IMG/VR virus record: IMGVR_UViG_3300043357_000064
Location: 64,001-88,991 of that record
Origin: a virus
Reading direction: 5' to 3' (one strand)
Length of the DNA stretch: 24,991 nt
Numbering within the stretch: position 1 is the stretch's first letter; each line of letters starts with the position of its first letter. A program made the position numbers and the translations under genes. Positions 1 through 24,991 of this stretch are shown here, one piece after another. The notes under the pieces were generated by a model. It did not search any database and was not told the origin of the DNA. It was given only the letters and a program-made list of their open reading frames with translations.

Positions 1-440
1 TTAGTCACACCGTTACTGTTACCGTTACTACCGTCGTTACTAGATCCGTCAGACTCGGCTTGACGTGCGGCTTCGCGTTTCGCCTTCGCCTTGTCGCGGA
101 AACGCTTCTGCCGAGCGGCGTTGGCCGCGCGATCGGCGAGCACGTCTTCCTTCGACGGCTGATAGTCGTCCCAGTCGTGAAAGAGCCATCCGTCGTCACC
201 GTCACGCGTTACGCGTTCAAACAGTCCGACAGCCTCAAGCCGCTTCGCCATGTCGCAGCCGAGACCGGGCGCCATGTACTCCAGATCGTCGTCGGAGATG
301 AAGCCCTCGGTCAGCTCATCGGCGGACCAGGATCCGAGGTGCGTCCAGAGTCCGAGTGCCGCCCAACCTTCGATCGACCGGCCGAGCCGGATCCGCTTAC
401 GGCTCTTGTGGAGGCCGTCGTCGACCTTGAACCAAGGCAT
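1..440 (-). CDS. Phage replication initiator-like DNA-binding protein (3' end beyond window)
   Basis: The frame opens at an ATG at 440 and stays open for 146 codons to the window edge, so the C-terminus is missing. It starts MPWFKVDDGLHKSRKR, followed by EGWAALGLWTHLGSWSADELTEGF and then GWLFHDWDDYQPSKEDVLADRAANAARQKRFRD. This N-terminal layout (a compact helical, winged-helix-like domain, then HDWDDYQ and a basic R/K/A-rich helix) is what I know from replication or DNA-binding proteins next to helicase genes in actinophages. The visible end turns into a Ser/Asn/Gly-rich linker. It lies 41 bp downstream of dnaB on the same strand. The family role as initiator or helicase loader is inferred; the reading frame is clear. 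The SD before ATG 440 is weak. Confidence 0.8.
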   Translation of the reverse strand, partial: MPWFKVDDGLHKSRKRIRLGRSIEGWAALGLWTHLGSWSADELTEGFISDDDLEYMAPGLGCDMAKRLEAVGLFERVTRDGDDGWLFHDWDDYQPSKEDVLADRAANAARQKRFRDKAKAKREAARQAESDGSSNDGSNGNSNGVT

Positions 441-481
441 CGGTTCGCCGCCGCCCTTCTATGTGGTGATGCGTGTGAAAT

Positions 482-1822
482 TCAGACGATTTGCGTGGAG
501 ACGAAGCGGGAGTACGTGAGCTGCGAGGCGAACGTGAGCGTGTCCGTCTCGCCTTCGCGGTTCTTGGCGACGATGTAGTCGATCTCGCCGGCGCGCGGGC
601 ATTCCTTGTCGTAGTAGTCGGGGCGGTGCAGCAGGATCACGACGTCGGCGTCCTGCTCGATCGAGCCGGATTCACGCAGGTCGGCCAGCTGTGGCCGCTT
701 CTCGGTGCGCATCTCCGGCCCGCGGTTGAGTTGGGCGGCGGCGACGATCGGGACGTTCAGGTCCTTGGCTAGCACCTTGAGTCCGCGCGAGATCTTGGCA
801 ATCTCCTGCTCCCGGTTCGAGCCGGAGTCGCCGGTGCCCTGCATCAACTGGAGGTAGTCGACGACGACCAGGCCGAGCGGCTGCTTCTGCGCGAGTCGAC
901 GTGTGGTCGCCGCAATGTCCGTGATCCGGATCTCCGGCCGCTGGTCGATGTAGAGGGCAGCTTCGGCTATCTCGGCGGACGACTTCGTGATTCGAGTCCA
1001 GTCGAGTTCGTCGAGGTGGTTGCCGCCCGCCTTGAGCTTGCGTAGCGCTGTCTTCGTCTCGGCCGCGAGCATCCGCTGCACGAGCGCCTTGCGGCTCATC
1101 TCCAGCGAGAAGAACTGGACGGCAAGTCCCTGGCGCAGTGCGACCGAGCGCGTGATGTCGACCAGCGAGATGCTCTTGCCCATGCCCGGACGTCCCGCGA
1201 TGACCCAGACTGCGCCGGGCTGGAGGCCGTACGTCAACTCGTCGAGGTCGGGCAGGCCGGTGGAGAGGCCGTATTGCTGACCGCCTTCGAGCGCGGCGAG
1301 GATCTCCTCCATGTAGCTGCCGACCGGCAGGTTGTCGACTCCCGTCGTGTCGCCCACGGACTCCTGCATGATCTGCATCGCCCGGTCGGCGATCGGGATG
1401 TCGGGGTCGAGGTGGTCGTTCTCGGCGACCATCACGACCCGCATCGCACCTTCGATGGCGCGGCGTCGGTCGCCTTTGTCGCGGACGATTCGGGCGTAGT
1501 AGGTGCCGTTCGCGGCGGTCGGTACGGCTTCGAGGAGTTCGGCGATGTAGTCGCCGCCGACCGTCTTGGCGTCGCCGGTCTTCATCAGCCGGTTGAACAG
1601 CGTCACGCCGTCAACGGGCGTGCCGTCCGTGTAGAGCGCGAGGATGGCCTTGAAGACGGTCAGGTGGCGGGGGTTGTAGAAGTCGCGGGCCGAGATGATG
1701 TCGCACACGTCGCCGATCACGTCACGGGACAGGATCATGCTGCCGAGCACCGCGCGCTCGGCCTGCTGGTCGTTGGGCGCGCTGTTGCGGAAGGTGTCAG
1801 GCGGCGACTCGGCAATGGTCAT
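482..1822 (-). CDS. dnaB: Replicative DNA helicase, DnaB family
   Basis: This 446-aa protein is the right length for DnaB, the hexameric 5'-3' helicase that unwinds DNA ahead of the replisome. The N-terminal domain (about residues 15-115, QQAERAVLGSMI onward) is the DnaB-N helical domain. A linker leads to the RecA-like core: Walker A GRPGMGKS at about 210-217, Walker B GLVVVDYLQLMQ near 315-326, then AAQLNRGPE and RESGSIEQDADVVILLHR, both typical of DnaB. No intein or truncation is seen. It starts at ATG 1822, overlapping the preceding stop by 4 nt, and precedes the initiator-like gene, so the phage carries its own replication module. The family call is firm; independence from host DnaB is inferred. 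Confidence 0.96.
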   Translation of the reverse strand: MTIAESPPDTFRNSAPNDQQAERAVLGSMILSRDVIGDVCDIISARDFYNPRHLTVFKAILALYTDGTPVDGVTLFNRLMKTGDAKTVGGDYIAELLEAVPTAANGTYYARIVRDKGDRRRAIEGAMRVVMVAENDHLDPDIPIADRAMQIMQESVGDTTGVDNLPVGSYMEEILAALEGGQQYGLSTGLPDLDELTYGLQPGAVWVIAGRPGMGKSISLVDITRSVALRQGLAVQFFSLEMSRKALVQRMLAAETKTALRKLKAGGNHLDELDWTRITKSSAEIAEAALYIDQRPEIRITDIAATTRRLAQKQPLGLVVVDYLQLMQGTGDSGSNREQEIAKISRGLKVLAKDLNVPIVAAAQLNRGPEMRTEKRPQLADLRESGSIEQDADVVILLHRPDYYDKECPRAGEIDYIVAKNREGETDTLTFASQLTYSRFVSTQIV

Positions 1823-2034
1823 GTGCGGTCACCGCGCCAGAAAGCCCAGCTACACATCCACTCGTAGCCGCACGTGCGGTGCCGGTAGATCGCTTCCACG
1901 CCCTTGTCGAGTTCGATCAGGACGACGGGTTCGAGCACCACGGGCGAGAAGATGCAGCGCGGACAGGAGTCGGTGTACGGCGGCGCGGTCAGCATGTCGT
2001 CGCGGCTGATCTCGGCCGAGAAGGCGGTGATCAC
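1819..2034 (-). CDS. Small Cys-containing hypothetical protein
   Basis: A 71-aa protein of no family I recognise. It has a CPRC pair near residues 24-27 and a later CGYEWMC segment, which together could hold one zinc ion, as in the small zinc-ribbon proteins common in actinophage early regions. It overlaps the gene before it and dnaB after it by 4 nt each, so translation is probably coupled to helicase expression. Function unknown. Confidence 0.72.
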   Translation of the reverse strand: MITAFSAEISRDDMLTAPPYTDSCPRCIFSPVVLEPVVLIELDKGVEAIYRHRTCGYEWMCSWAFWRGDRT

Positions 2035-2324
2035 GCGGCGACTCCGACCAGGCCGACGTGCTCGCCGAGGAGAATCGCGCGTCGCTGCTCGATGACTTCG
2101 TCATGCTCGACCGCCACAGTGCGAACCCAGGCGACCAAGTGCGCGAACGGGCGGTCGAGCGGCACGGCGGCGGCGAGGACAAACAGCAGCGCCCATCGGT
2201 CGGCTGACGTCGGCGCCACCGCTTCGAGCCAGCGGCCGACGGCGGCCGGGTCGTCATCGCGTACGCGTGCGGACAGTTGGGCAGCAATGTTGGCCAGCTC
2301 GTCAAGTCGTTCATCGGTAGCCAT
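2031..2324 (-). CDS. Hypothetical protein, first gene of the replication cluster
   Basis: A 97-aa, mostly helical, acidic protein with no motif I recognise. The start at ATG 2324 is fixed by a perfect Shine-Dalgarno AAGGAGG at 2330-2336, five bases upstream. It is the first gene of the unit that continues through a 4-nt overlap into the small Cys gene, dnaB and the initiator. The 136 bp upstream (2325-2460) are richer in A+T than the surroundings and separate it from the plus-strand antitoxin gene, so the promoter of this replication unit should lie there. Confidence 0.78.
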   Translation of the reverse strand: MATDERLDELANIAAQLSARVRDDDPAAVGRWLEAVAPTSADRWALLFVLAAAVPLDRPFAHLVAWVRTVAVEHDEVIEQRRAILLGEHVGLVGVAA

Positions 2325-2448
2325 CGCTACCTCCTTAGTTGTTCAAAGCTAAGATCGACCGTACCATAAAGCTTAGGAATTCCACCCGCCCCGCCTAAGG
2401 ACTAATCCAATGACCGCCACGACCTTCGGGAATCCGATCGAAACGCTG

Positions 2449-2461
2449 TACAGTCCGGACA
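2449..2461 (+). promoter_or_regulatory. Leaderless-type -10 element of the Phd-like gene
   Basis: TACAGT at 2449-2454 matches the TAnnnT core of actinobacterial -10 boxes and lies six bases before ATG 2461, the spacing at which transcription would begin on the start codon. The same layout occurs at the repressor gene (TACAGT, GTG 16619) and the Cro-like gene (TACATT, ATG 16383). No good -35 is visible. An alternative start with an AAGGA SD lies at 2410. Confidence 0.5.
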
Positions 2462-2685
2462 TGGCTAAGACGGAGATGCTGGGGGTTGAAGACACCCGCA
2501 AGGCGTTCTCGGCCCGCATCATCGCGGCCGACAGCGACGAGATCCACACTGTCGTCACGCTGCACGGGCAGCCCGCCGCCGTCTTGGTGGACGTGTCCTG
2601 GTACGCCAGGGCTCGCGAAGCACTCGGTGAACCCACCGATATTCGGCGCGGCCCGAAGCCACTCAAGAAGCCCGAGGCCGAGTAG
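2461..2685 (+). CDS. Phd/YefM-like antitoxin, without adjacent toxin
   Basis: A 74-aa protein with the Phd/YefM pattern: an N-terminal segment (EMLGVEDTRKAFSARIIAA) that would form the DNA-binding helix and strand, a central HTVVTLHGQPAAVLVDVSWYARAREAL that matches the typical 'R.GkpvAvLv....Y..l' core, and a basic Pro/Lys-rich tail where toxin-binding segments usually sit. Such antitoxins repress their own promoter and neutralise a Doc, YoeB or PIN toxin. No partner follows: the next gene is on the opposite strand and converges. It is the only plus-strand gene among the early genes. An upstream ATG at 2410 would give 91 aa; I prefer 2461 because the family motif starts there and a -10 sits just upstream. 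It may act as a stand-alone anti-toxin or a repressor. Confidence 0.7.
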   Translation: MAKTEMLGVEDTRKAFSARIIAADSDEIHTVVTLHGQPAAVLVDVSWYARAREALGEPTDIRRGPKPLKKPEAE

Positions 2686-2690
2686 CGAAG

Positions 2691-3026
2691 TCACGCGGCA
2701 CGCGCCAGTTCGAGGCGTGCCGCTTCACGGTCCGCGGCTGTCTCGAGGTGTCCGAACGGCATGCGACCCTCGACGACCAGGAGCACGTTGACGTAGTCGG
2801 GTTCGTCCGGATCGACCGCGACGTACTGCGGCCGGACCAGTTCGGGCGGCAGGACGTCCGCTCCGGTATCCCGTGGACGGTTTGCCCACAGCGCCGACGA
2901 GCGCTTCCGGTCGCGGACGAGTTTGAGCTCGCGCGCGAGTAAGGCGTCGTGGCAGCGGCAGCCGACCGTCCATGCCTTATAGCTGCCGTGTTTCGGCGCT
3001 GCGCAGGTGGTTGTCTGCCCGTTCAC
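2691..3026 (-). CDS. Small protein with HGx..CRC motif
   Basis: A 111-aa protein starting at a GTG that overlaps the stop of the WhiB-like gene by 4 nt. Residues 13-30 carry KHGSYKAWTVGCRCHDALLA followed by a basic helix, a short Cys/His motif (HG-x(n)-C-x-C) that recurs in small actinophage proteins and occurs again in the neighbouring WhiB-like protein. The rest has an acidic stretch (AVDPDEPDYVNVLLVVEG) and an Ala/Arg-rich C-terminus. Metal binding is plausible; function unknown. It is the last gene before the convergent plus-strand antitoxin. Confidence 0.72.
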   Translation of the reverse strand: MNGQTTTCAAPKHGSYKAWTVGCRCHDALLARELKLVRDRKRSSALWANRPRDTGADVLPPELVRPQYVAVDPDEPDYVNVLLVVEGRMPFGHLETAADREAARLELARAA

Positions 3027-3559
3027 GCTGCCACCCGCCGAACATCCGCAAGCACAGGCTGACGGCACCCACCACACGTAACGACTGGTGGCTGCTTAGC
3101 TGCCGGTCGGACTGCCGTAACCCGTGCGCCTCGTGACGTCTTGACCGCCTCCCACACCACGCCTGCGGCTACAGCGTCGACAGGCATGAACTCCTGGACT
3201 CGGCTCAGGCAGACGGCCTGCAGGGTGCAGTGGACGCGGCAGACGTGGACGGCGAACGCCCGCTGGTCGACGTGCCAGAACGCCTCCGGGAACGCCTCGC
3301 ACGGCCTCGGCCGGCGTCCGGGAGAAACACTCGGCACGATCGGTTTCGGCGGCTCCGGCGGCGGTGTAGGTGCGCCGTTCGCCTCAGCGCGCCGCTGCCG
3401 GGCTTCCTCGTTGCGGCGCCGGTTGGCTTCGATCGCCTCGTCGCACCGGCACTGGTAGGAGTAGGCGTGACGGGTGCCGTGGAGTGGCGCGACACAGTCC
3501 GGGTTTGTCGGTGGCTTCCGTGGACGTCCGGTCACGATCGGCTCGGTGGTGGTGTCCAC
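3023..3559 (-). CDS. WhiB-like iron-sulfur regulator fused to an HGT..CRC motif
   Basis: A 178-aa protein. GTG 3559 is chosen because GGAGG at 3567-3571 lies seven bases upstream and the previous gene stops two bases before. Residues 27-39 hold HGTRHAYSYQCRC plus a basic helix, then a Pro-rich linker (about 63-80). The WhiB-like part covers residues 87-140: C87, then C107, C111 and C117, followed by GVVW (133-136), the counterpart of the WhiB G-[VI]-W turn. WhiB proteins bind a 4Fe-4S cluster and contact sigma factor; phage copies can alter host development. Odd points: the spacing is C-x3-C-x5-C instead of C-x2-C-x5-C, and a CGGC pair sits near the C-terminus. The WhiB relation is fairly clear; cluster binding is inferred. 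Confidence 0.75.
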   Translation of the reverse strand: MDTTTEPIVTGRPRKPPTNPDCVAPLHGTRHAYSYQCRCDEAIEANRRRNEEARQRRAEANGAPTPPPEPPKPIVPSVSPGRRPRPCEAFPEAFWHVDQRAFAVHVCRVHCTLQAVCLSRVQEFMPVDAVAAGVVWEAVKTSRGARVTAVRPAAKQPPVVTCGGCRQPVLADVRRVAA

Positions 3560-3561
3560 GG

Positions 3562-3843
3562 TCAGACCTCCGCCATGATCCGGCCGTAGCCTTCGGTGGC
3601 CCGGTCGATCGCTGTATTCGCGGCGTCGAGGACTTCGCGGCCCGCTCCGGTCAGGCTGTACGTGTGAACGCCCGCCGGCAGATAGGCGTACCCGGCGTCG
3701 ATCTCGTCGGCGAGCTGCTTCCCGACCTTGATCCCGTGGGCTGATCCGGGTCGCCGGTACCAGTTCTGGCCGCCCGGATGCTGGGTGACGCACCCGGCTT
3801 TGAGGTGGGTGAGGAAGCGTCGGCGGCTGTTGCTGATCTCCAA
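3562..3843 (-). CDS. Small protein, winged-helix-like, TTG start
   Basis: A 93-aa protein. Its start is a TTG at 3843, supported by a perfect AGGAGG at 3850-3855 with six bases of spacing; no ATG or GTG gives a comparable start. The basic N-terminus (SNSRRRFLTHLKAGCVTQHPGGQNWYRR) and the final YSLTGAGREVLDAANTAI are typical of winged-helix fold proteins, though no specific family is recognised. It begins a new translational unit behind a 208-bp non-coding leader that holds a hairpin and a tRNA-like fold, and ends two bases before the WhiB-like gene, whose SD lies inside it. Confidence 0.72.
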   Translation of the reverse strand: MEISNSRRRFLTHLKAGCVTQHPGGQNWYRRPGSAHGIKVGKQLADEIDAGYAYLPAGVHTYSLTGAGREVLDAANTAIDRATEGYGRIMAEV

Positions 3844-3872
3844 GGGAAGCCTCCTCGAGGTTGCGGTGGTGC

Positions 3873-3922
3873 GGGACGGCACGGGGCAAACGGCTGAGTG
3901 TTCTGGACGTCCGTGCCGTCCC
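3873..3922 (-). terminator. Perfect 12-bp hairpin directly 3' of the tRNA-like element
   Basis: Arms GGGACGGCACGG (3873-3884) and CCGTGCCGTCCC (3911-3922) are exact reverse complements around a 26-nt loop. On the minus strand it begins four bases after the tRNA-like fold and ends 17 bases before the AGGAGG of the next gene. There is no U-tract, so it could be an attenuator or RNA-processing structure instead of a classical terminator. Confidence 0.55.
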
Positions 3923-3925
3923 TCG

Positions 3926-3996
3926 TCGGACGCCGGGGAATCGAACCCCGGAAACCGGACCGCCGCCGGGTTCTCACACCCGAGCAGTCCCGTCCG
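3926..3996 (-). ncRNA. tRNA-like structure without a D-arm
   Basis: The minus-strand sequence folds into a 71-nt tRNA-like shape. A 6-bp acceptor stem CGGACG/CGTCCG (3991-3996 with 3927-3932) is perfect, with A3926 as possible discriminator. The T-arm is textbook: a 6-bp GC stem (3946-3951 with 3933-3938) around TTCGATT (3939-3945). Between them lies one long hairpin: GGACTGC/GCGGTCC (7 bp, one G-U), an asymmetric internal loop, CGGGT/ACCCG (5 bp) and a GTGAGA loop. There is no D-arm and no canonical 7-nt anticodon loop, so I do not call an amino acid. CCA is not encoded. It may be a decayed tRNA, a tRNA mimic or a structured leader. No gene overlaps it. Confidence 0.45.
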
Positions 3997-4051
3997 TCCA
4001 CCCGCTGCCAGCCCCACCCCCAGATGGCGAGGACAGCGGGAAGATTCAGTG

Positions 4052-4306
4052 CTACTGCCGCGCCTTCTCGACAAAGTTGACGAGGTCGCGGACCTTCTCG
4101 AACCCGGATGCGGACTCGTCCGGGATGCGGATGCCGAACTTCTCCTCGGCCGCGACAACCACCTCGACCAGCGACAGCGAGTCAACGTCGAGGTCGTACC
4201 AGTCGCGGCCCTCGGTGATGTCCTCGCGCTTGGCTCCCGAGATCCCGTTGTCGATGAGGATTTCGGCGATGCCGGAGAGGATGTCCGAGCGGGTAGAGAC
4301 GGCCAT
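4052..4306 (-). CDS. Acyl carrier protein
   Basis: An 84-aa acidic, four-helix protein matching the ACP family in length and sequence. The 4'-phosphopantetheine site is DSLSLVEVV, with Ser43 in the DSL motif, preceded by WYDLDV and followed by AAEEKFGIRIPDE, the standard helix II-loop region; FEKVRDLVNFVEKA is the final helix. A host phosphopantetheinyl transferase would be needed to activate it, after which it could carry acyl groups in fatty-acid, polyketide or protein acylation chemistry. ATG 4306 has GAAAGG six bases upstream. No synthase, ligase or transferase lies nearby, so the partner must be a host enzyme or lie elsewhere in the element. It is the last gene before the 208-bp non-coding break. 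The family call is strong; the role is unknown. Confidence 0.9.
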   Translation of the reverse strand: MAVSTRSDILSGIAEILIDNGISGAKREDITEGRDWYDLDVDSLSLVEVVVAAEEKFGIRIPDESASGFEKVRDLVNFVEKARQ

Positions 4307-4335
4307 GTCGTGCCTTTCAGATTTGGAGTGGTGGG

Positions 4336-4485
4336 CTAGTAGCCGCGAGCCGACTTGACGATCGACGCTGCAATGAACGCGACGGTGAGCCAGAAGAACA
4401 GCCAGCCGATCGCGCCGTAGTTGGTGGGCAACGGCGGGCCGATCGGCGTCGGCCGCTCCGGAGGTTCGATCCGGCGGGCCGCCAT
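4336..4485 (-). CDS. Small single-pass membrane protein
   Basis: A 49-aa protein with a Pro/Arg-rich N-terminal third (MAARRIEPPERPTPIGPP) and one clear membrane helix (about residues 23-43, NYGAIGWLFFWLTVAFIAAS), ending in a short basic tail. Start ATG 4485 shares one base with the preceding stop (TGATG), indicating coupled translation. Inner-membrane location is likely; function unknown. Confidence 0.68.
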   Translation of the reverse strand: MAARRIEPPERPTPIGPPLPTNYGAIGWLFFWLTVAFIAASIVKSARGY

Positions 4486-4679
4486 CAGGCACCGTCCTTC
4501 GGCAGCAGGTGTGTCCACGTCCGGTTGTGGACGACGTGGCTGACCGCGTTCTCGCCGACAACCTTGATCCGGCGGGTGATCGCTGCGACGCCCAGACCCT
4601 CGGCCCACCAGGCGCGGATCTGCAGCACCTGCTCCTCGGTGAGGACCGCCGAAGGGTTGTGGACGCCCGCGAACTTCAC
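4485..4679 (-). CDS. Small helix-turn-helix protein
   Basis: A 64-aa protein from a GTG at 4679 (4-nt GTGA overlap with the previous gene). Residues 13-58 form a recognisable resolvase/terminase-type HTH: LTEEQVLQIRAWWAEGLGVAAITRRI, then ENAVSHVVHNRTWTHL. The same pattern is found in small phage DNA-binding proteins and in the DNA-binding tail of homing endonucleases. It has no catalytic domain. A role in transcription control is inferred. Confidence 0.72.
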   Translation of the reverse strand: MKFAGVHNPSAVLTEEQVLQIRAWWAEGLGVAAITRRIKVVGENAVSHVVHNRTWTHLLPKDGA

Positions 4680-4882
4680 GACAGGTCCCGGGTCACGAAG
4701 ACGGAGATGATCGCGTCGATGTGCGCAACCTGCCGGGAGCCGTTGACCACCGCCGCGGAGACGACGTCGTGACACGCCACGCCGACGGCCTCCCAACCGT
4801 CGCGGTGGAGTTCGCGGGCTACGGCTTCCGCCATGAGCTCGGATCCGCAGCCGTAGCTGTATACGGTGATCGTGCTGTTCAC
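4676..4882 (-). CDS. Hypothetical alpha/beta protein
   Basis: A 68-aa protein starting at GTG 4882. ITVYSYGCGSELMAEAVARELHRDGWEAVGV, then ISVFVTRD, reads as strand-loop-helix-strand. The CGS loop followed by a helix resembles the PTS IIB phosphocysteine loop, but the protein is much shorter and the likeness is only suggestive. It is joined to both neighbours by GTGA overlaps. Function unknown. Confidence 0.62.
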   Translation of the reverse strand: MNSTITVYSYGCGSELMAEAVARELHRDGWEAVGVACHDVVSAAVVNGSRQVAHIDAIISVFVTRDLS

Positions 4883-5223
4883 GAGTGTGAGTACCTTTCT
4901 TCGGCGGCGATCATGAAGACCACCCGCAGGTCTGGGCTCGGACTGGGGATGGCGTACTGAATGGCAACCGGTGCCAGGAGTGCAGATCCACGCCACTCGA
5001 CGTAGCGGGTGATGCACGGGTCGCACCACGTCAAGCCTTCGGGCGGGTCGAACGGCATCGGGTCGAAGATCTGCGTCGTCGAGTTGGTGACGTCCCAGCC
5101 GTGAATGCCGCACAAGCCCTGTCGACCTGGAAAGGTGCCGTCTTCCCGCATGACGTGGAACCGCTTCACCTGGCCAGCGCGGGTCGTGGTGTCGGCGTAG
5201 CCGCGGTAGAAGGCGCGCGTCAT
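4879..5223 (-). CDS. Hypothetical protein with Cys pairs
   Basis: A 114-aa protein with a basic N-terminus (MTRAFYRGYADTTTRAGQVKRFHV). It has a CGIHGW segment near residue 38 and WCDPCITRYVEWRG near residue 66, which could form a C-x2-H/C-x2-C zinc site. Otherwise it is unrecognised. It is joined to both neighbours by 4-nt overlaps in the long early operon. Confidence 0.65.
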   Translation of the reverse strand: MTRAFYRGYADTTTRAGQVKRFHVMREDGTFPGRQGLCGIHGWDVTNSTTQIFDPMPFDPPEGLTWCDPCITRYVEWRGSALLAPVAIQYAIPSPSPDLRVVFMIAAEERYSHS

Positions 5224-5609
5224 GCGGCCGATCCCATCGATGCGAGCAGTTCGATCAGGTCGCGCGGCTCACGTTCTGGTGGCACCGATGGAAGGCCGAA
5301 GACCGCGGTCATCTCAGCGAACGTGTCCCGGTCGTACCAGCAGGCGGTGCAGAGCCACACGACCTCGGGATGCCAGTCGCAGACGCGGCCGGATTGGACG
5401 GCAGGGCACTCGTGACAGGTCAGGGTGACCGTGCCGGCCGGGACGCGTCCGCAGGTCACGGTGTGGATGTCCGGGGTGTCGGTCAGCATGACGTGCTCGT
5501 CGCAGTCGCCGCCCGGATCCACGTCCCGGTCGTCCAGGTACGACAGCATCCGCTTGGGGTGCGCGAGTTGCGCCTGCTGGTGCCGGTGGGAGAGCTGGCT
5601 CATCTTCAT
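5220..5609 (-). CDS. Zinc-finger-like hypothetical protein
   Basis: A 129-aa protein. The middle carries LTCHECPAVQ, then VCDWHPEVVWLCTACWYD, that is C-x2-C, C-x2-H and C-x2-C groups, a likely double zinc site. The N-terminus (MKMSQLSHRHQQAQLAHPKR) is basic. ATG 5609 overlaps the methyltransferase stop by 4 nt; another in-frame ATG lies two codons in. No family recognised; nucleic-acid or protein binding is the usual role of such folds. Confidence 0.66.
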   Translation of the reverse strand: MKMSQLSHRHQQAQLAHPKRMLSYLDDRDVDPGGDCDEHVMLTDTPDIHTVTCGRVPAGTVTLTCHECPAVQSGRVCDWHPEVVWLCTACWYDRDTFAEMTAVFGLPSVPPEREPRDLIELLASMGSAA

Positions 5610-6676
5610 GCGGCGACCGCCTGGTATGCGAGCAGGTCGAACAGGTCGGTTGCATACAGCGATCCGAGATAGTCGCGGACCGGCCCGACCCATGGCGTGT
5701 TCGTGGCGACGCCGAGAACGACAGCGGCGATCACCGGGTTGACGACGTCGGCGATCTGCAGGAACTGCTTGCTGCGGCTGCCCTGCCACGGATAGTCGAC
5801 GGGGAATCCGTTGAGCAGTCCTGCTTCGGCCGGGGTCAACTCGCGGACTCGTCCGTCCGGCGTGGCAAGTTTCCATGAGCGGGTCGAGCCGGTGAGGCAC
5901 CACGACGGACCGTCGGCCGAGAAGTAGTTGCCGCCGGACGTCTTCCTCTCGCCGCGGGTGTTGACGCGCGTACCGGCCGGCAGGTCGAGGACCGACGCCA
6001 TCGTGTGCCGTGGCAGTTCGGCGCCGTTCCATCCGGCGTCGTGCACGGTGACCCGTGAAGGGCCGTAGCGGCGGCCGTAGACGAACGTCCGGACCCGCTT
6101 CGACGGCAGGCCGAAATCGGTCGCCGAGATCGTGCAGACGTCGACCCACTCCCAGCCCGCGGAGTACGCCTCGGCGGTAATGTCCTCCCAGATCGGGGCG
6201 ACGGCGGGCACCTGCTCGCAGACGAACCATTCGAGATCCGGTGCGGTCAGAATCCAGCGCGCGGCTTCGAGCACGAGCTGCGACCGCGGATCGGCGGTGC
6301 GGTGGGGCAGCTCGTTCCAATCGCATCCGCAGCCCATGCCGAAGCACGTGATCGCGTCGAGGATCTCCTGCATGTCGCCGCGGCCGAGACGTAGACCGCC
6401 GTCGGAGAATCCGGGGCACGGCGGCGTGATCGCGGCACCGATCACGCCGCGATGCCGGGCCGGAGCCACGTCGCGGATGTCGTGCTGCACGCGCACGAAA
6501 CCCGCCGCGCGAGCTGTCGCGCACGCATCCTCGTCCAGTTCGACGCCGACCATGCCGGGCAGGCCGAGGATCCGGGCGCCCATAGCCATACCGCCGGGAC
6601 CAGCACAAATATCAACAACAGAGCCAGCACCCGCAACGACGCGGCGAGTCGGGACGGTTGCTCCGGCGGTCTTCAC
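5606..6676 (-). CDS. C5-cytosine DNA methyltransferase
   Basis: A 356-aa protein with the C5-methyltransferase motifs in order: motif I VVDICAGPGGMAMG (about 20-33, SAM binding), motif IV TPPCPGFSDGG with catalytic Cys87, motif VI EQV (154-156, usually ENV), motif VIII FGLPSKRVRTFVYG, a target-recognition stretch, and a motif X-like DVVNPVIAAVVLG near the C-terminus. It methylates cytosine C5 in a short DNA site, probably to protect phage DNA from host restriction. No restriction endonuclease gene lies next to it, so it looks like an orphan. GTG 6676 is the assigned start; the SD is weak and a 25-bp gap separates it from the RusA-like gene. The specificity cannot be read from sequence. Confidence 0.9.
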   Translation of the reverse strand: MKTAGATVPTRRVVAGAGSVVDICAGPGGMAMGARILGLPGMVGVELDEDACATARAAGFVRVQHDIRDVAPARHRGVIGAAITPPCPGFSDGGLRLGRGDMQEILDAITCFGMGCGCDWNELPHRTADPRSQLVLEAARWILTAPDLEWFVCEQVPAVAPIWEDITAEAYSAGWEWVDVCTISATDFGLPSKRVRTFVYGRRYGPSRVTVHDAGWNGAELPRHTMASVLDLPAGTRVNTRGERKTSGGNYFSADGPSWCLTGSTRSWKLATPDGRVRELTPAEAGLLNGFPVDYPWQGSRSKQFLQIADVVNPVIAAVVLGVATNTPWVGPVRDYLGSLYATDLFDLLAYQAVAA

Positions 6677-6701
6677 GGTCCACCGCCGAGGTCCGTGATC
6701 G

Positions 6702-7160
6702 TCAAGACGACCTCGCCGGTACCGGGTCGAGCGTTACGCGCCCGCGCGGGAACGCCGCCGTCTCGATCGACAGCGATCCGTACTGGACGTGCCGGAACGA
6801 GTCGTCGATGACGAGGCCGTAGCCGACCGCAGATCCACGCTTCGGGCCGATGGCGCCGTCAACAACGGCTTTGATCGTCTCTGCCATGTTCATGACCGTG
6901 TCGACGGGAGGCTTCGCCCACCGGAACGCGATATCGAGCCGGACCAGCATCAGACCGGTCGGGAGCTTCGGCCGCACGGCGCAGGCGGCCTGATATGCGG
7001 TCTCGCGCCAAGCTTTGACCCGTCGGCCTTGCGCCTGCGGGTGGCCGCTGCGGTTGTTACTCGTGATCCAGTCCCCGTTGGACGGCACGACGATCGTCCA
7101 TGTCCGGTCTGTCTGGGTGGTGGCTGTAGAGCCACCACCCGAAACCTCGACGGCAGTCAC
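6702..7160 (-). CDS. RusA-like Holliday junction resolvase
   Basis: A 152-aa protein. The C-terminal half contains PPVDTVMNMAETIKAVVDGA followed by GLVIDDSFRHVQYG, matching the RusA pattern 'D..N..K.v.DaL....viiDD' in which the aspartates bind Mg2+. The N-terminus (VVPSNGDWITSNNRSGH) fits the RusA start 'P.sqN..'. RusA nicks four-way junctions symmetrically; here it would complete the RecE/RecT-like recombination set 3-4 kb upstream in the operon. GTG 7160 forms a GTGA overlap. Assignment rests on motif spacing. Confidence 0.7.
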   Translation of the reverse strand: MTAVEVSGGGSTATTQTDRTWTIVVPSNGDWITSNNRSGHPQAQGRRVKAWRETAYQAACAVRPKLPTGLMLVRLDIAFRWAKPPVDTVMNMAETIKAVVDGAIGPKRGSAVGYGLVIDDSFRHVQYGSLSIETAAFPRGRVTLDPVPARSS

Positions 7161-7411
7161 GACTCACGCGTCCACGGTTTACCGGTCAACGCGATCGTCT
7201 GACCCAACCGGCCCGCACCCGCCCCGAGCCGGACGATCCAGCCCCGGGATTCGAGGATCGTCAAATACCCCTGGACTGTCGGGAGGCTTTTGCCCAGGGA
7301 TGCGGCCAGGTATTCGACGGTGGGGTTCAAGTCGTTGGTGTCGACGTAGGCGATAACCGCTTCGAGCACGCGGACGACGGGCGGTTTCAAGCCCTGGACG
7401 GTGGTGTTCAC
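7157..7411 (-). CDS. Small winged-helix DNA-binding protein
   Basis: An 84-aa protein from GTG 7411. Residues 7-60 (LKPPVVRVLEAVIAYVDTNDLNPTVEYLAASLGKSLPTVQGYLTILESRGWI) form a MarR/LexA-type winged helix with a helix-turn-helix at 'EYLAASLGKSLPTVQGYL'. It has no effector domain. It directly follows a second winged-helix gene, with which it may have arisen by duplication. A role as transcription regulator is inferred. Confidence 0.7.
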   Translation of the reverse strand: MNTTVQGLKPPVVRVLEAVIAYVDTNDLNPTVEYLAASLGKSLPTVQGYLTILESRGWIVRLGAGAGRLGQTIALTGKPWTRES

Positions 7412-7755
7412 GACGCCGCCCTGCCGGTGCCGTGGCAGTGCTCGCACGGATCGCCGAGAGTCCGGCTCGTCAGCGTGATCGTCCGCGACGAACCCGGCTG
7501 CCAGCGCAGGTATCCCTTGCGCTGCAACTCCCGCAGACGGTAGGTGACCGTCGACAACTGGATCGACTGGGCGTCCATGATCTGCCGGAGTGACGGCGGA
7601 TAGCCGTTGGCCTCGATGAAGGCACGGATCATGTCGAGCGTTTCGACCTGGACCGGCGTCGGCGCGGCGTCCAGCCGTCCGCGTTCGGCCCGCCGGACAC
7701 CGACGATGATGTCGTGCTCAACCTGGCGGGCTACGTCCAGCTTCGGCGGGGTCAC
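7408..7755 (-). CDS. LexA-N-like winged-helix protein
   Basis: A 115-aa protein from GTG 7755. After a 30-residue basic lead, residues 32-95 (PTPVQVETLDMIRAFIEANGYPPSLRQI, then LSTVTYRLRELQRKGYLRW) match the LexA DNA-binding domain, where 'GYPPS.REI' and 'L..L..KG.i' are hallmarks. The LexA protease domain (cleavage site, Ser-Lys dyad) is absent. The C-terminus has a CEHCHGTG knuckle. It may bind SOS-type operators without being self-cleavable. Confidence 0.78.
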   Translation of the reverse strand: MTPPKLDVARQVEHDIIVGVRRAERGRLDAAPTPVQVETLDMIRAFIEANGYPPSLRQIMDAQSIQLSTVTYRLRELQRKGYLRWQPGSSRTITLTSRTLGDPCEHCHGTGRAAS

Positions 7756-7961
7756 GACTCACCACCGGAGAGCAGTGCACGAACCTCGGACAGCCGGAAC
7801 CTTGCATGCCCACCAGGAGTCCGGATGCAGCCGATACGGTCCTGCTTCGCCCACCGGCTGACAGTCTTCGGATCACAGCGGAAAATGGCGGCCACCTCGG
7901 CGGGTGTCAGCAGCCGTTCGGTGCCGGCGGCCAGGGCCTCGATCAGCTTGTCGTCGGTCAT
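7752..7961 (-). CDS. BldC-like (MerR-type) DNA-binding protein
   Basis: A 69-aa protein. Residues 17-66 read LLTPAEVAAIFRCDPKTVSRWAKQDRIGCIRTPGGHARF then RLSEVRALL, nearly the consensus of the actinobacterial BldC family of one-domain MerR-like winged helices ('LLTP.EVA.lF.VDPKTVtRWA..Gki...RTpGGHRRy'). BldC binds direct repeats cooperatively and controls development in Streptomyces; phage copies could act as excisionase or regulator. ATG 7961, 4-nt overlaps on both sides. Confidence 0.9.
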   Translation of the reverse strand: MTDDKLIEALAAGTERLLTPAEVAAIFRCDPKTVSRWAKQDRIGCIRTPGGHARFRLSEVRALLSGGES

Positions 7962-8314
7962 CGCTCGCTCACCCCCGCCGGTACGACCGTGAGCTTGCCG
8001 CCGAGGTTGGCGACCCTCTCGGCTGCGCGCTTGCGGCGCCGCTTCCACCGGTCGTCGTGATCGTCTCGGCTAACGACGTAGTTGAAGACGGAGAAGCCGA
8101 TGACGACCATCTGCCACCAGGTCAGGTGTTTGTGCTCGACGAAGATCTGCACCGAGTGACCTAAGACAGCGGCAGGCAGATAGAACGGCCGGAACTCCTG
8201 GAAGATCCAGTCGGCGACGTCGTGAACGAACCCGATGCCTCGGGTCATGTAGGCGATATTCCAGCCGAGGCTGACGATCGCGGAGGCGGTTGAGATCAGG
8301 TACCAGATCGTCAT
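7958..8314 (-). CDS. Small membrane protein, two likely helices
   Basis: A 118-aa protein with an N-terminal membrane helix (MTIWYLISTASAIVSLGWNIAYM), a mixed segment (FRPFYLPAAVLGHSVQIF) and a second helix (LTWWQMVVIGFSVFNYVVS), followed by a strongly basic stretch DDRWKRRRKRAAERV likely to stay in the cytoplasm. No family recognised. It is coupled by 4-nt overlaps to both neighbours. Confidence 0.68.
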   Translation of the reverse strand: MTIWYLISTASAIVSLGWNIAYMTRGIGFVHDVADWIFQEFRPFYLPAAVLGHSVQIFVEHKHLTWWQMVVIGFSVFNYVVSRDDHDDRWKRRRKRAAERVANLGGKLTVVPAGVSER

Positions 8315-8757
8315 CGCGGGCCACCGCTCGTGCGATACGCCTCAGTCGTCGACTTGTTCAGCGACGTGCCGGTCATCATCTGCTCGGACACCTGCTTGGC
8401 GAACCCGAACGCAGCGTCCAGGACGGCCCTGGCGGCGATTGCGTTGTTGGTCGCAGTCTCAAGTGCTGCGCGCTCGTCGAGCGTCTCCAGAACGATCCAG
8501 CCGGTCCGTTCGTCCTTCGACACCTGCCCCGAGCCGCGTCCCATGACCGGGCAGTCCTCGCGCATCCCGGCCTTGGCGATGGCGACGGTCAAGGCACCCT
8601 TCGCGGAGGTGACCGCACTGCGAGTCTTCACCACCTCGACACGGGCGGCTTCGATCATCTGCTGTGCGCGGGCCCGCTCCTTGTGCAGGTGGCGGACCTC
8701 CCGCTCGATTTGGACGGGCGTCAGCGGCTCGTAGTGCTCCTGCTCGGGCTCGGTCAT
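8311..8757 (-). CDS. Hypothetical helical protein
   Basis: A 148-aa protein, mostly helical: residues 15-65 (VQIEREVRHLHKERARAQQMIEAARVEVVKTRSAV) look like a coiled coil, followed by MREDCPVMGRGSGQVSKDERTGWIV and another long Ala-rich helix. I do not recognise the family. ATG 8757 with ATGA overlap. It lies between an HNH/recombination group and a small membrane protein; function unknown. Confidence 0.66.
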   Translation of the reverse strand: MTEPEQEHYEPLTPVQIEREVRHLHKERARAQQMIEAARVEVVKTRSAVTSAKGALTVAIAKAGMREDCPVMGRGSGQVSKDERTGWIVLETLDERAALETATNNAIAARAVLDAAFGFAKQVSEQMMTGTSLNKSTTEAYRTSGGPR

Positions 8758-9140
8758 CGGGTCACCTGCTCGGCGGTAGCCGGCAGCTCGGCCGTGACGG
8801 TGACCGTCAGCCGCGTCCCCGCCGGGAAGTCATCGGCGAACGCCTTGAAGCCGGGACCGGACAGATACTTCGTCCAGTGCACGTCGTCGCCTTCCGGATA
8901 CCAGCCCGCTTCCCGCCGGATACCGTGCGGTCCGTGGGCGACGTAGACGATGTGAGTCGCCGGGCGGTCGCCGGTGACGTTCTCGTCCGGCGTGCTGTGC
9001 TTCGGGCACGCGTACGGGTGCTGGACGTAGTAGCGGGCCGACTCGTCCGCCTCGCGCTGGGACGCGTAGAACCACGTCTGAACGGCGGGGCACGATTCGT
9101 CCCGGCACTTCCGGCGGCTCGTTACTTCGCGGCGGGCCAT
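8754..9140 (-). CDS. Hypothetical protein with CRDxxC zinc-like N-terminus
   Basis: A 128-aa protein. The first part (SRRKCRDESCPAVQTWFYASQREADESARYYVQHPYACPKH) holds Cys/His pairs C-x4-C and C-x2-H, a plausible single zinc finger. The rest is rich in strands (THIVYVAHGPHGIRR, TRLTVTVTAELP). ATG 9140 overlaps the HNH gene's stop by one base (TGATG). No family recognised. Confidence 0.68.
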   Translation of the reverse strand: MARREVTSRRKCRDESCPAVQTWFYASQREADESARYYVQHPYACPKHSTPDENVTGDRPATHIVYVAHGPHGIRREAGWYPEGDDVHWTKYLSGPGFKAFADDFPAGTRLTVTVTAELPATAEQVTR

Positions 9141-9718
9141 CAGGCTGCCGCCTCGTCCAGAACGGGCGCTGACGTCGTGACCCGCCGGCCGCCGGGCGTC
9201 AACAGCACCCAGCGGTCGGCCTTGTCGATCAGCACCGGGAAGGCGGCCGGGTCGTCGGTCGACTTGAGCAGCCATCCGCCGAACTTGCGGGCCCACTTCG
9301 GCTTCGCGTGCACGGCACCGTGGCAGCCGGTGGTCCCAGACCCACAGAGCAAGATCAAGTTAGGCAGCGAGTTGTCGCCACCCTGAGACCTCAGCTTGCG
9401 GTGGTGAATGGAGTAGTCGACTCCACGCCGGTCACCGATACCACCGCCACAGAGCAGGCAGTAGTACATGTCCCTTTCGAGGACGGCGTCACGCGTCGCC
9501 GGGTCCGGATCGGTCGATTCCCGCTTCGTCGCTGCCTTGGCCGCCGGCCGAGCCGGGAGCTTGATGCCCCCGGCTGCGGCGAGCTTCGGTGTCCTCGGCG
9601 TGAACGTGGACGCCGGGTGGTCGATGCCCTGTGCCGCGAGCGCTTCCAGCCGCTTCTTGGAGAACTGAGCGAGCGGCTTGCGGGGTGCCGACATGCGGGC
9701 GGAACGGGTGAGGGTCAT
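9140..9718 (-). CDS. HNH endonuclease
   Basis: A 192-aa protein with a basic, Ala/Pro-rich first half (1-70) and a C-terminal HNH nuclease: CLLCGGG (first zinc pair), SIHHRKLRSQGGDNSLPNLILLC (catalytic HH with the conserved N of the motif) and GCHGAVH (final H, second zinc pair). HNH enzymes cut or nick DNA with one metal ion. Its place next to the RecT-like and RecE-like genes suggests a role in phage recombination or host DNA attack; it may also be a free-standing homing-type enzyme. 4-nt and 1-nt overlaps tie it to its neighbours. Confidence 0.88.
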   Translation of the reverse strand: MTLTRSARMSAPRKPLAQFSKKRLEALAAQGIDHPASTFTPRTPKLAAAGGIKLPARPAAKAATKRESTDPDPATRDAVLERDMYYCLLCGGGIGDRRGVDYSIHHRKLRSQGGDNSLPNLILLCGSGTTGCHGAVHAKPKWARKFGGWLLKSTDDPAAFPVLIDKADRWVLLTPGGRRVTTSAPVLDEAAA

Positions 9719-10662
9719 GACGCGGTCGCAGGCGGCTCGGACTGGGCGATGTAGCCCTCGAGCGCGTGACCGAGGCGGGCCAGCTCGACGTACGACAGAT
9801 CCGTCAGAGGGACCTCGCGGCCGGTCTTCTCGGCGATGTACTCGGCCTTCTTCTCGTCGTCGAAGTCGGTCTGCTTGAACAGCGTCTCGACCTTGTCGAT
9901 CTCGATGGCGGCCCGGCTCGGCAGGCCGTCTGAGGTGGTCTCCTCGACGACGACCGCGTCCGTGATCTCGCCGCTGCCACCTTCGGGGTCGACGACCGGA
10001 CGCTTCTGCTGCGCCTGGATCTCCGCGATCGTGACGCGCGCCCGGGCAACCGGCTCGGCCTCGTCCTCGCTGTCGCGGAGTTCCTCGGCGTTGTACGGCA
10101 TCGCGTGCAGAACGTCGGAGGCGACGAGACGGCAGATCTCGCCGGTTGCGCGGGCGACGAGCATCGTCTTCGGCTGCTTCTTCCACTCGGCCTTGCCGAG
10201 CAGGCCGAGACCTTCGGCACGCTTGAGATCCCACTCGATCGTCTGCCAGTCGGCGTCGGTCTCGTCGGCGCGGCGACCACGCATCACGCACTTCTCGTTC
10301 GTCGACTCGACCAACTTCACCTTGTGCCCATGGGACTGCAACAGCGCCCGCTGTGCGTGTGCCCGGAGCGCCGGGGTGCCCTGGATGACGTCGATCGAGC
10401 GGAGGGTCGCCATCGGCTTCATGCCGAGTTCCTGGCCGGCGAGGATCGCAGCGGTGATGTCGTCGGGCTTGCCACGTAGCGACAGCGGCACGAACGAGGT
10501 CTTGGCCAGCGACACGGCGATTGCCCGCGCCTGCCGGGCCTCATACGCCCACAGGACCAGTTCGGAGGTTTCGGCGCCGATCGGCACGAACTGCTGCATC
10601 GGGTCGGGCTGCTGGACTGGCGTTGACGGGATGGTGATCTGATCGATTGCGGTGCTGGTCAT
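9715..10662 (-). CDS. RecT-like single-strand annealing protein
   Basis: A 315-aa protein. Residues 40-150 contain EARQARAIAVSLAKTSFVPLSLRGKPDDITAAILAGQELGMKPMATLRSIDVIQGTPALRAHAQRALL, the pattern of RecT-type annealing proteins in actinophages ('a..i..s.lvP..yrg...n...ai..g.elG..pm.al..i.vi.GkP.l.a..m.al'). DWQTIEWDLKRAEGLGL and the W/MLVARATGEICRLVASDVLHAMPYN segment complete the core; the last 100 residues are acidic. It binds ssDNA produced by an exonuclease and anneals it to homologous DNA. The RecE-like nuclease gene overlaps it by 4 nt, the usual arrangement. Family inferred from motif and context. Confidence 0.82.
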   Translation of the reverse strand: MTSTAIDQITIPSTPVQQPDPMQQFVPIGAETSELVLWAYEARQARAIAVSLAKTSFVPLSLRGKPDDITAAILAGQELGMKPMATLRSIDVIQGTPALRAHAQRALLQSHGHKVKLVESTNEKCVMRGRRADETDADWQTIEWDLKRAEGLGLLGKAEWKKQPKTMLVARATGEICRLVASDVLHAMPYNAEELRDSEDEAEPVARARVTIAEIQAQQKRPVVDPEGGSGEITDAVVVEETTSDGLPSRAAIEIDKVETLFKQTDFDDEKKAEYIAEKTGREVPLTDLSYVELARLGHALEGYIAQSEPPATAS

Positions 10663-11573
10663 GACCAGTCCTCCTTGGCGTGCTGGTATGTGGCCCACTT
10701 GGGCAGGGAAATAAGTTCGATCGAGTCGGAGTAGCCGGGCCAATAGCCCGAGGCCGAGCAGTCCCGGTAGATCTCCAGTGCGCGGCGGTTGCGCTCGTGG
10801 CCGACCTGCCGCGCCTCGGCGTCCAGTTCGACGACCGTGACGAGGTACGGCGGCGTCCTCTCCTGGAAGACGAAGAGGAAGGCGGTGTCGTCGCCGCCGA
10901 GCCCGACCGCCTGGACGGCTTCCCGGTAGGTGTCGTCCTGCATGTGGTAGTCGAAGGACGCGACCGATCGGGAGATGACGTTCGGGTCGGCGGACGCAGC
11001 TGACTTGTAGTCGACGATGATCAGGCGGCCGTTCGACTGCGGATTCGGCAGCCAGTCGAGCCGGGACCGGCGCATGACGCCGAACTCCTCGTCGAACCAG
11101 AAGATGCTCTGCTCCGGCGTCCCGTTCGCCGGGTCGAAGAGGATTGAGGCGATCGGATGCCGGCGGATCATGGCCGCCATCGCCTTGACCGTCTCGTGCT
11201 CGTGGGTCAGCAGCGGGATCATGCCTGCGGCGTACGCGTCCTTCTTGGCTTCCTTCGCCGCCTTCGTCAGGTAGTTCGCCGCATCGATCTCGCGGATGTC
11301 GGCACCCTCGTTGAGCACGTACTTGTGGGCGGCGTGACCGAGGTCGTACACGCTCTTGTGCACCGGGTGGGTCTGCTCCCAGCGGAACTTGGCTGGGCAT
11401 TCCAGCAGCCGCTTGGCGCCCGAAGCCGACAGTGATCCGCCGGGCACGGGGTCAAGGTGGTACGCCGACTCAGAGATGCTGTAGAGGCCAGGAGCGTCCA
11501 CGATGACCGTGGCCACTGCGGGCGTCTCATGCTCGACGGCAACCTCGTCCGCCTCGATCGTCGGTGCGCTCAT
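10659..11573 (-). CDS. RecE-like PD-(D/E)XK exonuclease
   Basis: A 304-aa protein matching phage-type exodeoxyribonuclease VIII-like nucleases. Signature points: GLYSISESAYHLDPVPGGSLSASGAKRLLECPAKFRWE near residues 29-66 (the family's 'g...lS.S.lk.l..cP..f'), GHAAHKYVL (His80/His83), Asp173 in RSRLDWLP, D188-Y-K190 in LIIVDYKSA (the D-X-K), and the downstream YHMQDDTYREAV helix (Q-x3-Y type). These residues bind the metal for 5'-3' resection of dsDNA, giving 3' ssDNA for the RecT-like partner. ATG 11573 sits in a 4-nt overlap. Confidence 0.88.
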   Translation of the reverse strand: MSAPTIEADEVAVEHETPAVATVIVDAPGLYSISESAYHLDPVPGGSLSASGAKRLLECPAKFRWEQTHPVHKSVYDLGHAAHKYVLNEGADIREIDAANYLTKAAKEAKKDAYAAGMIPLLTHEHETVKAMAAMIRRHPIASILFDPANGTPEQSIFWFDEEFGVMRRSRLDWLPNPQSNGRLIIVDYKSAASADPNVISRSVASFDYHMQDDTYREAVQAVGLGGDDTAFLFVFQERTPPYLVTVVELDAEARQVGHERNRRALEIYRDCSASGYWPGYSDSIELISLPKWATYQHAKEDWS

Positions 11574-11752
11574 GCGTCCGCCCACCGCTCGAAGCAGATG
11601 TCGAGACAGCGCGGCTTCACGCAGCCGTCGACAGGATGCAGCGGCTCGTGGCAGGTCGGGCAGTTCAGCGGTTTCGGTTCGACGGCCACCTCGAGCACGG
11701 GCAGTGCCAGCATCTCGGCGAGGGTGGCGTCGGAGAGGTTGAAGAGACTCAT
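11570..11752 (-). CDS. Small zinc-finger-like protein
   Basis: A 60-aa protein; residues 31-52 hold CPTCHEPLHPVDGCVKPRCLDIC, with C-x2-C and C-x4-C-x3-C pairs suited to one zinc ion. The N-terminal half (LFNLSDATLAEMLALPVLEVAV) is a short amphipathic helix. Start ATG 11752 and stop are inside 4-nt overlaps, so it is translated with the RecE-like gene. Possible accessory factor; function unknown. Confidence 0.72.
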   Translation of the reverse strand: MSLFNLSDATLAEMLALPVLEVAVEPKPLNCPTCHEPLHPVDGCVKPRCLDICFERWADA

Positions 11753-12135
11753 CGGACACGCCCCCAGACGACGCGGCGTTCCATCTCGCGCTCCATGCCC
11801 TTGACCCGCTGGCCTTGCTGCTCGTCGGTGAATTCGCGCTCGTACCGGCGAAGGTCGAGGACTGCGACGCAGAGTTCGAATTCCCGGTCGTCGGTGAGCG
11901 CGAGCGGCAACGGCCTCAAGGCTGCAGACGTGTTGATGTACGCCTCTGCGATCGTCGCGTCTACGGCGAAGAGCCTGGCGGCGGCAGGGTGCCTGCGCTT
12001 GGCGGCCTTCCTGGCGGTACGTCGGCTGTCGATATAGCGGACGGTCAGCATGGCGCCGGTGGCGATGGCGACCGCACCGAAAGCGAGGCCCCAGGCGAGT
12101 AGGTGTGCGTCGAAGTTGTGCCGGAGGAAGGTCAC
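11749..12135 (-). CDS. Small membrane-anchored hypothetical protein
   Basis: A 128-aa protein with one membrane helix near the N-terminus (about 10-33, HLLAWGLAFGAVAIATGAML) followed at once by a strongly basic stretch (RYIDSRRTARKAAKRRH), so the bulk should be cytoplasmic. The C-terminal half is charged and helical (FTDEQQGQRVKGMEREMERRV). No family recognised. It overlaps both neighbours by 4 nt. Confidence 0.68.
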   Translation of the reverse strand: MTFLRHNFDAHLLAWGLAFGAVAIATGAMLTVRYIDSRRTARKAAKRRHPAAARLFAVDATIAEAYINTSAALRPLPLALTDDREFELCVAVLDLRRYEREFTDEQQGQRVKGMEREMERRVVWGRVR

Positions 12136-12626
12136 GACGCCACCGGCTCACTGAGCGCCGGGTCGGTCGCGTAGAGGTCGGCCGGAATGTGCAGGCCGCC
12201 GGTCATCGACATGTCGAACGGGGCCACCGGGTGCAGTTGCTTGTAGAAGGGCTCGCTCATGTCGACGACCTCGGCCTTGATGGCCTCACGGGGCTCGGTT
12301 TCGGTGCGCCCGAGTTCATGCCGGCCGCTGTGGTCGCCGGTGGCGCGCCGGAGTTCGGCCTTGAGCCGCTCGCACTCCCACATCCACGCCTGCCGGACGC
12401 TGTCCATCTCGGTGGCGATCGCGTCGCACTCGTCGGCGTGCTTCCAGGCAGCGTCGGCCGAACGTTCGGCAGCGTCGGCGCGGGCGTTCGCGGCGAGGGC
12501 CTCGTCTTCGTAGAAGGCGACCGTCTTCGAGTCGCAGTGGGCCTGGTAGTACATGGCCGCGACAGCCACTGCGGCACCTGCAGCGAGAATGAAGACGAGG
12601 TAGAAGATCGCTTGAAGTACGCCCAT
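12132..12626 (-). CDS. Membrane-anchored coiled-coil protein
   Basis: A 164-aa protein: N-terminal membrane helix (MGVLQAIFYLVFILAAGAAVAVAAMYY, residues 1-27), then a long heptad-like helix (about 40-95, EDEALAANARADAAERSADAAWKHADECDAIA and onward) and a Pro/Met-rich C-terminus (HPVAPFDMSMTGGLHIP). The layout resembles small phage membrane spanin- or Rz-like proteins, but its place in the early operon argues against lysis. It starts two bases after the previous stop and ends in a 4-nt overlap. Function unknown. Confidence 0.68.
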   Translation of the reverse strand: MGVLQAIFYLVFILAAGAAVAVAAMYYQAHCDSKTVAFYEDEALAANARADAAERSADAAWKHADECDAIATEMDSVRQAWMWECERLKAELRRATGDHSGRHELGRTETEPREAIKAEVVDMSEPFYKQLHPVAPFDMSMTGGLHIPADLYATDPALSEPVAS

Positions 12627-12628
12627 GG

Positions 12629-12877
12629 TCAGGCCGCCTTTCCGGTGAAGAGTGCTGCGTTGATGTCGGTGCCGTGGTCGGCACGGGCGTCGAGGACGTC
12701 GCCGATCTGGTAGACGTTGCCGAAGTGCACGTCGTGGCTGACAAAGTCGACGAGCCGATCGCCGGCACGACGGCCGTACGTGGCCGCCTCGACCGGCTCC
12801 GGCATGGCCTGTAGGGCGGCGATGCAGTCGAGGGCCAGCGCGAGCCGGGCTTCGAGCACGACGGATGCGGCGTTCAT
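12629..12877 (-). CDS. Hypothetical protein
   Basis: An 82-aa protein without recognisable motif: a helical N-terminal half (MNAASVVLEARLALALDCIAALQAMPEPVE) and a more strand-like second half with GDRLVDFVSHDVHFGNVYQIGDVLDARAD. ATG 12877 overlaps the upstream gene by 4 nt. Codon use (G/C in third position) agrees with real coding sequence. Confidence 0.62.
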   Translation of the reverse strand: MNAASVVLEARLALALDCIAALQAMPEPVEAATYGRRAGDRLVDFVSHDVHFGNVYQIGDVLDARADHGTDINAALFTGKAA

Positions 12878-13104
12878 CGGGCACCGCGGGAGACGGTGAT
12901 CCGGCCGAGCGGCACCTGGCGGTCCCTGGCCTCACGGCGTCGAGTACGGCGGGCGTCGGTCCGCGTCTGGACGCAGCCGATGTAGGCGATGACAACTCCG
13001 GCCGCGTCGATCTGGTCGAGGTGATACAGCCGCTTCACCGAGACGGTGATCGTGTCGCCGGACGGGGAGACGGTGATCGCAAAGTCGGAGGCGTAGGTGC
13101 TCAC
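12874..13104 (-). CDS. Hypothetical protein
   Basis: A 76-aa protein from GTG 13104 (GTGA overlap). The N-terminal half is strand-rich (FAITVSPSGDTITVSVKRLYHLDQIDAAGVVIAYIGCV), the C-terminal half strongly basic (RTRTDARRTRRREARDRQV), suggesting nucleic-acid contact. No family recognised. Confidence 0.62.
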   Translation of the reverse strand: MSTYASDFAITVSPSGDTITVSVKRLYHLDQIDAAGVVIAYIGCVQTRTDARRTRRREARDRQVPLGRITVSRGAR

Positions 13105-13544
13105 GACGTCACCAGCCCGGCGTTCACTGGCGAGCGGCGCACGATCTGCTCGGCGGACAGCTGCCGGACCTTCTCGGTGTCCCGCTCTACCTCTTCCGCC
13201 GTCCGTGCCCAAGCGGGCTTCGCCGGCGTGGACGGCTGCTGCGGCTTGTAGACGCAACCGCAGGTCTCCTCGCCGCCCGCGCAGAACGGGCAGCGCCAGG
13301 CGCCGTGCTCGTCGACCAGACCGTCAGCGGTGCTCGCGAGCGTCGGCGTGATCTGGCCGACGTGGGGGTAGACCAGCTCGGTCTTGTACTTAGGGCTGTC
13401 GGGGATCGTCTTGCAGGCTGCTGTCCAAGCGAGCCGCTCGGCCATCAGGGCGGAGGTGTCGAGGGACACGGCTCCGGCGACGTCGGCCGGGACGTTCATG
13501 GCTACTACGACCCGCTCGAACGAGGTCTCGGTCTGGATGCTCAT
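13101..13544 (-). CDS. Hypothetical protein with a C-x2-C / C-x-C finger
   Basis: A 147-aa protein starting at ATG 13544. The middle contains GAWRCPFCAGGEETCGCVYKP, a compact C-x2-C-x6-C-x-C site. The N-terminal part (RVVVAMNVPADVAGAVSLDTSALMAERLAW) and the C-terminal charged helix (TAEEVERDTEKVRQLSAEQIVRR) have no known match to me. 4-nt overlaps on both sides. Confidence 0.66.
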   Translation of the reverse strand: MSIQTETSFERVVVAMNVPADVAGAVSLDTSALMAERLAWTAACKTIPDSPKYKTELVYPHVGQITPTLASTADGLVDEHGAWRCPFCAGGEETCGCVYKPQQPSTPAKPAWARTAEEVERDTEKVRQLSAEQIVRRSPVNAGLVTS

Positions 13545-13930
13545 GCGGCCACGACCGAAGGGCGGGTGATCCACGGGCGGCTCGGAACACGGTCGTTGCC
13601 GTGCATCTGAACGACCCAGCCGTTCCACGTCGCCCTTGCCGAGACCAGCTTGATGTTCGGCCGGACAGTCTCAGAAACCTTGGCGTCCTTGAAGAACGGC
13701 AGCCATTCGCCCATCTCCGCCGAGTTGGCGAATGTGAGGACGATCAGGTCGGACTGGAGTTCGTTGAAGTCGAATCCGATCGGCGCGGGCAGGCGACCGA
13801 GGTTCATGGCGCCGATGAAGCTGGACATGATCTCGGTACGGGTCATGCGCTCCGGCAGGACGGTCGGGGGGTGGTTGCCGGGGTGGACGACTTCTCCACC
13901 GACTCGTAGTGCTGTTACTGTCTGGCTCAT
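13541..13930 (-). CDS. Hypothetical protein after a 71-bp gap
   Basis: A 129-aa protein of mixed alpha/beta character (GFDFNELQSDLIVLTFANSAEMGEWLPFF) with no recognised family. It follows a 71-bp non-coding gap, one of few in the operon, whose SD (AAGGAAGGA) lies 11 bases before ATG 13930, farther than usual. CGGAAC and GTTCCG flank that SD as a 6-bp inverted repeat, so the site could be partly hidden in a hairpin, giving translational control. Confidence 0.66.
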   Translation of the reverse strand: MSQTVTALRVGGEVVHPGNHPPTVLPERMTRTEIMSSFIGAMNLGRLPAPIGFDFNELQSDLIVLTFANSAEMGEWLPFFKDAKVSETVRPNIKLVSARATWNGWVVQMHGNDRVPSRPWITRPSVVAA

Positions 13931-14001
13931 CGGAACTGGTTTCCTTCCTTAGTCGGTTCCGGTCTGGGCGCTCGGCCGTTCGTGCGGCTTGAGCGCCCTA
14001 T

Positions 14002-15372
14002 CTACTGGTTCTCGGCGCCCTGCTCGACGTGGATTCGCCGGGCTTCCGCCCACAGGTCTTTGATGAGTTGGCGAGCGGCGAGACGCATCGCCCGCGCCTT
14101 CTGGTGGCCTAGGCGCAGCGGTTCGCCGGCCTTGGCCTTGCACTGCGGGCAGTCCTCGACGTGCAGCGTCTCGGCGTACTGGCGACGTGCGTCGTCGTAG
14201 ACCACGCGGTAGGGCGAGCAGACGCACTCGTCGGCGTGCTTGATCCAGCCGTTGTCGTCGGCGATGCAGGTCTCGGCGGTCTTGCCACCGACGCCCTTGA
14301 GGCATGAGTCGATGACCAGCCAGGACCGCTTACGGGCGTCCGGGTTATGCCGGACCGTCTCGCCACGGCGACGCCTCGGTGCTGCGCCGCCGTTCGCTCC
14401 CGGCATCCAACCCGCGTACGAGATCAGCTCGGACACCATGCGCGGTCGCGACGGCTCGACTGTGCCGTCTTCCAGCACGATCTCCGGCCGGATATACGGA
14501 TCACCGAGGGCGGCGAGCAGCCTGGCACCCTGCTTTTCGCCGACGCTTCGCTGCGCCGCCATCCACGGACCGAGCGGGTGCTCGCGCATCAGCTTCTGGA
14601 GAAGCTTGATCGTCTGCGCCTCGACGTCGGCGTACATCGCGACCGTGGCCGTCAACAGCTTCACGGCCGGGTCATCTTCGGTCAGCGCGTAGCCACGCTC
14701 TTCGCCATCCGCATCGGCTTCCAGTTCGGCGACGGTCGCGACTTTGCCGGACGTGATCCGCTCGTCGGCTGGTCCGCCACGGGTAAGCGTGCGCAGCCGG
14801 TTCTCGCTCGCGGTCCGCATCGCCTCGGTGTCGTCGAGGGTCTTGGCGACGAAGGCGAGTTGCCGCCCAGCAGGAAACGGGACCGGATCAGCCAGCGCGG
14901 CCACCATGGGTGCCGGATGGAAGATGGCTGGCTGAGCCGGTCCCACGCCAGCAGCGATCGGATCATTGGTGACGTGGTGATCCTGGCCGCTGACTGCTTG
15001 CCCCCCGCTCGACGCGCACGTAATTGGTGCCGCCGCGGCTTTGGTCGGGCGGGGAGTTTGGTTCACGCCCGACGTGTGTCCATTGGGGGACGTTGACCTC
15101 CTGGTCGGGCGTGAAGTTGTAGCCCCATCCGACGTGATAGATCTTGGTGTCGGACAGATCGTGGTCAGATGGGGTTGCTGATCCACGTCCAGCGCTGGAC
15201 GGTTAGGGGACGCGAGGTCAATGGCTGGACGGGAAAGGAAAGCCTCGCCCGGCGCGGGAAGTTTTGGCGGCGATCCAGCCATGGCCGACCGAGGTGCTTG
15301 GGTCCCGCCCGACGGGGACGTGCTGGGTGTCGTTTCGGGTGTAGTCGGACGGGAAATCTCTGTGATAGTCAT
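14002..15372 (-). CDS. IS110 transposase-related protein lacking the catalytic domain
   Basis: A 456-aa protein. Residues 1-155 are low-complexity, rich in Pro, Ser, Thr and Gly with loosely repeated segments. Residues 160-456 resemble the C-terminal (Transposase_20) half of IS110-family transposases: a helix-hairpin-helix PWMAAQRSVGEKQGARLLAALGDP (about 269-292), SELISYAGWMPG (314-325), the basic RKRSWLVIDSCLKGVGG (347-363), a Cys cluster (CVC near 383, CPQC near 408) and the final HQKARAMRLAARQLIKDLWAEARR. The N-terminal RuvC-like DEDD nuclease domain of IS110 is absent, and no IS ends or flanking repeats are seen. It therefore looks like a phage protein using a transposase-derived DNA-binding module. 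It ends in TAG, 71 bp before the next gene. Confidence 0.68.
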   Translation of the reverse strand: MTITEISRPTTPETTPSTSPSGGTQAPRSAMAGSPPKLPAPGEAFLSRPAIDLASPNRPALDVDQQPHLTTICPTPRSITSDGATTSRPTRRSTSPNGHTSGVNQTPRPTKAAAAPITCASSGGQAVSGQDHHVTNDPIAAGVGPAQPAIFHPAPMVAALADPVPFPAGRQLAFVAKTLDDTEAMRTASENRLRTLTRGGPADERITSGKVATVAELEADADGEERGYALTEDDPAVKLLTATVAMYADVEAQTIKLLQKLMREHPLGPWMAAQRSVGEKQGARLLAALGDPYIRPEIVLEDGTVEPSRPRMVSELISYAGWMPGANGGAAPRRRRGETVRHNPDARKRSWLVIDSCLKGVGGKTAETCIADDNGWIKHADECVCSPYRVVYDDARRQYAETLHVEDCPQCKAKAGEPLRLGHQKARAMRLAARQLIKDLWAEARRIHVEQGAENQ

Positions 15373-15899
15373 GCCGCTACCGCCTCAGGGGCGAAGAACG
15401 CGTGCAGAACATCGGCGGAAAGGTCACGGACTCGAGTGACGCCATCGGTGACCATCTGTTCGGCGAGCGCGTCCCAGTTGACGCCGTGCTCCGCCAGGAT
15501 GCTCGCGTTGAAGGTGTACGACGACGCGATCGATCGGCACTGTTCGACGGTCAGGTCACCGGTACGGCCCCAGTCGAGGCCGTTGTAGGTGAACCGACCG
15601 GAGAGCGCGCGCTCCAGGCGATCGGCTGCGGTTAGTTGGTTCCGGCGGCGAGCCGAGTTCCGGGCGCCGACCTTCCGGCCAGTCGTCTCGGCCTGCACCG
15701 ATGGGCGAACCGGAGAAACCCGGATCCGGCCGAGGTGGAGGCGAACCCAGTTCCGGAGCAGCGCGAACGCCACGTCCTTGAGTTGCTCGGTCGTCATGTT
15801 TTCGAGCACCTTGCCGGCGATATCGCCGGGATCGGACAGGCCGGTCTCGTCGGCGATGCGCTCAACCTCGGCCGCAAGATCGAAATCGTCGGCCGTCAT
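15369..15899 (-). CDS. Hypothetical early protein
   Basis: A 176-aa, mostly helical protein: DDFDLAAEVERIADETGLSDPGDIAGKVLENM, LLRNWVRLHLGRIRVSP, a basic patch GRKVGARNSARRRNQLTAADRLERAL, then LDWGRTGDLTVEQCRSIASSY. The basic patch suggests DNA or RNA contact. No family recognised. ATG 15899, ATGA overlaps on both sides; third gene of the early transcript. Confidence 0.7.
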   Translation of the reverse strand: MTADDFDLAAEVERIADETGLSDPGDIAGKVLENMTTEQLKDVAFALLRNWVRLHLGRIRVSPVRPSVQAETTGRKVGARNSARRRNQLTAADRLERALSGRFTYNGLDWGRTGDLTVEQCRSIASSYTFNASILAEHGVNWDALAEQMVTDGVTRVRDLSADVLHAFFAPEAVAA

Positions 15900-16132
15900 G
15901 CTGCACGACCCGCTGCACTCATCGAACGATTCGAAGACTTGGCGGCTTGCGCCTTGGCGGACCGGGCCTTGATGAAGCGTTCAACCTCGGTGTCGGCAAC
16001 GCGCGGGCGCGGGCGCTTGCCGGTGCCGACGTTGGTCCAGTCGAGTTCTTCCGCCCAGATCAGTTCGCGGACGGACTGGACATGAATCGCGAGGCGACAG
16101 GCCACCTCGTCGAGTTTGAGCATCTGCGTCAT
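15896..16132 (-). CDS. Excisionase-like helix-turn-helix protein
   Basis: A 78-aa protein, second gene of the early operon. LKLDEVACRLAIHVQSVRELIWAEELDWTNVGTGKRPRPRVADTEVERFI is the pattern of small MerR/Xis-type winged helices ('yl...evA..l.vs...v..li..g.l....vG....r.rv....l..fi'). Xis proteins bind and bend attachment-site DNA so the integrase excises the prophage; the size and place opposite the integrase fit that role. A plain repressor role cannot be excluded. The last 20 residues are Ala/Ser-rich. Confidence 0.76.
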   Translation of the reverse strand: MTQMLKLDEVACRLAIHVQSVRELIWAEELDWTNVGTGKRPRPRVADTEVERFIKARSAKAQAAKSSNRSMSAAGRAA

Positions 16133-16383
16133 GACGTTGCTCCTTCCGGCCATAGCGCGTCGACAGTGGATTCGAGGGTTCGAGCGGCGGCGCGGGCCTG
16201 CGGCAGCAGCGGACTGGTCTTGCCTTTGATCCAGCGGTTGACCGTGTTCCGGTCGACCTTCATCAGGTCGGCCCGCTCCTGCTCGTTGAATGCGCCTTTG
16301 ATTGCGCACAACTCGATGAACAGGTCTTTTGCCAGCGGAACGGTCGTCAGTGCTGCATTGGAATCGCGTCTTGCTCCAACCAT
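16129..16383 (-). CDS. Cro-like HTH regulator, first gene of the leftward early operon
   Basis: An 84-aa protein. Residues 30-63 (GAFNEQERADLMKVDRNTVNRWIKGKTSPLLPQ) form an XRE-type helix-turn-helix. It is read away from the repressor gene across a 235-bp operator region, the place of Cro in lambda-like switches. ATG 16383 is preferred because TACATT lies six bases upstream and TTGTGC 17 bases before that, giving a leaderless transcript; no SD is present. The start codon lies inside a 9-bp palindrome and another copy of the half-site lies in the fifth-to-eighth codon region, so the protein or the repressor probably controls this promoter. Confidence 0.82.
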   Translation of the reverse strand: MVGARRDSNAALTTVPLAKDLFIELCAIKGAFNEQERADLMKVDRNTVNRWIKGKTSPLLPQARAAARTLESTVDALWPEGATS

Positions 16384-16418
16384 GCAGCAAATGTAGATGC
16401 TGCATGATTGCCGCACAA
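16381..16418 (-). promoter_or_regulatory. Leftward early promoter with overlapping palindromic operator
   Basis: On the minus strand: -35 TTGTGC (16418-16413), 17-nt spacer, -10 TACATT (16395-16390), then six bases to ATG 16383. The inverted repeat CATGCAGCA (16381-16389) / TGCTGCATG (16398-16406), with an 8-bp centre, covers the -10 and the start codon, so a bound dimer would block transcription. The half-site ATGCAGCA also occurs at 16553-16560 and, inverted, at 16351-16358. Confidence 0.78.
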
Positions 16419-16551
16419 GGACCGTTGACGCGTTGCACCCGTTCGGATGAATCGCAAGCAGTCGCAAGGACCGGTGCGCGGAGAGAAAACTCCAGAAGCT
16501 GCAGCGGCGCAAGAATGACGAGTTGATTTTGCAAGTTGCATCTGACCTGCG

Positions 16552-16618
16552 GATGCAGCATCAATGTCGCATACCGTTGTCTATGCTCGTGACATCAATG
16601 TCGCGTACAGTCGGCGTT
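16552..16618 (+). promoter_or_regulatory. Operator and -10 region of the repressor gene
   Basis: Contains GATGCAGCATC (16552-16562), a palindrome with the same half-site as the leftward operator, two direct copies of CATCAATGTCGC (16559-16570 and 16593-16604, 34 bp apart), the second inside the palindrome GACAT-CA-ATGTC (16591-16602), and TACAGT (16606-16611) as -10, seven bases before GTG 16619. No good -35 is seen, as expected for a promoter helped by a bound regulator. Confidence 0.65.
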
Positions 16619-17017
16619 GTGCGAACTGCTGCCAGCCCGCCGAACGACTGGGCGCGCCTCATCGACGATCTGGTCAGAAGACTCGGATCGATCAAGAAGC
16701 TTGTCGACGTCACCGGATTCGACCGCAACACCATCCGGCGCTGGCGGACGGGCGAATCGGCGAACGTCACGGCCGAAACGATCAGGATCCTCGCCGATGG
16801 CACGGGCATCGACTACGACGAAGCATCCCGTGCCGCACTCGGCGCACAGCAGCAGATGCGCGCCGATGCCGACGCGGTCGTCCGCAGAATCGAAGAGTCG
16901 GACGCATCAGACGCGACGAAGCGGGACCTCATCGACCTGGTCCGCGACAAGCGCCGCGAGTCGGAGGCTTCGATTCTGCGAGATGTCGACGTATTCCTGA
17001 GGACGCGGACGACCTAG
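16619..17017 (+). CDS. Immunity repressor-like HTH protein
   Basis: A 132-aa protein. Residues 7-65 contain DWARLIDDLVRRLGSIKKLVDVTGFDRNTIRRWRTGESANVTAETIRILADGTGI, an XRE/CI-type HTH with recognition helix near DRNTIRRW. The second half (QQQMRADADAVVRRIEESDASDATKRDLIDLVRDKRRE) is a long charged helix for oligomerisation; there is no LexA/CI protease domain, so induction must differ from lambda. The start is uncertain: GTG 16619 fits a leaderless transcript from TACAGT; ATG 16598 would add seven residues but lies upstream of that -10. Neither has an SD. Divergence from the Cro-like gene and adjacency to the integrase (9 bp) support a lysogeny repressor. Confidence 0.8.
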   Translation: MRTAASPPNDWARLIDDLVRRLGSIKKLVDVTGFDRNTIRRWRTGESANVTAETIRILADGTGIDYDEASRAALGAQQQMRADADAVVRRIEESDASDATKRDLIDLVRDKRRESEASILRDVDVFLRTRTT

Positions 17018-17026
17018 GAACCGCCG

Positions 17027-18217
17027 ATGCCCTGGGTGCGCAAACTTCCGTCCGGCCTATGGGCCGCGACCGTCCGTCTACCGACCGGTAAAAAGATCAC
17101 GAGGAGCTTCCCGCTCAAGGGATCCGCCGACAAGTGGGCCAACTCCCAAGTCGAGGGCCTCCGCAAAGGCGACTGGATCGACCCGCGCGCCGGAGAACTG
17201 TCGATCACCGACTGGTACGAGCGATGTAGAGACTCACGCCACCTGGAGAAGGCCAGCCGGGCACGCGACGAATCCCACTGGCGCCGACACGTCGAGCCGC
17301 AGTGGGCGGACGTCCCGATCGGTGCCGTCCTAAAGACCGACGTGTCCGCATGGGTCGTACGGATGCAGCAGAAGGACAAGCTCGGTGCGGCGACGATCGA
17401 AGCGGCAGTCGGCGTCCTGCGTGGACTCCTCGAGCAGGCGGTCGACGCGAAGCTGATCCACGCGAACCCAGTCCGCGGCGTGAGCGTTCCGCGACGTGAC
17501 GCCCATGTCGATCGCGTGCTCGGCCCCGATGAAGCCGATGCCCTCCTCGATGCCCTGGAGCGGCACAACCCGAAATACCCGGCTGCTCGACTCATGTGTG
17601 AGCTGATGCTCGATACAGGGATGCGATGGGAAGAGGTCGCCGCAGTCGACACTGACCACATCGAGCAGCGCCGCAAACTGATTCACGTCGGCCCGGTCAT
17701 GGAACGGGACGGAACGGTCCGCCCGTATCCGAAGAGTCCGGCCGGCGAACGGCCTCTCCCGGTTGGGGATGACCTTTGGCCGCAGTTGTGGAAGCTCGTT
17801 GGGACCGCCAAGCGAGGCGGTCTGCTTTTCACGGCACCGCAGGGCGGCTCGCTGCTCTACCCGACGTGGCGGTCGCGAGTCTGGCTGCCCGCGATCCACG
17901 GCCGCGTCGAGTACATCCGACGCCAGGGCCACAAGGCGAAGGACGCGATGCCCGGCGCCGGATTGGTGGATCCACAACCGACACCGCACGATCTCCGACA
18001 CACCTACGGAACCCGCCTCGCGGACGCCGGCGTGCCACCGCACGAGATGATGCGGCTGATGGGTCACGAACATCTGACATCGCTGGAGCGCTATCTGCAC
18101 GCGGGCGAGGCGCGGTTCGACAACGCACGCGAGGCGATCAGGAAAGCGAAGATTCCGCGACAGGGAACGCAGTCCGGCTCATCAAAAGCTGCTGGCTCAC
18201 CGGCGGCTCACGGCTAG
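17027..18217 (+). CDS. int: Tyrosine integrase
   Basis: A 396-aa site-specific recombinase. The N-terminus (PWVRKLPSGLWAATVRLPTGKK, residues 2-23) is a three-strand arm-binding domain; residues about 55-150 are the helical core-binding domain; the catalytic domain follows with Arg200 (DTGMRWEEV), His321 and Arg324 (TPHDLRHTYGT), His347 (LMGHEH) and nucleophile Tyr356 (LERYLHA). All key residues are present. It cuts and joins DNA at the att core, here the tRNA-Pro 3' fragment 57 bp downstream. The start has AGGAA eight bases upstream. The 3' end of the gene contains one pair of GGCTCAC arm-type repeats, so gene and att site overlap. It is likely co-transcribed with the repressor. Confidence 0.96.
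   Translation: MPWVRKLPSGLWAATVRLPTGKKITRSFPLKGSADKWANSQVEGLRKGDWIDPRAGELSITDWYERCRDSRHLEKASRARDESHWRRHVEPQWADVPIGAVLKTDVSAWVVRMQQKDKLGAATIEAAVGVLRGLLEQAVDAKLIHANPVRGVSVPRRDAHVDRVLGPDEADALLDALERHNPKYPAARLMCELMLDTGMRWEEVAAVDTDHIEQRRKLIHVGPVMERDGTVRPYPKSPAGERPLPVGDDLWPQLWKLVGTAKRGGLLFTAPQGGSLLYPTWRSRVWLPAIHGRVEYIRRQGHKAKDAMPGAGLVDPQPTPHDLRHTYGTRLADAGVPPHEMMRLMGHEHLTSLERYLHAGEARFDNAREAIRKAKIPRQGTQSGSSKAAGSPAAHG
18194..18213 (+). repeat. Paired GGCTCAC repeat, likely integrase arm site (int side)
   Basis: GGCTCAC occurs at 18194-18200 and 18205-18211, one helical turn (11 bp) apart, inside the last codons of int. The 20-bp unit matches 18425-18444 at 18 of 20 positions in the same orientation. 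Paired short direct repeats on both sides of the core are the usual layout of tyrosine-integrase arm sites. Confidence 0.65.
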
Positions 18218-18232
18218 TCGGGAAGATCCAAA

Positions 18233-18267
18233 AAGGGCCAGGTCAGATTGTCTCTGGCCTGGCCCTT
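18233..18267 (-). terminator. Strong bidirectional-type terminator beside att
   Basis: A 15-bp stem (18233-18247 with 18253-18267, one G-U pair) with a 5-nt loop TTGTC. On the minus strand it is followed by TTTTT (18230-18234 region), the classic intrinsic form, which suits the end of a tRNA-Pro transcript; from the plus side it would also end the repressor-int transcript. Confidence 0.85.
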
Positions 18268-18273
18268 CGCCTG

Positions 18274-18318
18274 TCGGGGTGGCCGGATTCGAACCGACGA
18301 CCTCTTCGTCCCGAACGA
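18274..18318 (-). other. attP: attachment core: 3' part of a tRNA-Pro(CGG) gene
   Basis: On the minus strand this reads as tRNA-Pro from the anticodon loop to the discriminator base: loop TTCGGGA (anticodon CGG, 18309-18315), 3' anticodon strand CGAAG, variable AGGTC, T-arm GTCGG-TTCGAAT-CCGGC, acceptor strand CACCCCG and A18274. The 5' anticodon strand fails to pair at 18319, where the likeness to tRNA ends, and no 5' half follows. Such a fragment next to an integrase is the usual att core of elements that insert in tRNA genes and restore them. Flanking arm-type repeats on both sides indicate attP instead of attL or attR. The exact crossover cannot be read here. Confidence 0.88.
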
Positions 18319-18424
18319 TGAAACGCCGGTGGTGTCTAGCTGCACCGATGCAGCAGAGCCCTGGTCAGATGTGCTGATTTGGCAAGTCGACGTAAGCCCT
18401 AACATGCCTTCGTATCAAGATCAC

Positions 18425-18444
18425 GGCTCACCAGTGGCTCACGG
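18425..18444 (+). repeat. Paired GGCTCAC repeat, likely integrase arm site (distal side)
   Basis: GGCTCAC at 18425-18431 and 18436-18442, again 11 bp apart, 107 bp beyond the core and overlapping the stop of the small membrane-protein gene. It differs from the int-side unit at only two positions of 20. If real, it is the second arm of attP. Confidence 0.62.
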
Positions 18445-18649
18445 GCTTGGCTGTCGCACGGAACTGGAGGGTCGACTCATCGATGTTCGCCGGCCGCGGG
18501 ACTCGCACGCGTGCCGTGCTCCGGCCGAGCAGGAATGCCTTCTGGATGTCGTTCAGTCTGCGGTATTTCGGGAGCGCGCCCATCGCAACGCCGATCAACG
18601 CGATGAAGATTGCCAAAGCCGCACTGGCCATGGATAGCCGTGGTATCAC
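18428..18649 (-). CDS. Small single-pass membrane protein beside att
   Basis: A 73-aa protein from GTG 18649, supported by GGGAGG six bases upstream. Residues 7-25 (MASAALAIFIALIGVAMGAL) are a membrane helix; the rest (PKYRRLNDIQKAFLLGRSTARVRVPRP) is basic and probably cytoplasmic. It ends inside the distal arm repeat. In the integrated state it would be the last gene of the element at the end away from int. A possible promoter (TTACCA at 18782-18777, 16-nt spacer, TATCGT at 18760-18755) lies about 105 bp upstream. Such att-proximal membrane proteins are often lysogeny genes; function unknown. Confidence 0.72.
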   Translation of the reverse strand: MIPRLSMASAALAIFIALIGVAMGALPKYRRLNDIQKAFLLGRSTARVRVPRPANIDESTLQFRATAKPVSHW

Positions 18650-18847
18650 AAGATCCCTCCCTGAGGGTCAGTCAGCGCGACGACGTGAGGTAGTCGGTCT
18701 GCGTGATGTGCTGACGTCTGGGCGGGCCGCCGTGCACGATGGATTGAAGATGCAACGATAGCGGACTATCTGTGTCTGGTAACAGTCCGAATGGTCATTT
18801 ACGGGACACTGTCTGTCGCTTCACGTGATTCAAATAGAACGTACAGT

Positions 18848-18895
18848 AATATTCACGAATGCGCATACCGCAATATTCACGAATGCTCATACCGC
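18848..18895. repeat. 24-bp tandem direct repeat, two copies
   Basis: Units 18848-18871 and 18872-18895 begin AATATTCACGAATGC and differ at one position (G18863 against T18887). They are A+T-rich in a G+C-rich region. Two exactly abutting copies suggest protein-binding iterons or a tandem operator. Confidence 0.85.
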
Positions 18896-18937
18896 CCGGC
18901 ACCACAGAGATGCCTGAGCGATGCACAATCCATTCGG

Positions 18938-18982
18938 CCCACACCCCGGACGCAGCCGCCCAGGCAGATCCCGGGGTGTGGG
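18938..18982. terminator. 12-bp perfect hairpin
   Basis: CCCACACCCCGG (18938-18949) pairs perfectly with CCGGGGTGTGGG (18971-18982) around a 21-nt loop. There is no clear U-tract, though TTCCAAAA follows. It may end transcription entering from the GntR side or be part of an untranslated RNA. Confidence 0.5.
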
Positions 18983-19301
18983 TTCCAAAAGCGCGGACCC
19001 GTTTGCCGGGGGCCACGCGGCTTCGTGAAGATCGGGCTAACCGGTCTCACGTATGTAAAACCTGAGAATCTCGTCCGGTGACGGTCGGACGGTCAATCTC
19101 ATGTAGTACTTTCGGTTGGCAGCGCCATGTCGACATCATGGCCCCTAGGCGCCCCCGATGCGGTCCGCCATACGGTGGATCTTTGGTCAGGATTGCATGC
19201 CCGGCCTGCGGATACTTGCTCGACAACGGGGTAGCCCATCCGCCAACCCTAGAACGGGTGTACGAAGAAGTCGAGGACCCGTTACCGCGCGGTAATACGC
19301 A

Positions 19302-19703
19302 TCATCCGGTGATGAACCTGTACCGGTCACCGGGATACAACGTCGTCCCGCCGTCGATCTCGACAACGACAACCGGGACCGACGCGGCCAGCGCCAACGT
19401 CCGAACCTCAGTCGGTGTCGGCATCCGGACCGACCACGCCACACCCGCCGGCAGTCGCACCGTCTGGACCTCGTGCAGCAGCCGGACCCGTGTGTCACGG
19501 CCGGGCTCAACCACGATCAGCCCCTCGTTGCGCAGCTCGCGGGTTGCGCGCCTGACCGTGTCGCGGGCGTGCCCGTACTCCTGCATCAGCCGGTTCTCGC
19601 TGGGAAAGAGCCCGCCGGCCGGATAGGTGCCGTCGATGATGCGCGTCCGGAGAATGTCCGCCAGTTGCGCATAGACGGCGGACTCCGGACGGCGGGCGAT
19701 CAT
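19302..19703 (-). CDS. Short GntR-family transcription regulator
   Basis: A 133-aa protein. Residues 8-72 form the GntR winged helix: VYAQLADILRTRIIDGTYPAGGLFPSENRLMQEYGHARDTVRRATRELRNEGLI, almost the family consensus. The C-terminal 60 residues (VRLPAGVAWSVRMPTPTEV to DRYRFITG) are too short for a FadR or UTRA effector domain, as in short regulators carried by actinomycete mobile elements. TAGAGT (19717-19712) lies eight bases before ATG 19703 and no SD is present, so a leaderless transcript is possible. It stands alone, with a hairpin upstream. Target unknown; self-control or control of lysogeny genes is inferred. Confidence 0.88.
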   Translation of the reverse strand: MIARRPESAVYAQLADILRTRIIDGTYPAGGLFPSENRLMQEYGHARDTVRRATRELRNEGLIVVEPGRDTRVRLLHEVQTVRLPAGVAWSVRMPTPTEVRTLALAASVPVVVVEIDGGTTLYPGDRYRFITG

Positions 19704-19768
19704 GACCGGGGACTCTATGGCCCGTCGATACGTGGGACACCTGTGTACCTCTCCGTGCTAGTCGGCAA

Positions 19769-19800
19769 GCGGCGCCGGACTTCTGCAAGCCCGGCGCCGC
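19769..19800 (-). terminator. Hairpin after the DUF397 gene
   Basis: GCGGCGCCGG (19769-19778) and CCGGCGCCGC (19791-19800) are perfect arms with a 12-nt loop, about 30 bp past the DUF397 stop. There is no U-tract, as is common for GC-rich actinobacterial terminators. Confidence 0.65.
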
Positions 19801-19829
19801 CCTTCCACCGCGCCCCTACGCGGAGGTAT

Positions 19830-20051
19830 CTAGAACGCGAACTCGCCCGCGCTGGCACCGTTCACAAACGCTGTGAACTCGTCGCCCGTGAACACGAGGA
19901 CTGCGGCGTCCGGGTTCTTGCTGTCGCGCATGGCGATGTGGCCGTCGACCGGGGCGATCTCGACGCAGTTGCCGGACTCGCCGGAGTAGCTGGACTTGAC
20001 CCAGGCCGCCGTGTCGGTGTCGACGGTGATGCCCTTGGTTTCGATGATCAC
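19830..20051 (-). CDS. DUF397 protein
   Basis: A 73-aa protein with the DUF397 signature: AAWVKSSYSGESGNCVEIA (about 14-32), then HIAMRDSKNPDAAVLVFTGDEFTAFV. In actinomycetes DUF397 proteins are usually encoded beside an XRE-type HTH regulator and act as its small partner in development and antibiotic control (the WhiJ/AbaA-like sets). GTG 20051 has AAGGAG seven bases upstream and overlaps the preceding stop. Here the XRE-TPR gene is two small genes upstream, so the pair is kept but split into two transcription units. Stop is TAG. Confidence 0.93.
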   Translation of the reverse strand: MIIETKGITVDTDTAAWVKSSYSGESGNCVEIAPVDGHIAMRDSKNPDAAVLVFTGDEFTAFVNGASAGEFAF

Positions 20052-20257
20052 TGCTGATCTCCTTCGGTTAGCCCGGCGACGACATGGCGCCGGGATTCGA
20101 TGAGCGCGCCGAGTCGGGCTTTGGCGTCGAGGGCCATCTGCCGGATTTCGCACGGGTCCGGGTCACCGCAGATGCAGTCCGAGCCGACGTCGGCACGGCG
20201 GTGCCGTTCCAGCTCGTCGTCGATCATTGCGATACCGGCGTCGAATGGGGTCGTCAC
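20048..20257 (-). CDS. Small Cys-containing protein
   Basis: A 69-aa protein from GTG 20257 (GTGA overlap with the preceding gene). It has CICGDPDPCEIRQMALDAKARLGALI, a short Cys motif ahead of a helix, of the type seen in small proteins near XRE/DUF397 genes in actinomycetes. It lies between the second Cys protein and DUF397 with 4-nt overlaps on both sides. Function unknown. Confidence 0.7.
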   Translation of the reverse strand: MTTPFDAGIAMIDDELERHRRADVGSDCICGDPDPCEIRQMALDAKARLGALIESRRHVVAGLTEGDQQ

Positions 20258-20451
20258 AGCACACCTGCCACGTGGACGCCGACGGCACGGAGTTTGTTGC
20301 GGGCGGCCGTGCGGTAGGCGCAGGGCCAGTAGGCGTTGCAGGCGGCGCAGTGGCGGGTGATGCCGAGGCGGCTGTGGCGGGCGTGCTGCCGCTTCAGTCC
20401 ATCGACATCGAGGCCGGGCGGTGCGGTGAGCGTGGATCCGGTGTGCGGCAC
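20254..20451 (-). CDS. Small Cys-rich protein of XRE/DUF397 neighbourhoods
   Basis: A 65-aa protein. GTG 20451 has GGAGG five bases upstream. Residues 24-46 (HARHSRLGITRHCAACNAYWPCAYRTAA) give C-x2-C-x5-C preceded by a His-rich helix, a motif I know from short unnamed proteins beside XRE regulators in Micromonosporaceae and Streptomyces. First gene of the unit that ends with DUF397; a GTACAAA/TTTGTAC operator-like palindrome lies about 230 bp upstream. Confidence 0.7.
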   Translation of the reverse strand: MPHTGSTLTAPPGLDVDGLKRQHARHSRLGITRHCAACNAYWPCAYRTAARNKLRAVGVHVAGVL

Positions 20452-20679
20452 TGCATCCTCCGGGGGTCGGCCCGACGACGCAGCCGCGGCACGGGATCCG
20501 CTCTCCTCGTACCGCGACCGCCGTCGTGCGGGTGCGTAGACGCCTGCGGGCTTCGAAGTGAAGGCGTCGGTGCACGGGCTCGGCCGGGTGAGCTGCCGCG
20601 GCAGGCCTTGCTTACTGCCTGGGCGACACCCGGCCGGAGCCGTGCACTGAAACTAACGCCCGTCTATGACCGTCCACGG

Positions 20680-20706
20680 GTACAAAGTGGAGGGGTTGTT
20701 TTGTAC
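20680..20706. promoter_or_regulatory. GTACAAA...TTTGTAC operator-like palindrome
   Basis: GTACAAA (20680-20686) and TTTGTAC (20700-20706) are exact reverse complements 13 bp apart, just past the XRE-TPR stop and upstream of the small-protein/DUF397 unit. The half-site matches the palindrome before the XRE-TPR gene, pointing to common control. The 230 bp from here to GTG 20451 hold no gene. Confidence 0.65.
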
Positions 20707-20708
20707 CT

Positions 20709-21914
20709 CTAGGCGTGAACGCCGATCGATTCGGCGAGCTGCTCCGCGTCGCGGCGTGTTGTCGCAGGTCCGGCAGTGACGAGGCGTGCCGCCATGTCCC
20801 GTGCGGCGGGCGAGAACTCGACCGTCTCGGCGGAGATCGCATGGCCTTTCGTCAGCAGGTGCAGCGTCGCCTCAGGCGAGCCGGACATGTCGGCAGCACG
20901 GGCGAGTTCGATGTGATGCCGGGCCCGCCGGTCCGTTGACGGGATCGTCGCCGGATCCAGTGTCGCGGCCCGCCGCTGAGCGTCGTCGGTCTGGCCGAGG
21001 TCGACGGCGATCATCACGCTGTACACGTCGGCGAGCACGGATCCGACCCGCGTCCACGGGTGCACGTAGCCGGGCGGCAGGGCACGGCGGATGACTTCGT
21101 TCGCAGACTCCCAGTCGGCCCACGCCCCCTGGTCGCCGGAGCGGGCCTTGGTCAGCGCCGCGTTGAGGTGGATGTCGGCGAGCATCGCCGCGTACTCGGT
21201 CGCACCCTCTGCCACTCGCGGCTCGACCAGTCCTCGGGCTACCCGGAGTTGGTCGAGGGCCTCGTCGGCCCGGCCGCCGGCACGGAGGAGATGTGCGGCG
21301 TACCAGATGGAGGAGGCGATGGCGAGCGGGTCGTCGGCGTCCATGGCGGCCGTCATCCCGCGGTCGACGGTGAGCCAGCACAGTTCGCGGTCACCGTGCC
21401 ACGCCAGATACGCCTGGGCGACGTGATACGCCTGGGCGAGCACCGAGAGAGCCTCACGCTTTTCCGTGCCCTGCAGAAGGCGTACAGAGCGTTGCGCCTC
21501 GAGGAGTAGCCCGGGGACGAGTCGGCCGGTTTCGGAGTGCTGGCGCTCCGAGGTGTGCCACGTCTGCCACGCCGAATCCAGGAGCCCTCGCAGGTATGCG
21601 GGGCTCGACGGTTCACCGGAGACTTCGATCGGCCAACTCGTCAACGCCTTGCGGACCTCCGGGATCGCTTCATGGGTCGGGCGATCCCCGAACGTGATCT
21701 TCATGGACTCGCCGAACAGTTCGGTGAGGTCACGGATGTGCAGGTACGGTGCGATCCGCTGAGCAACCCGCAAGGTCAAGCCGCGGCGGCCGTTCTCGAC
21801 GAACTTGATGGTCGAGGCGGACACGTCAGACAGGGTCGCGAGTTGTTCGCGGGTGAGGCCGGCGAGTCGTCGCAAGCGTTCGACGCGGGCACCAACGGTA
21901 TGGACAACGTCCAC
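20709..21914 (-). CDS. XRE-type HTH regulator with TPR-like C-terminal domain
   Basis: A 401-aa protein. GTG 21914 is fixed by GGAGG (21921-21925) six bases upstream; the frame is open further but lacks another start signal. Residues 5-60 (HTVGARVERLRRLAGLTREQLATLSDVSASTIKFVENGRRGLTLRVAQRIAPYL) form the XRE HTH. From about residue 120 to the end come helix pairs typical of TPR repeats (WHTSERQHSETGRLVPGLLLEAQ; LAQAYHVAQAYLAW; ASSIWYAAHLLRAGGRADEALDQL; DVYSVMIAVDLGQTDDAQRRAATL). Such regulators are chromosomal in actinomycetes, paired with DUF397 proteins; the TPR part is thought to receive a signal or partner. Stop is TAG. Confidence 0.92.
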   Translation of the reverse strand: MDVVHTVGARVERLRRLAGLTREQLATLSDVSASTIKFVENGRRGLTLRVAQRIAPYLHIRDLTELFGESMKITFGDRPTHEAIPEVRKALTSWPIEVSGEPSSPAYLRGLLDSAWQTWHTSERQHSETGRLVPGLLLEAQRSVRLLQGTEKREALSVLAQAYHVAQAYLAWHGDRELCWLTVDRGMTAAMDADDPLAIASSIWYAAHLLRAGGRADEALDQLRVARGLVEPRVAEGATEYAAMLADIHLNAALTKARSGDQGAWADWESANEVIRRALPPGYVHPWTRVGSVLADVYSVMIAVDLGQTDDAQRRAATLDPATIPSTDRRARHHIELARAADMSGSPEATLHLLTKGHAISAETVEFSPAARDMAARLVTAGPATTRRDAEQLAESIGVHA

Positions 21915-21935
21915 AGTCAACCTCCGACGATCAGC

Positions 21936-21952
21936 GGGTACAAGTTGTACCC
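21936..21952. promoter_or_regulatory. GGGTACAA-G-TTGTACCC operator of the XRE-TPR gene
   Basis: A perfect 8-bp-arm palindrome (21936-21943 / 21945-21952) centred 30 bp before GTG 21914 and 11 bp upstream of its SD. Its position in the leader or promoter and the repeat of its half-site before the DUF397 unit suggest binding by the XRE-TPR protein (self-control). Confidence 0.75.
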
Positions 21953-21991
21953 ACGGTATCGGCGAAAGGTCACCGGTGTGTGCCAACCTCG

Positions 21992-22360
21992 CTAGCCCGG
22001 TTCCTTCCGTGCCCACGGTGCCACGTCCTTCGGCCCCAGAAGCACGGAGCGGTGATAGACGCAGCCGGGCGACACCTCGACCATCTTCCGCTCCCAGCCG
22101 CGGCCTGAGGGCACCGAAACGCACTTACACGCGGACTTGCGGAGATAGACGTTCTCGGTTCCGAGAGTCTCCGGGTCGGCGTGGATAGGGCAGCGGCGGC
22201 CTCTCTCGGCGAGGCGCATGAGGCCGCCGGGCTGGTCTACGTGTTCCCAGCGGCAGGCACAGTCGGGGCTGATCTCGCGTGGGTTGGCGTAGATCGGTGG
22301 ATCGGGTCGCATCGTACGAGCGTACGAGGCAACGTAGGGCCGGGGCCAGGAGTTCGTCAT
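21992..22360 (-). CDS. Cys/His-rich hypothetical protein
   Basis: A 122-aa protein. ATG 22360 is the first start inside the transcribed region; the frame is open further upstream but through the palindromic promoter. Four Cys/His groups (CACRWEH, RRCPIHAD, ACKCVSV, GCVYH) suggest two zinc sites. No family recognised. It ends 77 bp before the XRE-TPR gene in the same direction and diverges from the plus-strand amber-interrupted gene. SD weak. Stop is TAG. Confidence 0.62.
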   Translation of the reverse strand: MTNSWPRPYVASYARTMRPDPPIYANPREISPDCACRWEHVDQPGGLMRLAERGRRCPIHADPETLGTENVYLRKSACKCVSVPSGRGWERKMVEVSPGCVYHRSVLLGPKDVAPWARKEPG

Positions 22361-22376
22361 CGTGCCGGGTGAATGA

Positions 22377-22405
22377 TTGACACGGTAGACGCTACCGTGT
22401 ACCGT
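22377..22405 (+). promoter_or_regulatory. Consensus promoter filled by a palindromic operator
   Basis: TTGACA (22377-22382), 17-nt spacer, TACCGT (22400-22405). The spacer holds a perfect palindrome: ACACGGTAG (22380-22388), ACG, CTACCGTGT (22392-22400), followed by a third half-site TACCGTG (22400-22406). It drives the plus strand toward the gene at 22592 with a leader of about 180 nt. A bound regulator would sit between -35 and -10 and shut the promoter off. Confidence 0.85.
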
Positions 22406-22538
22406 GTTGTTTGTAAGGCAGTGAGGGACAAACTCCAGAGCAACGGGCACGGATAAACGGTAGGTAACCACCCCTACGTGATGCCAATCCCAAGGATCGC
22501 ATTCCGCTCCAGGCAAGTCGGAGGGTCACGCGAAGCGC

Positions 22539-22560
22539 CAGTGAGAAAACGGACTCACTG
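22539..22560 (+). other. Leader hairpin before the amber-interrupted gene
   Basis: CAGTGAG (22539-22545) and CTCACTG (22554-22560) pair perfectly around AAAACGGA, 20 bp before the AGGAGG of the gene at 22592. It could affect translation or mRNA stability; it is short and may be incidental. Confidence 0.45.
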
Positions 22561-22591
22561 CCTCACACTCCACCCGACCAGGAGGCCAGCC

Positions 22592-22855
22592 ATGAAGACC
22601 ACGACCCCCGCCCTCTACCGCGCGTTCCGGCTCATCCCGCTGTGGGAAACAGACGAACTCGGGATCTAGGTCACCACAGACCCCGCCACCGGCGAGCGAG
22701 TTGACGTCATGGACCGTCAAGCCTATGAGGACATGAAGGACAGCTAGGCGCTGCTCCGTGCCGAGGAGGGCTACGTCCGCCACCTCGAAACTCGCGATGA
22801 CGACTACTACCGCTGGTGTGACCAGATGGAATTTGCACTGGGACGGGTGCACTGA
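22592..22855 (+). pseudogene. Small gene with two in-frame TAG codons
   Basis: ATG 22592 has AGGAGG six bases upstream and lies behind a strong promoter. The frame runs 87 codons to TGA 22853-22855 but is interrupted by TAG at 22667-22669 (codon 26) and 22745-22747 (codon 52). Both stretches after the TAGs look coding: VTTDPATGERVDVMDRQAYEDM and LLRAEEGYVRHLETRDDDYYRWCDQMEFALGRVH, with G/C third positions and an acidic, helical second half. The final TGA overlaps the next gene's ATG by one base, so the original frame and coupling are kept. Either two point mutations have broken it, or the TAGs are read through. At least nine other genes here end in TAG, which argues against general recoding. 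A separate 25-aa leader peptide is also possible. No family recognised. Confidence 0.65.
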
Positions 22856-23019
22856 TGCCGGCACCGAAGAAGGCCAACACCGCAGCCGCCACGGCTGCGG
22901 TTGTTCGGCGTGGTCACGAGACCATGGCACGCAAGCTTCGTGAGGCTGGCTGGACGGTCATACCGCCCGATGATCCAGCGGACACATCAGCGGCGACGGA
23001 TAACCACGGAGCACCTTGA
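22855..23019 (+). CDS. Small basic/acidic protein coupled to the amber-interrupted gene
   Basis: A 54-aa frame from ATG 22855 (TGATG overlap): MPAPKKANTAAATAAVVRRG, then a helix HETMARKLREAGW and TVIPPDDPADTSAATD. It is followed 40 bp later by a terminator, so it is the last gene of this plus-strand unit. No SD of its own within reach except GGACGGG, so it depends on translation arriving from upstream. Function unknown. Confidence 0.6.
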   Translation: MPAPKKANTAAATAAVVRRGHETMARKLREAGWTVIPPDDPADTSAATDNHGAP

Positions 23020-23058
23020 TCCAGGTCTCGCGTCCCCACCGTCTCGGCCCAGACGTGG

Positions 23059-23095
23059 CGAAGGCTGAGCCTGCTACCAACAGGTTCAGCCTTCG
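23059..23095 (+). terminator. 15-bp stem-loop terminator between convergent units
   Basis: Arms 23059-23073 (CGAAGGCTGAGCCTG) and 23081-23095 pair along 15 bp with one G-U pair; loop CTACCAA. It lies between plus-strand genes ending at 23019 and minus-strand genes ending at 23337 and can serve both. Confidence 0.85.
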
Positions 23096-23336
23096 TTGTC
23101 CGGTGTGCTCTTAGCCAGTCCTCGGCTCTCACCATCGTCGGGCTACCGGCCTTGTCCTGCGGCAGTGGACCGGACGTTCTCAAACGATACGACAACGGCC
23201 CGACATCTCTGCCGGACCGTCGTGGCCTTGTCCAGTAGGCACCAGGGCCCGCAAGGACGGTTCACCAGCCGTGCGGTTGGCTGCTCGGCATCGCAACCGC
23301 AGGATCAGGATAGCGCTGCAAGCAACTCGGCCGGAG
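23096..23336. other. Non-coding gap after the convergent terminator
   Basis: With the preceding 40 bp and the terminator this makes a 317-bp gene-free interval. Frames here are short shadows without SD. I see no repeat, promoter or RNA fold I can support in it. Confidence 0.5.
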
Positions 23337-23567
23337 TCACGACGCCACGCTCACGAGGATGTCCAGGAACGGATCGGCGACGCAGTTGAATGCGACGTGC
23401 GCTTGAAGCATCGCCGCACGTTCCTGCTCGTTGTTGGCGTCGTATAGCCGGACAACCTTGTGGCAGCGGCCCGCGCGCTTCGCGACCGCCGTTTGGGTCA
23501 AGCCGTGTGCCTGCCGAGCGGTCACGAGCCGGTTGACCCACGCGGCGAGGTCGATGTCGTCGCTCAT
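23337..23567 (-). CDS. Small HTH protein
   Basis: A 76-aa protein. Residues 8-40 (AAWVNRLVTARQAHGLTQTAVAKRAGRCHKVVRLYDA) resemble an XRE-type helix-turn-helix ('R...glTQ..vA..aG....v...e'), though the recognition helix is unusual (CHKVVRLYD). ATG 23567 overlaps the DUF4326 stop by 4 nt. Last gene of the right-hand minus unit. DNA binding is inferred. Confidence 0.68.
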   Translation of the reverse strand: MSDDIDLAAWVNRLVTARQAHGLTQTAVAKRAGRCHKVVRLYDANNEQERAAMLQAHVAFNCVADPFLDILVSVAS

Positions 23568-23977
23568 GCGGACACCGCCGATGCCACAGCGGTACGCGAG
23601 CGGAGCCGGGCAGCGGCGGCCAATAGAACATCGCCGTGGCACGCCTGATCGGGCCGGCACGTGCACGCAACGTCCTTGCCGACCAGCTCCGGCAGCCGCT
23701 CCAGCAGCCGCTTCCGCCTCTCCGGGTAGCAGCGTCCCCAGTCGGGATCGTCCTCGATCCAATACCGGAAGGACCGGACCACGAACCCGCGCGCTTGCTC
23801 CTCGGTTTCGCCGTATCCGGCTTCGAGGGCTTCCGCGATGGTGAACGGATTGCCGAAGTTTGAGGTCCGATCGACGATCACCGTGTTCTCCGGACGTCGC
23901 CAACCTTTGACGCGCCGACGCTGGATCCGTTTCGGCCGCTCGGCGTCTACAGAGGAGGCGGAGAAGGTGGCGCTCAC
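23564..23977 (-). CDS. DUF4326 protein
   Basis: A 137-aa protein from GTG 23977 (GTGA overlap). It has the DUF4326 pattern: PKRIQRRRVKGWRRPENTVIVDRTSNFGNPFTI (about 14-46), FRYWIEDDP (77-85) and LVGKDVACTCRPDQACHGDVLLAAA (about 103-127), where the C-x-C-x4-C-H-x-D cluster may bind metal or form an active site. DUF4326 proteins are frequent in phages and mobile elements; their chemistry is unknown to me. The gene lies downstream of a DNA methyltransferase and a small zinc protein, a likely modification-related unit. Confidence 0.88.
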   Translation of the reverse strand: MSATFSASSVDAERPKRIQRRRVKGWRRPENTVIVDRTSNFGNPFTIAEALEAGYGETEEQARGFVVRSFRYWIEDDPDWGRCYPERRKRLLERLPELVGKDVACTCRPDQACHGDVLLAAAARLRSRTAVASAVSA

Positions 23978-24204
23978 GAGGCAACCAAGAACGCATCGGC
24001 CACGCGAAGCAACTCGTCCTCGCGGCCTTCCCAGTCGCGGGCGCCGCAGTCGTAGCAGACACACCAACCGGTGAAGTGGCCGTCTCCGGCGAGGTCGAGT
24101 TCGGTGCACCAGCCGTGCTGCCGTCCGAAGCGGCACTTCTTGAGCGCGCGCGCCACGGCGGCTTCACGCTGCGACTCGGTGAGGTCGCGGGTCAGGGTCA
24201 TCAT
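23974..24204 (-). CDS. Small Cys-rich protein between methyltransferase and DUF4326
   Basis: A 76-aa protein; residues 28-58 (CRFGRQHGWCTELDLAGDGHFTGWCVCYDCGARDWEG) contain five Cys and two His, enough for a zinc-ribbon-like site. Start ATG 24204 overlaps the methyltransferase stop by 4 nt; a second ATG follows at once. Function unknown. Confidence 0.7.
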   Translation of the reverse strand: MMTLTRDLTESQREAAVARALKKCRFGRQHGWCTELDLAGDGHFTGWCVCYDCGARDWEGREDELLRVADAFLVAS

Positions 24205-24991
24205 GCTGCGTCTCCTTCGTCAAATAGGGAAGCCTGACCGCGCACCTCGACGGGCGGCTTCGGTAGCCGCAGCACCCTTGCTCGCTGCGCCGGGTCAGAG
24301 GTACGCCACCGCGCGATCCGGCAGTAGTCGGCGGACATGTCGTTCGAGATGCCGATCCGGCCGAGCGCCGACGCGACGAGGGCAGTAGTTCCGGTCCCGC
24401 CGAATGGGTCAAGAACGACGCCATCGGCCGGGCACCATCCCCGGATGAACCAGTCCGGCCATGCGCTCGGAAACGCTGCGTGGTGGTCAACGCCGAGATG
24501 TTCCGGCACGATCAGCGGTTCGGTCGCGACCTCACGCACCGAGCCGGGCAGTTTACCCTTGGGATTCGGCGAAACAAGGTGGTCTTTCCATCCGGTGTTG
24601 TCGGTGGCGGAGATGTGCCGCTGCGTCTTATTGCTGGTGCCGAGCTTGCGCGGTGCGTCCCGGCGTGCCGGCTCTTCCCGGATCTGATCGATGTCGGCGA
24701 AATAGCGCGGCTGCATCGTCAGGTGCACCCAGTCTTCATGCGAGCGTCGTACGCGATCCCCGACCGACTCGGGTAGACCGTTGGGCTTGTCCCAAATCAC
24801 CACAGCCCGGACCGTCAGGCCCAGTTCGTCAAGGCACGCAATCCGGTATCGCTCCGGGATGAGCAGCAGCGTCTTGCGCGGGTAGCCCATCCCGGAGCGG
24901 TCAAGCGCACGGAGGCCGAAACGCCGCGCCTCCGACTTCTCATCAGTACCGGTCGACGCGCCCTTAGCGCTGTAGTACGAGTCGCCGAGGT
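24201..24991 (-). CDS. DNA methyltransferase, N4-C/N6-A type (5' end beyond window)
   Basis: The frame is open to the right edge; upstream of the internal ATG 24890 it continues with LGDSYYSAKGASTG and SEARRFGLRALDRSG, so the true start lies outside. The visible C-terminal part has RKTLLLIPERYRIACLDELGLTVRAVVIWDKPNGLP, the WVHLTMQPRYFAD segment, and motif I at the end: GVVLDPFGGTGTTALVASALGRIGI, followed by DYCRIARWR. Motif I after the catalytic DPPY region (expected beyond the edge) is the beta-class order. The enzyme methylates the amino group of adenine or cytosine in a short site; no endonuclease is seen, so it probably protects the phage genome or changes host methylation. Confidence 0.92.
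   Translation of the reverse strand, partial: LGDSYYSAKGASTGTDEKSEARRFGLRALDRSGMGYPRKTLLLIPERYRIACLDELGLTVRAVVIWDKPNGLPESVGDRVRRSHEDWVHLTMQPRYFADIDQIREEPARRDAPRKLGTSNKTQRHISATDNTGWKDHLVSPNPKGKLPGSVREVATEPLIVPEHLGVDHHAAFPSAWPDWFIRGWCPADGVVLDPFGGTGTTALVASALGRIGISNDMSADYCRIARWRTSDPAQRARVLRLPKPPVEVRGQASLFDEGDAA

Follow-up and report, generated by a model that had tools for sequence, protein, structure and literature searches.

Do the two divergently oriented HTH regulators of an uncultured phage share one operator, or does each read its own? The question arises from a window of 24,991 nucleotides (positions 64,001 to 88,991 of the IMG/VR record IMGVR_UViG_3300043357_000064), the whole stretch of DNA analyzed here, for which an earlier note had described an immunity switch with leaderless promoters and two operator types. 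The switch itself, with divergent leaderless or near-leaderless promoters, was supported by gene content, the presence of an attP, the lack of Shine-Dalgarno sequences, and the positions of the sites, and the region most likely functions as an immunity switch. The notion of distinct operators for the two regulators did not fare as well (see below).

The window is part of a complete temperate phage genome

The whole record comprises 88,991 bp, and its first 127 bases are identical to its last 127 (window 24865-24991), which indicates a circular molecule of ∼88.9 kb. Of nine large proteins sampled from other stretches, five matched families of tape measure protein, terminase large subunit, portal, head maturation protease, and minor tail protein; two matched only families without known function, and two had no match. 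Integrase, attP, and virion genes, the constituents of a temperate phage, were all found and, together with the terminal overlap, identify the record as a complete temperate phage genome. Distant relatives of two of its genes (that for the integrase and the one at window 14002-15372) occur mainly in phages of Mycobacterium and Gordonia; the phage is an uncultured temperate actinophage. That the right part of the window might be host chromosome was ruled out by the 127-bp circular overlap and is also contradicted by a tRNA fragment there that lacks its 5′ half. The right arm of the phage (window 19302-22124) encodes GntR-like and XRE-family regulators, a type common in actinobacterial chromosomes and plasmids. 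Repeats were also observed in L005, where GGCATGGATGC or its complement occurs four times in steps of ∼24-38 bp (7157-7250; iteron-like), a short repeat array contains the 24-bp TCCATGTCACCCCGCGAAGTGACA (840-902), and another array holds many copies of CGAACAG (9235-9745).

Two divergent regulators flank a single intergenic region

A rightward pair of genes for a repressor-like protein and a tyrosine integrase lies opposite a leftward early operon that starts with the genes for a Cro-like and an excisionase-like protein (Table 1). As in a CI/Cro-type switch, the two HTH regulators are divergent with one intergenic region between them, and repeats, which are putative operators, overlap both predicted promoters. 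The labels repressor (rightward) and Cro-like (leftward) we infer from gene position. The repressor-like protein matched PHROG 638 (transcriptional regulator; E 1.4e-7), and its structure model (mean pLDDT 80) places the recognition helix at 43-51. The Cro-like protein matched Pfam HTH_3 (E 2e-4), just under the gathering score, and the Pfam match of the repressor-like protein was under the gathering score as well; the single-sequence model of the Cro-like protein was weak (mean pLDDT 63; helices 34-41 and 45-53). The excisionase-like protein was assigned to PHROG 66 (“excisionase and transcriptional regulator”; E 6e-5) and the integrase to Pfam Phage_integrase (E 4e-20) and PHROG 1 (integrase; E 2e-52). 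Also in the early operon, window 14002-15372 encodes a PHROG 4285 (“transposase”) protein, which has distant homologs in 83 actinophage records (all <60% identity, chiefly Mycobacterium phages) and no relative in an IMG/VR search.

Close relatives of the switch proteins were not recovered. The Cro-like protein had no relative in IMG/VR or INPHARED phages, the repressor none in IMG/VR, phages, or GTDB genomes, and the integrase none in IMG/VR or GTDB and only distant ones, all of <60% identity, in phages. The DNA of 16330-16660 did not match phages. Fold searches with the repressor model returned only general HTH matches, none with an E up to 0.001, and a sequence search of solved structures gave no convincing match for either regulator; these searches thus do not place the repressor. 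Neither the phage nor its regulators were found in the searched collections, and the literature covered dealt with kinds of switches.

Table 1. Features of the switch region and the attachment site (window coordinates)
Feature	Position	Strand	Remark
Excisionase-like HTH gene, 78 aa	15896-16132	−	Overlaps the end of the Cro-like gene
Cro-like HTH gene, 84 aa	16129-16383	−	Opens the leftward early operon
ATGCAGCA copy	16351-16358	−	Within the Cro-like coding sequence, codons 9-11
26-bp palindrome CATGCAGCA-N8-TGCTGCATG	16381-16406		Built from the ATGCAGCA copies at 16382 and 16398
ATGCAGCA copy	16382-16389	+	Left palindrome arm, between −10 and start codon of the Cro-like gene
−10-like TACATT, Cro-like promoter (predicted)	16390-16395	−	ATG starts 7 nt downstream
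ATGCAGCA copy	16398-16405	−	Right palindrome arm, in the −35/−10 spacer of the Cro-like promoter
−35-like TTGTGC, Cro-like promoter (predicted)	16413-16418	−	3/6 match; 17-bp spacer
Short palindrome GATGCAGCATC	16552-16562		Holds the fourth ATGCAGCA (16553-16560); upstream edge of the repressor promoter
CATCAATGTCGC copy 1	16559-16570	+	Covers the −35 position of the repressor promoter
−10-like TATGCT, repressor promoter (predicted)	16582-16587	+	ATG at 16598, 11 nt after TATGCT
CATCAATGTCGC copy 2	16593-16604	+	Covers +1 and repressor start codon; 34 bp from copy 1
Repressor-like HTH gene, 139 aa	16598-17017	+	N-terminal HTH, then helical C-terminal region
Tyrosine integrase gene, 396 aa	17027-18217	+	Immediately 3′ of the repressor gene
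Putative attP arm-type repeat 1, GGCTCACCGGCGGCTCACGG	18194-18213	+	20 bp
attP core, 3′ 46 nt of tRNA-Pro(CGG)	18273-18318	−	By alignment to two ARAGORN tRNA-Pro(CGG) genes
ATGCAGCA copy	18348-18355	+	Between attP core and arm-type repeat 2
Putative attP arm-type repeat 2	18425-18444	+	90% identical to repeat 1

Repeats on the divergent promoters exceed chance by their combination

The four copies of ATGCAGCA described in the earlier note were found at 16351 (−), 16382 (+), 16398 (−), and 16553 (+). This inventory had to be corrected in that the 16351 copy is coding and the window contains three more copies, at 10592, 17363 (in the int gene), and 18348 (beside attP); an eighth is located at record position 6087. 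The palindrome with 9-bp arms over −10 and start codon of the Cro-like gene was recovered at 16381-16406. Read on the minus strand, it includes part of the spacer that follows TTGTGC (16418-16413), then the −10-like TACATT (16395-16390), and finally the start codon (16383-16381). The further copy said to lie in a palindrome before the repressor gene is that within GATGCAGCATC (16552-16562). Whereas the copies themselves are thus real, calling them half-sites is an assumption, each 8-mer being near a 9-bp pseudo-palindrome (ATGC-A-GCAT). The 16-bp spacing of the palindrome halves differs from that of a classical single-dimer operator. The only other exact occurrence of the palindrome in IMG/VR (ATGCAGCAGCGCCCGCTGCTGCAT, contig L002) lies beside unrelated genes, including, as judged from the translations, a tail-type gene, and was dismissed as a chance hairpin.

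Seven copies of ATGCAGCA in the window compare with 0.33 expected from dinucleotide shuffles, and eight in the 88,991-bp record (four of them in the switch) with the ∼2-4 that Markov models of orders 2-5, with the sites themselves included, predict. ATGCAGCA is the only 8-mer of the window with four non-overlapping copies inside 203 bp. Comparable 8-mer clusters arose in three of 60 order-3 random windows (∼1 in 20); finding one within 25 kb is only slightly unusual and, by itself, modest evidence. The other repeats are not exceptional either when taken singly. In 5000 dinucleotide shuffles of 16351-16618, a 12-mer direct repeat arose in 24, a fourfold 8-mer in 8, and a 9-bp-arm palindrome in 121. 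When the record was divided into 1310 overlapping 268-bp tiles, the corresponding counts were 64, 16, and 61 (overlapping 8-mers were also taken for these single-feature counts). It could thus be argued, from the presence of each repeat class in other tiles and from the clusters in random windows, that the repeats are products of chance or coding by-products without a regulatory role. However, all three kinds occurred together in just one of the 1310 tiles, the one at window 16349, namely in the divergent promoter region, and the positions occupied by the copies are those of −10, spacer, start codon, and −35. Because the cluster sits on the divergent promoter region and all three kinds co-occur there, the repeat evidence is strong, and an origin by chance is considered very improbable.

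The divergent transcripts are predicted to be leaderless or nearly so

A consensus promoter scan found no promoter; the elements listed in Table 1 are predictions, and for the repressor promoter, no good −35 is present (best 2/6). When nine genes were scanned for Shine-Dalgarno sequences in the 24 bases preceding the start codon, anti-Shine-Dalgarno pairing of the Cro-like (+1.2 kcal/mol) and the repressor gene (+0.3 kcal/mol) was the weakest of all nine. The excisionase-like gene has a strong Shine-Dalgarno sequence (−11.6 kcal/mol). The missing Shine-Dalgarno sequence in both divergent genes fits a Cro-like mRNA predicted to be leaderless, starting at or next to the ATG, and a repressor mRNA predicted to be near-leaderless. 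Leaderless promoters, as previously proposed for both genes, are better supported for the Cro-like gene; with a predicted leader of ∼3-5 nt and its poor −35, the repressor gene fits the term less well. Because RTG starts are common in mycobacteria, leaderless starts would be ordinary for hosts of that kind: RTG at the transcript start is reported for 1098 of 4979 M. tuberculosis starts (PMC4633059). The base immediately before the Cro-like ATG is C, which is favored at position −1 of mycobacterial starts (PMC4633059).

Near-identical recognition helices favor a shared operator

The separate pair of CATCAATGTCGC repeats overlapping the repressor promoter is present (16559 and 16593), and a dyad (GACAT-CA-ATGTC; 16591-16602) is located at the second copy. 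Within the window, L003, and L004, CATCAATGTCGC was found at the repressor promoter only, and the early promoter is devoid of any partner copy. The pair looks like a candidate site for shut-off or self-control of the repressor, and may serve either regulator, or neither. The second copy (GACATCAATGTCG; GACAT-CA-ATGTCG) resembles the repressor half-site of BPs, CGACATATGTCG (PMC4557955). This likeness may be coincidence because the repressor of phage Angel is not similar to the present one, and it serves as no more than a lead.

Alternatively, the repressor and the Cro-like protein could each have an operator of their own, ATGCAGCA for one of them and CATCAATGTCGC for the other. Two clearly unlike types of repeat at separate places, the confinement of CATCAATGTCGC to the repressor promoter, and, despite the dissimilar Angel repressor, the resemblance to the BPs half-site all speak for such a division of labor. 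Yet, the recognition helix is nearly identical in the two proteins: DRNTIRRW in one and DRNTVNRW in the other, which have D, R, N, T, and R residues in common (DRNT-V/I-x-RW; positions taken from the structure models of both regulators). In pairwise blastp, the two proteins aligned with an E of 9e-5 over 46 columns, and they rank second among the 66 pairs formed by 12 regulators (three of the present switch, the other HTH protein of the window, and eight from Angel, Brujita, and Spooky). Because their recognition helices are nearly identical, overlapping specificity and a shared ATGCAGCA operator are favored. The proposal that the regulators bind distinct operators, unlike in lambda, was not supported; it is unproven and somewhat disfavored, and a split between ATGCAGCA and CATCAATGTCGC appears possible but doubtful. 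Conversely, a purely shared operator does not explain the CATCAATGTCGC pair, which is absent from the early promoter. Neither arrangement would be a new principle, since both phage 186 and Staphylococcus aureus phage phi11 provide precedents: Apl of 186 recognizes sequences of its own, located in the switch and at att (PMC7498355), and in phi11 neither repressor bound all three operators (PMC3991615).

A tRNA-derived attP lies downstream of the integrase gene

The tRNA fragment at the attP extends from the 3′ end to past the anticodon loop and is nearly identical to that part of tRNA-Pro(CGG). It is matched by 54 records; of three such stretches examined, two carry tRNA-Pro(CGG) genes recognized by ARAGORN, and the third, on the Rhodococcus qingshengii plasmid pDJL3, is a bare tRNA fragment adjoining an integrase gene. 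A 3′ fragment of a tRNA gene without the 5′ half, flanked by 20-bp repeats, is as expected for an attP with arm sites. An Rfam search of 15800-18800 (E up to 1) gave no match. As int directly follows the repressor gene, integration-dependent immunity of the BPs/Brujita type was considered and rejected, attP being located downstream of int and outside the repressor gene.

Between the attP core and the arm-type repeat, the dyad GCTGCA-CCGA-TGCAGC (window 18338-18355) holds a copy of ATGCAGCA. Regarding this copy as a site for a regulator or for excision is speculative. If the protein reading ATGCAGCA also acted at the attachment site, it would link the switch with excision or integration, in the manner of Apl of phage 186. 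With copies in int (17363) and at attP (18348), only two are left elsewhere in the record outside the switch. However, the attP copy is single, in contrast to the direct repeats at 10-11 bp described for Apl (PMC7498355), a separate excisionase-like gene comes after the Cro-like gene, and chance would account for ∼2-4 copies in the record. An additional role at the attachment site is, thus, regarded as unlikely.

A shared-operator model of the switch

The preferred reading, to which we assign a probability of roughly 0.6, is that of a lysis-lysogeny switch, belonging to a complete temperate actinophage, in which both regulators use the same ATGCAGCA operator. The early promoter bears three copies of ATGCAGCA, and a fourth borders the repressor promoter on its upstream side; CATCAATGTCGC lies on −35 and start of the repressor promoter. 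Against this reading count the poor −35 of the repressor promoter, the empty promoter scan, the spacing of the palindrome halves, the lack of a CATCAATGTCGC partner at the early promoter, and the Pfam matches of both regulators under the gathering scores. In the lysogen, repressor bound to the ATGCAGCA palindrome would block the early promoter. The Cro-like protein would bind the same ATGCAGCA sites, thereby tuning its own promoter and, through the copy at 16553, perhaps along with the CATCAATGTCGC pair, shutting off repressor synthesis. Because the Cro-like mRNA is predicted to start at or next to the ATG, a protein occupying the palindrome would cover polymerase and start codon together. A more elaborate version, a mutual-repression switch in which the paralogous HTH proteins split ATGCAGCA and CATCAATGTCGC between them, (near-)leaderless transcription lets them mask the start codons too, and the ATGCAGCA reader touches attP, is judged quite improbable.

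Although real and well formed, the region represents an ordinary, known type of switch and is one more example of a large class. It offers a compact and well-delimited switch with clear candidate operators; the searched collections contained no close relative of its regulators or of the integrase. Should proteins with a shared helix indeed differ in the sites that they use, or in the strength with which they use common sites, it would be a simple test case for how paralogous HTH proteins divide operators.

Comparison with known switches

The stoperator type of cluster A phages, with repressor sites genome-wide, is unlike the present switch, where four of eight ATGCAGCA copies in 88,991 bp are in the switch itself. 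BPs and Angel (cluster G) resemble it in that the repressor gene is followed by the integrase gene and is divergent from a small early regulator, with two divergent promoters; the Angel map shows this arrangement. The BPs operator is described as sitting within the early promoter, flanked by its −10 and −35 (PMC4557955). They differ in having attP within the repressor gene; as attP is outside the repressor gene here, no integration-dependent truncation would occur. With Angel as the cluster G stand-in for BPs, no relation was detectable between the repressor and Angel gp33 (E 27) or between the Cro-like protein and Angel gp34 (E 5.6).

Gordonia phage Spooky likewise combines integrase, repressor, and a divergent early operon with Cro, and also carries, nearby, a homolog of the gene at window 14002-15372 (31% identity). 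It represents a more complex version, with an antirepressor ahead of Cro and an extra HTH gene. The Spooky repressor matched the present one weakly (E 0.004); Spooky Cro and the Cro-like protein did not pair at E 0.05, and the Spooky repressor and Cro did not match each other. In the CI/Apl switch of coliphage 186 (P2-like), the promoters are face to face, whereas the genes and predicted promoters diverge here. Apl sites are direct repeats spaced by 10-11 bp, that is, one helical turn (PMC7498355); the present ATGCAGCA copies have mixed orientation and other spacings, with a single copy near attP.

Lambda CI/Cro at OR is like the present switch in its two divergent HTH regulators and the repeated operators over both promoters. 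The two differ in operator sequence, spacing, and protein size, and leaderless or near-leaderless transcripts are predicted for both genes of the present switch. The reading of a shared operator by both regulators, favored here, is a further feature that would link it to lambda.

Follow-up and report, generated by a model that had tools for sequence, protein, structure and literature searches.

The window analysed here, a 24,991-nucleotide (nt) stretch of DNA, comprises bases 64001–88991 of an 88,991-bp virus record and carries a tyrosine integrase gene (int) followed by part of a proline tRNA gene lying between two repeat units (Table 1). The first-pass annotation had described a 45-bp 3′ fragment of tRNA-Pro(CGG) beginning 57 bp past the int stop codon (18215–18217), flanked on both sides by units that are identical at 18 of 20 positions, share the same orientation and each hold two GGCTCAC boxes 11 bp apart; all of these elements were recovered. 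It had also considered the 5′ half of the tRNA to be absent, which stands because no tRNA gene was detected in the 24,991-nt window. The int-side arm unit sits inside the last int codons, in a C-terminal tail that extends past the point at which alignments to the closest relatives end (residues 375–379).

Table 1 Features of the integration locus and associated genes in the window
Feature	Position	Strand	Details
Candidate excisionase, HTH_17	7752–7961	−	69 aa; PF12728, E = 1.7e-12, above cut-off
Second excisionase candidate	15896–16132	−	phrog_66 excisionase, 5.9e-5
HTH regulator directly upstream of int	16598–17017	+	phrog_638 transcriptional regulator, 1.4e-7
int, tyrosine integrase	17027–18217	+	396 aa; PF00589, E = 3.6e-20; phrog_1 integrase, 1.7e-52
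Predicted arm-binding domain	int residues 1–46		predicted beta-beta-beta-alpha; N-terminal 60 aa modelled
Int-side arm unit	18194–18213	+	GGCTCACCGGCGGCTCACGG; GGCTCAC boxes 18194–18200 and 18205–18211, 11-bp period
Intrinsic terminator	18230–18267	−	15-nt arms and T5; inverted repeat 18233–18247/18253–18267
attP core, tRNA-Pro(CGG) 3′ half	18274–18318	−	45 bp, anticodon stem to discriminator base
Conserved distal-arm flank	18401–18422		AACATGCC...TATCAAGATC; common to relatives
Distal arm unit	18425–18444	+	GGCTCACCAGTGGCTCACGG; GGCTCAC boxes 18425–18431 and 18436–18442, 11-bp period

The helix–turn–helix (HTH) gene directly upstream of int probably shares an operon with it. Two small genes are candidate excisionases, and the assignment is weak for the HTH_17 protein. 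The motif ATGCAGCA occurs eight times in the genome against 1.8 expected, with four copies in or near the divergent intergenic region (16351–16560) that separates HTH genes ahead of int, another in int itself (17363) and a further copy inside attP (18348); this could be an operator for a repressor, with contact to attP as well. Near attP, the window also encodes a DUF397 protein (19830–20051, minus strand) and a 401-aa XRE-type regulator (20709–21914, minus strand), a pair of a kind common in actinobacterial chromosomes.

The record as a whole is that of a tailed phage, encoding terminase, portal, head protease and tape measure proteins as well as a DnaB-like helicase and a RecT-like protein. 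The same virion genes set it apart from actinomycete integrative elements of the AICE type, which are conjugative and carry none, and this identity was rejected. Relatives of the portal protein (51–58% identical) are present in 8 of 301 Micromonosporaceae genomes, and no DNA-level relatives were found among phage records. Two TnpB-like proteins with OrfB_IS605 and Cas12f1-like TNB domains are encoded elsewhere in the genome (40904–42058, minus strand; 54995–56212, plus strand), one of them adjoining structural genes, and a 473-aa protein without a family match, in the structural region, has internal repeats at about genome positions 34770–35180.

The first 127 bases of the record are repeated exactly at its end, and once one copy is removed a methyltransferase-like open reading frame (ORF) of 352 codons spans the join; the part of this ORF within the window matches N6_N4_Mtase (5.8e-22). 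The assembly is therefore circular, with a length of about 88,864 bp, and no chromosomal flank or branch is present in the 88,991 bp of the record. The repeat length resembles an assembler k-mer overlap, so that circularity is established for the assembly and not necessarily for the molecule. The earlier proposal of a free phage genome, an excised circle or a tandem-array junction is supported by these data and narrowed by the terminal repeat and the ORF across the join. Beyond the site there is no 5′ tRNA half; the far arm follows, and after it the remainder of the circle.

The arm units are distinctive within this genome. Only these two copies occur in the window at up to three mismatches (0.02 expected from shuffles), and exact GGCTCAC-N4-GGCTCAC is found nowhere else in all 89 kb. 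When the flanks of 2,000 random places in the genome were compared, 13 matched at 18 or more of 20 positions, of which three were attP itself and ten fell in one repetitive stretch at 34.8–35.2 kb. A weaker third box may lie outside each arm unit, at 18183 and 18481 on the minus-strand reading (GATGAGCC and GATGAGTC).

A search of 84,980 species' genomes located the inner 41 bp of the core (18275–18315) exactly in 111 stretches, all of them in Micromonosporaceae and most of them intact tRNA-Pro(CGG) genes, the host match for which the first-pass annotation had proposed a search. The genera comprise Micromonospora, Salinispora, Plantactinospora, Asanoa, Virgisporangium, Dactylosporangium and Planosporangium. 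At intact tRNA genes the identity extends a further three bases 5′ of the 41-bp core (TCG, in the anticodon stem) and stops at 18318, the phage sequence there being CATCG and that of the tRNA CTTCG; 3′ of the discriminator base it continues for one to four bases, depending on the host, which makes two to five bases past the 41-bp core. A single intact tRNA-Pro(cgg) results when the 5′ half from the host is joined to the 3′ half from the phage, and none results from the reciprocal junction. A 36-bp core pattern had no match among viral contigs; a shorter one matched only an AT-rich contig carrying a tRNA-Ala, which was set aside as irrelevant. Rfam returned no credible match. Separately, the tRNA-Pro(CGG) gene of Micromonosporaceae is an insertion hot spot, with several core copies on one scaffold in Micromonospora rubida and Salinispora mooreana, and the terminator after it varies between related species, as if elements had repeatedly swapped the 3′ half together with its terminator.

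A less expected feature of this attP is its terminator, which is positioned to follow the rebuilt tRNA. The hairpin starts about 7 bp past the tRNA 3′ end and folds at −25 to −29 kcal/mol. Every one of the 92 intact tRNA-Pro genes whose flank was long enough reaches −18 or below across the corresponding 60 nt, compared with 59 of 92 for a control stretch, and by eye the host terminators are of several unrelated sequences. A terminator within attP, at the place where host genes fold strongly, indicates that the phage supplies its own terminator for the rebuilt tRNA.

We then considered related integrases. Back-translated patterns yielded no close relatives of int in genome contigs or viral contigs, and no such int was present in ten viral contigs with related portals, but a six-frame search of Micromonosporaceae found nearest integrases that are 50–57% identical. 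Three of these are followed by the 3′ half of tRNA-Val(CAC). One, about 50–54% identical to the phage int, belongs to a 29-kb element (G302) integrated at tRNA-Val(CAC), and its two ends can be compared directly with the phage arms. On the tRNA side, an intact tRNA-Val (157236–157308) is followed by a terminator and, 74 bp past the tRNA, by the boxes ATGAGTC-N4-GTGAGTC (at 157382), a pair that corresponds to the int-side arm unit of the phage. At the far end lie int, the boxes GTGAGTC-N4-ATGAGTC (at 186400) and, 127 bp further on, the tRNA 3′ copy. The distal arm of the phage, which reads GTGAGCC-N4-GTGAGCC-GT-GATCTTGATA on the tRNA strand, is homologous to this second pair and the flank that follows it, GATCTTGATA. 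Thus the two arms, which the first-pass annotation had placed at opposite ends once integrated, are seen in that arrangement in G302.

The distal arm-to-core spacing is the same in the phage and its relatives (127–130 nt). A pattern built on this arm (RTGAGYC-N4-RTGAGYC-N2-GATCTTGA) occurs in 5 of 355 Micromonosporaceae genomes, adjoining a 50–51% identical int in four and an int C-terminus in the fifth, and the reversed control pattern in none. This arm homology at constant spacing is the strongest evidence that the repeats would be functional arm sites.

Paired boxes are also found at occupied tRNA-Pro(CGG) sites. In eight other elements integrated there, the box pair that follows the tRNA and the one preceding the distal core match each other at 16–19 of 20 positions (the shuffle maximum was 15–16 of 20). 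The boxes are 11–13 bp apart and lie about 50–125 bp after the tRNA half, with a matching pair about 105–125 bp before the distal core copy. Exact boxes of at least nine bases occur in 12 of 92 sites (over the 80 bp concerned), against 0–1 in each of four control stretches. Box sequence differs by element type (TACAGCA, TGAGTGAC, TTGGGGCA and GTCAGC); we found no related element with GGCTCAC-type boxes at tRNA-Pro(CGG) and no integrated copy of this phage. A 13.5-kb element (G115:C59, 19153–32733) occupies tRNA-Arg(ACG) and has paired TGTAGC boxes at each of its ends. The nearest relative of the phage int, 57% identical to it, is encoded in this element, apparently as a second integrase; the tRNA-Arg(ACG) site was not assigned to this protein, since what appears by eye to be another integrase adjoins the tRNA and the boxes are TGTAGC.

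The integrase itself offers a candidate for arm recognition. A whole-protein structure model built from two sequences was poor (pLDDT 45), so the N-terminal domain was modelled alone, with pLDDT of about 86–90 over residues 1–40. Its best fold match in the PDB is the GCC-box domain of AtERF1 (1gcc, AP2/ERF; TM 0.67, rmsd 1.1), a resemblance that is suggestive only, given E = 0.18. No integrase arm domain is among the structural matches listed for this domain, and no Pfam arm domain matches int. The closest solved sequence is the 'Int protein' of PDB 6emy/6en0 (E of about 1e-14, residues 90–371), which we take to be the Tn1549 integrase. Unlike the phage int, a Tn1549-type integrase is a transposon enzyme without a tRNA target, and the alignment starts at residue 90, leaving the arm-binding domain uncovered. 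With its modelled N-terminal domain, int together with the arms would fit a lambda-like, heterobivalent integrase.

An adjacent tyrosine integrase, a core that rebuilds the tRNA and paired arm repeats on both sides are thus found together, and the core match, combined with the homologous box pairs that an integrated relative carries one at each end, points to the intact attP of a lambda-like tyrosine integrase, as had been proposed from the window. We are highly confident that this is the unrecombined attP of a temperate, tailed Micromonosporaceae phage in a circular genome, either excised or permuted in the virion. We infer that the phage integrates and excises. The Int N-terminal domain would contact the box pairs in both arms, and the core-binding and catalytic domains the core, and strand exchange would presumably take place within the anticodon loop of the tRNA-Pro(CGG) gene in the host. 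Integration would produce an intact, terminated tRNA gene beside int, made up of the host 5′ half, the phage 3′ half and the phage terminator, and the host's own 3′ half would remain as a fragment at the far end of the element. A tRNA-dependent lysogeny, with a short non-rebuilding core and a phage-borne tRNA (PMC10865867), does not apply, as the 45-bp core rebuilds the tRNA and the window has no tRNA gene.

This attP architecture has already been described in pACPL, pSAM2, CrimD, L5 and Giles. In the AICE pACPL of Actinoplanes sp. SE50/110, two 21-nt repeats that differ at two positions flank a 43-nt segment identical to the 3′ end of a proline tRNA, and these repeats were likened to the arm-type sites of pSAM2 (PMC3364876). 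pACPL resembles the phage in its Micromonosporaceae host, proline tRNA, flanking repeats and adjacent int; it differs in being a 13.6-kb conjugative element and in its boxes, GTCACCCAGTTAGT(T/C)AC(C/T)CAG. In the Cluster K1 mycobacteriophage CrimD, the core lies between two pairs of putative arm-type sites of 11 bp each, and a putative terminator separates core and arm; Giles and L5 are named as having direct pairs (PMC3203893). The direct pairs of Giles and L5 are as in our phage, whereas CrimD has a tmRNA core and two arm pairs that are mutually inverted.

Three other explanations were weighed. The phage might be an extrachromosomal phage-plasmid whose attP is a relic used rarely or never, and its circular assembly and the lack of an observed integrated copy would agree with this. 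We consider it very improbable: no ParA-type ATPase was found, the int reading frame and the arms are intact, and the site is conserved with integrated relatives. Slightly further down the scale, and very unlikely in our judgement, the site could be the junction between tandem prophage copies and the circle a collapsed tandem repeat. Such an array would yield the same attP-like junction and circular contig, and the multiple core copies on single scaffolds noted above suggest that elements accumulate at tRNA-Pro(CGG); nevertheless, the record contains no chromosomal branch and a single circle is the simpler reading. That the tRNA piece was captured or is a terminator mimic unrelated to integration, the repeats being regulatory operators of int, can practically be dismissed, for although one of the two box pairs falls within the 3′ end of int, the pairs flank the core at the spacings of relatives and lie at opposite ends of integrated elements, and the core spans exactly the anticodon stem to the discriminator base.

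Taking the site as an intact attP, comparison with the Val-type elements separates what is shared from what differs. The G302 element and the phage have in common homologous arm boxes, the conserved flank, the spacing and the post-tRNA terminator, and the tRNA 3′ half of G302 likewise starts in the anticodon stem. Less expectedly, they differ in target, tRNA-Pro(CGG) as opposed to tRNA-Val(CAC) in the relatives, and in the position of int, which lies downstream of the tRNA 3′ end in the phage and upstream of the 3′ half in the Val elements. The phage int would therefore adjoin the rebuilt tRNA, whereas the Val-type int adjoins the truncated copy. Accordingly, the earlier expectation that the int side of an integrated element borders the intact tRNA holds for the polarity of this phage but fails as a general rule.

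Some integrase subfamilies prefer crossover at the anticodon loop. Around the presumed crossover, the tRNA-Pro gene reads GCGCTTCG-TTCGGGA-CGAAGAGGTC and the tRNA-Val gene GCGCTTCG-TTCACAC-CGAAGAGGTC, so that the two differ in the anticodon loop only, with the same stem and flank. attP and attB become identical from nt 30 onward in Pro, where the loop begins at nt 33, and from nt 27 or 31 onward in Val, where it begins at nt 31. Tentatively, and with rather less than even confidence, we suggest that target choice in this integrase clade may be modular, changing with the 7-nt overlap (the anticodon loop) and the captured 3′ half. The arms and the anticodon-stem core sites (GCGCTTCG and CGAAGAGGTC) would be kept while an element switches between Val and Pro, and int would be able to sit on either side of the site.

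For a phage known from metagenomic sequence, this defines both the family of the host and the exact place of insertion. Its compact int–attP cassette is of the type used in integration vectors, and few such tools exist for Micromonosporaceae. In the comparison with Val-type elements, the arm boxes and how far they lie from the core stay constant and the tRNA and the side occupied by int vary, which makes the retargeting of integrases between tRNA genes directly testable.
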